This document shows positions 1 to 64,000 of a DNA stretch of 64,000 nucleotides, piece by piece. Made by a program: the position numbers and the translations under genes. This DNA is from Lachnospiraceae bacterium (GTDB lineage Bacteria; Bacillota; Clostridia; Lachnospirales; Lachnospiraceae). Every line of letters begins with the position of its first letter. The first letter of the stretch is position 1. The stretch spans positions 1-64,000 of the forward strand of contig JAJQFS010000086.1 in the NCBI GenBank assembly GCA_021200995.1, read 5' to 3'. A model generated the notes under the pieces. That model saw only the letters and a program-made list of their open reading frames with translations. It was not told the DNA's origin and ran no database searches.

Positions 1-1
1 T

Positions 2-268
2 TTTATGGAGAAACATGATTTGGGTCGGGGTGAACAGGTTTATTTTGATTCAAGTTACGATATGGCGCAATCATGGCAGCGGCTTATTGATGGGAGAAAC
101 ATTCAGGAACATGACATAACTTTGATAAAGCATGAAATAATGGAAAGCGAATATGTTAAAAATGGGATGTCCCAGGATGAAGCCCATAAATTGACATCCA
201 AGAAATATAATTATGCAAAGGAGGCTGACGAATACAATGATAAAATTAGAGCACATAAAAAGAAATGA
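2..268 (+). CDS. Phage minor head protein, C-terminal end (partial at left edge)
   Basis: The frame is open to the left edge and ends at a TAA at 266-268, so this is probably the C-terminal part of a longer gene; the ATG at 5 may be internal. The visible part is charged and helical, with the pattern IKHE, then E, then GMSQDEAH, then KYNY. Inference: this resembles the toxin- or nuclease-like C-terminal domains fused to SPP1 gp7-type minor head proteins in many Firmicute phages, which fits its place just before the scaffold and capsid genes. A free-standing 87-residue protein cannot be excluded because no ribosome binding site is visible in the four bases before the ATG. Confidence 0.5.
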   Translation, partial: FMEKHDLGRGEQVYFDSSYDMAQSWQRLIDGRNIQEHDITLIKHEIMESEYVKNGMSQDEAHKLTSKKYNYAKEADEYNDKIRAHKKK

Positions 269-476
269 AAATACAGTTACTTGTGATGCTTATGTTGAAG
301 ATTGTAAAACGGCAATGCCTTTAGCTCTGGATGTGTCAAAGAAGGAATTTGAAAAATATGACTTCCCGGCTGGATACGAATGGTGCAGATCACACATAGC
401 TCATGCAAAGAGGCGGCTGTTGAAAATGATTGAGACGGATAATTTTGAAAAAGAGTGTTTGATAATGTGGTATTGA
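237..476 (+). CDS. Small phage protein of unknown function
   Basis: A 79-residue protein that overlaps the end of the preceding gene. The start at 237 lies 12 bases after an AAAGGAGG box (217-224); an in-frame ATG at 213 is upstream of that box and so is less likely. It is a charged soluble protein with three cysteines and no membrane segment, with a motif YDFPAGYEWCRSHIAHAKR near the middle. I do not recognise a family. Position between the minor head protein and the scaffold suggests an accessory head-region gene. A hairpin terminator follows directly. Confidence 0.6.
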   Translation: MIKLEHIKRNENTVTCDAYVEDCKTAMPLALDVSKKEFEKYDFPAGYEWCRSHIAHAKRRLLKMIETDNFEKECLIMWY

Positions 477-485
477 TTTTACAAG

Positions 486-514
486 AGCGCCCCTGAGAAA
501 TCAGAGGCGCTTTT
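486..514 (+). terminator. Rho-independent terminator with GAAA loop
   Basis: A stem of about ten pairs (486-496 with 501-511, one C-A mismatch) closes a GAAA tetraloop and runs into TTTT. It lies just after the stop at 476 and would end the upstream phage message or trim it. Confidence 0.6.
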
Positions 515-529
515 AAGTAGAGAGGTAAA

Positions 530-679
530 ATGATAGAACTATACTTTGGTATTAAATTAGCTGTTTGTGTGATTAGCATGGTCGCAACAGCAGTTTACAT
601 TATCTACTTATGTTTTGAACGAAAAGGAGATCATAAAAATGCCAAACATAACAAGAAAAACATTACTGAGAAGCGTTGA
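530..679 (+). CDS. 49-residue single-span membrane protein
   Basis: Starts at ATG 530 behind an AGAGAGG box with good spacing. The first ~28 residues form one hydrophobic segment (LAVCVISMVATAVYIIYLC), followed by a very basic tail rich in Lys and Asn. Its 3' third overlaps the start of the next gene in a different frame, so the two may be translationally coupled. No family is recognised. A short basic-tailed membrane peptide in a head-gene region could be a phage accessory or superinfection factor, but nothing in the sequence proves this. Confidence 0.45.
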   Translation: MIELYFGIKLAVCVISMVATAVYIIYLCFERKGDHKNAKHNKKNITEKR

Positions 680-1037
680 ATTTGAGCGGGGAGAACTGTA
701 CAGCCGAATGAATGGCCGGCGGTGCCTTTTCGCCAGATGTACCCCAAGACTGGAGATATATGAGCATGAGACGACTGTGCCAATATTGGGAGAAGGAAGA
801 AAAATTAAAAAGGTGAGCTATTCACTTGTTATCTGCCAGGATTTAGACCTCACACGGCCTACAAGGGAAGATGATTTTTCAACTGTAACAGTATATGATT
901 TATCTGCACAGATACTGAAAGAAGATGGCGTATATCAGGTGATTACATTTGATAATATTATTCCGAGTGAAATTCATCTGGATGGTGACTGGATATTTGA
1001 AACACAGTTGCCGGAGGAACTGAAAAAAATCATATAA
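639..1037 (+). CDS. Phage protein of unknown function (132 aa)
   Basis: The start is placed at ATG 639 because AAAAGGAGA sits 8 bases upstream; the in-frame ATG at 615 lacks such a site. The product is 132 residues, soluble, beta-rich in appearance (alternating hydrophobic and charged residues) with a C-terminal segment ending ELKKII. I recognise no domain. A UUCG terminator directly follows, so this small group of accessory genes (237-1037) is separated from the scaffold/capsid message. Confidence 0.6.
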   Translation: MPNITRKTLLRSVEFERGELYSRMNGRRCLFARCTPRLEIYEHETTVPILGEGRKIKKVSYSLVICQDLDLTRPTREDDFSTVTVYDLSAQILKEDGVYQVITFDNIIPSEIHLDGDWIFETQLPEELKKII

Positions 1038-1046
1038 TCGTAAGAT

Positions 1047-1067
1047 AGCACCTTCGGGTGCTTTTTT
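1047..1067 (+). terminator. Rho-independent terminator with UUCG loop
   Basis: AGCACC (1047-1052) pairs with GGTGCT (1057-1062) around a TTCG tetraloop, followed by a six-T tract. It ends transcription after the gene that stops at 1037. Confidence 0.8.
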
Positions 1068-1162
1068 AATTGCCGGGTGTGGCAAGGCGTAAAACCGACA
1101 CAACCAGCTGATCATATGGGAGTTACCCCGTAAAAAACGTATTTGAAAGGATGGAGAAGGTT

Positions 1163-1789
1163 ATGAAAAGAAAAGAATTGGAAGAGATGGGTCTTACTAA
1201 AGAGCAGGTTGACAAGATCATGAAGGACAATGGCGAAGACATTGAAAATGCAAAGTCCTCCCTGCAGACGGAGATCAACAGTTTGCAGACACAGGTGTCT
1301 GAGCGTGATACGCAGCTGGAAAGCCTGAAAAAATCAGCAGGCGACAATGAGGCATTGACCAAGCAGATCGCGGAACTGCAGGCGGCTAACACCAAAGCTG
1401 CAGAGGCCCATGAAGCGGAAATGAATCAGCTGAAGCTGGACGTTGCGGTGGAAAAAGCACTGACAGGTGCGAACGCCAAAAATGTGAAGGCAGTCAAGGC
1501 ACTGCTGGATCTGGATGACGCGAAGTTCGACAAGGATGGAAATATCAAAGGGCTGCAGGATCAGATTGAAAAACTGTCCGCGGCTGAGGATACGAAATTT
1601 CTGTTTGACGCGAAAGAACCGCCAAAGACCCAGTTCAAGGGATTCCAACCCGGAACTTCCACCACCGTACCCGATTCCAAACAGGCAGGGTATGAGACAA
1701 GACTTGCGGAAGCCCGCAAGAATAACAATCAGCTGGAGGCCATTCAAATTAAGCAGGAAGCTGCAGCCGATGGTGTGATACTGATGTAA
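1163..1789 (+). CDS. Phage scaffold protein (GP20 family)
   Basis: This 208-residue protein acts as the internal scaffold for capsid assembly. It begins MKRKELEEMGLTKEQVDKIM, the standard opening of Phage_GP20 scaffolds, then has a long coiled coil (about residues 20-90, heptads with QTEINSLQTQVSERDTQL), a mixed region and a Pro/Thr-containing C-terminal third. It lies directly upstream of the major capsid gene, as usual. An in-frame ATG at 1151 also exists; the box GAGAAGG is closer to 1163 and family alignment favours 1163, but the choice is uncertain. Confidence 0.85.
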   Translation: MKRKELEEMGLTKEQVDKIMKDNGEDIENAKSSLQTEINSLQTQVSERDTQLESLKKSAGDNEALTKQIAELQAANTKAAEAHEAEMNQLKLDVAVEKALTGANAKNVKAVKALLDLDDAKFDKDGNIKGLQDQIEKLSAAEDTKFLFDAKEPPKTQFKGFQPGTSTTVPDSKQAGYETRLAEARKNNNQLEAIQIKQEAAADGVILM

Positions 1790-1819
1790 AAAAGAGAAAG
1801 GTTAAAAAGGTGAATTTTT

Positions 1820-2785
1820 ATGGCACAGGTAGAAGGTATTGGAACTACTTGGAATTTACCCAACTATGCGGGTGAATTATTTACGGCGGATCCGACTCAG
1901 ACGCCACTGTTATCTATGATCGGCGGTCTGACCGGCGGGCGCCAGACTGACAATTTTGAATTTCCGACTGCGGTTCTGTATGATTTTCCGGATGCAGCAC
2001 AGCCGGAGATTTCTGAGAGCGCATCTGCAACGGCGCCGGCGGCAAGCCACATTGCGAGAGAGCAGGAAAAGAACGTGGTTCAGATCCACCAGGAGGTGAT
2101 CGATCTGACCTATGCGAAGCAGTCCAATTCCGGCAGAATGTCCGGTATCAACACGGCCGGTCAGCAGGCAAACCCGGCAGATGAAAAGTCCTGGCAGATT
2201 CAGCAGAAGCTGATTAAGATCGCCCGTGATGTGGAGTATTCTTTCATCCAGGGTACCTATCAGATTTCCACTGGCGCAGATGTGGCGAATAAGACCCGTG
2301 GCATGCTGGAGCTCTGCACTTCCGACAGCGGCACGTCCATTGCGGCAGCGAGCGCGGCCCTGACCAAAGACATGTTAGACCAGTTGTTCCGTGAAATGGC
2401 GGACAATGGTGCATATTTCGGCAATATGGTCCTGTTCTGCGGAGCGTATCAGAAACAGCTGATTACTAAGCTTTATGCGGAGCAGTTCAACGCCCAGATG
2501 CAGACCACTCAGAATGTGGGCGGCATGAATATCACCCAGATTGAGACCGACTTCTTCAAAATGGGAGTTGTCTGGGACAGGCTTATGCCGAATGATTCCA
2601 TTCTGATTGCGGATGTGGCTCATATTGCTCCGGTATTCCAGGCAGTGCCCGGCAAGGGCGTATTGTTCCAGGAAGACCTTGCGAAGACCGGCGCATCTGA
2701 CAAGATTCAGATTTATGGTCAGATCGGCCTGGCACATGGTCCTGCATTCCTGCACGGCGCGATCACTGGCCTTGCGACTGCATAA
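1820..2785 (+). CDS. Phage major capsid protein (SU10/DUF5309-type)
   Basis: A 321-residue major head protein that forms the icosahedral shell. It has the family hallmarks: an N-terminal segment with LFTADPTQTPLLSMIGG, a central helix-rich region with EVIDLTYAKQSNSG and KIARDVEYSFIQG, and a C-terminal segment with a metal-binding-like GVVWDRLMPNDSILIADVAHIAPVF split over two lines of the fold. Start at ATG 1820 follows AAAGGTTAAAAAGGTG. It directly follows the scaffold gene. Length and order match contractile-tailed Clostridial phages. Confidence 0.88.
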   Translation: MAQVEGIGTTWNLPNYAGELFTADPTQTPLLSMIGGLTGGRQTDNFEFPTAVLYDFPDAAQPEISESASATAPAASHIAREQEKNVVQIHQEVIDLTYAKQSNSGRMSGINTAGQQANPADEKSWQIQQKLIKIARDVEYSFIQGTYQISTGADVANKTRGMLELCTSDSGTSIAAASAALTKDMLDQLFREMADNGAYFGNMVLFCGAYQKQLITKLYAEQFNAQMQTTQNVGGMNITQIETDFFKMGVVWDRLMPNDSILIADVAHIAPVFQAVPGKGVLFQEDLAKTGASDKIQIYGQIGLAHGPAFLHGAITGLATA

Positions 2786-2804
2786 GAAAGGATGGTGACA
2801 GAGA

Positions 2805-2996
2805 ATGTATACGATTAAAAAGAAAGAGAAAACCCCCAACATGGTCTGGGATGCTGAAAAAGGAAAGCCGCTGTGTAAGTTCGTGAAAGGCGTTATCAGC
2901 ACGAACGACGAAGAACTTATGAAAAAGCTGAAAGCGATGGGGCATACCGTTACCGGAAAGGCAGATACAGCCGCAAGTGCCAAAAGCGCGAAGTAG
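2805..2996 (+). CDS. Small phage head-region protein (63 aa)
   Basis: A 63-residue basic protein behind the box AAGGATGGTGACAG. It opens MYTIKKKEK, has a central segment with GKPLCKFVKGVISTNDEELMKKLKAMGH that looks like a short folded unit, and ends in an Ala/Ser/Lys tail. Small proteins of this type sit between capsid and connector genes in many Firmicute phages; the role is not known. It is 3 bases from the next gene region and clearly part of the same message. Confidence 0.6.
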   Translation: MYTIKKKEKTPNMVWDAEKGKPLCKFVKGVISTNDEELMKKLKAMGHTVTGKADTAASAKSAK

Positions 2997-3008
2997 CAGG
3001 TGACCAGT

Positions 3009-3401
3009 ATGTTAGAGGCGGTCAAGGGGCTTCTTTCAACGCTTGGATATGAGGTCCAGGGCGATGATGAGATGCTCCTTAATTTTTGCATCAGCAAGGT
3101 GACCAGCACCATAAAAAATGACATTAATTGGCAGGAAATCCCGGAGGGATTGAGGCCGATTGCTGTTAATATGGTGCTGGGGGAGTTCCTCATGGCAAAG
3201 AAGACATTCATGCCGGACAGCCTGTCCATGCTTGATCTGGGTGTGGGTATCAAGCAGCTGCAGGAAGGCGACAAAAATACAACCTTTGCCACGGGGGAAA
3301 GTACACAGACGGATGAGCAGCGTCTGAATGCATTCATTTCCCATCTGCTGACAGACGGTCGGGATGAATTCGGTTCGTACAGACGACTGAGGTGGAACTG
3401 A
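3009..3401 (+). CDS. Phage head-tail connector protein
   Basis: A 130-residue, mostly helical protein placed first in the neck-gene block. The start is set at ATG 3009, with CAGGTGA upstream; a GTG at 3000 is in frame but has no spacing for a ribosome binding site. Features include ISKVTSTIKNDINW and the short helix RPIAVNMVLGEFLM, typical of gp15/gp6-type DNA-packaging connectors. It overlaps the next gene by one base. Family assignment rests on order, size and helix pattern. Confidence 0.7.
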   Translation: MLEAVKGLLSTLGYEVQGDDEMLLNFCISKVTSTIKNDINWQEIPEGLRPIAVNMVLGEFLMAKKTFMPDSLSMLDLGVGIKQLQEGDKNTTFATGESTQTDEQRLNAFISHLLTDGRDEFGSYRRLRWN

Positions 3402-3784
3402 TGGGCGCCCTGGAAGCCGCCAGAAAGGCGGCGAGGGCGGCACATGAAGCATTATATTACAGTGGATTGTGTACAGTGACAGAATACCAGGACGTTACGG
3501 ATGACTCCACGAAGATCACCAGGCAGCAGGAAGTGGAAACCCTGACAGAGCAGCCGTGCAACTTGTCATTTGAAAAGCTGGATACAGTGGATCAGACAGA
3601 CACGGCGACAGCATTGACTCAGGGTCTGAAGCTTTTTATTGCTCCGGAGGTTACAATTAAGGCTGGTTCGAAACTCACAGTCACCCAGAACGGCGTGACA
3701 GGCTTTTATGCCATGAGCGGAGAGCCGGCGGTGTATGCTGATCATCAGGAGATCATGTTGAAACTGTTTGAAGGGTGGGCATAA
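3401..3784 (+). CDS. Phage head-closure (stopper-type) protein
   Basis: A 127-residue protein starting inside the stop of the previous gene (TGATG at 3400). The N-terminal 20 residues are Ala-rich and helical; the remainder is beta-rich, with the run VTIKAGSKLTVTQNG as a likely strand-turn unit. Second in the neck block and of the right size for a head-closure protein that joins the connector to the tail. It overlaps the next gene by one base, so all neck genes appear translationally coupled. Confidence 0.65.
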   Translation: MGALEAARKAARAAHEALYYSGLCTVTEYQDVTDDSTKITRQQEVETLTEQPCNLSFEKLDTVDQTDTATALTQGLKLFIAPEVTIKAGSKLTVTQNGVTGFYAMSGEPAVYADHQEIMLKLFEGWA

Positions 3785-4257
3785 TGGCAAGGATGGGCAG
3801 TTTTTCATCGGACTTAAAAAAGCTGCAGAAACAGCTGGAAAAGGCTGCGCAGGAAGGCGATGCTTTTGTGAAATCCTGTGCGAAGGAACTGGCCGCCCGC
3901 CTGTTGAGAAAGGTGAAAAAAAGGACGCCTGTCGGGGAATACGACAAACCTGTTTCGTTTAAAACCAAAGACGGGAAAGAAGTGTCTTTTACACCTAAAA
4001 CAGGAAAGAAGGGCGGCACCCTCCGCCGCGGTTGGACCGTTGGGGAAATCCAGAAGGAAGGCGATACCTATATGGTGGAAGTTATCAATCCGACTGAGTA
4101 TGCTTCCTATGTTGAATTTGGACACAGGACAGCCAACCATAAAGGATGGGTAAAAGGCCAGTTTATGATGACCATTTCCGAACAGGAATTGCAGTCTATC
4201 GCCCCGCAGGTGCTGGAAGCCAAAGTCACGAAGTTTTTAAGGGAGTGCATGAAATGA
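3784..4257 (+). CDS. HK97 gp10-like neck/tail-completion protein
   Basis: A 157-residue protein with the HK97-gp10 pattern: an N-terminal helix (DLKKLQKQLEKAAQEGD), then VKKRTPVGEYDKP, a strand region, RRGWTVGEI, and the signature YASYVEFGHR near residues 115-125. Proteins of this family help complete the head-tail junction. The start ATG 3784 overlaps the preceding TAA. It overlaps the next gene by 4 bases. Confidence 0.8.
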   Translation: MARMGSFSSDLKKLQKQLEKAAQEGDAFVKSCAKELAARLLRKVKKRTPVGEYDKPVSFKTKDGKEVSFTPKTGKKGGTLRRGWTVGEIQKEGDTYMVEVINPTEYASYVEFGHRTANHKGWVKGQFMMTISEQELQSIAPQVLEAKVTKFLRECMK

Positions 4258-4691
4258 TCAATTCCATTATTGAGGGTATCAGCGCCGCCTTGAATACGGA
4301 GTTTGGCGACGATTACAAAGTATATGTTGAGAAAAAGGAGCAGGGACTTGAAGAACCCTGTTTTTTTATTCTCAGCATTAATCCAACGCATAAACTCTTC
4401 CTGGGCACGAAGGACGGACGGAAGCGGTATTTCAAAGAAAACTCCTTCTGCATTCATTATTTTCCGGCAGATGAGTTGAATCCGCGCACAGAAATCCATT
4501 CGGTATGTGAGCAGTTGGAAGACTGCCTGGAATGGATCACGGCGGACGGTGACCCGATACGAGGAACACAGATGCATTATGAAATAGAAGACGATGTGCT
4601 TTTATTTTTTATCAACTATGACCTGTTCACGTATAAAGCGCAGGAAGAGACCGCAATGGAAGAATTTGAACTGTCTCAGAACGTAGAGTAG
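4254..4691 (+). CDS. Phage tail terminator-like protein (DUF6838-type)
   Basis: A 145-residue protein beginning MINSIIEGISAALNTEFG, with YVEKKEQGLEEPCFFI near residue 30 and RYFKENSFCIHYFP near residue 65. These are the features of the DUF6838 family, found between gp10-like and sheath genes in Clostridial contractile phages and thought to be the tail terminator. ATG 4254 overlaps the previous stop (ATGA). Nothing unusual is seen in the sequence. Confidence 0.75.
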   Translation: MINSIIEGISAALNTEFGDDYKVYVEKKEQGLEEPCFFILSINPTHKLFLGTKDGRKRYFKENSFCIHYFPADELNPRTEIHSVCEQLEDCLEWITADGDPIRGTQMHYEIEDDVLLFFINYDLFTYKAQEETAMEEFELSQNVE

Positions 4692-4703
4692 AAAGGTATA
4701 AAA

Positions 4704-4904
4704 ATGGCAAGAAAAAAAGCAGAATCCACCGAACAGGTGGCAGAGCAGTCTACACGCACATTTACAAAGAGCCAGTTGACAGGTTCTAAAAGATTTGCCA
4801 ACCGGAAAGATCTTTTAAATGCGCTGCTGAAAAATGATCAGCTTTATACAGTTTCCGAGGTGGAGCAGATCATAGAAAATTTTTTGAAAGGTAAGGTGAA
4901 GTAA
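4704..4904 (+). CDS. Small phage protein before the tail sheath (66 aa)
   Basis: A 66-residue protein with a basic, disordered N-terminus (MARKKAESTEQVAEQ) and a helical C-terminal half containing LTGSKRFANRKDLLNALL. It stops 1 base before the sheath start. Short proteins with this layout are common directly upstream of sheath genes in Firmicute myophages. Function unknown. Confidence 0.65.
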   Translation: MARKKAESTEQVAEQSTRTFTKSQLTGSKRFANRKDLLNALLKNDQLYTVSEVEQIIENFLKGKVK

Positions 4905-4905
4905 T

Positions 4906-6219
4906 ATGGCTTATGGTGGTGGAACTTTTATTTCACAAAATAAGGTGCTTCCTGGAGCATACATCAATTTTGTGTCCACGGCATCCGCATCAGTTGCGCT
5001 TTCAGATCGAGGCGTCGTAGCTATGCCTCTGGAACTGAATTGGGGACCGGATGGAGAAATCTTTGAGGTCACCCAGGAAGAGTTCCAGAAAAACAGCTTA
5101 AAGATTTTCGGATATTCATACGCCGCAGATGAGATGAAGGGCCTGCGCGACTTGTTCTTGAACTGCAAAACGCTGTATGCATATAAACTGACTTCCGGCG
5201 GCACAAAGGCGGACAATATTTATGCGACTGCGCTTTATGCCGGCACAAGAGGAAATGACCTGACGATTGTTATTCAGTCCAACGCGGACGATGAAGCCAA
5301 GTATGATGTCATTACATACCTGGGCGCGTCGAAGGTGGATGAGCAGACGGCATCCAGCGTGGAAGAGCTGACAGACAATGATTATGTGACTTTCAACGAG
5401 TCCATGACATTGACATTGACTGCCGGAACGCCGCTGGAGAATGGCGAAGACGCGAGTGTGGACGGCGATGCATATCAGACGTTTCTGGATAAGATTGAGT
5501 CGTACACGGATATGAATATCGTGGCGACTACAACTACAGACGATACCGTTAAAGCCCTGTTTGCAACCTGGACTGAGCGTATGCGGGATGAGATCGGCGT
5601 TAAATTCCAGACAGTAGTCTATGATTATGCTTCAGCTGATTATCTGGGTGTGATCAGTGTTAAGAACCCGATAACGGATGATGGATGGAGTGAGTCCAGC
5701 CTTGTGTACTGGGTGGCCGGCCTGGAAGCAGGCTGCGCAGTCAACAAATCCTGCCAGAATACAAAGTATGACGGCGAGTTCGGCGTCAGCGCGGATTACA
5801 CGCAGACAGAGTTAAAGACAGCACTCTCAGCCGGTGAATTTGTATTGCATCGTGTTGGCTCTGATATCCGGGTGCTGGATGATATCAACACGCTGGTCAC
5901 ACTGACAGATGAATGCGGCGAAATCTTCCAGAGCAACCAGACCATCAGAGTGATTGATCAGATTGCGGTTGATATAGCCAATATCTTTGTCACGAAGTAC
6001 CTGGGGTTTGTACCGAACGACGCTGCGGGCAGGATTTCATTCTGGAATGATATTGTAAAAATCCATAATGAGCTGCTCGACCTGCGTGCGATCGAGGACT
6101 TTGACGAAGAGGATGTAACAGTGACTCAGGGAGAAGCCAAAAATGCAGTTGTAGTGACAGACGCGATCACAATTGTGAATGCAATGTCAAAACTGTATAT
6201 GACGGTATCTGTGAACTGA
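4906..6219 (+). CDS. Phage tail sheath protein (XkdK-like)
   Basis: A 437-residue sheath subunit, the contractile outer layer of the tail. It shows the family order: N-terminal strand with PGAYINFVSTASAS, the segment ALSDRGVVAMPLELNWGP, DLTIVIQSN in the protease-resistant inserted domain, and the conserved C-terminal part RVLDDINTLVT and SNQTIRVIDQIAVDIANIF that packs on the tube. Start ATG 4906 has AAAGGTAAGGTGA upstream. Its presence proves a contractile (myovirus-type) tail. Confidence 0.93.
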   Translation: MAYGGGTFISQNKVLPGAYINFVSTASASVALSDRGVVAMPLELNWGPDGEIFEVTQEEFQKNSLKIFGYSYAADEMKGLRDLFLNCKTLYAYKLTSGGTKADNIYATALYAGTRGNDLTIVIQSNADDEAKYDVITYLGASKVDEQTASSVEELTDNDYVTFNESMTLTLTAGTPLENGEDASVDGDAYQTFLDKIESYTDMNIVATTTTDDTVKALFATWTERMRDEIGVKFQTVVYDYASADYLGVISVKNPITDDGWSESSLVYWVAGLEAGCAVNKSCQNTKYDGEFGVSADYTQTELKTALSAGEFVLHRVGSDIRVLDDINTLVTLTDECGEIFQSNQTIRVIDQIAVDIANIFVTKYLGFVPNDAAGRISFWNDIVKIHNELLDLRAIEDFDEEDVTVTQGEAKNAVVVTDAITIVNAMSKLYMTVSVN

Positions 6220-6236
6220 CAGGGAGGTGAATAAAA

Positions 6237-6719
6237 ATGAGTGATAATGTAGTAATGAAATCAAAGGATACTCTCGGCGCGTCCCTGGCGGAGTGCTTCG
6301 TGACGATTGGCACACGCAGATATAATTTCATGCAGGCAATTAACCTGGAAGCAACCTTTGAGAAGAAAAAGACCGAGGTCCCGATCCTGGGCAAAACAGG
6401 AAGGGGCAATAAGGCAACCGGATGGAGCGGCACCGGATCTGCGACATTCCATTATAATACCAGCGTATTTCGTCAGATGCTGCTGGATTATAAAAATACT
6501 GGCGAGGATACTTATTTTGAAATTCAGATTACGAACGAGGATCCGACTTCCAGTGTGGGGCGCCAGACAATTATCCTGTCCGACTGTAATGTTGACGGCG
6601 GGGTGCTGGCAAAGTTTGACGCCGATGGAGACTACCTGGATGAAGATATGAACTTCACATTTGATGACTTCTCCATGCCTGAAAGCTTCACTCTGCTGGA
6701 TGGTTTCCTGACGAATTAA
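6237..6719 (+). CDS. Phage tail tube protein (XkdM-like)
   Basis: A 160-residue tube subunit that lies directly after the sheath gene. It carries the family signature VPILGKTGRGNKATGWSGTG followed by FHYNTSVFRQML, then a long beta segment and a C-terminal DFSMPESFTLLDGF. The start follows AGGGAGGTG. It would polymerise into the inner tail tube on the baseplate hub. Confidence 0.92.
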   Translation: MSDNVVMKSKDTLGASLAECFVTIGTRRYNFMQAINLEATFEKKKTEVPILGKTGRGNKATGWSGTGSATFHYNTSVFRQMLLDYKNTGEDTYFEIQITNEDPTSSVGRQTIILSDCNVDGGVLAKFDADGDYLDEDMNFTFDDFSMPESFTLLDGFLTN

Positions 6720-6726
6720 AGAGCAA

Positions 6727-6767
6727 CCCCTTGTGTGAGCGCCGATTTTGCCCGCACGAGGGGCTTT
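6727..6767 (+). terminator. Hairpin between tube and chaperone genes
   Basis: CCCCTTGTG (6727-6735) pairs with CACGAGGGG (6755-6763), one G-T pair, followed by CTTT. The short T run suggests partial termination or a processing hairpin that lowers chaperone expression relative to sheath and tube. Confidence 0.45.
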
Positions 6768-6805
6768 CAACACTTGTTTGAACAACTGAAAGGAAGAATT
6801 GAAAA

Positions 6806-7237
6806 ATGTCTAATTTTGCCAAATTTATGCGAGCCAACAAGATCGAGAAGAAAAATGAGATGTATCCTGCCACAAAGTCATTGTGTGATGAGGACGGGAA
6901 GCCGCTGGAATGGGAATTTAAGCATATCACATCACAAGAAAACGAATTGATCAGAGAGGCATGCACGAAAGAAGTGCCGATTACCGGCAAGCCGAACATG
7001 TACAGGTCCAAGACGAATACGGGCAATTATCTGAAAAAGATGATCGTCGCCTCAGTCGTATGTCCGGATCTGTATGATTCTGAGCTGCAGGATTCCTATG
7101 GCGTCAAGACTCCGGAAGATCTGCTCATGGCAATGGTAGATGATCCGGGCGAGTACAATGATTTGGCGGCGTATGTGCAAAAGCTCCAGGGATTTGACGT
7201 TTCGTTTGATGAGAAGATAGACGAAGCAAAAAACTGA
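6806..7237 (+). CDS. Tail assembly chaperone, short form (XkdN-like)
   Basis: A 143-residue chaperone that coats the tape measure during tail assembly. It starts MSNFAKFMRANKI, contains ELIREACTKEVPITGK and MIVASVVCPDLYDSELQ, and ends EAKN at a TGA (7235-7237). The last sense codons form the slippery heptamer A AAA AAC (7228-7234) placed exactly in the reading frame needed for -1 slippage, so a share of ribosomes should make a longer form. This short/long pair is the rule for tail chaperone genes just before a tape measure. Confidence 0.88.
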   Translation: MSNFAKFMRANKIEKKNEMYPATKSLCDEDGKPLEWEFKHITSQENELIREACTKEVPITGKPNMYRSKTNTGNYLKKMIVASVVCPDLYDSELQDSYGVKTPEDLLMAMVDDPGEYNDLAAYVQKLQGFDVSFDEKIDEAKN

Positions 7238-7437
7238 TCAATGGAGGGGATTGGGAAGCGAATTACGCCTACTATGCTCTCCATAAATTTCACATGCGTC
7301 CATCTGATTTTCTGGAAATGGATATACAAGAGAAAGCGTTCATAGTTGCTGCTATCCAGATCAAAGGAGAAAAGGACGCGAAGGATAAGAAAAAAGCCGA
7401 AAGTAAATCAAAGGGCAAGTCAAGAAAGAAGCGATAA
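7228..7437 (+). CDS. Tail assembly chaperone, frameshifted extension
   Basis: After -1 slippage at AAAAAAC, reading continues from CTG at 7234 for 67 codons to a TAA at 7435-7437, giving a ~210-residue fusion. The extension begins LINGGDWEANYAYYALHKFH, then MRPSDFLEM and EKAFIVAAI, and ends in a Lys-rich tail. It has no start codon or ribosome binding site of its own at its head, which supports frameshifting over separate translation. It ends 1 base before the tape measure ATG. Confidence 0.85.
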   Translation, partial: KKLINGGDWEANYAYYALHKFHMRPSDFLEMDIQEKAFIVAAIQIKGEKDAKDKKKAESKSKGKSRKKR

Positions 7438-7438
7438 T

Positions 7439-9568
7439 ATGGCAACAATCAGTTCAACAATTTCACTGCGGGACAACTTCACAGGAACGATAGACAGGAT
7501 ATTAAACTCTATCAATCAGACGACTGCTGCGATGGATTCGCTGGAAAACACGATGAGTTCCCCTGTCAGTGTGAGCGGTATTGAAGGGATTCATAATGAA
7601 GTTGAACAGACGACAACTGCCATCCGCAATGTGGAAAACCAGCAAAACCAATGGAATGATGAAATGCAGGAGGGCGCTGATCAGGCCAGCAAGCTTAAAA
7701 ATATGATTTCAAGTGCGCTGGCAGCGTATACGGGCATTTCAGGCATAAGGAAGACCATCAGCTGGATTCAGGATTGCACAGAAGCGTTCAATACGCAGCT
7801 GAACGCGGAAAATCAGCTGGTCACAGTTCTGAGAAATACGCTGGATTCTGACTATGTTGCTCAGTTTGGTGATGGTGGGGATGCGGCAGCGCAGGCCCTT
7901 CAGGCAGAATATGATGCAATCACAGCGAAAGCATCCGAAATCCAGTCAAAAGGCATTTATGGCGATGAGGCAATGACAGCCGCGGCCGCCGAGTTTGCGA
8001 CTTATTTTTCTGATACAGATGCTATCACAACCATGATGGAAACGTTGGCTGACTACGCGATGGGCATGACCGGCGGTGGTGAGATCGATTCGACTGCAAT
8101 GGTGGATTACGCTACCAACCTGGGAAAAATCATGACCGGCTCCTATGACGCCATGACGAAAAAAGGGTTTGAGTTTTCAGACGCGCAGAAGGCTATCATA
8201 GAAGACACCGTCACACAGCAGCAGATCGTTGAAACTCTGGGTGAAGAATATGTGGATATGACGTCAGATATGCAGGCTGCGGCTGCGATATCGCAGGTGA
8301 TTGAAGAATCGTGGTCCGGACTGTATGAATCCATGAGCGATACGCCAGAGGGAAAAATCATACAGATGAACAATGCTTTTGGTGACCTCCAGGAGACGAT
8401 TGGCGGGCAGCTGTACCCTTATGTGATTTTGTTCGTTGATGCTATCAATGATAACTGGTCAACTATAGAGAGTGTGGTCAATGGATTTACTACTGCACTG
8501 CAGTTTGTAATGGGAATTCTGGCTTCATTGATGGATGCCCTGTTTTCAGTCGCACAGGTGGTACAGGACAATTGGACGTATATTGCTCCGGTGGTTTATG
8601 GGGTTGCCGCGGCATTGTTAATTTACAATGGCTATCTGGCTGCCACAAAAGTTTATGCGGCTGCGGCAGCTGCTGCGCAGTGGGCTTTGAACGCAGCACA
8701 GGCGGCGTCTCCCACTACATGGGTGATAGCGGGTATTATAGCCTTAATTGCTGTAATTTACCTGGCGGTAGCAGCTTATAATCATCTTACGGATTCAACT
8801 GTATCCGCAACGGGTATCATTTGTGGCGTGATTGCAACTGCGGCAGCTCTTATCTGGAATACAATCATTGGCTTAATCAATTCCATTATTCAACTTGTCT
8901 GGACACTTGCGTATGGAATTATATCCATATCCGAATGGGTTACAAATGTATGTATTGGCGGCTTCGACAGCTTTGGAGACGCATGCGCAAACCTGATCGG
9001 AAATATCATTTCCTGGTTTCTGGAACTGGGCAAGGTTGTCACCGTTATTATTGACGCGATCTTCGGGACAGACTGGACATCCGGCCTGGAGTCTCTTCAG
9101 AGCAGCCTCACATCATGGGGCAAGAATGAAACGGCCATTACACTCGACAGGAGTGCACCTACAATCGGCTCCAGTATTGATTATTCGGACGTATGGAACG
9201 CGGGATATTCATTCGGAGAAGGCGTCGAAGACACAATCTCCAATTTCAGTATGTCAGATCTGTTTGGAACCAGCGACATAACTTCCGCGACAGATTATCT
9301 GGATGTCTACGCAAGTGATATTTCTGATATCGCTGACAGCGCCAGCACTGTAGCGGACAGCGTTGACTGCACCGAGGAACAGCTGAAATATTTGAGAGAT
9401 ATCGCTGAACAGGAGACTGTAAACAGGTTTACGCTGGCAGACGTCACAGTGAACCAGACCAATAACAACAATGTATCTTCGTCAATGGATCTGGATGGCG
9501 TCATTGATGGCCTTACTGACGCAGCGAAGGAAGCACTTGAAGTGGTCGCGGAGGGGGTGCATTACTAA
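7439..9568 (+). CDS. Phage tape measure protein
   Basis: A 709-residue tape measure that sets tail length and spans the tube lumen. The start is ATG 7439; the frame is open further upstream but that part overlaps the chaperone extension. N-terminal 120 residues are coiled coil; several hydrophobic helices follow between about residues 365 and 540 (for example VMGILASLMDALFSVAQVV and WVIAGIIALIAVIYLAV), as in other tape measures that cross the cell membrane on infection. The C-terminal 130 residues are polar and Ser/Asp-rich. It is rather short for a contractile phage, implying a short tail. Confidence 0.9.
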   Translation: MATISSTISLRDNFTGTIDRILNSINQTTAAMDSLENTMSSPVSVSGIEGIHNEVEQTTTAIRNVENQQNQWNDEMQEGADQASKLKNMISSALAAYTGISGIRKTISWIQDCTEAFNTQLNAENQLVTVLRNTLDSDYVAQFGDGGDAAAQALQAEYDAITAKASEIQSKGIYGDEAMTAAAAEFATYFSDTDAITTMMETLADYAMGMTGGGEIDSTAMVDYATNLGKIMTGSYDAMTKKGFEFSDAQKAIIEDTVTQQQIVETLGEEYVDMTSDMQAAAAISQVIEESWSGLYESMSDTPEGKIIQMNNAFGDLQETIGGQLYPYVILFVDAINDNWSTIESVVNGFTTALQFVMGILASLMDALFSVAQVVQDNWTYIAPVVYGVAAALLIYNGYLAATKVYAAAAAAAQWALNAAQAASPTTWVIAGIIALIAVIYLAVAAYNHLTDSTVSATGIICGVIATAAALIWNTIIGLINSIIQLVWTLAYGIISISEWVTNVCIGGFDSFGDACANLIGNIISWFLELGKVVTVIIDAIFGTDWTSGLESLQSSLTSWGKNETAITLDRSAPTIGSSIDYSDVWNAGYSFGEGVEDTISNFSMSDLFGTSDITSATDYLDVYASDISDIADSASTVADSVDCTEEQLKYLRDIAEQETVNRFTLADVTVNQTNNNNVSSSMDLDGVIDGLTDAAKEALEVVAEGVHY

Positions 9569-10272
9569 TGGCAAAAGGCGGATATGTTTTTTATCTGGAT
9601 ACGTGCATGTTGCCGATCGCGCCGGAAAAGCTTCAGCTGAAGATCAATAATGCGAACGAGACTGTGACATTGATTAACGAGGGCGAGATTAATATCATGA
9701 AGGCTGCGGGGCTGACTGACATTGAATTTGAATGTGAGATCCCGCAGGTGGAATATCCGTTCGCGTCATACAATTCCGGTTTCCAGGGTGCGAGTTATTT
9801 TCTGGACATTTTTGAATCCCTGAAAACAAATAAAAAATCTTTCCAGTTCATTGTGTCCAGGACGCGCCCGAATGGCACGGTTTTGTATTCCACGAACATT
9901 AAGGTATCAATGGAGGACTATCAGATCACGGAGAGCGCCGGCAATGGCTTTGATCTGACAGTAAAGATCAAATTGAAACAGTACAGAGAATACAGTACAA
10001 AGATTGTAAATGTGACAGTTTCTACTGCGAAGGCCACAGTTACAACAAATCGTGCTGGATCAGTTGAAACGCCTCAGACCTATACAGTTCAGAGCGGCGA
10101 CTGCCTGTGGAATATCGCGAAAATGTTTTATAACAGTGGCAGTGATTATACGGCAATTTATGACGCGAATTCAAGCCTGATAGAGTCAACAGCGCAGGAG
10201 CATGGGCTGGCATCTTCCAGCAATGGTCACTGGATTTATCCGGGAACTGTGCTTACAATCCCCGCGACATAG
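9568..10272 (+). CDS. LysM-domain baseplate/hub protein (XkdP-like)
   Basis: A 234-residue protein that overlaps the tape measure stop by one base. The first ~150 residues form the tube-binding domain with PIAPEKLQLKINNANETVTL near the start. A C-terminal LysM motif (about residues 170-234) includes YTVQSGDCLWNIAKMFY and ends HWIYPGTVLTIPA, a peptidoglycan-binding fold. In PBSX-like phages this protein links the tape measure and hub to the cell wall. Confidence 0.9.
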   Translation: MAKGGYVFYLDTCMLPIAPEKLQLKINNANETVTLINEGEINIMKAAGLTDIEFECEIPQVEYPFASYNSGFQGASYFLDIFESLKTNKKSFQFIVSRTRPNGTVLYSTNIKVSMEDYQITESAGNGFDLTVKIKLKQYREYSTKIVNVTVSTAKATVTTNRAGSVETPQTYTVQSGDCLWNIAKMFYNSGSDYTAIYDANSSLIESTAQEHGLASSSNGHWIYPGTVLTIPAT

Positions 10273-10281
10273 GAGGTGCAT

Positions 10282-11265
10282 ATGAGTGTTGAACTTCTTG
10301 TGGCGAATGAATCCGGAACAGTGGTTTACCAACCAGTTGTAGAAGAAGACATAGAGTGGACCACTCAGCGCAGAAGCACGCCTGGAAAGCTGACATTTAA
10401 TGTCATCAGGGATGATATCATTGATTTCTCAGAGGGCTCTGCGGTCCGTCTGAAGGTAGATGGAAACAGCCTGTTTTATGGCTTCGTGTTCAAGCAGAAA
10501 AGAGACAAGAGCCAGATAATCACAGTGACGGCGTATGACCAGCTCCGCTATCTTCAGAACAAGGATACGTATGTCTATGAGAATAAAACGGCGTCTCAGT
10601 TTATCAAAATGGTTGCTGAAGACTTTGAGTTAAATCTTGGAGAGATAGAAGACACATCATTTATCATCAAGAGCAGAATAGAAGAAAATTCAAGCCTTTT
10701 TGATATGATCGAGAACGCGCTGGATCTGGAACTGACCAATAAAAAGGAAATGTATGTCCTGTATGATGACTGCGGAGCACTTACGCTGAAAAATATCTCT
10801 TCCATGTATGTGGGCGACAACAACTCCGGTTATCTGATGATTGATGAGGAAACAGGCGAAAACTTTTCCTATACGTCATCCATCGATGATGAGACGTACA
10901 ATAAAGTCAAGCTTACATATGACAATGAGAGCACCGGATATCGGGAAGTATATATTGCGAAGGACTCCGCCAACATCAATAAATGGGGAATACTTCAGTA
11001 TTTTGATACCTTATCCGAAGGGGAGAACGGCCAGTCCAAGGCGGACGCGCTGCTTTCCCTTTATGATTCCAAAACCAGAAATTTGAAAATCACAAATGCT
11101 CTGGGGGACACAAGAGTAAGGGCGGGATCACTGGTACTTATTAACCTGAATCTCGGAGATATGACGGTAATGAAATTCATGATGGTGGAAAAGTGCGTTC
11201 ACAAGTTCTATCTGGACTCCCATTTCATGGATCTGACACTTAGAGGAGGTGAATTTGTGGCATGA
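10282..11265 (+). CDS. Baseplate hub protein (XkdQ-like)
   Basis: A 327-residue hub protein. The start is ATG 10282, 6 bases after AGGAGG; a GTG at 10276 in the same frame is too close to that box. N-terminal part has DIEWTTQRRSTPGKLTFNV and GFVFKQKRDK, followed by VTAYDQLRYLQNKDTYVY, hallmarks of the XkdQ/gpD-type hub that caps the tail tube. It overlaps the next gene by 4 bases. Confidence 0.88.
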   Translation: MSVELLVANESGTVVYQPVVEEDIEWTTQRRSTPGKLTFNVIRDDIIDFSEGSAVRLKVDGNSLFYGFVFKQKRDKSQIITVTAYDQLRYLQNKDTYVYENKTASQFIKMVAEDFELNLGEIEDTSFIIKSRIEENSSLFDMIENALDLELTNKKEMYVLYDDCGALTLKNISSMYVGDNNSGYLMIDEETGENFSYTSSIDDETYNKVKLTYDNESTGYREVYIAKDSANINKWGILQYFDTLSEGENGQSKADALLSLYDSKTRNLKITNALGDTRVRAGSLVLINLNLGDMTVMKFMMVEKCVHKFYLDSHFMDLTLRGGEFVA

Positions 11266-11645
11266 GTGATGCAACGGAATTAATTCAGACAATAAAATCC
11301 GCGGCAGTGGATGCCGTGAACGCATCAAAACCAACAACTGTCTGCTATGGTACGGTTATATCAGCGTCCCCTTTACAGATCAGGATTGATCAGAAAACGA
11401 CGCTTGGTACCAATCAGCTTGTGCTGTCCCGCAATGTCAGCGATTATGAAACCACAGTTACGGTTGAATGGGAGACGGAGGAAACCGGCGGCGGAAGCGA
11501 TGAGGCGGCCTTTGACAGCCATGCACACAGTATTTCAGGGGAGAAAACGATCACCATCCATAACGGGTTGGCGGCTGGAGATGCAGTTATTCTTCTCAGG
11601 CAGCAGGGCGGTCAGAAATATTTTGTGGTGGATAAAATCGGATGA
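11262..11645 (+). CDS. DUF2577 baseplate protein (XkdR-like)
   Basis: A 127-residue protein. It has the DUF2577 pattern: an N-terminal helix (ELIQTIKSAAVDAVNASKP), then YGTVISASPLQIRID, a variable acidic loop and a C-terminal AAGDAVILLRQQGGQKYFVVD, an OB-fold-like strand set. Positioned between hub and XkdS as in PBSX. ATG overlaps the upstream stop. Confidence 0.85.
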   Translation: MSDATELIQTIKSAAVDAVNASKPTTVCYGTVISASPLQIRIDQKTTLGTNQLVLSRNVSDYETTVTVEWETEETGGGSDEAAFDSHAHSISGEKTITIHNGLAAGDAVILLRQQGGQKYFVVDKIG

Positions 11646-12046
11646 TACCATCGACCAGTACAATCCTGGCAACGGATTTTGAAACCACTACGCAGCCAAC
11701 CCATACTTATGCAATGAATTTGACGTCCAATCGGATCCGCGGATACACGGACGGTCAGGAAGCCATGAAGCAGGCTATTTATAAAATACTGAATACAGAA
11801 CGATATCAGTATATCATGTATTCGTGGAATTACGGGATAGAACTGCAGGGATTATTTGGCCAGCCGATATCATATGTTGTCCCTGAACTGGAGCGCCGGA
11901 TCACAGAGGCGCTCACATGGGATGACCGGATAAACAGTGTGAGTGATTTTGTTTTTGATACCTCCAGGAGAGGCGTAATTGCAGTGTCATTTACTGTAAA
12001 CACAATCTATGGAGATGTAAGCAGTGAGACGGAGGTGAATATCTGA
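11642..12046 (+). CDS. DUF2634 baseplate protein (XkdS-like)
   Basis: A 134-residue wedge protein of the gp25/lysozyme-like fold. It carries QAIYKILNTERYQYIMYSWN at about residues 45-65 and YVVPELERRITEALTWDDRI next, the usual DUF2634 core. It overlaps its upstream neighbour by 4 bases and its downstream neighbour by 1 base, so the wedge genes are likely made in fixed ratio. Confidence 0.88.
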   Translation: MIPSTSTILATDFETTTQPTHTYAMNLTSNRIRGYTDGQEAMKQAIYKILNTERYQYIMYSWNYGIELQGLFGQPISYVVPELERRITEALTWDDRINSVSDFVFDTSRRGVIAVSFTVNTIYGDVSSETEVNI

Positions 12047-13257
12047 TGTATGAAGAGGTAACATATGACGTAATTCTTCAGAGGATGCTTGACCGCGTAT
12101 CCAGCAAGTTTGACAAACGGGAAGGATCCGTGATCTGGGATACTCATTCTCCAACGGCGATTGAATTACAGATTTTGTATCTGGAATTGGATAATATCCT
12201 CCTGGAAATGTTCGGTGATACGGCTTCCAGAGAATACCTGATCAAATTATGCGCTGAAAAGGGTATTATACCGGATGAAGCCACTTATGCGATATTGCAG
12301 GGAGAATTTACACCTTCCGGACTGGATTTGACCGGCCAGAGATTCAATATCGATGATCTCAATTTCGTGGTATTGGATTTGATTTCAGAAGATGGTACTA
12401 CCAGTTATTATCAGGTTCAATGTGAGACGGCAGGGATTGTTGGAAACCAGTATCTAGGAACTATGGTCCCTATAGATTATATAGATGGACTGGAAACGGC
12501 GGAACTAATAGCTGTTCTCATTCCGGGCGAAGATGAGCAGGATACGGAAGATCTCAGGGAAGAGTACCTCTCCTCATTTAACAATGTAGCATTTGCAGGA
12601 AATGTTGCTGCATATAAAAGCATCGTCAATGATATTGCAGGTGTCGGCGGTGTAAAAGTCAAGCGCGTATGGAATAGTGATATATCACCAACTGATATGA
12701 TTCCTTCAGATGCAGTACAAGAATGGTATGCATCTGTGATAGACACTCTTGACGAAGAGCCGGCTGCATGGTTGGAGGCAGTGTATACCGCAGCCTTGGA
12801 GAAAAAACTGGTAACCGGCGGTACGGTTTTGGTTACGATCATAAACAGCACATATGGTGCCGCAAGCGATACTCTGGTGGAAACGGTACAGGAAGAACTG
12901 GATCCAACGGACAGCGCTGGGGAGGGCTATGGGCTGGCTCCGATTGGGCATGTAGTAACTGTTCAGAGTGTGGAGGAGGTTGAACTTAATATCACAGTGA
13001 CAATTTCGTATGAAAGCGGTTATAGCTGGAGTAACCTCTCAAATGCCATTACTGATGCGGTTAAGGATTATCTGGAAGAGCTATGTGAAGATTGGGCTGT
13101 TTCTGACAGCCTGACGGTACGTATATCACAGATTGAAGCAAGAATATTAGCAGTTACAGGTGTTGTAGATGTGGCGGATACGGCTATTAACGGCGATGAA
13201 AATAACCTGACGCTGGATGAATATGAAATACCTGTTCTTGGAGGAATCAATTCATGA
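12046..13257 (+). CDS. Baseplate J wedge protein (XkdT-like)
   Basis: A 403-residue baseplate J/gp47-type protein. N-terminus has YDVILQRMLDRVSSKFDKR and EGSVIWDTHSPTAIELQ; the middle has EDTEDLREEYLSSFNNVAFAGN-type and AAYKSIVNDIAGVGGVKVKR segments; the C-terminus is the usual VSQIEARILAVTGVVD-like region (here SQIEARILAVTGVVDV). It forms the baseplate wedge with the DUF2634 and DUF2313 partners on either side. Confidence 0.9.
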   Translation: MYEEVTYDVILQRMLDRVSSKFDKREGSVIWDTHSPTAIELQILYLELDNILLEMFGDTASREYLIKLCAEKGIIPDEATYAILQGEFTPSGLDLTGQRFNIDDLNFVVLDLISEDGTTSYYQVQCETAGIVGNQYLGTMVPIDYIDGLETAELIAVLIPGEDEQDTEDLREEYLSSFNNVAFAGNVAAYKSIVNDIAGVGGVKVKRVWNSDISPTDMIPSDAVQEWYASVIDTLDEEPAAWLEAVYTAALEKKLVTGGTVLVTIINSTYGAASDTLVETVQEELDPTDSAGEGYGLAPIGHVVTVQSVEEVELNITVTISYESGYSWSNLSNAITDAVKDYLEELCEDWAVSDSLTVRISQIEARILAVTGVVDVADTAINGDENNLTLDEYEIPVLGGINS

Positions 13258-13787
13258 CGAGAGATGTGAACCTGGTAAATTATCTTCCCATATATCTGCA
13301 GGATTATAAAGAAACCGCTGCAACTCTAGAAGCGGAAAATCCGGAATTTGTCCTTGTCTGGAATGCAGCAGACAGTACTTTAAATAATCGTTTTATTGCT
13401 ACAGCTGATGAGTACGGAATATCCAGGTATGAGGATGTGATGAGTATTGAGCCAAAAGCGAGTGATGATCTGGAAACCCGGCGAACAAGGGTCCTGACAA
13501 AATGGCTTACTGAATTACCATACACCATGAAGATGCTGTTGCAGAAGCTTGTCGCGATATGCGGCGGCACAGATTTTACTGTATCTCATAACTTCGAAAC
13601 CGGCTACACAATGACAATCGTAACCAATCTTGAAAGTGAGGATCAAATATCGGAACTGGAAACAATGCTGGAGGAATGGATCCCAGTAAATATTGTGTAT
13701 GCAGCACCAAACAAAATCGATTGTAATAGTGATGAGAGTCTTATCATGGGCGGATGCGTATCTTTTTGTGAGATGTACACCATATAG
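13254..13787 (+). CDS. DUF2313 (YmfQ-like) tail protein
   Basis: A 177-residue protein beginning MTRDVNLVNYLPIYLQDYKE, with TRRTRVLTKWLTELPYTMKML in the middle and ITNLESE-like strands (VTNLESEDQISELETML) near the C-terminus. This is the gpI/YmfQ-type wedge-to-fibre adaptor. ATGA overlap with the upstream baseplate J gene. It marks the end of the baseplate genes and the start of the fibre cassette. Confidence 0.87.
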   Translation: MTRDVNLVNYLPIYLQDYKETAATLEAENPEFVLVWNAADSTLNNRFIATADEYGISRYEDVMSIEPKASDDLETRRTRVLTKWLTELPYTMKMLLQKLVAICGGTDFTVSHNFETGYTMTIVTNLESEDQISELETMLEEWIPVNIVYAAPNKIDCNSDESLIMGGCVSFCEMYTI

Positions 13788-13799
13788 AGGAGGAAAGAA

Positions 13800-14378
13800 A
13801 TGGCGGATTTTTCAAAAGCTATAACGACTGTGAAAGGGCAGGAATTGATGACAAAACTTCTGGCTGGTGAAGTCAGTCAGATTGAATTTACAAATGTAAG
13901 TCTGTCTTCTACAGTTTATGACGAAGGTGACTTGGAAAATTTGGAAGCGCTCGATGGAATAGAACAGACCAGTGCCGTCTCAATGATTACCAGAGAAGAC
14001 AATACTACAGTGCAGGTAGAAGCTTCGTTTTCAAATACTGAATTGAAAACCGGATACTATATACACTCTTTAGGGGTATATGCCAGTGATCCGGATGATG
14101 GAGAAATTCTGTTTGCAGCTGCAGTTGAGACTTCCGGAACCAGTCAAATGACTGCATATAGTGGAATTAGTGTATCTGGCGCATATGTCAAGATTGCCTT
14201 GACTGTCAGCAATTCGGAAAGTGTTTCCATTACGGTTTCCTCGGCGGCATCGGCATCAGTAGGAGATATGCAGAACATGCAGTCGAAAATAGAAACGCTG
14301 GAGAGCACTATACCGGCCTTGTCCTATGATGAGGCCAGTAAAACACTGATTTTTGAATTAGCCGATACAAGCGAGTAA
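13800..14378 (+). CDS. Tail fibre N-terminal/collar-type protein
   Basis: A 192-residue fibre protein with an AGGAGGAAAGAA box before ATG 13800. It opens MADFSKAITTVKGQELMTKLLAG and contains TGYYIHSLGVYASDPDDGEILFA-type motifs (here YYIHSLGVYASDPDDG), characteristic of phage tail-collar fibre proteins that attach fibres to the baseplate. The C-terminal 50 residues have a short coiled coil (GDMQNMQSKIETLESTI) likely used for trimerisation. Confidence 0.78.
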   Translation: MADFSKAITTVKGQELMTKLLAGEVSQIEFTNVSLSSTVYDEGDLENLEALDGIEQTSAVSMITREDNTTVQVEASFSNTELKTGYYIHSLGVYASDPDDGEILFAAAVETSGTSQMTAYSGISVSGAYVKIALTVSNSESVSITVSSAASASVGDMQNMQSKIETLESTIPALSYDEASKTLIFELADTSE

Positions 14379-14390
14379 AGGAGAAAAGAC

Positions 14391-14588
14391 ATGACGGAAG
14401 TATCCTATATTAAAAAGAAGGTCGGCGAAAATGAAGATAATTATGAAGTAGTTGACGCCGCTGCGAGGGAAGATATTAAAATTTTGAACGATACTGCTGT
14501 AATATCAACAGTTGTAAGAAAAATTGTTAAAGTCTCGGTTCTTCCGGATGAACCGGAGGATGATGTGTTTTACATTATTGCCGATTAA
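14391..14588 (+). CDS. Small phage protein in fibre cassette (65 aa)
   Basis: A 65-residue acidic protein, box AAAGGAGAAAAG before ATG 14391. Sequence features: KKKVGENEDNYEVVDAAAREDI near the N-terminus and a C-terminal DEPEDDVFYIIAD. No domain recognised. Small proteins of this type next to fibre genes are often connectors or chaperones, but that is inference from position only. Confidence 0.6.
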   Translation: MTEVSYIKKKVGENEDNYEVVDAAAREDIKILNDTAVISTVVRKIVKVSVLPDEPEDDVFYIIAD

Positions 14589-14597
14589 GGAGGACAC

Positions 14598-16343
14598 ATG
14601 ATTTTTCTGGGCTCGAACAGGCTTAAAAATTTTTATATTGGTTCATCGAAAGTAAAGAAGATGTATCTGGGATCCGAGTTGGTATATTCGGCGGGCGGTG
14701 TTGTGACATACTATGTGGATGTCGGCATTACATATACGGAAGAAGTGGAGAGTGACGCAACCTGCCTGTCTCCAACGACTTTCACGCCGACGAAGAGTGG
14801 ATACATCTTTGCTGGATGGAGAGAGGACGCAACAGCATCTTCTGATATTTTGACTGAAAAGACAATGGGAGATGATAGCGTCTCCCTGTACGCCGTCTTT
14901 AAGAAGACGATTTCGCTGACTTATTATAACGGCAGTTCAAGTGCTTCAACTAAGACAGGCACGCAGTACTATAATAATGAAAATATCGTAAACCCGACAT
15001 TTACACTAACCCCGGCCACTGTGTCGGGATTTACTTTTTCCGGGTGGTGTACGTCCTCGTCGGCAACCGCAAGCGTTGCGTATACCGGCATCAGTGATAC
15101 TGAGTTTGCTTCAGACACGACTTTATATGCAAAGTATTATCAGACAATTACACTGACATACTACAGTACAAGCTCTACGGCGGCTACGGAAACCGGCACA
15201 AGATACTATAATAGTGGAAATTATACGAATCCGACATTCACGATCAGTTCACCGTCGTTATCAGGCTGGAGCTTCCTGGGCTGGATTTCCGGGTCTACGA
15301 GTGCGACGGGTACTGTGTCTTATACGAGTATAAGCAGTACAGCGTTTTCAGCAAATGCAACCTTGTATGCGAAGTTCTCGAAGACTATTACGCTGACTTA
15401 TTACAACAACAGCACCACGGCATCTACGCAAACCGGTACACGGTATTTTAATGCTTATGGAAATTACTCTAACCCGACGTTTACCCTGACCGCAGCATCC
15501 AAGAGCGGCTGGTCTTTCGATGGCTGGTGTACGGGTACTGCGGGCAACGCCTCTATTGCCTATAGCAGTATCAGCAGCACGACATTCACGGCAAGTGCGA
15601 CATTATATGCAAGGTATAGCTGCACGATCACGCTGTCTTACAACGGCAACAGTGCTACCAGCGGATCCACGAGCAGCCAGACCGACACAAGATATTATAA
15701 CTCTGCAGGCAACTATAGCAACCCGACATTTACTCTGGCAAGCAATGGGTTTACCAGAAGCTGTTATTCGTTTTCCAAGTGGGCGAGTGGATCCGCATCC
15801 GGAACTCAGTATGCGGTTGGCGCAAGCGTTACGCTGTCTGCAAACACAACATTTTACGCGATCTGGACCGCCAATGTGTGCAGGCTGGTCATAAACGCTG
15901 TATTAAGTACCTCAACATCTCACTCGTATACGTTTGATACAGGTACGTTTAGTTTGCCTCAAATAACATTGACATGCACTCTTTACACGACGGCGACTGG
16001 ATCGACAGTACACAAAACATCAACCCTTACCAACTACCCGAAAGATGGCTCTCTGTCATTCTGTGGGCTTCTTACTGCCGTGTCATACGTATTGCAGGCG
16101 TGGAATTATGTAAGTGAACAATACACAGATCCGTATAACCTGATAAAAGTAACGGCGAATAAAGCCTTGTACTCGAATACAGGGCTGAGTTCTACGGGGC
16201 TTGCGTCTGGCAGCGTTATAACATTCTGCGCAGATGAAATTGCGACGATGTATTTAGGCGGCACAACCGCACAATATCAATTGGACGCAATCGGTTACTC
16301 AAAGACTCTCACATATTACGTCAGCGGCGCCAATGTGAGCTGA
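14598..16343 (+). CDS. Tail fibre with tandem Listeria-Bacteroides (InlB B-type) repeats
   Basis: A 581-residue fibre-like protein. The first ~35 residues hold short similar strands (KNFYIGSSKVKKMYLGS). From about residue 35 to 430 there are five to six tandem units of ~75 residues, each with a strand ITLTYY, a TGTRYYN turn, NPTFT, a GWSFxGWxxG core and an end such as TLYAKF. These are Listeria-Bacteroides repeats, beta-grasp modules used in surface adhesion. The last ~150 residues are a distinct cap. Codons are Thr/Ser/Tyr-rich, and no cysteine-rich cap is seen. Likely role: a host-binding tail fibre. Confidence 0.8.
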   Translation: MIFLGSNRLKNFYIGSSKVKKMYLGSELVYSAGGVVTYYVDVGITYTEEVESDATCLSPTTFTPTKSGYIFAGWREDATASSDILTEKTMGDDSVSLYAVFKKTISLTYYNGSSSASTKTGTQYYNNENIVNPTFTLTPATVSGFTFSGWCTSSSATASVAYTGISDTEFASDTTLYAKYYQTITLTYYSTSSTAATETGTRYYNSGNYTNPTFTISSPSLSGWSFLGWISGSTSATGTVSYTSISSTAFSANATLYAKFSKTITLTYYNNSTTASTQTGTRYFNAYGNYSNPTFTLTAASKSGWSFDGWCTGTAGNASIAYSSISSTTFTASATLYARYSCTITLSYNGNSATSGSTSSQTDTRYYNSAGNYSNPTFTLASNGFTRSCYSFSKWASGSASGTQYAVGASVTLSANTTFYAIWTANVCRLVINAVLSTSTSHSYTFDTGTFSLPQITLTCTLYTTATGSTVHKTSTLTNYPKDGSLSFCGLLTAVSYVLQAWNYVSEQYTDPYNLIKVTANKALYSNTGLSSTGLASGSVITFCADEIATMYLGGTTAQYQLDAIGYSKTLTYYVSGANVS

Positions 16344-16355
16344 TAAGGAGGCACC

Positions 16356-16898
16356 ATGAGATATATAACTGTAAAACCGCTTGTGCCGGGTGCGGGGAAT
16401 ACCCCAATCCCACTCGGACACAGGTTGGAGAACGAGGCCACGCAAATTACATTTGACGTGGCCAAATTTATTGATGATTTCGGAGACGGCGGGACGTTTG
16501 TTCTGCTACATCAGCGACCGGGGGACTGTAATCCGTACCCCGTCGCCGCGACACTGGATGGCACAGGGCTTACATGGCTGGTGACATCCGCCGACCTTGC
16601 AAAAGCGGGGCGCGGGGAGTGTGAGCTGCAGTATCTGACCGGCGATGTGGTAGTAAAATCCTGCACATGGCCGACACGGATTATGACGGCGATGAAGGAT
16701 CCTGGCGAGGCACCACCTGCAGAGACGGGCTGGGTTAAGCAGATGCTCTCAAGCATCCAGGAGCTGATCGCAACGGGATTGTACTGCGGGTTTGAAATAG
16801 ATCCCGAGACCGGTATCCTGACCATGATTACGGCGGAAGGGTACAGCGGATTGACGTTTGAAATCAATGATAATGGATATTTGGAAGTGGTGATTTAA
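16356..16898 (+). CDS. Phage baseplate upper/receptor-binding accessory protein
   Basis: A 180-residue protein behind AAGGAGGCACC. N-terminal 110 residues look like a beta-sandwich of the BppU-N type (IPLGHRLENEATQITFDVAKF; FVLLHQRPGD; ECELQYLTGDVVVKSCTWP), followed by a short helix and a hydrophobic C-terminal strand set ending GYLEVVI. It overlaps the next gene by one base. A role in fibre attachment is inferred from fold pattern and place. Confidence 0.6.
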   Translation: MRYITVKPLVPGAGNTPIPLGHRLENEATQITFDVAKFIDDFGDGGTFVLLHQRPGDCNPYPVAATLDGTGLTWLVTSADLAKAGRGECELQYLTGDVVVKSCTWPTRIMTAMKDPGEAPPAETGWVKQMLSSIQELIATGLYCGFEIDPETGILTMITAEGYSGLTFEINDNGYLEVVI

Positions 16899-17728
16899 TG
16901 GCAACGCGAACGACACTCGGCAAGGCGTCCATGACACCAAAAGGGACATATGATCCAGAAACCACTTATGTGCGGCTGGACATTGTGCAGTATAACGGGA
17001 GTAGCTATATTGTACTCCAGGACGTAACAGGGATTGAGCCCATAGATGACGGCGAGAACTACATGCTGCTGGCACAGGCAGGCGAGGAAACCGAAGAGTA
17101 CATCGCAAAGTATAATGCTGTGATGGCGGCCGTCGAAACAGCTGGGGAAAAGGCGGAAGCGGCAAGCGCGAGCGCATCAGAAGCAGCAGCAAGTGCTACG
17201 CAGGCAGCGGATTCGGCTACAGCGGCCGCCAAATCGGAGACCAACGCAAATTCATCTGAGACCGCAGCGCAGGCCGCGCAGGCGGCAGCAGAGACAGCAC
17301 AGCAGGCAGCAGAAACGGCGGCGTCCGAAGCGTCCACATCTGCGACGAATGCGGCAGGATCCCAGTCAACGGCGGCGGTCTCCGCCACCACAGCCCAGGA
17401 AGCGGCAAGTGCAGCCACAAGTGCAGAAACATCCGCAGAGAAGTCCGCAAGCGCCGCGCAGACAGCGCAGAAGGCCGCAGAGGAAGCGGCGGAAACGGCT
17501 GAGGAAAAAGCCGGTGAAGCATCGGAAAGTGCCACGGCTTCAAAAGCCAGTGAGACAGCAGCGGCAGCATCCGCAGAAGCAGCACAGGCAAGCGAGGAGG
17601 CTGCTGCGGAATCAGCCGAATCGGTAGAGGCGGTCCTGAAATCAGTCGGATACAACTACATCACCTTCTTTGTCGATGGGGACGACAACGGCCTGAACGC
17701 AACCGTATATCAGGAAGGAGACGATTAA
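16898..17728 (+). CDS. Ala-rich coiled-coil tail fibre shaft protein
   Basis: A 276-residue protein with three parts. Residues 1-65 form a small folded head (TYDPETTYVRLDIVQYNGSSY, a carbohydrate-binding-like tail module). Residues ~70-245 are almost pure Ala/Ser/Glu/Thr with heptad-like spacing, a long helical shaft likely to trimerise. The last 30 residues (ITFFVDGDDNGLNATVYQEGD) match the end of the next protein. The GC-rich repeats leave long spurious open frames on both strands here, which I do not count as genes. Confidence 0.75.
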   Translation: MATRTTLGKASMTPKGTYDPETTYVRLDIVQYNGSSYIVLQDVTGIEPIDDGENYMLLAQAGEETEEYIAKYNAVMAAVETAGEKAEAASASASEAAASATQAADSATAAAKSETNANSSETAAQAAQAAAETAQQAAETAASEASTSATNAAGSQSTAAVSATTAQEAASAATSAETSAEKSASAAQTAQKAAEEAAETAEEKAGEASESATASKASETAAAASAEAAQASEEAAAESAESVEAVLKSVGYNYITFFVDGDDNGLNATVYQEGDD

Positions 17729-17953
17729 ATGAAAGATTATACAAATGACTCGCCTGTGTTTTCCGAGACGATATCCATTATCGAAACAACGGACAAGGCC
17801 CACGCCGATAATGTCAATGCGTCCATAAAGCAGCTGCATGACAATACCCTTGCAATGAAGGGGCTTATCATGCCGTCAGGGTTTATTGCCCTAAGCGTCA
17901 ACGCGTCCGATAACGGACTCGATGCAACAATATATCAGGAAGAAGATTCATAA
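17729..17953 (+). CDS. Small phage protein sharing fibre C-terminal motif (74 aa)
   Basis: A 74-residue protein that begins directly after the stop of the Ala-rich fibre; box AGGAAGGAGA. It has FSETISIIETTDKAHADNVN and ends in DNGLDATIYQEEDS, which is nearly the same as the C-terminus of the upstream fibre. The shared tail motif implies both dock to a common partner or that one arose by partial duplication. Function unknown. Confidence 0.65.
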   Translation: MKDYTNDSPVFSETISIIETTDKAHADNVNASIKQLHDNTLAMKGLIMPSGFIALSVNASDNGLDATIYQEEDS

Positions 17954-17965
17954 AGGAGGATTATC

Positions 17966-19231
17966 ATGGCTTTAACTTCCATCGGGGATATCAATTTCCC
18001 CAGAGACACAACTATCCAGAGCCTGCTTGAAGCTCACCAGCAGACAAATGCTTACCTCGCGGCGATAGCAAACGAGAGCCTGCAGTCCACTCTCACGGAT
18101 TACGCAAGCATCCAGCGGATTGTCCGGTCGGGCTACGCATCAAAGATCTTCGCGATTGGCGACCAGATCAACGTCAACTGGACAGACACGGTGACCAACA
18201 CGACCTATGAGTGGCCGTTTGACGTGGTGCATTTTGACGACGTGGAGCTGGAGGATGGCGAGGTCGTGCCGGGCATGTTTTTACAGGCACATTACGCAAC
18301 AAGATACGCAATCATGTTCGACCAGTCAGAGGCGTTGTATTACTGTGATGAGGCCTTACCCGCCGGTACGTATTACTTCACGATCGGTACATCGTGGGGA
18401 AATAACTGCGTATCCGGCACATCGTATTACTTTACCACTACGGTAGACATCCCGGCGGGCGGCCAGATTAGAATCGGCGTCGCATCTGAAAACAATTCGT
18501 GGGCGGCACCGGATACTGCGGTATCAAACTGGCGCGTCTGGACATACTCCAGCCCGTCCAGTACATCGTCCCTGGAGGGCGCCGGTCTGGAACTGACAGA
18601 GGGCACAGAGGGTACAGACCTCGGCACCACGACAACGACCATCAAGTATGCGGACAGCGGAATCAACAATTTACAGCGTGCAGGATACGGCTATAACCGC
18701 TGGAGCCAGTCGGCTTACAGGCAGTATTTAAACAGCTCTGCGGCAATCGGGAACTGGTGGAGTCCACAGAATAACTTCGACCGCCCGCCGTCTCAGCTGG
18801 GTACTTATCCGGGCTTCATGTCTGGGTTTGAGGAAGATTTCCTGAATATCTTAAAACCGGTCAAGGTAACAACTGCCTTAAACACCGTATCAGATTCAGA
18901 AATCGGCACTCAGGAAGATACCTACGACACGTTCTTCCTGCCATCACTGGAGCAGTTGTTTATCACGCCACAGTTATCAGGAGTAGAAGGTGACGCATGG
19001 GACTACTGGAAGCGCGCAACAGGCTCCACCACGACCATTAAGACAAATGTGACCGGCGCATTCCCAATCACATACGCGCTGGAAAGCCACACCTCAGCGC
19101 AGTCCGTGCGGTTGCGCTCGGCGACTCGTGGCGGCGCGTCCCACGCCTGGTATGTCTACAGCTCGGGCGGCGTCTACAGCTACGGCGCGAGCAACGCGAA
19201 TCGTTCCGCCCCGGCTTGTGTCGTCTGTTAA
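17966..19231 (+). CDS. DGR target: tail receptor-binding protein with variable C-terminus
   Basis: A 421-residue protein, box AAAGGAGG before ATG 17966. N-terminal ~60 residues are helical (SLLEAHQQTNAYLAAIANESL), then a beta-rich domain to about residue 220, then a C-terminal part (~225-421) with the layout of DUF6273/C-type-lectin-like DGR targets (YGYNRWSQSAYRQYLNS, WDYWKRATGS, then the variable end with AWYVYSS and RSAPACVVC). Residues ~377-419 are encoded by the variable repeat. Thirteen codons there differ from the template: residues 380, 387, 390, 392, 393, 396, 398, 402, 404-407 and 417. Known role of the family: displays a hypervariable ligand-binding face at the tail tip. The receptor is not known. 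Confidence 0.9.
   Translation: MALTSIGDINFPRDTTIQSLLEAHQQTNAYLAAIANESLQSTLTDYASIQRIVRSGYASKIFAIGDQINVNWTDTVTNTTYEWPFDVVHFDDVELEDGEVVPGMFLQAHYATRYAIMFDQSEALYYCDEALPAGTYYFTIGTSWGNNCVSGTSYYFTTTVDIPAGGQIRIGVASENNSWAAPDTAVSNWRVWTYSSPSSTSSLEGAGLELTEGTEGTDLGTTTTTIKYADSGINNLQRAGYGYNRWSQSAYRQYLNSSAAIGNWWSPQNNFDRPPSQLGTYPGFMSGFEEDFLNILKPVKVTTALNTVSDSEIGTQEDTYDTFFLPSLEQLFITPQLSGVEGDAWDYWKRATGSTTTIKTNVTGAFPITYALESHTSAQSVRLRSATRGGASHAWYVYSSGGVYSYGASNANRSAPACVVC
19096..19221 (+). repeat. DGR variable repeat (VR)
   Basis: 126 bases aligned without gaps to the template repeat 659 bases downstream (19755-19880). There are 18 mismatches: 19103, 19104, 19125, 19133, 19134, 19139, 19140, 19142, 19151, 19157, 19169, 19170, 19175, 19179, 19181, 19184, 19185 and 19215. 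Every one faces an adenine in TR (18 of 33 TR adenines changed, 0 of 93 other bases). Replacements are 7 G, 6 T and 5 C. Homology stops sharply at TGTGT (19217-19221), 8 bases before the stop codon. Confidence 0.97.
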
Positions 19232-19249
19232 TCCAACAATCTATATATA

Positions 19250-19277
19250 ATCTCCGCCACCCACGGATGGCGGAGAT
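19250..19277 (+). promoter_or_regulatory. Hairpin downstream of VR (DGR target-recognition type)
   Basis: A perfect 10-bp stem (19250-19259 with 19268-19277) with an 8-nt loop lies 19 bases after the target stop codon. No T tract follows, so it is not a standard terminator. Hairpins or cruciforms just after VR are known to be needed for efficient retrohoming in the Bordetella phage DGR; the same role is inferred here. It could also act on avd translation, since the avd ribosome site begins 6 bases later. Confidence 0.7.
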
Positions 19278-19294
19278 GGATGAAAGGAGAACAG

Positions 19295-19732
19295 ATGTCA
19301 GTACCGGAAAATGAACGCGGCGACAGAAAAATGCAGGTATTTGTAAAAGCAAACGATCTTGTGAATTATACGATCAGGATCTGCTGCAATAAAAAGGTAT
19401 TCCTGCCAGAATACCAGAACGCCCTGACAAATGACATTATCCGGACCGCGAAAGATATCTTCATTTTCGCGTGGGAGGCAAACGAAATCAGGGTAACGGA
19501 TAATCAGGGAAAAGTAAGCCAGACAAAATATGTCGAAAGGAGGCGACTACAGGAAATTTCCATTCGCAGATGTAATGATCTCCTGGCGCTTATGCAGATG
19601 GCAAAAAGACTGTTCCACCTTAAAGCAAGAAGGATTAAGTATTGGGGCAGGCGGACCACAGAGGCCAGGGAACTGCTTGTTAAGTGGAGAGATGCAGATA
19701 CAAGGCGGTATGGTCATTTAGACCTGCCGTGA
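19295..19732 (+). CDS. avd: DGR accessory variability determinant (Avd)
   Basis: A 145-residue basic, helical protein between the target gene and TR. Start at ATG 19295 has AAAGGAGA 4 bases upstream; an ATG at 19280 lies inside the leader and has no box. It has the four-helix pattern of the bAvd family, with VKANDLVNYTIRICCNKK at the start, then NDIIRTAKDIFIFAWEAN, RRRLQEISIRRCNDLLAL and a basic C-terminal helix containing RELLVKWRDADTRR. Known role: forms a pentamer that binds the reverse transcriptase and template RNA and is needed for cDNA synthesis. It ends 22 bases before TR. Confidence 0.88.
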   Translation: MSVPENERGDRKMQVFVKANDLVNYTIRICCNKKVFLPEYQNALTNDIIRTAKDIFIFAWEANEIRVTDNQGKVSQTKYVERRRLQEISIRRCNDLLALMQMAKRLFHLKARRIKYWGRRTTEARELLVKWRDADTRRYGHLDLP

Positions 19733-19754
19733 GTATAAAGGGAGGTAGGCTGTA

Positions 19755-19880
19755 AGCGCAGAACGTGCGGTTGCGCTCGGCGAATCGTGGCAACGCGAAC
19801 AACGCCTGGAATGTCAACAGCTCGGGCAACGTCAACAACAACAACGCGAGCAACGCGAATCGTTCCGCCCCGGATTGTGT
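19755..19880 (+). repeat. DGR template repeat (TR)
   Basis: 126 bases, same orientation as the reverse transcriptase. It is non-coding in context but keeps the codon phase of the target: thirteen AAC/AAT/GAT codons match the diversified codons of VR, which is how adenine mutagenesis gives wide amino-acid choice without stop codons. Near the 3' end two AAC/AAT codons (19850-19858 region) are unchanged in VR. The flanks 19733-19754 and 19881-20045 hold no gene and are probably part of the structured template RNA. Confidence 0.97.
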
Positions 19881-20045
19881 GAACAAGGGCACATAAAGCT
19901 GTCCCGTAAGGATGGTGTGCCTGAATATTATGACACAAGGAGCCGAATTCCCGGCCTGAAAAGGCGAACAATACCGCCGCGATACAAGCATCTGCCATAA
20001 GGTATATGGGCGTTAGACACGCGGTGGAAATTTTAATAATCCCAT

Positions 20046-21170
20046 ATGAATGATGATGAAATGCTGGAGTCAGTGATCGGGTTTGAGGCGCTGTATGAAT
20101 CCATGTGCCGGTGCAGGAAAAACGTGATCTGGAAGGATTCCGTTGCGCACTATTACCTCAACGGCATCGAAGAGACCCTGAAACTCGAAAAAGAATTAAA
20201 GGCCGGAACCTATAAGCCACGCCCACAGAAGAAAATCCAGATCACACACCCGAAGCCCCGCGAAGCGGTCAGCATCGCATTCCGCGACAGGGTATACCAG
20301 CGAAGCCTAAATGACAACGTGATTTACCCTGCCATGACAAAACAGTTTATCAGGGACAACGCGGCCTGCCAGAAGGGCAAGGGGACAGACTTCGCGCGGG
20401 CAACCATAGACCGGTTTTTACATGAGGTTTACCGCAAGTACGGGCTGGATGCATGGGTCTTGCAGGGAGACATTAAGGGATACTACCCGAACATGTCCCA
20501 CAGGGTTGCAGAGGACTGCTTTAAGAAAAGCCTGCCGCCTGCAATCTATGAACGGGTGGAGATGATACTGCACAACCAGTACAAGGGAGAAAACGAATAT
20601 AACCCCGGCAGTCAGATGATACAGATTGCAGGAATATCGGTTTTAAGCGGCTTCGACCATTTCATCAAGGAAAAACTTCGTATCAGATGGTATCTCCGGT
20701 ACATGGACGATTTCATCTTAATCCACCATGACCGCGAATATCTGGAGCACTGCCTCGAAGAAATCAAAAAATATCTTGCGTCCATTGAATTCGAGGCGCA
20801 CCCGGAAAAGACAAGGATTTACCCAATGGCAGACGGAATCAAAATGCTGGGCTTTACCCACAAGCTGACGGAGACAGGGAAGGTAATACGCCTGATTAAT
20901 TCCGAGAATGTCAGGGCAGAGAGAAAGAAACTGTACAGGCTTGTCCAGAAGGCAAAGCGCGGGGAAATCACCAAAAGGAAAGTAAATGACTGCTTTGAGG
21001 CATGGAAAGCACACGCAAGATGCGGAAACTGCCAGCATGTCATTGAACGCATGGAACAGTATTACAAGTCGCTGTGGCGGCAGGAAGGAGCAGAGAATGA
21101 ACATCTTTACGAAACTCAGGGTATCCGTTCAGGAACAGAGGAAAATGGAGGATACACAGGCCACGCTTGA
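20046..21170 (+). CDS. DGR reverse transcriptase
   Basis: A 374-residue group-II-intron-like reverse transcriptase that copies TR RNA with adenine-specific errors. Visible motifs: GDIKGYYPNM (catalytic Asp 142), the motif-4 region GSQMIQ (188-193), and the active-site RYMDDF with YMDD at 219-222, then KMLGFTHKLTETGKV. It lacks the maturase and endonuclease domains of intron enzymes, and its size matches DGR enzymes. DGR enzymes normally show SQ in motif 4; here Ile replaces the Ser. No clear ribosome binding site precedes ATG 20046, which can pair into a short hairpin (20004-20010 with 20041-20047). The 3' end overlaps the next gene. Confidence 0.93.
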   Translation: MNDDEMLESVIGFEALYESMCRCRKNVIWKDSVAHYYLNGIEETLKLEKELKAGTYKPRPQKKIQITHPKPREAVSIAFRDRVYQRSLNDNVIYPAMTKQFIRDNAACQKGKGTDFARATIDRFLHEVYRKYGLDAWVLQGDIKGYYPNMSHRVAEDCFKKSLPPAIYERVEMILHNQYKGENEYNPGSQMIQIAGISVLSGFDHFIKEKLRIRWYLRYMDDFILIHHDREYLEHCLEEIKKYLASIEFEAHPEKTRIYPMADGIKMLGFTHKLTETGKVIRLINSENVRAERKKLYRLVQKAKRGEITKRKVNDCFEAWKAHARCGNCQHVIERMEQYYKSLWRQEGAENEHLYETQGIRSGTEENGGYTGHA

Positions 21171-21264
21171 AAAACTGGCCGCGAACCAGGACTACATCGC
21201 CATGATGACCGATGTGGAGTTGGAAGAGGATAAAGACGATGAAGCCGTAAAGGAGGAAGAGTAA
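21097..21264 (+). CDS. Small acidic phage protein after the DGR (55 aa)
   Basis: A 55-residue protein that begins inside the reverse transcriptase gene in another frame, with AGGAAGGAG 6 bases before ATG 21097. It opens MNIFTKLRVSVQEQRKMEDTQ, is helical, and ends in an acidic tail (ELEEDKDDEAVKEEE). It stops at TAAATG shared with the XkdX-like gene. Its spacing suggests it belongs to the fibre cassette and was separated from the fibre by the DGR insertion. Function unknown. Confidence 0.6.
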   Translation: MNIFTKLRVSVQEQRKMEDTQATLEKLAANQDYIAMMTDVELEEDKDDEAVKEEE

Positions 21265-21405
21265 ATGAGCGCGAAGTACAACAAAGTAAAAGGATACTAC
21301 GACAAGGACCTGTGGACCATATCTCAGGTCCGTAATGCGGTTGTAAAGGGCTGGATTACCGCAGAGGAATACGAGGAGATCACCGGCGAAACCTACGCGG
21401 AGTAA
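21265..21405 (+). CDS. XkdX-family phage protein
   Basis: A 46-residue protein starting at 21265, directly after the upstream stop; box AAAGGAGGAAGA. It has the XkdX signature: YYDKDLWTISQVRNAV, then GWITAEEYEEITGE. XkdX proteins nearly always follow the tail fibre gene in PBSX-like phages. Here avd, TR and the reverse transcriptase lie between the fibre and xkdX. Role not established. Confidence 0.85.
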   Translation: MSAKYNKVKGYYDKDLWTISQVRNAVVKGWITAEEYEEITGETYAE

Positions 21406-21431
21406 GGGGAGGCGACATAACAGTAACTGAA

Positions 21432-21599
21432 ATGATCGGCGCGCAGAATCGGATTATAAACCTGCAGTCGGAAATAATCGACGGGCTGTATATGCTTCTT
21501 TCTCAGCACTTAAGTGCGGAGGATATCCAGTCGCTGCCTGAAATCGGCAAGATGAGCGTGGCGGTGGGGCTGAGAAAAAATCTGGAGGGAGATGTATGA
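21432..21599 (+). CDS. Small phage protein (55 aa), start uncertain
   Basis: From ATG 21432 to TGA 21597-21599. The best ribosome box, GGGGAGG at 21406-21412, is well placed for an ATA codon at 21417, which would give an N-terminus (TVTEMIGAQN) like that of the next protein (SVTEIISASG). Either an ATA start or a weak ATG start is possible. The product is helical with LSAEDIQSLPEIGKMSVAVGL. Family unknown; the stop overlaps the next ATG. Confidence 0.5.
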   Translation: MIGAQNRIINLQSEIIDGLYMLLSQHLSAEDIQSLPEIGKMSVAVGLRKNLEGDV

Positions 21600-22060
21600 G
21601 CGTAACTGAAATCATATCAGCAAGCGGCGGTGGGCTTTTTATCCTGCTGACGCTTATTGAGATTGTGCCCATTAAAATCAACCCGTGGAGCTGGCTTGCA
21701 AAGCATTTTGGCAAGGCTATCAACGCAGAGGTTATGGCTGAGCTGACAACGGTAAAGAAAGAACTGGACACAGTAAAGAAAGAACAGACGAAAATCCAAA
21801 AACAGCTTGAACAGCGCATACAGGTAGAGGATGACCGCAACGCAGACAGGCAGCGCGAGAAGATACTGGACTTTAACTTGGAACTGATACGCAAGCTCGA
21901 CCACACAAAAGAAGACTTCAATGAAATTATGATTGTGATGGACGAGTACGAAACTTATTGTATGAACCATCCGAAGTACAAGAACAACCGCGCCACACTT
22001 GCAATCGAGAACATCAAGCGCGTATACAGGGAGCGGGAGGTAAAGAACGATTTTCTGTAA
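21596..22060 (+). CDS. Membrane-anchored coiled-coil phage protein
   Basis: A 154-residue protein with one N-terminal membrane span (GGGLFILLTLIEIVPI, residues 10-26), a short amphipathic stretch, then a long charged coiled coil (TTVKKELDTVKKEQTKIQKQ onward) and a C-terminal region with YCMNHPKYKNNRA. Found next to holin genes in Clostridial phages; a role in lysis (spanin- or regulator-like) is inferred from place only. ATGA overlap with the upstream gene. Confidence 0.65.
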   Translation: MSVTEIISASGGGLFILLTLIEIVPIKINPWSWLAKHFGKAINAEVMAELTTVKKELDTVKKEQTKIQKQLEQRIQVEDDRNADRQREKILDFNLELIRKLDHTKEDFNEIMIVMDEYETYCMNHPKYKNNRATLAIENIKRVYREREVKNDFL

Positions 22061-22070
22061 GGAGTGACAA

Positions 22071-22187
22071 ATGTATAGTTTTGACAAACAGAAACAGCGT
22101 TATGACCGACAGTTAGAGCAGGCAAAACAGCGGAAGGAGGTCTTTGATAAGAGGGCTGAAATCAGAACCGTCAAGAAGTCCATGTGA
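22071..22187 (+). CDS. Very small basic phage protein (38 aa)
   Basis: A 38-residue peptide, box TAAGGAGTGAC before ATG 22071. It is highly basic and helical (QKQRYDRQLEQAKQRKEVFDK). It stops directly against the TTG start of the next gene. Function unknown; the strong box and tight packing between two credible genes make it likely to be translated. Confidence 0.5.
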   Translation: MYSFDKQKQRYDRQLEQAKQRKEVFDKRAEIRTVKKSM

Positions 22188-22460
22188 TTGTTTAAACCGC
22201 CCACGACAACCAAAATACTGATGGCATACATCTTTATCAACTGCACCGTGGTGGAAATTTACAGTATGGTGGCTATGTGGCATTTGGGGGACTTATCCTC
22301 TCTGTATACTCTCATAACTGCGGTTGTTGGAGAAACGGTATCATTCGCGGTTTACGCGGCGAAGTCATACAATGAAACAAAGCAGGAAGAAATCATCAAA
22401 TTAGAGCGAGACAAAATGGCGCAGGACACGGAGCCTGACCGGGAAGGAGCAATGGGTTAA
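22188..22460 (+). CDS. Two-span membrane protein in lysis cassette
   Basis: A 90-residue protein with a TTG start directly after the preceding TGA; box GAAGGAGGTC lies within the upstream gene. Two hydrophobic segments are seen (ILMAYIFINCTVVEIYSMVAM and LYTLITAVVGETVSFAVYAA), followed by a charged C-terminal tail. This is holin-like in size and topology and lies next to a recognisable holin, so it may be a second holin or an antiholin. Not proven. Confidence 0.65.
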   Translation: MFKPPTTTKILMAYIFINCTVVEIYSMVAMWHLGDLSSLYTLITAVVGETVSFAVYAAKSYNETKQEEIIKLERDKMAQDTEPDREGAMG

Positions 22461-22688
22461 ATGAGCATCAAAGACAAATTGACAAGCAGGAAATTTTTAA
22501 TTTCGCTGGCCACATTTTTGGGGAGCATCGGTACGAGTATTGCCGGACTGAATTCCAACAATGATACGATTGCCACTGTTGGAATTGTATGTGCGGTACT
22601 GTCTGCGGCTATCTATGCCGGATGCGAAGCGTACATAGACGCGGCGGCGGTTGGTATCGGACAGAACGCAGAAAACACGGAGGAATGA
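22461..22688 (+). CDS. Phage holin
   Basis: A 75-residue membrane protein. It starts MSIKDKLTSRKFLISLATFLG, has two spans (residues ~12-30 and ~38-60, ATVGIVCAVLSAAIYAGCEA) and a short acidic tail. This is the phiLC3/LL-H type layout. It lies directly upstream of the endolysin. Known role: forms lesions in the membrane that release the endolysin. Box GGGAAGGAGC before ATG 22461. Confidence 0.8.
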   Translation: MSIKDKLTSRKFLISLATFLGSIGTSIAGLNSNNDTIATVGIVCAVLSAAIYAGCEAYIDAAAVGIGQNAENTEE

Positions 22689-22690
22689 TT

Positions 22691-23590
22691 ATGGCAACGT
22701 TATATCCTGACATTTCACATTATCACCCGGTTACAAATTGGTCACAGGTGAGTAGCAACTGCCCGTTTTTAATCAGCAAAGCTACGCAGGGCACAAACTA
22801 CGTTGACCCTACTCTGACAGATTTTATTGACGGGTGCGAGACTTGGAAAATCCCTTATTGGTTGTACACCTATCTCAATTATGGGAGTGAGTTGGCACAA
22901 GCAAAATTTCTCGTGTCAACCTGTGATTCCAAAGTGCCGAAAAACAGCAAGTATTTTGTTGGCTATATCCTCGATGTAGAGGCTGGCAATACAGCGGCAA
23001 ATGTAAAAAGTGCGCTTGATTATCTCAACGGTTTAGGCAAGAAAACCATGATTTATCATATGTACTCACAGCAAGCCGTGTATGCAAGTATCATCAACGC
23101 AAGACCTGACACTTGCGCATGGTGGGAGGCGCGATACGGAAATAATACAGGCTCTTACAATGCCACATATAGCGCACACAATGGAGTGGATCTCCATCAG
23201 TATACTTCCAAAGGTACTTGCGCTGGTATCTCTGGCAACTGCGATTTAAACCGTATCTGTGGGAGCAAAAATGAAGCATGGTTCAAAACACCATTATCTT
23301 CTAACACGACTTCCGACAGCGCGACAACTCCAACATACAAAGTCGGCACTGTCTACACATTACAGGTTGACCGTCTGAATGTCCGCAAGGGTGCCGGAAC
23401 GAGTTATGCTAAAGTGGCTTATGCCAATCTGACCGACAACGCAAAAGCCAACGCATACAAGACCGGGCAACTCAAAAAGGGGACTAAGGTCACATGCAAA
23501 GAGACTCAGGCGGTTGGCAATGATATTTGGATGAGAATCCCGTCCGGCTGGATTGCTGCATACTATAACGGAAAATACTATATAAAATAA
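22691..23590 (+). CDS. Endolysin: GH25 muramidase with C-terminal SH3-like domain
   Basis: A 299-residue lysozyme that cleaves the glycan backbone of peptidoglycan at lysis. Residues 1-190 are a GH25 domain: YPDISHYHPVTNW with the first Asp, FLISKATQG, the catalytic segment YILDVEAG (Asp-x-Glu), WWEARYG and DLHQYTS. Residues ~218-299 form an SH3b-type wall-binding domain (YTLQVDRLNVRKGAGTSY). Start chosen at ATG 22691 because GGAGG lies 7 bases upstream; an in-frame ATG at 22685 is too close. A strong terminator follows, ending the prophage message. Confidence 0.93.
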   Translation: MATLYPDISHYHPVTNWSQVSSNCPFLISKATQGTNYVDPTLTDFIDGCETWKIPYWLYTYLNYGSELAQAKFLVSTCDSKVPKNSKYFVGYILDVEAGNTAANVKSALDYLNGLGKKTMIYHMYSQQAVYASIINARPDTCAWWEARYGNNTGSYNATYSAHNGVDLHQYTSKGTCAGISGNCDLNRICGSKNEAWFKTPLSSNTTSDSATTPTYKVGTVYTLQVDRLNVRKGAGTSYAKVAYANLTDNAKANAYKTGQLKKGTKVTCKETQAVGNDIWMRIPSGWIAAYYNGKYYIK

Positions 23591-23601
23591 AATTATCATC
23601 G

Positions 23602-23633
23602 GCCCCTCTTCCGGTATGGAGGAGGGGCTTTTT
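23602..23633 (+). terminator. Strong rho-independent terminator after endolysin
   Basis: An 11-bp stem (23602-23612 with 23618-23628, one G-T pair) with a 5-nt loop GGTAT is followed by five Ts. It ends the late phage transcript. Confidence 0.9.
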
Positions 23634-23641
23634 AAATTCCC

Positions 23642-23663
23642 ATCTCGGACAAATCTCGGACAA
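23642..23663. repeat. 11-bp tandem direct repeat near prophage right end
   Basis: ATCTCGGACAA is present twice without a gap (23642-23652 and 23653-23663), 9 bases after the endolysin terminator. It sits where an attachment site is expected, and could be an integrase binding site or part of attR. The left end of the prophage is outside the window, so the core cannot be confirmed. Confidence 0.45.
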
Positions 23664-23799
23664 CATCAAAATGGTGCAAGAGTTAAAATTGTTCTAAATT
23701 CCCATAAATAAAGGATTTTGCATGATTCAACTTTGATACAACTTCTTAAGAAATTTATAAGAATCTCTCTGTTGACTTTCCTCACGATTCAATGGTAGC

Positions 23800-24003
23800 A
23801 TGAGACTGTGCTTCGGATATCCGGAGACAGAATGTGACTTGAATCCGCGGTTTTCATGCTGCGGTATAACGGATAGAGAGTGTCGGGGGAATTTTAAAGT
23901 GAATGACAAACACAGGGCGATTCTGCTTGGAGTGATACTGGCTTTGCTTGGCCTGGCAGTGGGGATCGGGCTGGGGTATCTGTTCTGCTCTTTTGTATTG
24001 TAA
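23800..24003 (+). CDS. Small possible membrane protein (67 aa), weak
   Basis: ATG 23800 opens a 67-residue frame. The N-terminal half is Cys-rich (CFGYPETECDLNPRFSCCG); the C-terminal half is one strong membrane span (AILLGVILALLGLAVGIGLGY). No good ribosome box precedes 23800, and a GTG at 23899 would give only the membrane part. The rest of 23664-24219 is AT-rich and shows no other gene. It may be a real short host protein or a remnant at the prophage junction. Confidence 0.35.
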   Translation: MRLCFGYPETECDLNPRFSCCGITDRECRGNFKVNDKHRAILLGVILALLGLAVGIGLGYLFCSFVL

Positions 24004-24128
24004 TTAAAAATTATATGATAGAACAAGCATTCTTTGGTTAGTATTTTATAAAAATTGTTTTACTCTCATACTTCGTGTTTTTATTTTGAAAAGCCGGTAT
24101 GAGGCTTATTTGTGTATAATTTTTTATT

Positions 24129-24153
24129 GGTCGTTTCTTAAACGGCCTTTTTT
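24129..24153 (+). terminator. Hairpin terminator upstream of cotJ operon
   Basis: An 8-bp stem (24129-24136 with 24140-24147, one T-G pair) with a CTT loop runs into six Ts. It isolates the cotJ genes from upstream transcription. A TATAAT at 24115-24120 lies just before it but has no -35 at normal spacing. Confidence 0.7.
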
Positions 24154-24188
24154 CTGCACTTTTTTTCTGCCCTCACATACAATACTAT

Positions 24189-24207
24189 TAAAATGAAAAT
24201 CATTTTA
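24189..24207. promoter_or_regulatory. Fur-box-like palindrome upstream of cotJABC
   Basis: TAAAATGA-AAA-TCATTTTA is an exact 8-3-8 palindrome 12 bases before the cotJA start. It matches 14 of 19 positions of the classical Fur box, centred on ATGA..ATCATT. It also overlaps the place where an initiating polymerase would sit: a sporulation SigE-like -10 (CATACAAT, 24176-24183) lies just upstream, though no good -35 is visible. Control by Fur or a relative is inferred. Confidence 0.45.
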
Positions 24208-24219
24208 TGAGAGGAATAT

Positions 24220-24399
24220 ATGCAGGATTATCATTTTGATGAGCAGTTCAACCGCTTCCCGCTGGCGATGGCCTATGTGTCCTGGCAGCACATCACCAAA
24301 ATTTATGAGAATCTGGAACAGGGATACCGTGCCGGCACCATTTTCCCGGAGCTTGACAAACCCTTCACAGGAAGGAGGTGCTGCGGCAATGGCAGATAA
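24220..24399 (+). CDS. cotJA: Spore coat-associated protein CotJA
   Basis: A 59-residue protein, box GAGAGGAAT before ATG 24220. It has the CotJA core FPLAMAYVSWQHITKIYENLE split over residues 13-33, then YRAGTIFPELDKPF and a basic Cys-containing tail. In Bacillus, CotJA partners with CotJC in the inner spore coat and is made in the mother cell under SigE. It overlaps cotJB by 11 bases. The operon implies a sporulating host. Confidence 0.88.
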   Translation: MQDYHFDEQFNRFPLAMAYVSWQHITKIYENLEQGYRAGTIFPELDKPFTGRRCCGNGR

Positions 24400-24652
24400 C
24401 GCTAAAAAGTGTGAGGCACTCAATACGATCGGGATGGTAGATTTTCTGCTGACAGATATGCAGCTCTACCTGGATACGCATCCTCATGATAAAAACGCCA
24501 TTGATTATTATCTGTATTATGTGGGTGTGAAGAAAAACCTGGTCAGAGAATATGAGGACAAATACGGTCCCATCACCGCGCAGGGCTCTCACGGCAACAC
24601 TGTGTTTACCTGGGCGGAGGAACCGAACGCGTGGGAAGGAGTGTGCGGCTGA
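24389..24652 (+). CDS. cotJB: Spore coat protein CotJB
   Basis: An 87-residue protein; box GGAAGGAGG lies 10 bases before ATG 24389, inside cotJA. Family features: DFLLTDMQLYLDTHPHD, IDYYLYYVGVKKNL and a C-terminal GPITAQG then FTWAEEPNAWE. It overlaps cotJC by one base (TGATG), so all three coat genes are coupled. Role: coat assembly partner. Confidence 0.92.
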   Translation: MADNAKKCEALNTIGMVDFLLTDMQLYLDTHPHDKNAIDYYLYYVGVKKNLVREYEDKYGPITAQGSHGNTVFTWAEEPNAWEGVCG

Positions 24653-25257
24653 TGTTTCGTTATGAAAAGAGATTGGAATTTCCTGTCAAAATCTGTCAGC
24701 CCGATGCCAGAACGGCGCAGGCGATTATCAGCCAGTTCGGCGGTCCGGACGGCGAGCTCTCCGCCAGCATGCGATATCTGAGCCAGCGTTTTTCCACACC
24801 TTATCGTGAGGTCGCCAATTTACTCACGGATATCGGCACGGAGGAATTGGCCCATTTAGAGATGATCGGCGCCATCGTGTATCAGCTGACCAAGGATCTT
24901 TCCATGGAGGAAATCGAGGCATCCGGCTTTGACAAATATTATGTGGACCATACGCTGGGTATCTGGCCGCAGGCTGCGGGCGGTATCCCCTTCAACGCCT
25001 GTGAGTTCCAGTGCAAGGGGGATGTGTTGACGGATCTTTATGAAGATATGGCTGCCGAACAGAAGGCCAGGAGCACGTATGACAACATTCTCCGCCTGAT
25101 CGATAATCCGGACGTCATCGCTCCGCTGCGTTTCCTGAGAGAGCGGGAGATCGTGCACTTCCAGAGATTCGGTGAAGCCTTGAGGCTTTGCCAGGATAAA
25201 CTGAATGAAAAGAACTTCTATGCCTTCAATCCGGGCTTTGACAACTGCGAATCATAA
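24652..25257 (+). CDS. cotJC: Spore coat protein CotJC (manganese catalase family)
   Basis: A 201-residue four-helix-bundle protein of the manganese catalase family. Metal-ligand pattern: E in REVANLL-type helix region (here FSTPYREVANLLTDIGTEE with EELAHLEM), then EQKA and REREIVHFQRFGEAL, giving the expected Glu/His set (ELAH and EIVHF). It starts at ATG 24652, overlapping cotJB's TGA. In spores it may remove peroxide or be mainly structural. Full length for the family; a terminator follows. Confidence 0.92.
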   Translation: MFRYEKRLEFPVKICQPDARTAQAIISQFGGPDGELSASMRYLSQRFSTPYREVANLLTDIGTEELAHLEMIGAIVYQLTKDLSMEEIEASGFDKYYVDHTLGIWPQAAGGIPFNACEFQCKGDVLTDLYEDMAAEQKARSTYDNILRLIDNPDVIAPLRFLREREIVHFQRFGEALRLCQDKLNEKNFYAFNPGFDNCES

Positions 25258-25268
25258 AGTAAAATCTT

Positions 25269-25311
25269 CCCCTGTGCGGCATATCGTTGTTTGACCGTAC
25301 AGGGGCTTTTT
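25269..25311 (+). terminator. Rho-independent terminator after cotJC
   Basis: CCCCTGTGCGG (25269-25279) pairs with CCGTACAGGGG (25295-25305), one G-T pair, with a 15-nt loop, followed by CTTTTT. Also lies downstream of the convergent tetR gene, though the T tract serves the + strand. Confidence 0.85.
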
Positions 25312-25347
25312 CTGTAATGGATCGCTGCCGGCTTTGCACAGCCTGCA

Positions 25348-25875
25348 TCATAGCATGCTCACAATTGTATCGTTGATCTCGCTCAGCACCTGTATCACGA
25401 ACTCATCTCCGTATGAGCGGTTTTCCATGAACGCGTAATAACAGCCGTTGATGCAGAAATTCAGGAGAATCGCGGCCTTTTCGGGGTTGTCGCTGTGTTC
25501 CTGATACAGCGGCAGGAACAGCTTCTGCAGCTGCGGCTTTAACACTGACAGGAGTCGTCCCTGCCGGTCCCCGGAGAAGAGAATTTTAATCAGGTGGTCA
25601 TAGGAGAGCAGGGCGTGGAAGAGCTCCGTGACATAATCGGAGCTCTGGGATCCGGATTGCTCACTCATGTTGGACAGGACGGCTTCCACCACCTCATTTT
25701 CCAATTGCTCGGACAGATCATACACATCCGTATAGTGGGAATAGAAGGTGGACTTATTGATCATGGCCTTCTCACACAGTTCCTTTACGGTGATTTTTTC
25801 AAGCGGCTTGCGGCTTCTGAGTTCCAGAAACGCGTTGGTGATGCTTTCTTTTGTCTTTTTGATTCGGATATCCAT
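25348..25875 (-). CDS. TetR/AcrR family transcriptional regulator
   Basis: A 175-residue repressor. N-terminal helix-turn-helix (residues ~5-50) includes ITVKELCEKAMINKSTFYSHY, the recognition-helix signature of TetR proteins; the rest is the ligand-binding helical domain, with AILLNFCINGCYYAFM near the end. It is divergent from glgB at 26130, so it may control that gene or itself. In the shared region, arms CGACAAT (25895-25901) and ATTGTCG (25939-25945) form an inverted repeat that may be half-sites. Ligand unknown. Confidence 0.88.
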   Translation of the reverse strand: MDIRIKKTKESITNAFLELRSRKPLEKITVKELCEKAMINKSTFYSHYTDVYDLSEQLENEVVEAVLSNMSEQSGSQSSDYVTELFHALLSYDHLIKILFSGDRQGRLLSVLKPQLQKLFLPLYQEHSDNPEKAAILLNFCINGCYYAFMENRSYGDEFVIQVLSEINDTIVSML

Positions 25876-26129
25876 CTTTTTTCATCCTGAATCCACGACA
25901 ATCTGTCAAAAAAGTTGTTTATCCTACTTTTTATACGAATTGTCGGTGGATATTTTTTTGTTTTCATTTATAATACATTATAGTTGGAAAAGCAACTCTT
26001 GTCTATTAACATTTGGCATGATTTTCAGTTTTGCCTGGTATGCAGACCTGCAATAAGGATTATGAAAAGACGATACAGCAATCTGAGGGCAGACAGGCTG
26101 AAATCAGGAATGACAAAAGGAGATATCTT

Positions 26130-27926
26130 ATGGATTTATTCGGATTTTATCAGGGGCAGGAATTTGAGGCATATCAATATCTGGGTGCGCACACGATCTG
26201 GCAGGGCGGCACGGTTTTTCGCACCTTTGCCCCCAGCACGGCGGTAGTTGGGGTGATCGGGGAATTTAATAACTGGCAGGAGACCCCGATGCAGAAAGTT
26301 CTGGACGGCAATTTCTGGGAACTGACCGTGCCTCAGGCTGAGGAAGGTATGATGTATAAATACCGGATTCATTACCGGGATGGCCGGACAATCGACCACT
26401 GTGACCCATACGGTTTTTACGCGCAGCTTAGGCCCGAGAGCGCTTCCATCATTTCCGTCCTGCAGGATGACGAATTTCATGACGCGTTGTGGATGAAAAA
26501 GCGCACCGTCATGTCGGACAGGCCGCTCAATATTTATGAGATGCATATGGGTTCCTGGAAAAAGGCGGGCGAGCGGCAGGAGGACTGGTACAATTACAGA
26601 GAGGTGGCTGACAGGCTTGCTCCATATCTGAAGGAGAACCACTATAATTACGTGGAAATCATGCCTCTTTGCGAATACCCTTCCGATGAATCCTGGGGCT
26701 ATCAGGCGACAGGGTTCTTTTCCCCGACTGCCCGTTATGGGAAACCGGATGATCTTAAGTTTTTTATCAATTATATGCATGAAAATCAGATCGGGGTGAT
26801 CCTGGACTTTGTACCTGTACATTTTGCCTGTAATGATTACGCGCTTTTGCAGTACGATGGGACAGCGCTGTATGAATATCCGCACAGTGATATTGGCTAT
26901 AATCAGTGGGGAAGCTGCAATTTCATGCATTCGAGGGGAGAGGTGCGCTCCTTTCTGCAGTCCTCCGCTTATTACTGGCTGAAGGAATTCCACTTTGACG
27001 GCCTGCGCATGGACGCCATCAGCAATGTCATTTATTGGCAAGGAAATTCCGATCGCGGGGAAAATGTACCCGGCGTGCAGTTCATCAAATCCATGAACCT
27101 GGGGCTGAAAAAGCGTCTGCCGTCCTGCATCCTGATCGCGGAGGATTCCTCCTCTTATCCGAAAGTGACGGGTCCGGTAGAGGATGGCGGGCTTGGCTTT
27201 GATTATAAGTGGGATTTGGGCTGGATGAATGACACACTGACTTATTTTAAAGTGGACCCGTATCTGAGGGTGGATATGTACCATAAGCTGACCTTTTCCA
27301 TGATGTATAATTATAATGAGCGCTTCATCCTGCCGTTTTCCCACGATGAAGTAGTGCACGGCAAGGCCACGATTTTACAGAAAATGAACGGGTATTACGA
27401 GCAGAAATTCCCACAGGCGCGGGCGCTGTACATGTATATGTACGCCCACCCCGGCAAAAAGATGAATTTCATGGGATCAGAGATCGGCCAGCTGCGTGAG
27501 TGGGATGAAAAGCGCGGGCAGGACTGGGATATCCTGACGTATCCGGCACATGACGCCTTTCATCATTTTATGGTGGCATTGAATCAGATTTATGAAAGAA
27601 ATGATGCCTTCTGGCAGATGGATTTTAAGCAGGAGGGCTTTGCGTGGCTCGACTGTCACCAGGAGGAGCGGCGCGTGTATGTGTTTGAACGCAGGAGTGA
27701 GAAACAGAGAATCCTGGCGATTTTTAATTTTTCGGACCTGGAACAGAAGACTTACAGGCTTGTGGTGCCGAAGGCAAGGAGTCTGAAGCTTTTACTTCAC
27801 AGTGACTGGGAGCGGTTCGGAGGGAAAACGGTGGAGAAGGGCAAAGACAGAAAGGTCGGAAAAACGGGAGATTTTGCGTTTGATCTGCCGCCTTTCAGCG
27901 CTGTTTATTATGAGATAATCGAATAA
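26130..27926 (+). CDS. glgB: 1,4-alpha-glucan branching enzyme, short form
   Basis: A 598-residue GH13 branching enzyme that makes alpha-1,6 branches in glycogen. Start at ATG 26130 has AAAGGAG 7 bases upstream; the frame extends further up without a box. Residues ~20-105 are a CBM48 (GAHTIWQGGTVFRTFAP, GEFNNWQETPM). The barrel shows all GH13 sites: DFVPVHF, DGLRMDAIS (nucleophile Asp 295), LIAEDSS (Glu 338) and FSHDEVVHGK. Compared with the second copy at 51267 it lacks the N1 domain and the long tail. Two diverged paralogs 25 kb apart suggest separate roles or timing. Confidence 0.92.
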   Translation: MDLFGFYQGQEFEAYQYLGAHTIWQGGTVFRTFAPSTAVVGVIGEFNNWQETPMQKVLDGNFWELTVPQAEEGMMYKYRIHYRDGRTIDHCDPYGFYAQLRPESASIISVLQDDEFHDALWMKKRTVMSDRPLNIYEMHMGSWKKAGERQEDWYNYREVADRLAPYLKENHYNYVEIMPLCEYPSDESWGYQATGFFSPTARYGKPDDLKFFINYMHENQIGVILDFVPVHFACNDYALLQYDGTALYEYPHSDIGYNQWGSCNFMHSRGEVRSFLQSSAYYWLKEFHFDGLRMDAISNVIYWQGNSDRGENVPGVQFIKSMNLGLKKRLPSCILIAEDSSSYPKVTGPVEDGGLGFDYKWDLGWMNDTLTYFKVDPYLRVDMYHKLTFSMMYNYNERFILPFSHDEVVHGKATILQKMNGYYEQKFPQARALYMYMYAHPGKKMNFMGSEIGQLREWDEKRGQDWDILTYPAHDAFHHFMVALNQIYERNDAFWQMDFKQEGFAWLDCHQEERRVYVFERRSEKQRILAIFNFSDLEQKTYRLVVPKARSLKLLLHSDWERFGGKTVEKGKDRKVGKTGDFAFDLPPFSAVYYEIIE

Positions 27927-27942
27927 AACCGGAAAATATATA

Positions 27943-27971
27943 TTGATAAAAATTTAACTATCCTGTATAAT
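27943..27971 (+). promoter_or_regulatory. Sigma-A type promoter for the hydrogenase gene
   Basis: TTGATA (27943-27948), 17-base spacer, TATAAT (27966-27971). Starts about 30 bases before the AGGAGG box at 27999. One of the best promoters in the window. Confidence 0.8.
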
Positions 27972-28009
27972 GTGGGCGGTAAAAATGATATGATTTCAGG
28001 AGGTCTGCC

Positions 28010-29548
28010 ATGAGCATGAGAGGCATCGATACCGAGGTGCGCAAAAACCGCCGCAGGGTATTTAAGGAAATCGCGAATCTGGCATATAATTCCAAAGACC
28101 TGGCCGCGGATATGGAAAATCTGCCCTATACGATCGTGGAGAGCGAGGACAACCCCTACTGGGAGAATGTTTACAGAGAGCGTGAGGTCGTGCGCGAGCG
28201 CCTGCGCCTGGCGCTTGGCATGAGTCTTAGGCCGGAGGATGTGCCGGTCAATGTCAGCCAGGGCGTGGAGTTATCCAATATTGATGAGAAATATTATGAG
28301 CCGCCGCTTTTGCAGGTGATCCCATCCGCCTGCCATGCCTGCCCGGAGAATAAATTCGAGGTCACGGACCAGTGCATGGGCTGCGCGGCGCATCCCTGCC
28401 GCGAGGTCTGTCCCAGGGGTGCCATGACCATGAAAAACGGCAAATCCTACATCGATCAGGAAAAGTGCATCAAATGCGGCAAATGCAAGGAGGTCTGTCC
28501 ATATGACGCCATTTCCCATTCTGAGCGCCCCTGTATGAAAGCCTGCGGGGTGAAGGCAATCGGGACAGGCGATCATGGAAGAGCGGTCATTGATCCGGAG
28601 AAATGCGTGACCTGCGGCATGTGTATGGTCAGCTGTCCGTTCGGGGCAATCGCGGATAAATCACAGATTTTCCAGCTGATCCGTGCGCTGCAGAGTGGGC
28701 GCGAAATCATCGCCCAGGTGGCACCGGCCTTTGTGGGGCAGTTCGGGCCGAAGGTGACACCCGAGATGCTGAAAGAGGCACTCAAGGAGCTGGGCTTTTC
28801 GGATGTCTATGAAACGGCGCTCGGCGCGGATTACGGCTGCCTGCAGGAGGCACGTCATTATGTGGATGAGGTGGTGAGCGGCAAACAGAACTTTTCCCTG
28901 ACCAGCTGCTGTCCGTCCTGGTCCGTACTTGCCAAAAAGTATTTTCCGGAGACCATTGATAAAATATCGAATGAACTGACGCCCATGGTGGCGACTGCCC
29001 GCATTATCAAGCAGGAGCATCCGTCGGCCTCGGTTGTCTTCATCGACCCCTGTGTGTCCAAAAAGCTGGAGGCCAGCAGGCGGACAGTGCGTTCGGACGT
29101 GGATTTTGTTATTACCTTTGAGGAGCTGGCGGGTATTTTTGAAGCGAAGGGTATTTTCCTGGAAGAAATGCATAAGCAGGCTGAGGAGGAAAAGTTGAAT
29201 CGTGCGACTTCCCTGGGCAGAGGCTATGGTGTGGCAGGTGGCGTTGCCGGAGCCATCAAAAAGGCGATCGATACCTATTATCCGGGGACAGAGGTCAAGA
29301 TCGAGCACGCCCAGGGCCTGGAGGACTGCCGCAAGGCGCTTCTGATGGCCAAGGCCGGACGGCTCAACGGGTATCTGATCGAGGGCATGGCCTGTCCGGG
29401 CGGCTGCGTGGCCGGTGCGGGTACCAATATCACGATTCCGCAGGCAACGAAGGCGGTGACGCAGTTTGCCAGCACATCAGAGAAAAAGATACCGGGAAAT
29501 CTCTGGCCCGATGAGAAATCTGATGAAAAAATTCCTGATACTACTTGA
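28010..29548 (+). CDS. Monomeric [FeFe]-hydrogenase (group B-like)
   Basis: A 512-residue hydrogenase that reduces protons or oxidises H2 with ferredoxin. Residues 1-100 are a helical lead. Cys-rich ferredoxin-like region ~105-215 includes CHACPENKF, CMGCAAHPCREVCP, CIKCGKCKEVCP, CMKACGVKA and CVTCGMCMVSCP, giving several 4Fe-4S clusters. H-cluster motifs: L1 TSCCPSW (298-304), L2 DPCVSKKLE (C348) and L3 EGMACPGGCVAGAG (458-471). L2 carries DPC in place of the usual MPC, which fits the group B clade. Box TCAGGAGGTC before ATG 28010. No maturation genes are in the window. Confidence 0.9.
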   Translation: MSMRGIDTEVRKNRRRVFKEIANLAYNSKDLAADMENLPYTIVESEDNPYWENVYREREVVRERLRLALGMSLRPEDVPVNVSQGVELSNIDEKYYEPPLLQVIPSACHACPENKFEVTDQCMGCAAHPCREVCPRGAMTMKNGKSYIDQEKCIKCGKCKEVCPYDAISHSERPCMKACGVKAIGTGDHGRAVIDPEKCVTCGMCMVSCPFGAIADKSQIFQLIRALQSGREIIAQVAPAFVGQFGPKVTPEMLKEALKELGFSDVYETALGADYGCLQEARHYVDEVVSGKQNFSLTSCCPSWSVLAKKYFPETIDKISNELTPMVATARIIKQEHPSASVVFIDPCVSKKLEASRRTVRSDVDFVITFEELAGIFEAKGIFLEEMHKQAEEEKLNRATSLGRGYGVAGGVAGAIKKAIDTYYPGTEVKIEHAQGLEDCRKALLMAKAGRLNGYLIEGMACPGGCVAGAGTNITIPQATKAVTQFASTSEKKIPGNLWPDEKSDEKIPDTT

Positions 29549-29573
29549 GATGTAGCGGAATTTGAGGTATAGT
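29545..29573 (+). promoter_or_regulatory. Sigma-A type promoter for gltX
   Basis: TTGAGA (29545-29550), 17-base spacer, TATAGT (29568-29573), overlapping the hydrogenase stop. Predicted start near 29580 gives a leader of about 115 nt before gltX. Confidence 0.7.
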
Positions 29574-29634
29574 GATTGGGATTTTAATTGCTCGAAAACA
29601 GGGGACATCAGAAATAGAGCGAAGAGGAAGAGAA

Positions 29635-29660
29635 ACGTCGGGGTATCGACGTGCTTTTTT
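29635..29660 (+). terminator. Terminator hairpin in the gltX leader
   Basis: ACGTCG (29635-29640) pairs with CGACGT (29647-29652) around GGGTAT, followed by GC and six Ts. An outer pairing ATCAGAAA (29607-29614) with TTTCTGAT (29658-29665) would occupy the T tract. It lies between the gltX promoter and the gene, so it may be an attenuator; it may equally end the hydrogenase message. Confidence 0.65.
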
Positions 29661-29693
29661 CTGATATTTCCGGAAATGTGAGGGAAAAGAAGA

Positions 29694-31166
29694 ATGACCA
29701 AAATCAGAACGCGCTACGCACCCAGCCCCACCGGCAGAATGCATGTGGGCAATCTGCGCACCGGTTTATACGAATATTTAATCGCGAAGCATGAAAACGG
29801 CACCTTTGTCCTGCGCATCGAGGACACCGACCAGGAGAGACAGGTCGAGGGCACTGTGGATATCATCAACAGAACATTGGAGAAAACCGGCCTTATTCCG
29901 GACGAGGGACCGGATAAAGACGGCGGTTACGGTCCCTATGTGCAGAGCGAGCGCATGAAGACCGGCATTTACATGAAATACGCGAAGGAGCTGATCGACA
30001 AGGGCGAGGCATACTATTGCTTCTGCGATAAAGAGCGTTTAGAGGGCCTTAAGCAGACCATCGAGATGGACGGCGAGACCAAGGAAATCACCATCTATGA
30101 CAAGCACTGCCTGTCCCTTTCCAAAGAGGAAGTGGAGGCGAATCTGGCCGCCGGGAAACCCTTTGTCATCCGTCAGAATAATCCGAAGGAGGGCACTACC
30201 ACCTTCCACGACGAGCTGTACGGGGACATCACCGTGGACAATTCCGAACTGGACGACATGATTCTCATCAAGTCGGACGGCTACCCCACCTATAATTTCG
30301 CCAACGTGGTAGACGATCATACCATGAACATTACCCATGTGGTCAGAGGAAATGAGTATCTTTCCTCCTCCCCGAAGTATGTCCGCCTCTACGAGGCCTT
30401 CGGCTGGGATGTGCCGGTATATATTCACCTGCCCCTGATCACGGACGAGAATCACAAAAAGCTCTCCAAGCGGAGCGGCCATTCTTCTTTTGAGGATCTT
30501 CTGGAGCAGGGCTTTGTGGCTGAAGCGGTTGTCAATTACATCGCGCTCTTAGGCTGGTCTCCTGAGGATAACAGGGAAATTTTTTCCATGGACGAGCTGA
30601 TCGAGAAGTTTGACTATCACCGCATCAATAAGTCTCCTTCCGTCTTTGACATTGGGAAGCTGAAATGGATGAACGGCGAGTATATCAAGGCCATGGACTT
30701 TGACACCTTCTATGAGCAGGCGGAACCTTATCTGAAGGCGGCTCTGACGAAGGGTCAGGACTTAAAAAAGGTCGCCGCCATGGTAAAGACCCGTATCGAG
30801 ATTTATCCGGATATTACGGAGATGGTGGACTTCTTTGAGACGCTGCCGGGGTACGACACGGAAATGTACCGGCACAAGAAAATGAAGACCACACCGGAAA
30901 GCTCCCTGTCTGTCTTGAAGGATGTTCTGCCTCTGCTGGAGGCGCAGGAGGATTACTCCAATGACGCCCTGTATCAGCTTTTACTTGCCTACGCGGGTGA
31001 GAAGGGGTACAAAAATGGCTTTGTGATGTGGCCCATCCGTACCGCCGCGAGCGGCAAACAGACCACACCGGCAGGCGCAACTGAGATTCTGGAGGTTTTA
31101 GGGAAGAAAGAATCCTTATCCAGAATCAGGATCGGAATCGCGAAATTGGAGGCTGCCATTGGCTAA
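29694..31166 (+). CDS. gltX: Glutamyl-tRNA synthetase
   Basis: A 490-residue class I synthetase that charges tRNA with glutamate. It shows the HIGH-type motif in [19 protein letters not shown] (residues ~9-27), RIEDTDQER, the tRNA/Glu-binding SYNF-like [12 protein letters not shown], and the KMSKS-type KKLSKRSG. The C-terminal ~150 residues are the anticodon-binding helical cage. A usual bacterial length. Box GAGGGAAAAGAAG before ATG 29694. It overlaps the downstream helicase gene by 8 bases. Confidence 0.95.
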
Positions 31167-32928
31167 TCAGTTCACCCAGGCGCAGGAGCGGGCCATCGAC
31201 CATTATAAGGGTCCCGCTCTTGTGCTGGCGGGACCCGGCAGCGGCAAGACGCTGGTGATCACCGAGCGTGTCTGCCGCCTGATTGCCGCACATCAGGTTC
31301 CCGCCTCTCAGATTCTGGTGATTACCTTCACGAAGGCCGCCGCGGTCCAGATGGAGGAACGCTTCTCACAAAAGATGCCCCAGGAGCATCCCTGGTTCGG
31401 TACATTTCATTCCTTCTTTTATTTTATTCTCAGAACATACTCCCGCACATTTCCCCGCACTCTGATTCCCGCGAATGTGAAGCAGAGCATATTAAGGTCG
31501 GCCTGCAAAACGGTTTTGCAGGATACCCCCCAGGGAATCCTGGACGCGGTGGATCAGCTGCTGGGGCTTTATATTAATCTGGGCATGGACCTGGAAAAGC
31601 TGCCGGTCTCGGATGAGATCGGGCCTAAGGATGTCAAGGCGATATATTGTATATATGCCGATGCCTTAAAGCAGGAGGGATACTTTGACTTTGACGATTT
31701 ACAGATTTCCTGCCTGAATCTGCTGCGCAGCAACCTGGAGATCCGCAGACGTATCGTCAGGGCTTTTCCCTTTATTCTGGTGGACGAATGTCAGGACATG
31801 AATCCGGTGCAGTATGAGATTTTAAAGCTTCTGACCGGCCCGGAGAAATCCGTCTTTTTAGTGGGAGATGACGACCAGTCAGTATACCGTTTCCGCGGAG
31901 CCGAGGTTTCCCTGATGCGGCAGTTTCTGACTGATTACAGTCCGGCGACGGAGATTTTGCTGGATCAGAATTTCCGCTCCGCGAAGTGTATCGTGGAAGC
32001 CTCCACGAAAGTCATCGCGGACAATAAAACCCGTTTTGAGAAGGTAATCCGGCCAAAGGACGACGTGACACAGGGCGTTGTCATCAAATCCTTTCAGCAC
32101 AGGCTGGATATGAACGAGAGAATCTTTGCTTTTCTGAGAGAACAACCCGACTTAAACGAGTGCGCCGTGATCTGCCGCACCAACCGGGAACTGGGTGAGA
32201 TGGCACGCCGCCTGCGCAAAGAAAACATTTCTTATCAGATGCGCGAAGCGGCCAAAAGCGTTTTTGAGGAAGAGTGGTATCTGGATCTGGAGGCGTATTT
32301 AAAGCTTGGTCAGGGCTTAAACGACCGCAAATATATCCTGCGCGTCGCCAACAAACCCAACCGCTTCATTACGCGTGAACAGATCGTCAATTTTTCTTAT
32401 CTGCCGGCGCCTCTTGCCACGCAGGTAAAGCATATAAAGGGTATGCGCCCCGCGCTTGCCATGAAATACATCTGGATTGGGATTGGTTATGACAAATATC
32501 TGAAAAACAACCTGGCGCAGGAAGAAGGGCGATACGAGGAAATTCTGGAACAGTATGAGGAAATCGCGGCGGAGATGGAGCAGTATCCGGATGTGAGGGA
32601 CTGGCTCGATTATGTGGAATCGGAGCGTCAGCAACAGATAAGAGAGAGTAAAAATAAAAACAACCAGCCCCGGACAGGCGTGCATTTAATGACCATACAT
32701 GGTTCCAAAGGGCTGGAATATGATACTGTGATCCTGCCCGACTTAAACGAGGGCAGGATGCCGCGGGGCAGCCATCTGTCCGACGAAGAGATCGAGGAGG
32801 AGAGAAGGCTTCTCTATGTAGCGATGACCAGGGCGAAGAAAACGCTGGAAATCTATTACATCAGCGGCGAAGAGGGGCACTTAAAGCGGCCAAGTATGTT
32901 TTTGCACAGGCTCGTTGAGAAAAAGTGA
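31159..32928 (+). CDS. UvrD/PcrA-like superfamily I DNA helicase (compact)
   Basis: A 589-residue ATP-driven helicase. Motifs in order: [23 protein letters not shown] (Walker A; GPGSGKT at ~26-32), ITFTKAAA (Ia), LVDECQDMN (Walker B), [14 protein letters not shown] (III), LDQNFRS (IV), [13 protein letters not shown] (V) and YVAMTRAKK (VI). It is about 130 residues shorter than typical PcrA, with reduced 1B/2B insertions, as in other Clostridial YjcD-type enzymes. It overlaps gltX by 8 bases and converges on the next gene, with one base between the stops. Confidence 0.9.
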
Positions 32929-32929
32929 A

Positions 32930-33268
32930 TCACAGATATTCGTTTTCCGGCAGCTCTTCCACAATTTCGTCAAATTCGGCGTCATCCAGAAATTCCTCAA
33001 AGGCGTCCTCGACGGCTTCGTATTCCTCGTCATCGTCGATGTAGCCAAGCTCCGGCTCCTCATTCGGGTCATCCGGATTTTCTGAATAGCGGTAGAACCA
33101 GACCTCACCGTCCTCGTTCTCCCCGTTTTCATCCAGCGGCTGCAGGACGATATAATCTCTGCCGCCCGTCTCCAGGATCGTGATCACGGCGCATTCCACA
33201 GTGCGGCCGTCCTCCAGATCCAGCGTGACGGTCATTTCTTCCTCGACAGTTTCTTTTTCATAATCCAT
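32930..33268 (-). CDS. DUF1292 family acidic protein
   Basis: A 112-residue very acidic protein. Start set at 33268, where GGAGGATATTCGCT precedes MDYEKETVEEE; the open frame upstream has no box. Family core: VTLDLEDGRTVECAVITIL, then YIVLQPLDE, then a glutamate-rich C-terminal half (DDEEYEAVEDAFEEFLDDAEF). DUF1292 proteins are widespread in Firmicutes and of unknown function. Convergent with the helicase. Leader 33269-33537 is shared with the divergent GH13 gene. Confidence 0.85.
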   Translation of the reverse strand: MDYEKETVEEEMTVTLDLEDGRTVECAVITILETGGRDYIVLQPLDENGENEDGEVWFYRYSENPDDPNEEPELGYIDDDEEYEAVEDAFEEFLDDAEFDEIVEELPENEYL

Positions 33269-33498
33269 AGCGAATATCCTCCGTTTATGATTCAATTTAA
33301 CTTTTGGCTTACCTGAAAAGAAAAACCGTGAGCCTTCACTTGGTAAAGGCATAGTCACAGTTTCTTTCAGGGGGCTTGTTTCTATTAAGATACCTCTCAG
33401 CGCAGAGAGTGTCAAGAAAATACTTGATAAAGAAAATTGTTAAATCATATATTTTTTACGAAAAATATAAGAAATACTTTCTCTTTTTGTGCATGTTA

Positions 33499-33507
33499 TG
33501 GTAAAAT
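33499..33507 (+). promoter_or_regulatory. Extended -10 promoter for the GH13-like gene
   Basis: TGGTAAAAT is an extended -10; the -35 region is weak. Predicted start about 33514, some 24 bases before the ATG. The same TGGTAAAAT occurs ahead of the second glgB (51014-51022). Confidence 0.45.
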
Positions 33508-33537
33508 GAAACAAGACCATGCAAAGGAGAAGCGCTC

Positions 33538-35421
33538 ATGAACACACTTTTTACTACAAAACCATCAACTCCTTATCCGGCGGGTATCAGGCGGCAGGGA
33601 CGCAACATCCATGCTTCCTTTATTTCAGAAAATACGGACTGCGGCGTGATACTCCGCTCTGGTCGTGATGGCGGGAAGGCTGTCAGGGTTGAGTTTGCGG
33701 AAAGCGACCGTTGCGGAAGCGTTTATTCCATGATGATAGAGAATGTACCGTCTGAGTATCAGCTGGCCTCCTTTTACAGAGGGGAAACTGAGGTGGAGGA
33801 CAGGTATGGTGTGCAGTACGTGAAGCATTCTTATGGGGAGGCGCTTCTGGCTTCACAGATGAAGAGTGTGCTCTTACAGAAAGCGTTTGACTGGGAGGGC
33901 GCAAAACGTCCCTGTGTACCGTATTCGCAGGCGGTGTTCTATGGTCTTCATGTGCGCGGATTTACGAGGCATGCAAGCAGCGACGTCAGACATAAGGGAA
34001 CATTTCTGGGGATCGTGGAGAAATTGGATTATCTTCAGGATTTAGGTATCACGTCCCTGTTGCTGCAGCCTGCTTATGAATTTATCGAGGCTGAAATGCA
34101 GGCGCCGGCGTGTGAGCAGACAGGCCGTGGAAGCTCTTATCAGCAAAAGGAAGAACTGCCGGTTTTGAACTACTGGGGCTACAAAGAAGGCTTTTACTAT
34201 GCGCCGAAGGCTTCCTACGCGGCGGGCAAAGACGCGGTCACGGAATTTAAAACGCTGGTGAAGGAATGTCATTTGAGGGGCATGGAACTGTTGATGCAGT
34301 TTTATTTCCCGCGTACGGTAAATGAATGTGACATCCGGCCCATACTGGAATACTGGACGACAGAGTACCAGGTGGACGGATTTCAGATTCTGGCGGACCA
34401 CATCAATATGGCGCTGGTTTTAAATGATCCGTTGCTTTCGGACAGGAAGCTGATCTATTACGGTTTCGAGGATTCTCATCAAAACAGCAGGTCGGCTGCG
34501 CCGTCTTTTAAGTGCCTTGGCGCGTTCAATGAGTCTGCCATGCAGGTTTACCGGCGCTTTTTGAAAGGCGATGAGCAAACAGTCGGCGAGATGATGGGTA
34601 TTTTCCGGCGCAATGGGTATTCCATCGCGTATCTGAACAGCGTCGCGGATTACAGCGGTTTCCGTGTGCATGACCTGGTCAGCTATGATTATAAGCATAA
34701 TGAAGACAATGGCGAGGACAACCGCGACGGGACGAATTATAATTACAGCTGGAACTGCGGAGAGGAGGGTCCCTCGCACAAAAAGACCGTGGTTGCCCTG
34801 CGGGAGAAGCAGAAACGGAATATTTTCACCATGCTGGTATTGAGCCAGGGGACGCCCTATCTTTTCATGGGCGATGAGATGTCCAAAACGCAGAAGGGCA
34901 ATAACAACCCCTATAACCAGGACAATGAGACAAGCTGGCTGAACTGGCGCGATCTGAAAAAGAACGCCGATTTCCATCAGTTTGTGAAAGATCTGCTTGC
35001 CTTCCGTCAAAAGCATCCCATCCTGCATATGGAGCAGCCGCTCACCGGCGCGGATGTAAAGGGGCTGGGGTATCCGGATATTTCCTTCCATGGCCTGGAG
35101 GCCTATGTGGCGTCTACGGAGCCGGTTCACAGAGAGTTCGGTGTCCTGCTTTGCGGCGCCTACGCGCAGAATGGGGCAGGCGAAGAGGACAGCCTGTTGT
35201 TTATCGCCTTTAACATGCACTGGCAGGATCATGAATGCGCCCTGCCGCTGCTTCGAAAAGGGATGAAATGGCGGATCGCGCTCACAACTCAGCTTGAGCC
35301 GGAGGAGTTAAAGCCTGGGAAAACGCTTCTTTTGCCCGCGAGGGCGATCTATGTGCTGGAGGCTGTGAGCGAAAATGGGGATGGGCAGGCGGCACAAAAA
35401 GCAGAATCCTGCATAGAGTAA
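33538..35421 (+). CDS. GlgX/isoamylase-like GH13 protein lacking catalytic residues
   Basis: A 627-residue protein with the domain order of glycogen-debranching GH13 enzymes: an N-terminal CBM48-like part (~1-120), barrel (~125-500; YSQAVFYGLHVRGFTRH, LNYWGYKEGFYYAPKASY, TPYLFMGDEMSKTQKGNNNP, DNETSWLNW) and a C-terminal beta domain. All three catalytic positions are changed: the nucleophile site reads DGFQILAD (Leu 285 for Asp), the acid/base site LIYYGFED (Tyr 308 for Glu), and the HD of region IV reads DYSGF (Tyr/Ser 372-373). The frame is intact and well conserved elsewhere, so it is probably a pseudoenzyme that binds glycogen rather than a decayed gene. Box CAAAGGAGAAGCG before ATG. Confidence 0.85.
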   Translation: MNTLFTTKPSTPYPAGIRRQGRNIHASFISENTDCGVILRSGRDGGKAVRVEFAESDRCGSVYSMMIENVPSEYQLASFYRGETEVEDRYGVQYVKHSYGEALLASQMKSVLLQKAFDWEGAKRPCVPYSQAVFYGLHVRGFTRHASSDVRHKGTFLGIVEKLDYLQDLGITSLLLQPAYEFIEAEMQAPACEQTGRGSSYQQKEELPVLNYWGYKEGFYYAPKASYAAGKDAVTEFKTLVKECHLRGMELLMQFYFPRTVNECDIRPILEYWTTEYQVDGFQILADHINMALVLNDPLLSDRKLIYYGFEDSHQNSRSAAPSFKCLGAFNESAMQVYRRFLKGDEQTVGEMMGIFRRNGYSIAYLNSVADYSGFRVHDLVSYDYKHNEDNGEDNRDGTNYNYSWNCGEEGPSHKKTVVALREKQKRNIFTMLVLSQGTPYLFMGDEMSKTQKGNNNPYNQDNETSWLNWRDLKKNADFHQFVKDLLAFRQKHPILHMEQPLTGADVKGLGYPDISFHGLEAYVASTEPVHREFGVLLCGAYAQNGAGEEDSLLFIAFNMHWQDHECALPLLRKGMKWRIALTTQLEPEELKPGKTLLLPARAIYVLEAVSENGDGQAAQKAESCIE

Positions 35422-35447
35422 AAGCAAAGACTGTTAAGAGGATCTTC

Positions 35448-35678
35448 ATGGACTGTTTTCAGATTTTGTTGTTTTTACTTTTTATAAGTTCCTGTAATTG
35501 CCGGGGAAGCGGCTGCGGCTGCAGTTGCAGCATAGAGGAGCAGAGTGTTGGTATAAAACCGGACGACTGCGGCTGTCAGGCGTCAGCACCGCCCGAAACT
35601 GTGCGAAACAGGAGCGAAATCGAACCGGATCAGACCGCGCCTTATCCGTTTCCGCCGTATCCGGTTTTAAGAGAGTGA
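35448..35678 (+). CDS. Small Cys-rich protein of unknown function (76 aa)
   Basis: A 76-residue protein 26 bases after the GH13-like gene; box AAGAGGATCTTC. The N-terminus is hydrophobic (MDCFQILLFLLFI), followed by seven more cysteines in SCNCRGSGCGCSCS and a later CGC, and a Pro-rich tail (PYPFPPYPVL). This could be a lipid-less membrane-tethered or metal-binding peptide. No family recognised. Likely co-transcribed with the pseudoenzyme. Confidence 0.55.
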   Translation: MDCFQILLFLLFISSCNCRGSGCGCSCSIEEQSVGIKPDDCGCQASAPPETVRNRSEIEPDQTAPYPFPPYPVLRE

Positions 35679-35709
35679 GTTCTTATATCTGAGGTTAAGA
35701 CTGCGTTTT

Positions 35710-35746
35710 ACATACCTCCCGGCTCTGATGGGTGCGGGAGGTATGT
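35710..35746 (+). terminator. 12-bp hairpin after the Cys-rich gene
   Basis: ACATACCTCCCG (35710-35721) pairs perfectly with CGGGAGGTATGT (35735-35746), loop 13 nt. There is no T tract on the + strand after it, so it may stabilise the 3' end or act weakly as a terminator. Confidence 0.55.
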
Positions 35747-35810
35747 CATGCAAAAAGCTGCAAATGTGGGAAGACGTCGGAATGCTTTACCGATTGCTCT
35801 GGCTTCATAC

Positions 35811-35865
35811 CCTCACAAATCAGCCTGAAACAAATGCAGAAGTCAAATGTAAAAGCTTTGTGAGG
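35811..35865. repeat. 9-bp inverted repeat in the leader of the propeller gene
   Basis: CCTCACAAA (35811-35819) and TTTGTGAGG (35857-35865) are perfect inverted arms 37 nt apart, just upstream of the promoter at 35880. The rest of 35747-36002 shows no gene. Confidence 0.4.
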
Positions 35866-35879
35866 CGGACAGTTTGCAA

Positions 35880-35908
35880 TTGACGAAAAAAGGACAGAGT
35901 GTTAAACT
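35880..35908 (+). promoter_or_regulatory. Promoter for the lactonase-fold gene
   Basis: TTGACG (35880-35885), 17-base spacer, TAAACT (35903-35908). Predicted start about 35915, leaving an ~88-nt leader. Confidence 0.55.
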
Positions 35909-36002
35909 GACAGACAGAAGGAAACCGTGCGGCAGGACGCCGTTTTGACTGCTTTCCTTCAGCAGGAAATATCTTGTCTAACTTAAAACAGGAGGCATGG
36001 TC

Positions 36003-37055
36003 ATGTCGAATGATAAATATGTTGCGTATGTTTCCACCTATACCAGGGGAGACAACCTTGGCATCAAGATTTTTGATGTGGATATGGAAAAGGGATATTT
36101 TTATCCCAAAAAGGAAGTGGAGATCACCAATTCATCCTATCTGACACTCTCAAAAAACAATAAATATCTGTATTCCATCACGGATACGGGCGTAGAGGCT
36201 TACGAGATCTTAAAAAACGGAGATCTGAAGGTTTTAAATCACGCCGGTATCAATGGAATGCGCGGCAGCTATCTTTCCACTGATTACGCGGACAGGCTTT
36301 TGTTTGTGGGCAGTTATCATGACGGCAAGCTGACCGTGCTTCGTCTGAATGAGGACGGCTCCATCGGAAAGATCACGGATGAGCTCTATCACAGGGGAAT
36401 GGGCAGCATCGCGGACAGAAGCTTCCGTGCCCACATTGTCTGCACCAAGATGACGTGGGACAATAAATATCTGCTCGTTGCCGATTCCGGACTGGACCAC
36501 ACCAATGTCTACCAGGTCGATCACAGAAACGGAACCGTGAAGCAGGTGGATGTGATCCGCTCCGAGCCGGATTCCGCCCCCAGACATATCAAGATCAGCA
36601 AGGACGGCAGGTTCGTCTACATCGTCCATGAGATGAAAAACTTTATTACCGTCTACAGTTATACGGAGGTAAACGGGCTGCCTTATTTTGAAAAGGTACA
36701 GACGATTTCCACACTGAACGATTACACGTCCGGCAACGCCGCGGCCAGCGCGTTGAACTTCTCCATGGATTATGAGTATCTGATCAGCTCCAACGCCGGT
36801 GATAATTCTGTGGTGATTTTTAACCGTGACAAGGATACGGGCATTCTTTCCAAGATTTTGTGCCTGCCGATCAGCGGGTCTTATCCGAAGGACGCCATGC
36901 TCTTTCCGGACAATAAGCATCTGGTCAGCTTAAACCATGAATCCAATACTATGACATTCTTTAACGTGGATCTGGAGAAGGGGACGCTTGCCATGTGCGC
37001 GAAGGAGATTCCGGTCGGGGAGCCGAACTGTGTGATATTCTATAAGCTGCCATAA
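36003..37055 (+). CDS. Lactonase-family seven-bladed beta-propeller protein
   Basis: A 350-residue propeller of the 6-phosphogluconolactonase (Pgl/YkgB) family. ATG 36003 is chosen because AGGAGG (35990-35995) is 7 bases upstream; the ATG at 35997 is too close. Repeats of about 45-50 residues are seen, e.g. YLTLSKNNKYLYSITDTG, KYLLVADSGLDHTNVYQV, PRHIKISKDGRFVYIVHE and SMDYEYLISSNAGDNSVVIF. No signal peptide. The lactonase role is a family-level guess; substrate unknown. Its last 16 bases overlap the convergent aroC. Confidence 0.8.
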   Translation: MSNDKYVAYVSTYTRGDNLGIKIFDVDMEKGYFYPKKEVEITNSSYLTLSKNNKYLYSITDTGVEAYEILKNGDLKVLNHAGINGMRGSYLSTDYADRLLFVGSYHDGKLTVLRLNEDGSIGKITDELYHRGMGSIADRSFRAHIVCTKMTWDNKYLLVADSGLDHTNVYQVDHRNGTVKQVDVIRSEPDSAPRHIKISKDGRFVYIVHEMKNFITVYSYTEVNGLPYFEKVQTISTLNDYTSGNAAASALNFSMDYEYLISSNAGDNSVVIFNRDKDTGILSKILCLPISGSYPKDAMLFPDNKHLVSLNHESNTMTFFNVDLEKGTLAMCAKEIPVGEPNCVIFYKLP

Positions 37056-38143
37056 AAGTCCACAATCCTGTCCAGCCTCGCGCTCATATTCATTAAAAGA
37101 GCATCCAGTATTGTGATAGCTGTCATGGACTCCATGACGACGACCGCTCTGGGAACAATGATGGGATCGTGCCTGCCTTTGATGGCGATCTCGATATTTT
37201 CCCCTGCCCGATTAACTGTATTCTGCGTCTGAAAGATGGAAGGCGTAGGTTTGACGTAAGCGCGGACAATCAGGGGCGCGCCGTCGCTGATGCCTCCAAG
37301 CGTTCCGCCGGAATGATTGGTCCTTTTGTGAATACCGTCCTCATCCGCGAAAAAGGCGTCGTTATTCTCGGAGCCAAAGCGGGCTGAAACAGAGCAGCCG
37401 TCGCCGATTTCCACAGCCTTCACGGCGCCGATACTCATGATGGCCTTTGCCAGGTTGGCGTCCAGCTTTTCAAAGACCGGATCGCCGATGCCGGCGGGGA
37501 GCCCCATCACGGTGCATTCCATGACGCCGCCTACGGAATCGTAGTGTTCCCGCGCTTTTTTCAGATACGCGACAGCCTCATCATTTGTGGCCATGTCCGG
37601 CATGGCGGTGGAAGTCTGCGAAATGGAAGCTCTGTCAAAATGTGTGCGGTCAATCGAAACCGGTCCGATGGCGGTGGTATAGGCGTACACATCGATTCCC
37701 ATCTCTTTTAATATTTTCGAGGCCACGGCGCCGGCTGCGACTCTGCCGATGGTTTCCCGGCCGGAGGAGCGACCGCCGCCCCGGTAGTCGTGCAAGCCGT
37801 ATTTTTCGTCGAAGGTATAGTCGGCGTGTCCGGGTCTGTAACAGTCCGCGATCTGAGAGTAGTCGCGGCTTTTCTGGGAGGTGTTGCGCACGAGCATGGA
37901 CAGGGAAGTGCCGGTCGTTTTTCCTTCAAAGACGCCGGAGAGAATCTCCACCAGATCGTCCTCTTTCCTGGGAGTGGAAATATCGGACTGCCCGGGCTTG
38001 CGCCGATCCAGAAAAACCTGGATATCCTCTTCACACAATGCAAGTCCCGCCGGAACGCCGTCCAACACTACGCCAAGCGCTTTTCCGTGACTTTCTCCCC
38101 ACGTTGTGATTCTGAATATATTTCCAAAAGAATTCCCCGCCAT
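37040..38143 (-). CDS. aroC: Chorismate synthase
   Basis: A 367-residue enzyme that makes chorismate from EPSP with reduced FMN, the last step of the shikimate path. Signatures: TTWGESHGKALGVVLDGVPAG at the N-terminus (18-residue core ITTWGESHG), RPGHADYTF, RGGGRSSGRET near residue 125, and GRHDPIIVPRAVVVMESM near the end. Box CAGGAGGTACTGATCA before the ATG on the minus strand. It overlaps the convergent propeller gene by 16 bases. No other aro genes are nearby. Confidence 0.95.
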   Translation of the reverse strand: MAGNSFGNIFRITTWGESHGKALGVVLDGVPAGLALCEEDIQVFLDRRKPGQSDISTPRKEDDLVEILSGVFEGKTTGTSLSMLVRNTSQKSRDYSQIADCYRPGHADYTFDEKYGLHDYRGGGRSSGRETIGRVAAGAVASKILKEMGIDVYAYTTAIGPVSIDRTHFDRASISQTSTAMPDMATNDEAVAYLKKAREHYDSVGGVMECTVMGLPAGIGDPVFEKLDANLAKAIMSIGAVKAVEIGDGCSVSARFGSENNDAFFADEDGIHKRTNHSGGTLGGISDGAPLIVRAYVKPTPSIFQTQNTVNRAGENIEIAIKGRHDPIIVPRAVVVMESMTAITILDALLMNMSARLDRIVDFYGSL

Positions 38144-38360
38144 TGATCAGTACCTCCTGTTTTTATACCGGACTTCCCGCATATATCGTATTTGTACGAT
38201 TTGCCAGACATTATTATAGCCTGTCACAGAAGGAAAGGCAAGCCTGAGAAAGCATGTATATTTCCCACAGAACTGTCAAAAAATAATGTGGTGAAATAAA
38301 GATGGGAGGGAGAGCGACGGCGTGCTGCAGTGATACGCTTCGTTTGCGGACAATACGACG

Positions 38361-38921
38361 ATGAAAGAGGACAGGGTGATCAGAATTCAGGAAATAGACG
38401 CAGTCAATCCTGACGCGGTTCTGATGGTGTTTTTTGTGTTTTCCTTCGTGGGATGGATTTGGGAAGGAATATTTGTGGGAATCCGCTATGGCATGTTTTT
38501 GAACAGGGGTTTTCTGCATGGACCATGGCTGCCGATATACGGAACCGCTGGACTTTTGATGGTGGCTTTCCTGAAAGATGTCAGGCATAAACCGGCCGTG
38601 GTGTATGCCGGCTGTGTTTTACTCTGTGCCATTGTAGAATATGTGACCGGCTTTCTGCTGGAAACCTTTTATCACATGAAATGGTGGGATTACAGTAATT
38701 TCCCGCTTAATCTGCAAGGCCGGATCTGTCCGCAGGATACCATGTTTTTTGGCGTTTTCGGAATGTTTGCGGTCTATTACGCGGCGCCTGTATTACTGCG
38801 GAAAATGTCAGATCGCTCCCATCTGCGGTGGATGCTCTGTATCGTGCTGACGATCTTATTTTCGATAGATATGATGATTTCCCTGATTTCGCCGAACACC
38901 GGCCTGGGGATCACATACTGA
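38361..38921 (+). CDS. CmpB-type membrane protein (putative ABC transporter permease family)
   Basis: A 186-residue integral membrane protein of the ABC_trans_CmpB (PF06541) family. It has four to five spans, e.g. VLMVFFVFSFVGWIWEGIFV, VYAGCVLLCAIVEYVTGFLL and WMLCIVLTILFSIDMMISLI. Conserved features are GWIWE, NRGFLHGPWLPIYG and LETFYHMKWWDYS. Despite the family name no ATPase is nearby, and function is not known. Common in Lachnospiraceae. Confidence 0.85.
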   Translation: MKEDRVIRIQEIDAVNPDAVLMVFFVFSFVGWIWEGIFVGIRYGMFLNRGFLHGPWLPIYGTAGLLMVAFLKDVRHKPAVVYAGCVLLCAIVEYVTGFLLETFYHMKWWDYSNFPLNLQGRICPQDTMFFGVFGMFAVYYAAPVLLRKMSDRSHLRWMLCIVLTILFSIDMMISLISPNTGLGITY

Positions 38922-39077
38922 ATGGATACGGATCATGACGTATGATAAAAGCCTGAACTGGGGCATTGGATATCATCCTGAGCACAATGGGAAACCTGAC
39001 CTGGAAACGGTTTACAAAAACGAAGAGGTATGGTAACATGAAACCTCAGAATCAAGGAATAACAACTGAGGTGACTT

Positions 39078-40214
39078 ATGTACGAAGTGCTGAAAATGGA
39101 AGGGCGGGCGAAGCGCGCGGTGCTGCACACCGTCCATGGCGATATACAGACGCCGGTATTTATGAATGTGGGGACGGCGGCGGCCATCAAGGGTGCCGTA
39201 TCTACCGCGGATTTAGAGGAGATCGGGACGCAGGTAGAGCTTTCCAACACGTATCATCTGCATGTCAGGCCGGGCGACGAGGTGATTAAACAACTGGGCG
39301 GACTGCATCGCTTTATGTCCTGGGATAAGCCGATCCTGACCGATTCCGGCGGTTTCCAGGTCTTTTCGCTGGCCGGTCTGCGCAAAATCCGCGAGGAGGG
39401 CGTCACCTTCCAGTCCCATGTGGACGGGCGGCGGATCTTCATGGGACCTGAGGAGAGCATGCAGATCCAGTCCAATCTGGGTTCCACCATTGCCATGGCC
39501 TTTGACGAATGCCCGAATTCGAAGGCGGATTACCGCTATGTGAAGGACAGCGTGGAGCGGACGACCCGCTGGCTTGCCCGCTGTCAGACAAAGATGGCAC
39601 AGTTAAATGCACAGGAGGATACAATCAACCGGCAACAGCTTCTTTTCGGCATCAATCAGGGCGCGGTTTATGACGATATCCGTATCGATCAGGCGGAACG
39701 GATCGCGCAGATGGATCTGGACGGCTACGCGCTGGGCGGCCTTGCCGTCGGGGAAACGCACGAGGAAATGTACCATGTGCTGGAGGAGACGGTGCCGCAT
39801 CTGCCGGTCAATAAGCCTATTTATCTCATGGGCGTTGGCACGCCTGCCAATATTCTGGAGAGCGTGGAGAGAGGCGTCGACTTTTTTGACTGTGTCTATC
39901 CAAGCCGCAACGGCCGTCATGGACACGCCTACACGAATATAGGAAAGCTAAATCTCTCGAACGCCAGGTTCGCTCTGGATGACAGACCCTTAGATCCGGG
40001 TTGTCAGTGTCCGGTCTGCCGCAGATATTCCAGAGCGTATATCCACCATCTTATGAAGGCGAAGGAAATGCTGGGCATGCGCTTTTTGGTGACGCATAAT
40101 CTGTATTTTTATAATACGATGATGGCGGAAATCAGGGACGCGCTGGATCAAGGCACCTTTTCTTCCTATAAAAAAGAAAAGCTGGCCAGAATGGCACAAA
40201 ACGGCGAGGATTGA
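39078..40214 (+). CDS. tgt: Queuine tRNA-ribosyltransferase
   Basis: A 378-residue enzyme that swaps guanine-34 for preQ1 in tRNAs with GUN anticodons. Hallmarks: TPVFMNVGTAAAIKG, LTDSGGFQVFSLAGLRKI with the substrate-binding Asp, AFDECPNSKADYRYV, GGLAVGETHEEM, FDCVYPSRNGRHGHAYT with the nucleophile Asp, and the zinc site CQCPVCRRYSRAYIHHL. Normal length. Box AACTGAGGTGACTT before ATG 39078. It lies close to yajC, as in many bacteria where tgt and yajC are adjacent. Confidence 0.95.
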   Translation: MYEVLKMEGRAKRAVLHTVHGDIQTPVFMNVGTAAAIKGAVSTADLEEIGTQVELSNTYHLHVRPGDEVIKQLGGLHRFMSWDKPILTDSGGFQVFSLAGLRKIREEGVTFQSHVDGRRIFMGPEESMQIQSNLGSTIAMAFDECPNSKADYRYVKDSVERTTRWLARCQTKMAQLNAQEDTINRQQLLFGINQGAVYDDIRIDQAERIAQMDLDGYALGGLAVGETHEEMYHVLEETVPHLPVNKPIYLMGVGTPANILESVERGVDFFDCVYPSRNGRHGHAYTNIGKLNLSNARFALDDRPLDPGCQCPVCRRYSRAYIHHLMKAKEMLGMRFLVTHNLYFYNTMMAEIRDALDQGTFSSYKKEKLARMAQNGED

Positions 40215-40264
40215 CAAAGAGCGGCTATAGAAATCTAAAAGCTTTCGAAAATTTGAGAAACTTC

Positions 40265-40293
40265 TTGCCAACCTCTTTTGAAAAGAGTATAGT
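40265..40293 (+). promoter_or_regulatory. Sigma-A type promoter for yajC
   Basis: TTGCCA (40265-40270), 17-base spacer, TATAGT (40288-40293). Predicted start about 40300, leaving a 55-nt leader with AGGAGG at 40343-40348. Confidence 0.75.
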
Positions 40294-40354
40294 AAAGAAA
40301 GCGATTTGCGGCGGGGAATGTGCTGGCCGCGATATTTACCATTAGGAGGAATTT

Positions 40355-40675
40355 ATGGCTATTTTATTGACAAGTGATACGGCATCTTCCACCGGCAGCC
40401 TGATTGCCATGATTGTTGTATATGCGGTTATTTTCGGAGCAATGTATCTGTTTTTATTCAGACCGCAGAGAAAAGAGCAGAAGAGGGTGGCTGCCATGAT
40501 CGCCGCAGTTGAGATCGGCGATTATGTCCTTACCAGCAGTGGATTCTACGGTTCGGTTATCGACATTACGGAGGATACGGTGATCGTGGAGTTTGGTAAT
40601 AACAGAAACTGTCGTATTCCCATGCAGAAGAGCGCCATCGCCCAGATTGAGAAGGCAAACGGCGAACAGCAGTGA
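40355..40675 (+). CDS. yajC: Preprotein translocase accessory subunit YajC
   Basis: A 106-residue protein of the Sec-YidC holotranslocon. One N-terminal span (LIAMIVVYAVIFGAMYLFLF, residues ~17-36), followed at once by the family signature RPQRKEQKR, then the small beta domain with IGDYVLTSSGFYGSVIDI and VIVEFGNNRNCRIPMQKSAI. AGGAGGAA box before ATG 40355. It has its own promoter though tgt lies upstream. Confidence 0.92.
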   Translation: MAILLTSDTASSTGSLIAMIVVYAVIFGAMYLFLFRPQRKEQKRVAAMIAAVEIGDYVLTSSGFYGSVIDITEDTVIVEFGNNRNCRIPMQKSAIAQIEKANGEQQ

Positions 40676-40785
40676 TGCGGTTCTCGGAATGACAGATACG
40701 ATTCTGAACAGGGCATGGCCTGATTTTGAATAGCACCTTGAAAACTGGCACTGAAGAAATACAGAAATACGAAAGGAACAGGTAA

Positions 40786-41133
40786 ATGGGACGCTTAAAA
40801 GAGCTGAGGCGCAGTCGTGGTCTGACACAGGAGGGTCTGGCAAACGAAATCGGGACATCGCAGCAGACGATCAGCAGGATTGAGAACAATGAGGATATGA
40901 TTCCGACAGATCTGCTGGTGAAGCTCGCGAAGTATTATCACGTTTCTGCTGATTATATTATGTCGCTGACGAATGAGAAATATAATATGCCGGGCAGTGA
41001 CAGAGTGATGCAGTATGTGGAAGCATACAGTGATGATTTCACCCTGTATGACAGTCTTTCACCGGAGAATAAGGAAGTAGTGAAGGCGGTCATCAGTACG
41101 CTCACCAGATTGCAGGAAGAGAGCAAAAATTAA
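40786..41133 (+). CDS. XRE-family helix-turn-helix regulator
   Basis: A 115-residue regulator. Residues 1-65 are a Cro/CI-type HTH (MGRLKELRRSRGLTQEGLA, then GTSQQTISRIENNEDMIP and LAKYYHVSADYIM). The rest is a helical C-terminal arm, perhaps for dimerisation. It stands alone between yajC and a terminator; its target is not apparent. Box GAAAGGAACAGGTAA before ATG 40786. Confidence 0.88.
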   Translation: MGRLKELRRSRGLTQEGLANEIGTSQQTISRIENNEDMIPTDLLVKLAKYYHVSADYIMSLTNEKYNMPGSDRVMQYVEAYSDDFTLYDSLSPENKEVVKAVISTLTRLQEESKN

Positions 41134-41210
41134 CTGCCGCGAAGGAGTCTGGTCGGTCAGCACAGTGAAAGCACTTCAGAAAGCGGCCCGGATGACAATA
41201 TTGATACATA

Positions 41211-41262
41211 AGCCCTCTGTCGCTTGGAAAAGGATTTCTTTTCCCGCGGCAGGGGCTTTTTT
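41211..41262 (+). terminator. Long rho-independent terminator after the XRE gene
   Basis: AGCCC...CGC (41211-41223, one bulged T) pairs with GCGGCAGGGGCT (41246-41257), and an inner GGAAAA/TTTTCC extends the stem. Six Ts follow (41257-41262). Confidence 0.88.
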
Positions 41263-41319
41263 GTACAAAAATTATACACCAAACCTCCTGGATTGACAGG
41301 GAAAGAATAATCCAGTGAC

Positions 41320-41348
41320 TTGAAAAATCCCAGAAATTAGAGTAAGAT
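41320..41348 (+). promoter_or_regulatory. Promoter for the leuB-ilvD-ilvB block
   Basis: TTGAAA (41320-41325), 17-base spacer, TAAGAT (41343-41348). Just upstream, CTGGATT (41288-41294) and AATCCAG (41309-41315) form a 7-bp inverted repeat that could be an operator. Confidence 0.6.
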
Positions 41349-41405
41349 AGAAAAAGTGTATGCCAAAGTGAAAGATTGAAATATGGATTTCAGAAGGATA
41401 TGAAT

Positions 41406-42494
41406 ATGAAGATGAAAATTACCTGTATTCCGGGCGATGGAATCGGACCGGAAATTGTGGCGCAGGCCAAGGCTGTGCTGAATGCTGTTGCGGAGCGTTT
41501 TGGACATGAGCTGTCCTATACGGATATTCTGATGGGCGGCGCCTCCATTGACGCCTGTGGAGAACCTCTGACGGAGGAAGCGATTGCGCAGGCGAAGGCG
41601 GCGGACGCGGTGCTGATGGGCTCCATCGGCGGTAATACGTCCACCTCTCCCTGGTATCAGCTGCCGCCGGACAAGCGCCCGGAGGCCGGTCTGCTAAAGC
41701 TGCGCAAGTCTTTAAATCTCTTTGCCAACCTGCGGCCCGCTTTTCTGTATCAGGAGCTTGCTGCCGCCTGCCCGCTGAAGGAGGAAATCAGCGCGGCCGG
41801 TTTTGATATTATGATTATGCGGGAACTGACCGGAGGCCTGTATTTCGGTGAGAGACGGACAGTCGTGGAGAACGGCGTGCGGAAAGCAATCGACACGCTG
41901 ACCTATGATGAAAATGAAATCCGCAGGATTGCCGTGAAGGGCTTTGACATCGCCCGCAAGCGCAAAGGCAAGGTCACCAGCGTGGACAAGGCCAACGTGC
42001 TGGATTCCTCCAGACTCTGGAGAAAGGTAGTGGAGGAAGTAGCTGCGGATTATCCGGATGTCACGCTGGAGCATATGCTGGTAGACAACTGCGCGATGCA
42101 GCTTGTGAAAAATCCTGCCCAGTTTGACGTGATTCTGACGGAAAACATGTTTGGAGATATTCTCTCTGATGAAGCCAGTATGGTGACTGGATCCATCGGC
42201 ATGCTGCCAAGCGCTTCTTTAAACGACACGAAGTTTGGTTTATATGAGCCCAGCCACGGGTCAGCGCCTGACATCGCGGGCTTAGATATCGCCAACCCGA
42301 TCGCCACGGTCTTAAGCGCCGCCATGATGCTGCGATACAGCTTTGACCTGGACAGAGAGGCGGATGCGGTGGAGGCAGCGGTTCAGGCTGTGTTAAAGGA
42401 CGGGTACCGTACAGTAGATATTATGTCTCCAAGCTGTACGCAGGTTAGCTGCAGTGAGATGGGCGCTTTGCTGGTAAAGAGGATTTTAGAATGA
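41406..42494 (+). CDS. leuB: 3-isopropylmalate dehydrogenase
   Basis: A 362-residue NAD-dependent enzyme of leucine synthesis. ATG 41406 fits the AGAAGGA box (7-base spacing); in-frame ATGs at 41376 and 41400 are less well placed. Motifs: [58 protein letters not shown] and [12 protein letters not shown] for NAD binding. No leuA, leuC or leuD in the window. It overlaps the next gene by 4 bases. Confidence 0.93.
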
Positions 42495-43474
42495 CCACCC
42501 AAAAAGCATATTCCCGCATGGGCTTTCTGTATCTGGTGTTTTCTCTGGCAGTACTCGCGGTGCAGCTGCTTTTGAGTCTGGTTCTGTATACGTATTTTCC
42601 AGTGCTTTATGACAGCTATACAGTGTTGACAGTTTTGTCCAGCGTTTCACTTTATCTTGTGGGACTTTTGATTTTACCGACGGGGGCAAAGCTTTTATTC
42701 AGGAATGAGAGAACGGTTTTGGAGAAGCACTCCATGAAGGCTTCCCAACTGCTGCAGGCCTTTTGTGTGACCTATCTGATCGTGGTTGCATCCAACTGGA
42801 TCGGTCAGATGGTGATTGGATTTGTGGAATCGTTTGCGGGAACTGTGATTGAAAATCCTGTGGATGATCTGGTGGAATCGGTGAGCCCACTGGTCTTACT
42901 GATACTGACAGGCCTGATTGCTCCGGTTTTTGAGGAATGGTTCTTCAGGAAAATCCTGGTGGATCGCCTTGTGAAGTATGGAGAAGCGGCGGCAATTCTG
43001 GTTTCCGGGCTGATGTTCGGCCTTTTTCACGGAAACCTGGATCAATTCTTTTACGCGTTTGCCATCGGTTCCTTTTTCGCGTATATTTACATTCGTACCG
43101 GAAAGATTCATTATGTGATGATTTTGCATGGTCTGATCAACATCACGTCTTCGGTGGTATTGAACGGACTGTTGTCTTTGGTCGATCTGGATTCGTTTTA
43201 TGCCGCGGCGACGGATTCCATGACGCTGCTTCGGTATTGTCTGGAAAATCCTGTGGGAATATCCGCGCTGCTGATCGCCGAAGGACTGGTTTACTGTATC
43301 CTGATTGCGGGTCTGATATTTCTCATCCGTGGGAAGAAAAAGTTTTACCTGCGTGAACAGGAGGGGCAGACATTCAGCGGAGAACAGTGTAAAACCGCGC
43401 TGCTGAATGCAGGCATGATTTGTTTTATCCTGTATTCTGTGGTTTATATAGTGGTGGAAAGCTTTTACCTGTAA
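42491..43474 (+). CDS. CPBP family intramembrane metalloprotease
   Basis: A 327-residue polytopic membrane protein with about eight spans. It has the CPBP/Abi motifs: EEWFFRKIL (EExxxR, residues ~150), FGLFHGN (FxxxH) and [11 protein letters not shown] (HxxxN/B). These residues form the zinc site of Rce1-type proteases. Substrate unknown; its coupling between leuB and ilvD by ATGA overlap is unusual for a biosynthetic block and probably reflects expression rather than shared pathway. Confidence 0.88.
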
Positions 43475-43507
43475 AGGTGTATGAATAAAGGGAAAGGAAT
43501 CATAAAA

Positions 43508-45178
43508 ATGAGAAGTGACAGTGTGAAAACCGGAGCCGCGCAGGCTCCTCACAGAAGCTTACTGAACGCGCTGGGGATGACTGAGGAGGAGAGAAAACGC
43601 CCTCTGATCGGTATCGTCAGCTCTTATAATGAAATCGTACCGGGCCATATGAATCTGGACAAGATTGTCGAGGCGGTCAAAATGGGCGTAGCCATGGCTG
43701 GCGGTACGCCGATCGTGTTTCCGGCGATTGCGGTCTGTGACGGCATCGCGATGGGCCATGTCGGTATGAAGTATTCGCTCGTCACTCGCGATCTGATAGC
43801 AGATTCCACGGAGTGCATGGCGATGGCGCACGGCTTTGACGGTCTCGTGTGCGTCCCCAACTGTGATAAAAATGTGCCGGGCCTCCTGATGGCCGCGGCG
43901 CGTGTCAATATTCCGACGATATTTGTCTCCGGCGGTCCCATGCTGGCCGGTCATGTGCATGGACATAAGTCTTCCCTTTCCTCCATGTTTGAGGCGGTGG
44001 GCGCACAGGCCGCGGGTAAAATTTCCATGGAGGAGCTGACTTATTACGAAGAGAATGTCTGCCCGACCTGCGGTTCCTGCTCCGGTATGTACACGGCCAA
44101 CTCCATGAACTGCCTGACGGAAGCCATCGGTATGGGCCTGCGCGGGAACGGCACGATTCCGGCTGTCTATTCTGAGAGAATTCGTCTGGCAAAGCACGCC
44201 GGCATGCAGATCATGGAGCTGGTTGAGAAGGATATCAGGCCCCGTGACATCATGACTGAGAAAGCGTTTATGAACGCTCTGATTGTGGATATGGCGCTTG
44301 GCTGCTCCACGAACACGATGCTGCACATCCCGGCCATTGCGCATGAAGCGGGTGTGGAGATCAATCTGGATATTGCGAATTCCCTGTCCGAGAAGACCCC
44401 GAACCTCTGCCACCTGGCGCCTGCGGGTCCGACCTATATGGAGGACTTAAATGAGGCCGGCGGTGTGTACGCGGTGATGAAGGAACTGACCAAGCTCGAT
44501 CTGCTTTCCACAGACCTGATTACCTGCACTGGCAAGACCGTCAGGGAGAATATCGAAAACGCGGTCAATAAAGACACGAATATTATCCGGACGGTCGAGA
44601 ATCCCTACTCGAAGACCGGCGGCATCGCTGTCCTGAAGGGCAACATCGCGCCGGATGGCAGCGTAGTCAAGAGAAGCGCTGTCGTGGAGGAGATGATGGT
44701 GCACACTGGTCCTGCGAGAGTCTTTGACTGTGAGGAGGACGCCATTGAGGCGATCCGCGGCGGAAAGATCGTGGAGGGCGATGTGGTGGTTATCCGCTAT
44801 GAGGGACCAAAGGGCGGTCCGGGTATGAGAGAGATGCTTAATCCGACTTCCGCAATCGCAGGTATGGGCCTTGGCTCTTCCGTAGCATTGATTACGGACG
44901 GCCGCTTCTCCGGTGCCTCCAGAGGCGCTTCCATCGGACATGTTTCTCCGGAGGCTGCAGTGGGCGGACCTATCGCGCTTGTACAGGAGGGTGACCTGAT
45001 TTCCATTGATATTCCGGCCAATACGCTGAATGTTCTGGTGCCGGAGGAAGAGTGGGAAGAGAGAAAGAGAAACTTTGTACCGAAGGAAATGCCTCCTGTG
45101 ACGGGGTATCTGAAGAGATACAGAGAGTTAGTGACCAGCGGAGTAAACGGCGCGATTTTAAAGCTTCCGAACGAATAA
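43508..45178 (+). CDS. ilvD: Dihydroxy-acid dehydratase
   Basis: A 556-residue Fe-S dehydratase of valine/isoleucine synthesis. ATG 43508 is preferred ([16 protein letters not shown] is the usual opening; box GGGAAAGGA). Cluster and metal ligands: [18 protein letters not shown] and [18 protein letters not shown]-terminal signature [19 protein letters not shown]. Full length. It follows the CPBP gene by 33 bases. Confidence 0.95.
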
Positions 45179-45200
45179 ATGTGCAGGAGTATGTGTGCGC

Positions 45201-45264
45201 AATCTTAATTGCCAGCGAGCGTGATTTTGCGGCTATCCACATATTACAGACTGCAATTAAGATT
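45201..45264 (+). promoter_or_regulatory. 12-bp inverted repeat in the ilvD-ilvB gap
   Basis: AATCTTAATTGC (45201-45212) and GCAATTAAGATT (45253-45264) are perfect inverted arms with 40 nt between. There is no T tract after the second arm. It could be a regulatory stem in the ilvB leader or a processing site. Confidence 0.5.
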
Positions 45265-45308
45265 TGATTTCAATATAAACAGACGACAGAAGAGAGGAAT
45301 GTAGATTT

Positions 45309-46985
45309 ATGCAGCTGAATGGATCACAGATCATTGTGCAGTGCTTAAAGGAGCAGGGCGTGGATACCGTCTTCGGTTATCCGGGCGGCGCAATTTTAAA
45401 CGTATATGACGAATTATATAAACATCCGGAGATTACCCATATTCTGACCAGCCATGAGCAGGGCGCGAGCCATGCGGCTGACGGTTACGCCAGAGCGACC
45501 GGAAAGGTGGGCGTGTGCCTGGCGACTTCCGGCCCCGGCGCCACGAATCTGGTGACAGGTATCGCCACCGCGTTTATGGATTCCATTCCGATTGTCGCCC
45601 TTACCTGCAACGTCGGCGTTTCCCTTCTGGGTAAAGACTCCTTCCAGGAAATTGATATTGCCGGTATTACCATGCCGATCACCAAGAGAAGCTTCATTGT
45701 CAAGGATGTGAAGGAGCTGGCGCAGACGATCCGCAGAGCTTTTCAGATCGCCAGGAGCGACAGACCGGGTCCGGTGCTGATCGATGTGCCGAAGGATGTG
45801 ACCGCTGCCCTGTGCGAATATGAGACTGTGGAAATCAAAGAGGAGGAACCAAAGGTCTCTTATACTTGCGAAGAACTGGATAAAGTCATTGCGCTTTTGA
45901 AGGAAGCAAAAAAGCCCTTCGTGCTGGTGGGCGGCGGTGCCGTTTTATCCAACGCGTGGCAGGAGGTGCGTCAGTTCGTGGAGAGATTCAACAGTCCTGT
46001 CTGCGATACGTTGATGGGCAAGGGCGTCATAAACGGATATTCGCCCGAATACACTGGAATGATCGGCATGCACGGAACCAAGGCCTCTGACCTGGGCGTC
46101 AGCGAATGTGACTGCCTGGTGGCGCTGGGAGCCCGTTTTTCGGACCGCATCACCGGAGACGCGAAGCGCTTTGCGTCGAACGCGAAGATCATTCAGATCG
46201 ACATTGACGCGGCGGAGATCAATAAAAATGTCCGCACTGCGGCTTCTCTGGTAGGAGATTTAAAGCTTGCGCTGAAAGACATTCTGGCAGTGCTGGACCA
46301 GCAGGATCACGCCGAGTGGCTTGCGTACGTAGAAGACTTAAAGCAGAAATACCCGCTTAAATATGACGATGATCAGCTCAGCTGTCCATACATTATCCAG
46401 GAGATTGACAGAATCACGGAAGGGCAGGCCCTGATTACGACCGATGTGGGCCAGCATCAGATGTGGGCCGCGCAGTATTATACCTATACCGAGCCCCGTA
46501 CGCTTTTAACCAGCGGCGGCCTGGGAACCATGGGCTATGGTATGGGCGCCTGCATTGGAGCCAAAATGGCCCGTCCGGACAAGGTCTGCATCAACATCGC
46601 TGGCGATGGGTGCTTCCGCATGAATCTGAATGAGCTTGCGACCGCAAGCCGCTATAATATCCCGATCATCGAGGTTGTAATCAACAACCATGTGCTGGGC
46701 ATGGTGCGGCAGTGGCAGACCCTTTTCTATGACAAGCACTACAGTCAGACGGTTTTGCATGACAAAGCAGACTTCTGTAAGGTTGCGGAGGGACTGGGCT
46801 GCGAGGCAATCCGCGTCACCACAAAAGAGGAAGTGGAACCGGCTCTGAGAAAAGCCCTTTCCCTTGGCCGCCCGGTGGTACTGGACTGCATCATTCCGGA
46901 GGATGACAAGGTCCTGCCGATGGTGCCTGCGGGAGCGCCGATCAGTGAGGCGTTTGACGGGGACGATTTAAAAGCGAGAGAATGA
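45309..46985 (+). CDS. ilvB: Acetolactate synthase, large subunit
   Basis: A 558-residue thiamine-diphosphate enzyme, first common step of branched-chain amino acid synthesis. It has FGYPGGAIL, SHEQGASHAADGYAR with the catalytic Glu, GPGATNLVTGIATAFMDS, the FAD-domain segment and the TPP motif GDGCFRMNLNELATA. C-terminal EDDKVLPMVPAGAPISE is typical of biosynthetic (not catabolic AlsS) enzymes. No ilvN regulatory subunit gene follows; the next gene is a glycosyltransferase. Box AAGAGAGGAATGTAGATTT. Confidence 0.94.
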   Translation: MQLNGSQIIVQCLKEQGVDTVFGYPGGAILNVYDELYKHPEITHILTSHEQGASHAADGYARATGKVGVCLATSGPGATNLVTGIATAFMDSIPIVALTCNVGVSLLGKDSFQEIDIAGITMPITKRSFIVKDVKELAQTIRRAFQIARSDRPGPVLIDVPKDVTAALCEYETVEIKEEEPKVSYTCEELDKVIALLKEAKKPFVLVGGGAVLSNAWQEVRQFVERFNSPVCDTLMGKGVINGYSPEYTGMIGMHGTKASDLGVSECDCLVALGARFSDRITGDAKRFASNAKIIQIDIDAAEINKNVRTAASLVGDLKLALKDILAVLDQQDHAEWLAYVEDLKQKYPLKYDDDQLSCPYIIQEIDRITEGQALITTDVGQHQMWAAQYYTYTEPRTLLTSGGLGTMGYGMGACIGAKMARPDKVCINIAGDGCFRMNLNELATASRYNIPIIEVVINNHVLGMVRQWQTLFYDKHYSQTVLHDKADFCKVAEGLGCEAIRVTTKEEVEPALRKALSLGRPVVLDCIIPEDDKVLPMVPAGAPISEAFDGDDLKARE

Positions 46986-46994
46986 GAAGCGTTC

Positions 46995-47915
46995 ATGGAT
47001 AAAATTTTGGTTGTCATGTCCACCTATAATGGTGAGCGGTATGTGGAAGCGCAGATCGAGAGCATCATGGGACAGAAGGATGTCGATGTCACACTGCTGA
47101 TTCGCGATGACGGGTCAAAGGATCATACCTGCGAAGTGATTGAGCAATGCATGGAGCGATATCCGGATATCCGTCTGATCAAAGGAGAAAATATTGGTTA
47201 TCGCAAGAGTTTTTTTAATACTCTGACGGCGGAGCGTGAGAAAGCGTATGATTTCTATGCCTTTGCGGATCAGGACGATGTCTGGGAACCAAACAAGCTT
47301 AAGAGAGCCGTATATGGCCTGAAACGCAGAAATAAACCGGTTATGCTGTATGCCTCCGCGCTTCGGGTCGTGGACGAAGACTTAAATTTCCGGTATGACA
47401 ATGCTTTTCCTGGCATCCGGATTCATTACGGAAGCGCCCTGACAAGACAGCGCCTGGCCGGCTGCACGATGGTGTTTTCAAAGGGACTTTATGAACTGTG
47501 CTGTCTCTATCAGGCCAAACCTGGAAATGAGGACCTGCTCAGCCATGACGGGCTGGTATATTATATCTGCCTGTTGTGCGGCGGCGACGTCATTTTTGAC
47601 AAAAAAAGCTATATCAATTACCGCAGACATGCGGATGCTTTCAGCAGGCAGGGCAAGAGCTTCTGGCTGAAAGCGGAATCGGTTCTGAATATTTTTACTA
47701 CCAGCAAAAATGAAAGATATAAGCAGACGAAGGCGCTGGCTGACGTGTATTATGAGAGAATGCCCACTGACGTTCAGAAAACTGTAGATAAGGTGCTGAA
47801 TTACCAAAATTCTGTTCATGATACCCTGGCTCTCTTTCTGGACCCGCAGTTTGACAGCGGGCTGAAGTCGGTGGATATCGTGAACAAACTGGCAATTCTG
47901 ATGAGATGCTACTGA
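46995..47915 (+). CDS. Family 2 glycosyltransferase
   Basis: A 306-residue GT-A fold enzyme. N-terminus MSTYNGERYVEAQIESI, the donor-binding DDGSKDHT, and the metal site FADQDDVWEPNKL (DQDD as the DXD-type motif). The middle has LAGCTMVFSKGLYEL and HDGLVYYICLLCGGDV, as in rhamnosyl/galactosyl transferases of this type. Probably adds a sugar to a wall or capsule glycan. It overlaps the transpeptidase gene by one base (TGATG), suggesting linked roles in envelope building. Confidence 0.85.
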   Translation: MDKILVVMSTYNGERYVEAQIESIMGQKDVDVTLLIRDDGSKDHTCEVIEQCMERYPDIRLIKGENIGYRKSFFNTLTAEREKAYDFYAFADQDDVWEPNKLKRAVYGLKRRNKPVMLYASALRVVDEDLNFRYDNAFPGIRIHYGSALTRQRLAGCTMVFSKGLYELCCLYQAKPGNEDLLSHDGLVYYICLLCGGDVIFDKKSYINYRRHADAFSRQGKSFWLKAESVLNIFTTSKNERYKQTKALADVYYERMPTDVQKTVDKVLNYQNSVHDTLALFLDPQFDSGLKSVDIVNKLAILMRCY

Positions 47916-49333
47916 TGATGACGAAATCCAGAAAATTCATATTGTATTCGGCTGGCGCGGCGCTGCTCGCGGCAGCTGCCTTATGTGCGCTCGGTTATGT
48001 ACTGCTTCTGGGACATTACGCCAGAACATTTCCCTATGGTACATGGATCAATGGCGTATACTGTACCGGGCTTACCGTGGATCAGGTCAATTCACTGCTG
48101 TGTCAGCAGGAGTATGACGCCACACTGTCGATCATGGATGATGAGGGGAATGAATATGAACTGGATTGTAATGAATATGTAACAGGAATTGATTATACGT
48201 TATCGGTGCAGGCCGTAAAGGCTCAGGCACGGACAGATTCGTCCTTTTCACAGACCTCTTATTCTGTGAACCCTGTTGTCACCGTGGATGAGGAAGCGTT
48301 CGGTGAATGGCTGTTCACGGTTTCTCCGTTTTCAGATATTGATGACAAATATGAGAATAAGGTGACGCTTCAATATACCGAAGATGGATATGTGCTGAGC
48401 GACACGGGAGAGGAAATGCTGGATTTTGACAGAGCATGCGAAGTCCTCCTGTCCGCAGTGCAGACTGGTGTAAAATCGGTAAGTCTTACAGAGACGGATT
48501 GCTATACGACAGAGGCGTACACTTCGGATGACAAATATCTTCTGGACATTTACAGTCAGATTGAGAAATATACGCAGAACCATCAGATTACCTTTGAGGC
48601 GGATGAAGGCGAGTACGCCATGACCGAAGCCGAGATACAGGGTGTTCTGGCGGCAGGTGAGGATGGTATTCCACTTCTGAATAAAGACGGTGTTATTTAC
48701 TGTGATACTGAGAAGGTGGAAGCTTATGTCGCCGCGCTCGCGTCAGATACCAGCACCCGCAATCACAGCTGGGAATTTGTGACGCACAGCGGCGAGACAG
48801 TAGAAGTCGTAAAAGGCAATTACGGCCGTGTGATGGAGAATGAAAGTGAGCTGGCTGTAGAGCTGATCGAAGCGCTGCGTGCGGAAAGCTTCCGTGGTAC
48901 ACTTGCACTGGAGTATACTTATTATCCGTCAGGCGCTGTTGACAATGATTATGGCCGTGCGATTTCGGAAACGTATATTGAGGTCAGCATTTCAGAACAG
49001 CATTGTTATATGTATCAGGGGGATGAACTGATCTGGGAGAGTGACTGTGTCACCGGAGATGTATCAAAGGGTCGGGATACCCCGAAAGGAGTTTATTACA
49101 TAGAATACAAGCAGCAGGGACGCACTCTGCGCGGAGCGGATTACACGACTTACGTTTATTACTGGATGCACTTTTATGACGGCTGCGGTTTCCATGACGC
49201 TTACTGGAAGTCGTCCTTCGGCGGCACAGTATATTTGACGAACGGTTCTCATGGCTGCGTGAATCTGCCTTCAGCGAAGGCGAAGGAGCTGTACTCGCTG
49301 GTGGAGAGCGGCATGACTGTGATAGTCTATTGA
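47915..49333 (+). CDS. L,D-transpeptidase with PG-binding domain
   Basis: A 472-residue envelope protein. Start at 47915 overlaps the upstream TGA; an in-frame ATG at 47906 is also possible. One N-terminal span (ILYSAGAALLAAAALCALGYV) anchors a large outer part with PG_binding_4-type repeats (GTWINGVYCTGLTVDQVNSLL and a second copy with TFEADEGEYAM). The C-terminal YkuD domain (~345-472) has PKGVYYIEYKQQ and the catalytic SHGCVNLP. It forms 3-3 cross-links in peptidoglycan. Normal layout for Clostridia. Confidence 0.93.
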   Translation: MMTKSRKFILYSAGAALLAAAALCALGYVLLLGHYARTFPYGTWINGVYCTGLTVDQVNSLLCQQEYDATLSIMDDEGNEYELDCNEYVTGIDYTLSVQAVKAQARTDSSFSQTSYSVNPVVTVDEEAFGEWLFTVSPFSDIDDKYENKVTLQYTEDGYVLSDTGEEMLDFDRACEVLLSAVQTGVKSVSLTETDCYTTEAYTSDDKYLLDIYSQIEKYTQNHQITFEADEGEYAMTEAEIQGVLAAGEDGIPLLNKDGVIYCDTEKVEAYVAALASDTSTRNHSWEFVTHSGETVEVVKGNYGRVMENESELAVELIEALRAESFRGTLALEYTYYPSGAVDNDYGRAISETYIEVSISEQHCYMYQGDELIWESDCVTGDVSKGRDTPKGVYYIEYKQQGRTLRGADYTTYVYYWMHFYDGCGFHDAYWKSSFGGTVYLTNGSHGCVNLPSAKAKELYSLVESGMTVIVY

Positions 49334-49351
49334 TAAGCAGGAGGAGAGATT

Positions 49352-50527
49352 ATGAAGGAAAAAGTATATCAGATTCATTGCCTGAACCCGATTTCGAAGG
49401 TGGGGCTGGATCATTTGACGGAGCAGTACGCCATGACTGAGCAGATGGGCGAAGCTGACGCTGTTTTAGTCAGAAGTGCTGTCATGCACGATCTTGAGCT
49501 GCCGGACAGCCTGCTGGCAGTGGCAAGGGCAGGAGCGGGATACAATAACATTCCGCTGGAAAAATGCGCGCAGAAAGGCATTGTGGTTTTCAATACGCCT
49601 GGCGCCAACGCCAATGGCGTAAAAGAAATCATCATCGCGGCCATGCTGCTGGCCAGCCGCGATATCAACGGCGGCATCGAGTGGGTGAAAGAGCATCAGA
49701 AGGATCCGGATATCGCGAAAGCGACCGAGAAGGCCAAAAAAGCCTTTGCCGGCACGGAAATTATGGGAAAAACCCTGGGCGTCATCGGCCTGGGCGCGGT
49801 TGGCGCCATGGTGGCCAATGCCGCGGAGCAGCTGGGTATGCAGGTCATGGGCTATGATCCGTTTTTGTCAGTTGACGCCGCATGGAAATTAAGCCACAAC
49901 GTCAGGCATGTTACGGATGTCAATGAGATCTATGCGCACAGTGATTTCATCACTATTCATGTACCTGCTATGGAATCCACAAAGGGAATGATCGGCAAAG
50001 AAGCGATCGCATTAATGAAGCCGAACGCGGTGATTTTGAATTTTGCGAGGGATGTGCTCTGTGATGAGCAGGCGGTTGTGGAAGCACTTCAAGAGGGCAG
50101 AATTCGCAGATATGTGTCTGATTTCCCGACTCCCGTGACCAGCGGAAAGCCGGGGTGCATCGTCATTCCACATCTGGGGGCGTCTACGGAAGAGAGCGAG
50201 GACAACTGCGCGGTGATGGCTGTGAAAGAGATCAGGGATTACCTGGAGAACGGCAGCATCGTGAACAGCGTGAACTATCCGCGCTGCGAGGTTGGCCCCT
50301 GCAGAACGGCTGCCAGAGTGGCTGTACTGCATAAAAATGTGGCAGGCATGCTGACCGCGATCACGAACTGCGCCGCGGACGAGGGAATCAATATCGCGGA
50401 GGTGGTCAATAAATCAAGAGACGATGTGGCGTATACGCTGATTGATCTGGATCAGGAAGCGAGTGCACAGGTGGTGGACAAGCTGAACGCTATTCCCGGC
50501 GTATTCCGTGTCAGAGTGATCAAATGA
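49352..50527 (+). CDS. serA: D-3-phosphoglycerate dehydrogenase
   Basis: A 391-residue NAD-dependent enzyme, first step of serine synthesis. NAD motif GLGAVGAMVANAAEQLGM (residues ~147-165), substrate part AGAGYNNIPLEKCAQKGI, active-site His in PHLGASTEESEDNCA, and a C-terminal ACT domain (~320-391; GMLTAITNCAADEGINIAEV) for allosteric control by serine. Box CAGGAGGAGAG before ATG 49352. serC is not adjacent. A bidirectional terminator follows. Confidence 0.93.
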   Translation: MKEKVYQIHCLNPISKVGLDHLTEQYAMTEQMGEADAVLVRSAVMHDLELPDSLLAVARAGAGYNNIPLEKCAQKGIVVFNTPGANANGVKEIIIAAMLLASRDINGGIEWVKEHQKDPDIAKATEKAKKAFAGTEIMGKTLGVIGLGAVGAMVANAAEQLGMQVMGYDPFLSVDAAWKLSHNVRHVTDVNEIYAHSDFITIHVPAMESTKGMIGKEAIALMKPNAVILNFARDVLCDEQAVVEALQEGRIRRYVSDFPTPVTSGKPGCIVIPHLGASTEESEDNCAVMAVKEIRDYLENGSIVNSVNYPRCEVGPCRTAARVAVLHKNVAGMLTAITNCAADEGINIAEVVNKSRDDVAYTLIDLDQEASAQVVDKLNAIPGVFRVRVIK

Positions 50528-50559
50528 TGCAATTGTAATACAATTTATAATGAAATGAT

Positions 50560-50597
50560 AAAATAAAACTCTTCGATAGTTCGGAGAGTTTTATTTT
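50560..50597. terminator. Bidirectional terminator between serA and a convergent gene
   Basis: A 13-bp perfect stem (50560-50572 with 50585-50597), extended by G-T and G-C pairs, with T tracts on both strands. It serves serA on the + strand and the 92-residue gene on the - strand. Confidence 0.9.
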
Positions 50598-50659
50598 GCC
50601 GTGATTTATCCAAAAACTGTTCTGATACGACGTCAGGATGTAGGCCGCCTGCGGGCAAG

Positions 50660-50938
50660 CTACCGGAACAGCAGGGGATTTTCCGGATCGTTTGCCTGGT
50701 CGGCAAAGGTCTGCTGCAGGTGCATTTCTTCCTGGAGGCTGGCCTCACTCTGCAGATCCATGTATTTAATGAACATTTCCTCCAGGGTAATGTGTTCTTC
50801 GGCGGCGATCTCCTCAAAGATGGGGCGAAGGGCGTCGAGCTGTCTGGAAACCTGTACTTTCTGTGGATCTATGTCGCCAAGTACTTCCTCGGCGTATTTG
50901 TTGATACGTTTTATCATGTCAAATTCTTTTGCGGTCAT
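50660..50938 (-). CDS. Small conserved-looking helical protein (92 aa)
   Basis: Start at 50938: the minus strand has GAAAGGACACCACCC before ATG; a longer frame upstream lacks a box. The product begins MTAKEFDMIKRINKYAEEVLG, is helical and acidic, with VQVSRQLDALRPIFEEIAAEE and LEEMFIKYMDLQSEASLQ. No domain recognised. It is divergent from the promoter of the glgB leader, so the two may share regulation. Confidence 0.65.
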   Translation of the reverse strand: MTAKEFDMIKRINKYAEEVLGDIDPQKVQVSRQLDALRPIFEEIAAEEHITLEEMFIKYMDLQSEASLQEEMHLQQTFADQANDPENPLLFR

Positions 50939-50993
50939 GGGTGGTGTCCTTTCTGTGAATAGTAACTTGTTCATGTATTTTACTACTTTTAAC

Positions 50994-51022
50994 TTGTATT
51001 GACCAGATTTATTTGGTAAAAT
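50994..51022 (+). promoter_or_regulatory. Promoter for the glgB leader RNA
   Basis: TTGTAT (50994-50999), 17-base spacer, TAAAAT (51017-51022), with an extended -10 TGG just before. Predicted start about 51029, six bases before the first arm of the long leader helix. Confidence 0.65.
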
Positions 51023-51034
51023 GTTTATAAATAT

Positions 51035-51234
51035 GTTACTCTTCACAGCCGACTTGGGAGATATAAACAGGTCCGCCAAGCGTAGTGTGCTTGTAAGGAA
51101 CTGATTATATCTTCCAAGGTGAGTGTGAAGCAGTCACTTTCCCCTCATAAGCAAAAAGATGAGCAGCGTTTTTTGCTGCGTCAGATGCGAAGCAGCTGCT
51201 TTTGCACATGTGGGAAATGGCTGTGAAGAGTAAC
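51035..51234 (+). ncRNA. Structured ~200-nt leader RNA upstream of glgB
   Basis: No coding frame covers this stretch. GTTACTCTTCACAGCC (51035-51050) pairs perfectly with GGCTGTGAAGAGTAAC (51219-51234), a 16-bp closing helix. Inside, CTTGGGAGATATAA (51053-51066) pairs with TTATATCTTCCAAG (51105-51118; one G-T), enclosing CAAGC/GCTTG (51077-51081/51089-51093). A third stem GCAGC/GCTGC lies near 51163-51177. The nested multi-branch form is what a riboswitch or structured ncRNA looks like. The glgB AGGGAGGG box is 20 bases after the closing helix. I do not recognise a known family. Confidence 0.6.
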
Positions 51235-51266
51235 CATAAGGGGTATTTGACAGGGAGGGTTATGTT

Positions 51267-53621
51267 ATGAGCACAAAATTATATGATCTGATGAACTGGG
51301 CGGACATTGAGGAGATCACCTATTCGGAATCGGAGAATCCGCACAGAATTCTCGGGCGGCACACCATTGACGGCGTGGATCTGATTCAGGCCTATCTTCC
51401 CACAGCCAGCGCGGCAAGCGTGAAGTTCGCGGGGAAAAAGCCCATTGAGATGGAGCTGGTAGATGAGGAGAGCAGCTGGTTTGCGGCGGAGGTGAAGCCT
51501 TCTTATAAAGGTGTTTACACGCTTTCCGTGACCTATGGTGAGAATATCGTAGAATTCTGCGACCCATATGAATTCGGCTCCATGTTGAAGGACGAGGATA
51601 TCGATAAATTTGAAAAAGGCATTCATTATGAGGTGTACAAGGTACTTGGTGCGCACCCCATGACCGTAAAGGGCGTGGAGGGCACCTTTTTTGCGGTCTG
51701 GGCGCCGAACGCCATCCGCTGCAGTATCGTGGGCGATTTCAACAGCTGGGACGGCACCCGTCTGCAGATGAAAAAGACCAGAGGTATTTTTGAACTGTTC
51801 GTCCCCAGTATTTTAGAGGGCGATGTCTATAAATTTGAGATTAAAGCGAAGGGCGGACTGACATATCTGAAGTCCGACCCCTATGCTTATTACAGCGAGC
51901 TTCGTCCCAATACTGCTTCTGTGGTTACGGATATCAGCAATTTCCAGTGGGACGATGAAGAATGGATTAAAAACAGAGCAAAGACCCAGAGCCCGGACAG
52001 CCCCATCAGCGTCTATGAGGTTTATCTCGGTTCCGTGGCACGTGGGGAGAATAATGAATATCTGAATTACACTGTGCTTGCGGACAAGCTGATCGACTAT
52101 GTGAAGGATCTTGGCTACACCCATGTGGAGCTGATGCCCGTGAGCGAGCATCCGCTGGACGCCAGCTGGGGTTATCAGGTGATCGGTTATTATTCCCCGA
52201 CCAGCAGATACGGCAAGCCTCAGGATTTTGCTGCCTTTGTCAATAAACTGCATAACGCCGGAATTGGCGTGATTTTGGACTGGGTGCCAGCACATTTCCC
52301 GAGAGACACATATGGCCTGTCTAATTTTGACGGGACCTGCCTGTATGAGCACCTGGATCCCAGAAAGGGCTCCCATCCGCACTGGGGAACGCTGGTGTAT
52401 AATTACGCGAGACCACAGGTATCCAACTATCTGATTGCCAACGCCCTGTACTGGATTGAGAATTATCACGTGGATGGCCTGCGCGTGGACGCGGTGGCCA
52501 GCATGCTCTACCTGGATTATGGCAGGAAGGACGGCGAGTGGATTCCCAATATTTACGGCGGCAAGGAGAATCTGGACGCGGTCGAGTTCTTTAAGCACAC
52601 GAATTTCATCGTGCACAAGCGTAACCCCAACACGCTGATGATCGCGGAGGAGTCCACCGCGTGGCCGATGGTTACCGGACATCTCGACGAAGGCGGACTG
52701 GGCTTTGATTATAAGTGGAATATGGGCTATATGAATGATTTTATCGATTATATCAAGGCTGACCCTTATTTTCGTTCCTACAAGCACAATCAGCTGACCT
52801 TCTCCATGATGTACGCATACAGCGAGCAGTATATGCTGGCGTTCAGCCATGATGAGGCGGTACACGGCAAGGGCACCATGATTGGCAAGATGCCCGGAAA
52901 TGAGGACCAGCGTTTCGCCGCGCTGCGCATCACTTATGCCTATATGATGATGCATCCCGGCAAAAAGCTTCTCTTTATGGGCCAGGATATCGGGGAATAT
53001 CAGGAATTTTCCGAGCAGCGTCCTGTCAATCTGGACCTGCTGCAGTATAAATATCATCTCGGCGTCAAGACTCTGATGAAAGATCTGAACGCGCTTTACC
53101 GCAGCAGCAAAGCCTTAAATGAGTTGGACAATCATCCTGACGGCTTCTTCTGGACCAACTGCATCAGCTGGCAGGATTGCTTTGTCGCTTTCGTGAGAAA
53201 GGGCGCGACCAATGAAAAAGCGCTTTTTGTGGTAGCCAATTTCAGCGGCGTTGACAGAGACATGACGGCGGGCGTTCCGTGGGCCGGTAAATATAAAGAG
53301 ATTCTCAATACCGACGCTGAGAAATACGGCGGCGGCGGCAACGTAAATCCGCGCGTCAAAAAAGCGAAAAAGCAGGAGTGGGACGGTCAGCCTTATTCCA
53401 TTAATTTAAAGGTGGCCGCGCAGTCCGCCGCGATTTTCGAGATCACACCGGATCCGGAAGAGGAGAAGGAAGAAAAGACGAAAGCGGCAGCGAAGAAAGA
53501 AGAAATGGCGAAGGCCGCGGAAACAGGAAAACGCGGCAGGAAGAAAGCCGCAGAAGTGGAAAAACCGGCTACCTACACGAAAAAGTCGGAGCCCAAAAAG
53601 AAAAAGCAGGCCGCGAAGTAA
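51267..53621 (+). CDS. glgB: 1,4-alpha-glucan branching enzyme, long form with basic tail
   Basis: A 784-residue GH13_9 branching enzyme. Residues 1-110 are the N1 domain (ENPHRILGRHTIDG), ~125-210 the CBM48 (FFAVWAPNAIRCSIVGDFNSWDG split), then the barrel: DWVPAHFPRD, DGLRVDAVAS (nucleophile Asp 408), MIAEESTAW (Glu 461), FSHDEAVHGKG. A C-terminal beta domain ends near residue 728. The last ~55 residues are Lys/Ala/Glu-rich with GKRGRKKAAE and PKKKKQAAK, not part of the family. Box AGGGAGGGTTATGTT before ATG 51267. Preceded by the structured leader. Confidence 0.94.
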   Translation: MSTKLYDLMNWADIEEITYSESENPHRILGRHTIDGVDLIQAYLPTASAASVKFAGKKPIEMELVDEESSWFAAEVKPSYKGVYTLSVTYGENIVEFCDPYEFGSMLKDEDIDKFEKGIHYEVYKVLGAHPMTVKGVEGTFFAVWAPNAIRCSIVGDFNSWDGTRLQMKKTRGIFELFVPSILEGDVYKFEIKAKGGLTYLKSDPYAYYSELRPNTASVVTDISNFQWDDEEWIKNRAKTQSPDSPISVYEVYLGSVARGENNEYLNYTVLADKLIDYVKDLGYTHVELMPVSEHPLDASWGYQVIGYYSPTSRYGKPQDFAAFVNKLHNAGIGVILDWVPAHFPRDTYGLSNFDGTCLYEHLDPRKGSHPHWGTLVYNYARPQVSNYLIANALYWIENYHVDGLRVDAVASMLYLDYGRKDGEWIPNIYGGKENLDAVEFFKHTNFIVHKRNPNTLMIAEESTAWPMVTGHLDEGGLGFDYKWNMGYMNDFIDYIKADPYFRSYKHNQLTFSMMYAYSEQYMLAFSHDEAVHGKGTMIGKMPGNEDQRFAALRITYAYMMMHPGKKLLFMGQDIGEYQEFSEQRPVNLDLLQYKYHLGVKTLMKDLNALYRSSKALNELDNHPDGFFWTNCISWQDCFVAFVRKGATNEKALFVVANFSGVDRDMTAGVPWAGKYKEILNTDAEKYGGGGNVNPRVKKAKKQEWDGQPYSINLKVAAQSAAIFEITPDPEEEKEEKTKAAAKKEEMAKAAETGKRGRKKAAEVEKPATYTKKSEPKKKKQAAK

Positions 53622-53704
53622 TTGTCGGGTGCGTGAACAAACTGCCAAAATAATTTTTAAATCTGAAACAGAAAAATTATAAACGGAAAGAGGACCCGGA
53701 ACCC

Positions 53705-54607
53705 ATGATCAGTTTTCTGGAACTGTATGAGAATTCATCATTATTTTCTATGATTCTGAATGTACTTATGAAGCTGATCACCGCCGCCATTACCTATGGC
53801 GTTGGTGTGAAGCTGATTAAGTTCCTGCGTAAATGCCTGCGGAAAATCCTGGAGAGGCACAACGCGGAGAAAGGTGTTATCACATTTCTGGATTCCGCGG
53901 CCAATATCGTACTGTATGTGATTCTGGCATTCACGATTCTGGAGATGTTCGGTTTTGACACGGCCAGCCTTCTGGCAGTGATTGCCTCGGCCAGTGTGGC
54001 AATAGGACTCGCTCTGCAGGGCGCGTTTTCCAATATGGCGGGCGGCGTTCTGATTTTGCTGCAGAAGCCTTTTCAGGTGGGAGATTATATCGTCGCGCAT
54101 GGAGCCGGCCTGGAAGGAACGGTGGATGACATCCAGATTTTCTATACGCATCTGCACACCGCGGAGAATAAAATCGTCGTCATTCCCAACGGAATCTTAA
54201 GCGACAACAGCATCACCAATGTGACAAAGGGTGAGAACAGAAGAGTGGATGTCAATGTCAGCATTGCCTACGACGCCGATCTGAAAAAGGCGAAAGAAGT
54301 CCTGTTGAAGATGCTGGAAGATGACGAGGCAACCTTAAAAGAGGAACCCATGCTGGTAGTGGTCAGTGAGCTTGCTGACAGCGGTGTGAATCTGATTGTG
54401 CGCTGCTGGGTGAAGGGTGATGATTACTGGCCTTCCCTGTGGCACATTACGGAGAACACGAAGCTCACGCTGGATGAGAATCATATTTCCATTCCATTCC
54501 CTCAGATGGATGTGCATATGATATCCACCTCAGACGAAATGATCCTTGGTCAGGACGGAAAAAAGCACCGCAAAAAAAATAAGGCGGGAAACGACGGAGA
54601 GATGTAA
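53705..54607 (+). CDS. MscS family small-conductance mechanosensitive channel
   Basis: A 300-residue inner-membrane channel that opens under tension to release solutes. Three N-terminal spans, the third being the pore helix (SASVAIGLALQGAFSNMAGG), followed by the beta domain with FQVGDYIVAHG and VVIPNGILSDNSITN, and a C-terminal alpha-beta domain. The Gly/Ala pattern of the pore helix is intact. A basic tail KKHRKKNKAG ends it. It lies 83 bases after glgB and ends at a terminator. Confidence 0.92.
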   Translation: MISFLELYENSSLFSMILNVLMKLITAAITYGVGVKLIKFLRKCLRKILERHNAEKGVITFLDSAANIVLYVILAFTILEMFGFDTASLLAVIASASVAIGLALQGAFSNMAGGVLILLQKPFQVGDYIVAHGAGLEGTVDDIQIFYTHLHTAENKIVVIPNGILSDNSITNVTKGENRRVDVNVSIAYDADLKKAKEVLLKMLEDDEATLKEEPMLVVVSELADSGVNLIVRCWVKGDDYWPSLWHITENTKLTLDENHISIPFPQMDVHMISTSDEMILGQDGKKHRKKNKAGNDGEM

Positions 54608-54624
54608 AGCTGTAAATGAAAACG

Positions 54625-54656
54625 GGCACAGGCCTGCATGGGCCTGTGCCTTTTAC
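54625..54656 (+). terminator. Rho-independent terminator after mscS
   Basis: GGCACAGGCC (54625-54634) pairs with GGCCTGTGCC (54641-54650), loop TGCATG, followed by TTTT. Confidence 0.88.
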
Positions 54657-54736
54657 TGTCGGAATATTTTAACAGATTCCTTACATCCTGGCGGTAATCT
54701 TTAAAAGCCTGAATAGTAACTGCGAAAAACAGAATT

Positions 54737-54765
54737 TTGAAGAATATCAGGGTAAAAGCTATACT
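54737..54765 (+). promoter_or_regulatory. Promoter for the exopolysaccharide cluster
   Basis: TTGAAG (54737-54742), 17-base spacer, TATACT (54760-54765). Predicted start about 54772, with GGGAGGA at 54799-54804 as the ribosome site. Confidence 0.75.
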
Positions 54766-54814
54766 TTTGGCGAGTTTTATGATAAATTGAGATGTTGTGG
54801 GAGGACACTTGTTT

Positions 54815-56686
54815 ATGCGGGAACCGAAAAAGGAAAAATTCAATATCTTATCCAGCAGGCTTTTTATTATGGCCTTTTTTGACGTTCTGTTTATCATGAT
54901 CTCTTCCTTCATGGCGCTTTATATCCGCTTCGAGTTTAAATTTAACGAGATAGACCGGATGTTTCTGAATCATTACGCGTATCTTCTGCCTGTGACGATT
55001 GCTACGACGCTCATTATTTTTTCCCTTTTTAAACTATATAGCAGTGTATGGGAATATGCCAGTACGGATGAACTGATCAAAATCATCTGCGCGACCCTGT
55101 GTTCCGCGCTTGTCCAGTTGATTGTATCCTACGCGTTTCCACTGTATATGCCAAGAAGTTACCATGTTCTGTACTGGTTTATGCTGTTCGGGCTGACAAG
55201 TCTGTACCGTTTCGGCAGTCGTATCCTGAAGGCACTGCATTCCAGGGGCGGATCAGGTTCCCGCTCCATGAAAAATATCATGCTGATCGGGGCCGGGGAA
55301 GCGGCCAACGCGATTATCAGGGAAGTGGAAATCAGCCGTTATGTCAATATGAAGATCCTGTGCATGATCGACGATGACCCGTCCAGACAGGGTAAATTTA
55401 TGAGAGGAATTCCGATCGTCGGCGGGAGGGAGTGTATTCTTGACGCGGTACAGCAGTATCGGATCGATGAGATTATTTTCGCGATTCCATCCGCTTCCAC
55501 GCAGGCCAGGAAGGAAATTCTGGACATCTGCAAGGAGAGCGGATGCAAGATTGTGACGCTGCCGGGGATGTACCAGCTGATCAATGAGGATGTGTCGATT
55601 GCCAAACTCAAGGATGTGGAGATCGAAGACCTGCTCGGCAGGGAGCCCATCAAAATCAATGTGGATGAGATTCTGGGGTATGTCAGCGGGAAGGTTGTCT
55701 TAGTCACGGGCGGTGGCGGTTCCATCGGCAGCGAACTCTGCCGTCAGATTGCCAGTCATAACCCGAAGCAGCTGATTATTGTGGATATTTATGAAAATAA
55801 TGCTTATGATATTCAACAGGAGCTGATTCGCAATTATCCTGATCTGGATCTGAAGGTCTTAATTGCTTCCGTGCGCAACACGGCGCGGATCGAGAGCATT
55901 ATGGAGACATATCGTCCAAATATCGTTTATCACGCGGCGGCGCATAAGCATGTGCCCCTGATGGAGGACAGCCCGAGAGAGGCCATTAAGAATAATGTCA
56001 TGGGCACTTATAAAACCGCAATGGCGGCTGATAAAAATGGTGTGGATAAATTTGTCCTGATTTCCACTGACAAGGCGGTGAATCCTACCAATGTCATGGG
56101 TGCCAGTAAGCGTATATGTGAGATGGTGGTGCAGATGATGAATGAAAAATCAGCCACCAGCTTTGTGGCAGTCCGCTTTGGCAACGTGCTTGGCAGCAAC
56201 GGCAGCGTTATCCCTCTGTTTAAAAAGCAGATTGCGGAGGGCGGACCGGTGACCGTTACGCATCCGGACATCATTCGCTATTTCATGACAATTTCGGAGG
56301 CGGTATCTCTGGTGCTGCAGGCCGGCGCTTACGCCAAAGGCGGCGAGATTTTTGTCCTGGATATGGGCGAACCCGTGAAGATTCTGAATCTTGCGGAAAA
56401 CCTGATCAAGCTGTCCGGACACCGCGTCGGGGAGGATATTGAGATCAAATTTACCGGTCTGCGGCCAGGAGAGAAAATGTATGAAGAGCTGCTGATGAAT
56501 GAGGAAGGTCTGCAAAAGACCGCCAATCAGATGATTTATATCGGGAAACCAATTGATTTTGACAAAGAGCAGTTTATGGAACAACTGAAAATGCTGAATG
56601 AAACCGCAAACGATGAGACAAGCGACATCAGGGCAGCCATTCAGGCGGTTGTACCGACATATCATTATGAAAATGTGGAAGCGTGA
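54815..56686 (+). CDS. CapD/FlaA1-type nucleotide-sugar dehydratase, membrane-bound
   Basis: A 623-residue protein (start ATG 54815; TTG 54809 is an alternative closer to the box). Four N-terminal membrane spans (e.g. FIMAFFDVLFIMISSFMALY), a first Rossmann domain (LIGAGEAANAIIREVE) and a second, catalytic SDR domain (LVTGGGGSIGSELCRQIASHNP, then AAHKHVPLMED and STDKAVNPTNVMGASKR; the usual catalytic Tyr is Met-Gly-Ala-Ser-Lys type, as in FlaA1/CapD). It makes a 4-keto-6-deoxy sugar nucleotide from UDP-GlcNAc. First gene of the cluster. Confidence 0.92.
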   Translation: MREPKKEKFNILSSRLFIMAFFDVLFIMISSFMALYIRFEFKFNEIDRMFLNHYAYLLPVTIATTLIIFSLFKLYSSVWEYASTDELIKIICATLCSALVQLIVSYAFPLYMPRSYHVLYWFMLFGLTSLYRFGSRILKALHSRGGSGSRSMKNIMLIGAGEAANAIIREVEISRYVNMKILCMIDDDPSRQGKFMRGIPIVGGRECILDAVQQYRIDEIIFAIPSASTQARKEILDICKESGCKIVTLPGMYQLINEDVSIAKLKDVEIEDLLGREPIKINVDEILGYVSGKVVLVTGGGGSIGSELCRQIASHNPKQLIIVDIYENNAYDIQQELIRNYPDLDLKVLIASVRNTARIESIMETYRPNIVYHAAAHKHVPLMEDSPREAIKNNVMGTYKTAMAADKNGVDKFVLISTDKAVNPTNVMGASKRICEMVVQMMNEKSATSFVAVRFGNVLGSNGSVIPLFKKQIAEGGPVTVTHPDIIRYFMTISEAVSLVLQAGAYAKGGEIFVLDMGEPVKILNLAENLIKLSGHRVGEDIEIKFTGLRPGEKMYEELLMNEEGLQKTANQMIYIGKPIDFDKEQFMEQLKMLNETANDETSDIRAAIQAVVPTYHYENVEA

Positions 56687-56764
56687 GTAAGCAGAACAAT
56701 GTCATTTCATGATTGCAGGCAAGGTCAATGCTTTCCTACTGATTGACAGGTGTATGAGGCGAAT

Positions 56765-58696
56765 ATGGAATATCATTTAAGCGAAAAACAAAGAAGATAT
56801 CTGCCTGTGAAACGGGCTCTTGATATTGTGATTGCGGGGACAGCCGGTATTTTGCTGACTCCGGTTATGGCCGGACTGGCCGCTGCCATCAAACTGGACT
56901 CACCGGGTCCGGTCCTGTTTAAGCAAAAACGGGTCGGAAAGGACAAACAGCTTTTTGAAATCTGGAAATTCCGCACGATGCGGACGGACACGCCGAAGGA
57001 CATGCCTACGCATATGCTGAATAATCCGGACGCGTATATCACAAGAACAGGGCACTTCATGCGCAAATATTCCCTGGATGAGCTGCCGCAGCTTTACCAG
57101 TGCGTGCTGGGGCAGATGAGCCTCATCGGCCCAAGACCCGCGCTGTGGAATCAGGAAGATCTGATCGCGGAGCGTGATAAATATGGCGCGAATGCGCTCA
57201 CGCCTGGCCTGACCGGCTGGGCGCAGATCAACGGCAGGGATGAACTGGAGATTCCAGTCAAGGCCAGATTTGACGGGGAGTATCTGGAGCATTTTGGCCT
57301 GTTAATGGATATGAAGTGCTTTCTGGGCACGATTGGTTCGGTCCTGCATTCGGACGGGGTCGTAGAAGGCGGCACTGGCGCCATGCGGACAGAGGATATG
57401 AACCAGGTCGGGGACTGTGCGGAGAAAAAAGCGGTTGTTTCACCGGACAAATTAAAAAAGGAAATTCAGACTGGCGCGGCTGTCTTGTGTGCGGCTTTTG
57501 CCGCTGCGGCTGCGGTTTTCACCTGGTTGATTCGTCATTTAAAGGGGAAAGGCCGTTCTGCGGATCATGTATCTGTGTTTACACAGGTGCCGGGCGACAG
57601 CCTGACGGATACAGAATCAAAAAAGAAGAGTCATGCGCTAAAAGGACTTTTGAGCGCGGCCGCACTGCTTTATACGGCTGTAACTGCTTACGAAAACGCG
57701 AAACGTCATGTGACTTTGCAGGATACGCTGCTTAAGCCGGAGCCGGATGAGAATATGGGGGAGCAGGTTGACAGGACAGATACGGCGGCTGGAACGACCC
57801 CTGCAAAAAAGATTCTGATTACCGGTGCGCATTCTTATATCGGGACAGCTGTCGAGGCGTGGCTTTTACAGACGCCCGATCAGTACCAGGTTGACACGCT
57901 GGACATGAAGAACCCTGCGTGGAGAGAGGTTGATTTTACCGGCTATGATGTTGTCTATCATGTGGCGGGGATTGCGCATGAGGATGTGAGCTCTGTCTCC
58001 AGAGAGCGACAGAAGCAGTATTATGAGGTGAATACGGATCTGGCTGTGGAAACTGCCCTGCGGGCGAGGAAAGCCGGTGTTCATCAGTTTATTTTCATGT
58101 CTTCGATGATCGTTTATTCCGGTTGTGATGAGAAAGTGATTACGGAGGAAACGCAGCCGAAGCCTTCAGATTTCTACAGTGACAGTAAGTGGCGGGCGGA
58201 TCAGCTCATCAGGGAAATGGATACAGACAGCTTCAAGGTGGTCATTTTGCGGCCGCCGATGGTTTATGGAAAGGGCTGCAAAGGCAATTATGTGCAATTG
58301 GACGCGATTGCCCGAAAACTCCCGGTATTTCCAATTGTAAACAATACCCGATCCATGCTGTATATTGAAAACCTCTGCCAGTTTGTGAAGCTGATGATTG
58401 ATCATGAGGAAAGCGGAGTATTTTTCCCTCAGGATGGAGAATACGTGAATACGTCTGATCTGGTGCAGATGATTGCGCAGGCGAAAGGGCACAGGATGCT
58501 GATGCTGCCGCTTACGGATCTGCCGGTCAGAACACTGCGCAGAGCACCCGGAAAGATCGGCATACTGGCGCAAAAGGCGTTCGGGGATTGCGCATATGAT
58601 ATGAGTATGAGTGAATATCAGGAAGACTACAGAGTACGGACACTCACAGAGGCTGTCCGTCTGACTGCGTCGGCGACTGGAGAAGAGAGAGCATGA
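56765..58696 (+). CDS. Fusion: phosphoglycosyl transferase plus SDR epimerase-like domain
   Basis: A 643-residue two-enzyme fusion; start ATG 56765 after GAGGCGAAT. Residues ~12-205 are a bacterial sugar transferase (monotopic PGT): the membrane hairpin ALDIVIAGTAGILLTPVM, SPGPVLFKQKRVG, EIWKFRTMRTD, YSLDELPQLYQCVLGQMSLIGPRP with catalytic Asp-Glu split, and LTPGLTGWAQINGR. Residues ~235-310 hold two hydrophobic stretches and a polar linker. Residues ~345-635 are an extended SDR: ILITGAHSYIGTAV (GxxGxxG type), SSMIVYSG, YSDSKWRADQ (YxxxK) and ILRPPMVYGKG. It likely loads the first sugar on undecaprenyl phosphate and also edits a sugar. ATGA overlap with next gene. Confidence 0.88.
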   Translation: MEYHLSEKQRRYLPVKRALDIVIAGTAGILLTPVMAGLAAAIKLDSPGPVLFKQKRVGKDKQLFEIWKFRTMRTDTPKDMPTHMLNNPDAYITRTGHFMRKYSLDELPQLYQCVLGQMSLIGPRPALWNQEDLIAERDKYGANALTPGLTGWAQINGRDELEIPVKARFDGEYLEHFGLLMDMKCFLGTIGSVLHSDGVVEGGTGAMRTEDMNQVGDCAEKKAVVSPDKLKKEIQTGAAVLCAAFAAAAAVFTWLIRHLKGKGRSADHVSVFTQVPGDSLTDTESKKKSHALKGLLSAAALLYTAVTAYENAKRHVTLQDTLLKPEPDENMGEQVDRTDTAAGTTPAKKILITGAHSYIGTAVEAWLLQTPDQYQVDTLDMKNPAWREVDFTGYDVVYHVAGIAHEDVSSVSRERQKQYYEVNTDLAVETALRARKAGVHQFIFMSSMIVYSGCDEKVITEETQPKPSDFYSDSKWRADQLIREMDTDSFKVVILRPPMVYGKGCKGNYVQLDAIARKLPVFPIVNNTRSMLYIENLCQFVKLMIDHEESGVFFPQDGEYVNTSDLVQMIAQAKGHRMLMLPLTDLPVRTLRRAPGKIGILAQKAFGDCAYDMSMSEYQEDYRVRTLTEAVRLTASATGEERA

Positions 58697-59856
58697 AGGT
58701 AAAAAAGCAACAGAAACGGGCGTTGATGCTGACCTCGGTCGCGTCCATGATTGAGCAGTTTAATATGCCGAATATCGAGCTCATGCAGAATCTGGGATAT
58801 ACTGTGGACGTAGCCTGCAATTTCAAAGAAGGCAGTACCTGCTCTGATGAAGAACTGAAACTTCTGCGCAAAAGGCTGCATGAGATGGGCGTTCGCTGTT
58901 ATCAGATTGATTTCGTCAGGGATGTCACCAGACTTACACAGAATCTGAAGGCGTTCTGGCAGGTAGAGCGTCTGCTTTCCAAAAACAGATACGAATTTCT
59001 GCACTGCCATTCCCCGATTGGCGGCGTAGTCGGCCGGACAGCCGGAAAGCTGACCGGTACGAAGGTTATCTACACGGCGCACGGTTTCCATTTTTTCAAG
59101 GGAGCGCCGCTGCAGAACTGGCTGATTTATTATCCGGTTGAGAAGCTGTGTTCATACTGGACGGATATCCTGATTACCATCAATCAGGAGGACTATGCGT
59201 TCGCGAAGGCGAAAATGAAGGCCAAGAAAGTCGTCTACGTTCCCGGTGTGGGTGTTGACCTGTCGCAATTCGGCCACAGTGATGTCAACAGAGAGGATCT
59301 GCGTAAGGAACTTGATATTCCTGAGAATATGCTCTGGGTGCTTTCGGTTGGGGAACTGATTAAGAGAAAAAATCATGAAACCCTGATCAGAGCCGTCGCT
59401 GCGACAGAAGGGGTTTATCTCACCATTGCGGGGCAGGGCCCACTGACGGAATATTTGCGGAACCTGACTTTGGAGCTTGGCGTATCTGACAGGGTGAAGC
59501 TTCTGGGATACAGAACGGATGTCCCGTCTCTGGGTGCCTGCGCGGATGTGTTTGCCCTTCCGTCTTTTCAGGAAGGTCTGTCCCTGGCACTGATGGAAGG
59601 AATGTCCGGCGCTAATCCGGTGATCTGCAGCAGAATCAGAGGGAATACCGATCTGATCGATGAAGGTAAGGGCGGGTTTTTATTTGATCCGCACAGTGTG
59701 GAGAGCGCCGCAGAAGCACTGCAAAAGATAAAGAGCGCGGATCTTGCGGCTATGGGCGCTTATAACATGCAAAAGATCAGACAGTTTGATCTTGAAACGG
59801 TAATGGAGCGTGTGAAGTCTGTTTATGAGGAGATTTCTCACGGGGATAAAGCATGA
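58693..59856 (+). CDS. Family 4 glycosyltransferase
   Basis: A 387-residue GT-B enzyme (EpsD/WcaL-like). N-terminal acceptor domain with LTSVASMIEQFNMPNIELM, HCHSPIGGVVGRTAGKL and TAHGFHFFKGAPLQNW; C-terminal donor domain with LSVGELIKRKNHETLI, FALPSFQEGLSLALMEGM (EX7E-type) and RGNTDLIDEGKGGFLF. Adds a sugar to the lipid-linked repeat unit. It overlaps both neighbours by 4 bases. Confidence 0.9.
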   Translation: MKVKKQQKRALMLTSVASMIEQFNMPNIELMQNLGYTVDVACNFKEGSTCSDEELKLLRKRLHEMGVRCYQIDFVRDVTRLTQNLKAFWQVERLLSKNRYEFLHCHSPIGGVVGRTAGKLTGTKVIYTAHGFHFFKGAPLQNWLIYYPVEKLCSYWTDILITINQEDYAFAKAKMKAKKVVYVPGVGVDLSQFGHSDVNREDLRKELDIPENMLWVLSVGELIKRKNHETLIRAVAATEGVYLTIAGQGPLTEYLRNLTLELGVSDRVKLLGYRTDVPSLGACADVFALPSFQEGLSLALMEGMSGANPVICSRIRGNTDLIDEGKGGFLFDPHSVESAAEALQKIKSADLAAMGAYNMQKIRQFDLETVMERVKSVYEEISHGDKA

Positions 59857-60872
59857 TTTCAGTGGTGATTCCCGCATATAACGCGGAACAGTTTATCGAA
59901 AATACAGTGGCAAGTGTTTTACGGCAGACCTATCAGGAGTTTGAGATCCTGATTGTGAACGATGGATCCACGGACAGAACGAGGAAAATCTGTGAAAAGC
60001 TCATGGCACAGCATGGCCAGGTCCGGTTTTTTGACAAGGAGAATACCGGCGTCTCTGCCACGCGCAATGTAGCCCTTCAGAATATGAAGGGGGACTATGT
60101 GTTTTTTCTCGATGCGGATGATGTGATACCGGAATATGCCTTTGCGCTTCTGATCAGGGAGATAGAGCGGGGAGAGGGAGGCTGCGACGCAGTTTTCGGA
60201 ACGCATGCCTATGGATATGGAGATAAGCTAATGCCGCGGGTCCCCAGGGTCGAATCGGGGGAGTATACTTATGACGATTTCAAAGACCGCTTTCTGGACG
60301 ACGGGACGTTGACCGGAATTCTGTTCGGGAGTGCCTGCGGCGTCCTGTACCGGACGAGTGTCATCAGGGAGCATGGCATCAGATTTCATGAGAAGGTTCT
60401 TTCCAATGAGGACGGCCTTTTTAACCTGATGTTTGTGAGAGCGGCGTCCGCAATCCGTGTGATGGCGACTCCCTATGTCTATGTATATAATAAGTGGAAA
60501 AGCAACCGGAACAAGCCGCTGGATAAGGATTTAAAACTTGTAAACGGAGAGATTTATATCGAGGCCTGGATGGAAGAAGCGGGTATCAAAGCGGAATTTG
60601 AAAGTCAGCTGCTCACGAGAAAGGCCATGATTTCCTTTTTAAATTCGATACGTGTCGGGGATTCGGACACCAGCTTCAGAGAAGCCAGACCTTTTCTGAA
60701 GGAGGAATGGTCCGATCCGCAGGTACAGCTTGGACTGCAGCGTATGGATTATGCGCATATGAGCAAATACAAAAAGATCATCTGTCTGATGATGCGCCGC
60801 AGAATGTATCTGCTTTTTTATCTGGTCATCCGGTATATTTATCCGCTTGCCGGCAAGGTGATTAAGAGGTAA
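59853..60872 (+). CDS. Family 2 glycosyltransferase
   Basis: A 339-residue GT-A enzyme. VVIPAYNAEQFIENTVASVL, NDGSTDRTRKICEKL, FFDKENTGVSATRNVAL and the DXD site FFLDADDVIPEYAF are all present. The C-terminal third has a basic membrane-proximal stretch (MMRRRMYLLFYLVIRYIYP). It likely extends the exopolysaccharide repeat. ATGA overlap with the GT4 gene; one base from the flippase start. Confidence 0.9.
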   Translation: MISVVIPAYNAEQFIENTVASVLRQTYQEFEILIVNDGSTDRTRKICEKLMAQHGQVRFFDKENTGVSATRNVALQNMKGDYVFFLDADDVIPEYAFALLIREIERGEGGCDAVFGTHAYGYGDKLMPRVPRVESGEYTYDDFKDRFLDDGTLTGILFGSACGVLYRTSVIREHGIRFHEKVLSNEDGLFNLMFVRAASAIRVMATPYVYVYNKWKSNRNKPLDKDLKLVNGEIYIEAWMEEAGIKAEFESQLLTRKAMISFLNSIRVGDSDTSFREARPFLKEEWSDPQVQLGLQRMDYAHMSKYKKIICLMMRRRMYLLFYLVIRYIYPLAGKVIKR

Positions 60873-60873
60873 G

Positions 60874-62301
60874 GTGGTATTGAAAAAGCAATATAAAAAA
60901 TTGGGGCAGAATGTCGCCGCGATTACCATCGGCAATTTTTCGTCCAAGATATTATCGTTTCTGATCGTTCCTGTATACACGGCTGTGCTGACGACGCAGG
61001 AGTATGGCGTCGTGGATACGATTTCCACCACGATCAGTCTGTTGTATCCTTTTTTTACACTGCTGATCGCGGAAGCGGTACTCCGCTTTGTCCTGGACGA
61101 CCAGGCGCATCAGGAACAGATTTTTTCCATCGGGTTCTGGATTACGATCCTGGGCTTTTTTGTGATGCTTTTATTTTCCCCAGTCTATTTTTTATTTGAC
61201 GGACTTAAGGGATATTATATCTATTTTCTTCTTTATTATTTCACCACTACCATGCAGATGGCGCTCACCTATTTTATCAGGGGGATTGAGAGAGTCCGGC
61301 TGTTTGCACTGAACGGGTTTCTGGTGACCTTTGTCTATCTGATTTTAAATATTGTCTTTCTGCTTGTGCTCAAAATCGGGATTCATGGTTATTTCCTGGC
61401 GCTGATTTTGTCTAATTTCTTCGGCATTTTCTTTATCTGGGGTGTGGCGAAAATCCATCGGTATCTGATTCCGCCTCAGAAGCTGGACAGGGCGCTGATG
61501 AAACGGATGCTGCACTATTCGATTCCCATGATTCCCAACTCCATCAGCTGGTGGATCAGCAATTCCGCGGATAAATATATCATCATTTTTTTCCATGGAT
61601 ACGCGATGGCGGGTGTTTACGCGACGTCGCAGAAGATTCCGTCGCTCTTTGCCATGATCGGCACCATTTTCATGAATGCCTGGCAGATTTCGGCGGTGGA
61701 GGATTTCGGCAGTGAGGAATCAAGGCAGTTTTTCTCGGATATTTACCGCAAATATTCCTCCCTCAATATTGTGGTAGTGTCCGCTTTTATCTGTGGGACA
61801 CAGTTGCTTTCCTGGATTTTGTTTTCCAATGATTATTACGAGGGCTGGGTTTATACGCCGGTGCTTTTATTTTCTTTCCTTTTCCATGCGCTGGCGGGTT
61901 TCCTGGGAACGGTCTATACCTCCGCGAAAGAGACAAAGTTTCTGTTTGGGTCCGCGGTGGCGGCGGCTCTTGCCAATATTGTGCTGAATTTCCTGCTGAT
62001 CCCGCAGCTGGGCGCGATGGGAGCGGCCTGGGCCACACTGTTAAGCTACTTTGTCATGTGGGCGATACGGCTGTTTGATTCCCGCAGGTTCATCCGGCTG
62101 GACATTAACCTGAAAAAGGATGTCGTCTCCTATGTTCTGATCCTTTTACAGATGGGGCTTTTATACATACAGACGCTGCCGGCCTATGTAGGCGTGTTCG
62201 CGGTCTTTTTCCTGCTGACGTTTCTGCACAGGGAGATTATCGTGGGTATGGTGCGTCTGATACTTGACAGGATACATGCTGTCAGAGGAGATTCTGTATG
62301 A
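60874..62301 (+). CDS. Polysaccharide repeat-unit flippase (Wzx-like)
   Basis: A 475-residue MOP-superfamily membrane protein with 12-14 spans; GTG start 60874 with AAGAGGTAAG upstream. N-terminal IGNFSSKILSFLIVPVYTAVL and LTTQEYGVVDTISTT are typical Wzx openings; the centre has MIPNSISWWISNSADKYIII. It moves the lipid-linked repeat across the membrane. It overlaps the polymerase gene by 4 bases. Confidence 0.9.
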   Translation: MVLKKQYKKLGQNVAAITIGNFSSKILSFLIVPVYTAVLTTQEYGVVDTISTTISLLYPFFTLLIAEAVLRFVLDDQAHQEQIFSIGFWITILGFFVMLLFSPVYFLFDGLKGYYIYFLLYYFTTTMQMALTYFIRGIERVRLFALNGFLVTFVYLILNIVFLLVLKIGIHGYFLALILSNFFGIFFIWGVAKIHRYLIPPQKLDRALMKRMLHYSIPMIPNSISWWISNSADKYIIIFFHGYAMAGVYATSQKIPSLFAMIGTIFMNAWQISAVEDFGSEESRQFFSDIYRKYSSLNIVVVSAFICGTQLLSWILFSNDYYEGWVYTPVLLFSFLFHALAGFLGTVYTSAKETKFLFGSAVAAALANIVLNFLLIPQLGAMGAAWATLLSYFVMWAIRLFDSRRFIRLDINLKKDVVSYVLILLQMGLLYIQTLPAYVGVFAVFFLLTFLHREIIVGMVRLILDRIHAVRGDSV

Positions 62302-64000
62302 AAATTTGTTTCAGTCAATTTCGTTTATCGAATATCAATAAAACAAAGCTGGATCGTTTTGCGTGGACCTTTCTGGCGTTTGCGATGGCCTGCTCTGATC
62401 TTGTAGATTATTATTACTGGTGCGATATCAAGAGACTGGGCGTCTGGGTCATGGTTGGAATTTATTTGTATCTCAGATTTGACCTGTACAAAAAACTGCT
62501 GAAACCGCATATGCTTTGCGGAATATTTCTAGGCATTGCATGCTGGATCTATTTTCTGAAGGCAAACTATTTCAACTTTTATATTTATTTCAATTATGTG
62601 ATGGGACCGGTACTCATGGTATGGCTTCCGATTCTTTTCGATTCGATCAGACAGGCGGTCTTAAATATCAAAAACAAACGGCGCGCGGGACTGTCTGCAG
62701 CGGCATTGTTTTTCTATATCATGATCATCTTTATTGCGGTGTCGCCGTATGAACTGAAGTATCGGTACCTGGCTGTTGCGGTTTTTCTGGTACCGTTCTG
62801 TGTCTATGATATTGGTGGGACTGATTTCAGAAAAGCGATGCTGGACGGTATGATCAACGGGCTTTGTCTTGGCTTTGTAGTCAGTCAGATCTATTCCTTC
62901 CTGTTCGTGCCATATATCAATGATGAGAGATATCGTTCCTATCGTCTGTATGTCACCTTCGCCGGGGAGTCCTATCTGCTGTTCTATATTGCGCTGTATA
63001 TCAAGAGCCTGCGGCTGAAGGTGGAGGGATCAAAGAAGTGGAAGAGAGGGATATTTTATTTCCTGACGGTTTTTGATCTGGCTCTGATGTATCTGGCCGG
63101 CGGCCGCTCTCCCGTGGTTGCGATGGTTGTGATTACCTTCCTGGTGCAGGGAATTTATGTATTCCGTACAAGAGCAGGGGAGAAAGTCTTGAAAAAATCG
63201 CTTCGCGTAGTGATAAACAGCGCGCTGATCGGCATCTGTTCCCTGATTTTGTTTCCGCTTGCGTACTGCTGCGCGCGTTATATGCCGGAGATACTGGACA
63301 GACCGGATTATATTGATTCGATTTATAACAGAAGGTATTCCGTAGTCACGAATTTCCTCGGGAGTCATTATCAGTACGATAATGAATATGAGGCGTATTA
63401 TGAAGGGAAAATGATCGATTTAAACGCCATGACCTTTTCGGAGGTTCTGACCTTTAATCTCGGCCGGATTATACCGGGAGCCAGTTATCTGATTCCAGAT
63501 TATTTTTACGAAAAGGCCCTGCAGGCCAGGATTGACCGTTACACACAGTATCTGGAGCTGGGCTACACGACACAGGAAGATTACGATCAGTATATCTATA
63601 AGCTGCTGTATGAGGATGAGATCCTGGCCGCATGGCCGGGAGATCAGCTGGATTTTCTGGAAATCGATGAGGAAACAAGAGGGGAGAGCGAACTGAATCC
63701 GTACTTTATCAACATTTATGAGGTTTCCAGTTCACAGCTGCGAACAGCAATCTGGACGTTTACGATCAATCATCTGAATTTGTTCGGTCACCAGTATGAG
63801 ACATTTAAATTCTATGAGGGCTATACCTATGACCTGGAGGTAAGCTGTCTGGAACATGCGCATAATGTATTTCTGATTATCGGCTACAATCACGGCATTT
63901 TTGCGATGGCCGCATTTATCGCCATGTTCGTCTGTGCGGTCGTTTCTTCATTTCGCTCTTATCTGCGCACGAACAGGCTGGAAGAGCTGCTGCCGGCACT
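62298..64000 (+). CDS. O-antigen polymerase/ligase-like (Wzy) protein, cut at right edge
   Basis: ATG 62298 overlaps the flippase stop (ATGA). The frame stays open to the last base, at least 567 residues, so the 3' end is outside the window. Many spans are seen, e.g. LVDYYYWCDIKRLGVWVMVG region and AAALFFYIMIIFIAV. Family hints are YLAGGRSPVVAMVVITFLVQG-type helix (here LAGGRSPVVAMVV), a large polar outer loop (~350-500) with many Tyr and Asp, and HAHNVFLIIGYNHGIFAMA near the edge, the AHN motif of Wzy/WaaL proteins. It should join repeat units into the polymer. Confidence 0.8.
   Translation, partial: MKICFSQFRLSNINKTKLDRFAWTFLAFAMACSDLVDYYYWCDIKRLGVWVMVGIYLYLRFDLYKKLLKPHMLCGIFLGIACWIYFLKANYFNFYIYFNYVMGPVLMVWLPILFDSIRQAVLNIKNKRRAGLSAAALFFYIMIIFIAVSPYELKYRYLAVAVFLVPFCVYDIGGTDFRKAMLDGMINGLCLGFVVSQIYSFLFVPYINDERYRSYRLYVTFAGESYLLFYIALYIKSLRLKVEGSKKWKRGIFYFLTVFDLALMYLAGGRSPVVAMVVITFLVQGIYVFRTRAGEKVLKKSLRVVINSALIGICSLILFPLAYCCARYMPEILDRPDYIDSIYNRRYSVVTNFLGSHYQYDNEYEAYYEGKMIDLNAMTFSEVLTFNLGRIIPGASYLIPDYFYEKALQARIDRYTQYLELGYTTQEDYDQYIYKLLYEDEILAAWPGDQLDFLEIDEETRGESELNPYFINIYEVSSSQLRTAIWTFTINHLNLFGHQYETFKFYEGYTYDLEVSCLEHAHNVFLIIGYNHGIFAMAAFIAMFVCAVVSSFRSYLRTNRLEELLPA

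Follow-up and report, generated by a model that had tools for sequence, protein, structure and literature searches.

A prophage diversity-generating retroelement with adenine-specific repeat differences and a reverse transcriptase that departs from the motif 4 signature

The stretch of DNA analysed here, hereafter the window, covers the initial 64 kb of a contig that is 146 kb long. Bases 1–23,600 belong to a phage with a contractile tail and encode its scaffold, major head protein, sheath, tape measure, baseplate wedge, tail fibre and endolysin; they are followed by host genes for Mn catalase, glycogen branching enzyme, [FeFe] hydrogenase and GluRS. A search with a single terminase model found no terminase. 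The prophage is divided between contigs. A 19-bp word at 23645–23663 is repeated exactly at position 12694 of a second contig, C51, about 35 bases from an integrase gene; other genes lie on the far side of this integrase, the orientation fits attR/attL, and the shared word is a candidate att core.

The phage region contains a diversity-generating retroelement (DGR), in which the target gene, VR, hairpin, avd, TR and reverse transcriptase (RT) gene follow one another on the + strand, the order given in the initial annotation. Upstream lies a gene for a tail-fibre-like protein (16898–17728, +; PHROG 5073 tail fiber protein, E 9e-9). The target gene (17966–19231, +) encodes a 421-amino-acid protein with a DUF6273/C-type-lectin-like C-terminal half, a putative tail adhesin. 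The avd accessory gene (19295–19732, +) sits in a reading frame that opens at 19280, with an SD-preceded ATG at 19295, and its 145-amino-acid product matches PHROG 3206 'Avd protein of DGR' (E 4e-9, a match of moderate strength). The RT gene (20046–21170, +) codes for an RVT_1 protein of 374 amino acids, with the YMDD intact within a catalytic RYMDD and a motif 4 that reads P187-G-S-Q-M-I192-Q193. No NCBIfam model fits the RT, Avd or the target above cut-off, and a PDB sequence search returned no relative of Avd or of the target. Target, hairpin, Avd, TR, spacer RNA and RT are all intact, and the claim of a complete DGR in a prophage is borne out.

Pairwise alignment of the VR (19096–19221, +) with the TR (19755–19880, +) gives 126 columns with no gaps and 18 mismatches, all of them at TR adenines (18 of 33) and none at the 93 other bases, reproducing exactly what had been read from the sequence alone. 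The substitutions from TR to VR are A to G at seven positions, A to T at six and A to C at five; were 18 mismatches scattered at random over 126 positions, they would all land on one of the 33 adenines with a probability of 3.7e-13. The TR is an adenine-rich series of AAC and AAT codons that includes an (AAC)4 run, at which the window VR retains four codons. Thirteen codons differ between TR and VR, and A-to-N change converts no TR codon to a stop, in agreement with the earlier remark that no stop arises. The VR ends three codons ahead of the stop of the target gene. In the codon directly upstream of the 126-base VR, TAA in the TR and TCA in the VR, another adenine differs; it probably sits outside the transferred tract, since the TR has an in-frame stop there. 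The host genome contains no second RT of this kind and no VR beyond one TR/VR family.

The 3' end of the VR (19202–19221, +) is IMH-like and consists of the GC-rich CGTTCCGCCCCGG (19202–19214) followed by a C at 19215, opposite the TR adenine of GGATTG (19874). This adenine could have undergone ordinary mutagenesis followed by selection for alanine or valine, or it could mark a fixed IMH/IMH* difference that lies beyond the tract transferred. In favour of the former, the site is a TR adenine and the encoded residue (Ala or Val) is conserved. However, none of 55 relatives keeps this adenine; it has become C in 47 and T in 8, and never G, unlike the other TR adenines, which are unchanged about half the time. 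In addition, the choice between C and T is identical within each near-identical phage pair and tracks lineage, while adjacent adenine sites vary freely, and three relatives (L038, L052 and L079) carry extra TR/VR differences 3' of the GGATTG site, one of them at a non-A base. We consider mutagenesis with selection unlikely at this position. The simplest reading of these sequences is that 19215 is a family-wide fixed 3' difference and that cDNA transfer would stop upstream of it, in CGTTCCGCCCCGG; the BPP-1 counterpart of this boundary is formed by the (GC)14 and IMH (PMC3240598). The initial count of 18 differences in 13 codons is exact as a count of mismatches but, because 19215 is read as such a fixed difference, the mutagenised adenines should number 17 of 32, in 12 codons (residues 380, 387, 390, 392, 393, 396, 398, 402 and 404–407 of the target).

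Behind the VR lies a hairpin/cruciform (19250–19277, +) with a 10-bp stem plus CC/GG and a CAC loop. Of 73 relatives, 59 have a perfect stem of at least 7 bp, where shuffles predict 2.3; the stem sequences differ among relatives, and loops of the CAC and CCCACGGA types recur.

The target protein matches Pfam DUF6273 (E 1.7e-11), a family common in phage structure sets. Its AlphaFold2 model (pLDDT 90) matches the N-terminal region of the T. ramosa IgA peptidase (IgAse; Z 20, 215 residues), and more weakly the C-type lectin domains of Lcl, LOX-1, CD23, CD94 and LLT1, which are tied at moderate Z values of 5–8; taken by itself, Foldseek returned a single strong match. The lists of fold matches do not include Mtd or other known DGR variable proteins, an absence that does not count against a C-type lectin fold. 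The variable residues are predicted by the model to sit in strands and turns of residues 380–407. Fold, location behind a tail fibre and precedent all suggest a putative host-binding (adhesin) role for this protein.

The 165 bases between TR and RT (19881–20045, +) form a structured spacer RNA with a conserved ACACAAGGAGCCGAAT...AAACAATAC core; in BPP-1 the Sp region lies at the corresponding place. Among 27 relatives, both-sided changes are seen in 23 of the 24 base pairs. They amount to 199 double-sided cells compared with 68 ± 7 in shuffles, a control that leaves relatedness in, and the covariation score is 0.736 compared with about 0.1 for slid controls, over which the structure is favoured because it came from the same alignment. 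No Rfam family covers this RNA.

The database search for RT relatives that the initial annotation had put forward as a check found 80 loci in IMG/VR with RTs 47–63% identical, using a profile of three RTs; a scan with a single protein gave two distant loci. Two further genomes of the same bacterial family carry such RTs; the family comprises at least 334 genera in the sample searched and is therefore probably Lachnospiraceae. The closest annotated phage record is MT835491 ('Bacteriophage sp.', human faeces; our locus L026), with a 54% identical RT; it was also the sole blastn match among phage records, over part of the cassette. A scan of IMG/VR for the exact TR pattern returned no second copy of the DGR of the window. 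The relatives keep the gene order, a target of about 400 amino acids and Avd, in the same place in nearly all, and a diagonal search recovered TR/VR pairs in nearly all loci holding both regions.

Across 70 non-redundant TR/VR pairs of this clade, 1185 of 2417 adenines (49%) and 16 of 6081 non-A positions (0.26%) are changed, a pooled ratio skewed by the preference of the pair finder for A-type differences. Comparisons between near-identical phages are independent of the finder. L098 and L100 show 15 differences in the VR, whereas the 2,783 remaining bases compared in target, avd, TR and RT are identical, and the other pairs follow the same pattern, with 4 differences in the VR and none outside for L049/L050, 19 and 1 for L080/L082, 25 and 3 for L048/L054, and 18 and 1 for L061/L062. 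As far as sequence comparison can tell, this confinement of variation to the VR is direct evidence that the clade has recently been active. The TR/VR pattern in the window, the 70 related pairs and the VR-only differences together support the earlier proposal of past adenine-specific mutagenic retrohoming. As for the recent activity that had also been proposed, it is seen in the relatives; the prophage of the window is one snapshot, and its own copy is presumably active as well.

In the VRs of the clade, AAC codons have become Tyr in 29% of cases, Ser in 17%, Gly in 12% and Thr in 11%; Tyr and Ser likewise lead the changed residues when the bRT of BPP-1 acts in E. coli (PMC12875486). Adenines preceding G are almost never changed in the relatives and are located in conserved Gln and Ser codons; either context or selection may account for this rarity.

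In ten pairs the TR and VR are of unequal length, by one or two codons; the VR is longer in nine and shorter in one, and all ten differences fall within the AAC-codon run of the TR. L061 shares its TR with L062, as does L032 with L034, and within these pairs it is the VR alone whose length differs, so that the change arose in the VR; contraction of the TR was therefore rejected as its source in these two pairs. The data are what slippage at (AAC)n would produce and lend support to it. We claim no novelty for these length changes, as a model of slippage at AAC repeats in multiples of three had previously been proposed and is cited in PMC12875486. What the near-identical pairs suggest is that homing alters the length of the loop in addition to its sequence.

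The predicted fold of the RT has its best match in 8ub7, the BPP-1 DGR RT (Z 33.1, 2.1 Å over 320 residues), which is also its best match by sequence. In an alignment with 8ub7, P187 of the window RT faces I181 of the BPP-1 bRT. Handa et al. (2021) reportedly found that R74 and I181 promote adenine mutagenesis by this enzyme. At the I181 position, 82 of 84 RTs of the clade have Pro and two have Ala; the S of the SQ is replaced by I, V or L and the final Q is kept, while all RTs of the clade that cover the position corresponding to R74 retain an arginine there. We also considered, and rejected, a mere alignment shift as the origin of P187: VG-IPI-G, RG-IGL-G and VG-YNP-G align gap-free via the intermediates L027, L028 and L113, and the motif 4 intermediates GLGSQVSQ and GLGSQVTQ anchor the gapless alignment. 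In a tree built by a quick method with the motif 4 columns omitted, a branch with support 100 sets the P/A RTs apart from the rest, and they are nested among DGR RTs with I, L or V.

The signature concerned, (I/V/L)GxxxSQ, is diagnostic in about 90% of DGR RTs without being strictly definitional; it has been described as both necessary and sufficient for the most part, and the proposal has been made that it causes the errors specific to adenine (PMC3521204). The motif 4 of the window RT, PGSQMIQ, does not conform to it, a departure that the initial annotation had missed. In eight TR/VR pairs from I/L-type RTs, 48% of the adenines and none of 676 non-A positions are changed. Adenine specificity is thus not visibly worse in the P clade, since the I/L-type pairs give the same fraction of changed adenines. 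On this sequence evidence, the canonical motif 4 appears to have been lost at both its ends in the RT lineage (I/V/L to P or A, and S to I/V/L), with adenine specificity intact. Our literature search, which was of partial coverage, found no paper describing a P variant of motif 4. Such RTs are probably included in the survey of Roux et al. 2021 (PMC8144416), because RTs were classed there by tree and not by motif. We lean towards the view that this Firmicutes-phage RT clade errs at adenine without I181 and SQ, its determinant lying elsewhere or having been rebuilt as P-G-S-Q-x-[IVL]-Q, and that motif-based finders overlook such DGRs.

A motif 4 that deviates at two positions may also suggest a decayed element, in which TR and VR record old mutagenesis and the RT is now inactive or faithful; indeed, earlier authors suspected motif variants of being inactivated copies (PMC4244168, PMC3521204). 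Against this, the variant motif is common to a whole clade with intact open reading frames, phages that are otherwise identical vary in the VR only, and the window VR is free of non-A drift relative to its TR, and we hold decay to be very improbable. A further alternative, a common DNA repeat pair that drift or gene conversion has driven apart and whose adenine bias is due to chance, has nothing in its favour beyond the existence of a 126-bp repeat and is already refuted by the restriction to adenines (P = 3.7e-13) and by its recurrence in 70 relatives, next to an RT, Avd, hairpin and RNA that are all present.

Taken together, our results make us highly confident that a phage carries an intact DGR here and that it diversifies, by mutagenic retrohoming, a putative tail adhesin of the C-type-lectin-like kind, with an RT from a motif 4-variant lineage that mutates adenines only. 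In the mechanism we propose, an RNA spanning the TR and the structured spacer would be copied by the RT with Avd, and template adenines would be miscopied during cDNA synthesis. The cDNA would then take the place of the VR from the point where the TR/VR homology opens at its 5' side to the GC-rich 3' site that precedes the hairpin, and the replacement would yield new host-binding surfaces that may serve host range. The element is a genuine and complete DGR by function (adenine-specific TR/VR differences), by tree and by parts, and the motif test is negative. We class it as a variant DGR because it agrees with the functional definition and because DGRs that lack part of the motif have been published and accepted as such. 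It is ordinary in kind, and what is new is its membership in an active clade whose RTs are without the signature.

For the mechanism that makes DGR RTs sloppy at adenine alone, this clade represents a natural experiment, the motif 4 signature and I181 being gone and the specificity staying. The clade is also a warning that surveys relying on the motif can miss active DGRs.

Compared with known systems, the element shares with the BPP-1 DGR (bRT/Avd/TR, target Mtd) the order target-avd-TR-RT, the adenine-specific TR/VR differences, a GC-rich VR 3' end plus hairpin, an RNA region downstream of the TR, the RT fold (8ub7, Z 33.1) and the conserved R74. It differs in the RT itself, which is about 19% identical on the fold match and has PGSQMIQ where BPP-1 has IGSLTSQ (I181 to P), in its CAC-type hairpin loop instead of GRNA, and in its target, a DUF6273 protein unlike that of BPP-1. 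MT835491.1 and the IMG/VR loci L032–L111 are much closer, with the same order, motif 4 variant, target type and spacer RNA and with RTs about 47–63% identical; they differ in having their own TR/VR sequences, some with VR length changes at (AAC)n. Finally, the DGR of Epsilon crAss-like phage likewise has an RT that departs from GxxxSQ and was overlooked by the motif-based software myDGR (PMC11054128), but its GxxxSP deviates at the last residue (Q to P), whereas the RT of the window deviates at the first (I to P) and the sixth (S to I).

The right edge of the prophage coincides with a 19-bp word, TCGGACAAATCTCGGACAA (23645-23663), which recurs identically in the same genome on another contig, C51 (12694-12712, locus L125), where it adjoins an integrase gene. 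This word is a candidate att core of the prophage. C51 probably holds the remainder of the prophage, and one missing contig is perhaps a further piece of it.

Across the clade of related reverse transcriptases (RTs; P or A at the start of motif 4), TR adenines followed by G (NAG context) are hardly ever altered, with changes at 0 of 38 adenines in CAGC and 3 of 52 in CAGA. This rarity may reflect an effect of context or selection on Gln/Ser codons, two explanations that these counts do not separate. In a subgroup of the related IMG/VR loci (L080, L082, L089-L096), about 400 additional bases separate VR from avd, and the fixed 3' site is T, not C. Another genome of the same bacterial family (G246) encodes two DGR RTs (L112 and L113), one of P type and the other of L type (GLGSQVSQ) at the residue corresponding to BPP-1 RT I181.

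Immediately ahead of the scaffold gene, Rfam places a GP20-b RNA (RF03003, 1071-1141). The tail module includes a 581-aa protein (14598-16343) with five Listeria-Bacteroides (Flg_new/InlB-type) repeats and no match in PHROG. Directly upstream of the DGR target, two consecutive ORFs (16898-17957) end in copies of a 61-nt segment that are 70% identical (NGLNATVYQE-D), a duplication that resembles a short repeated C-terminal tag.
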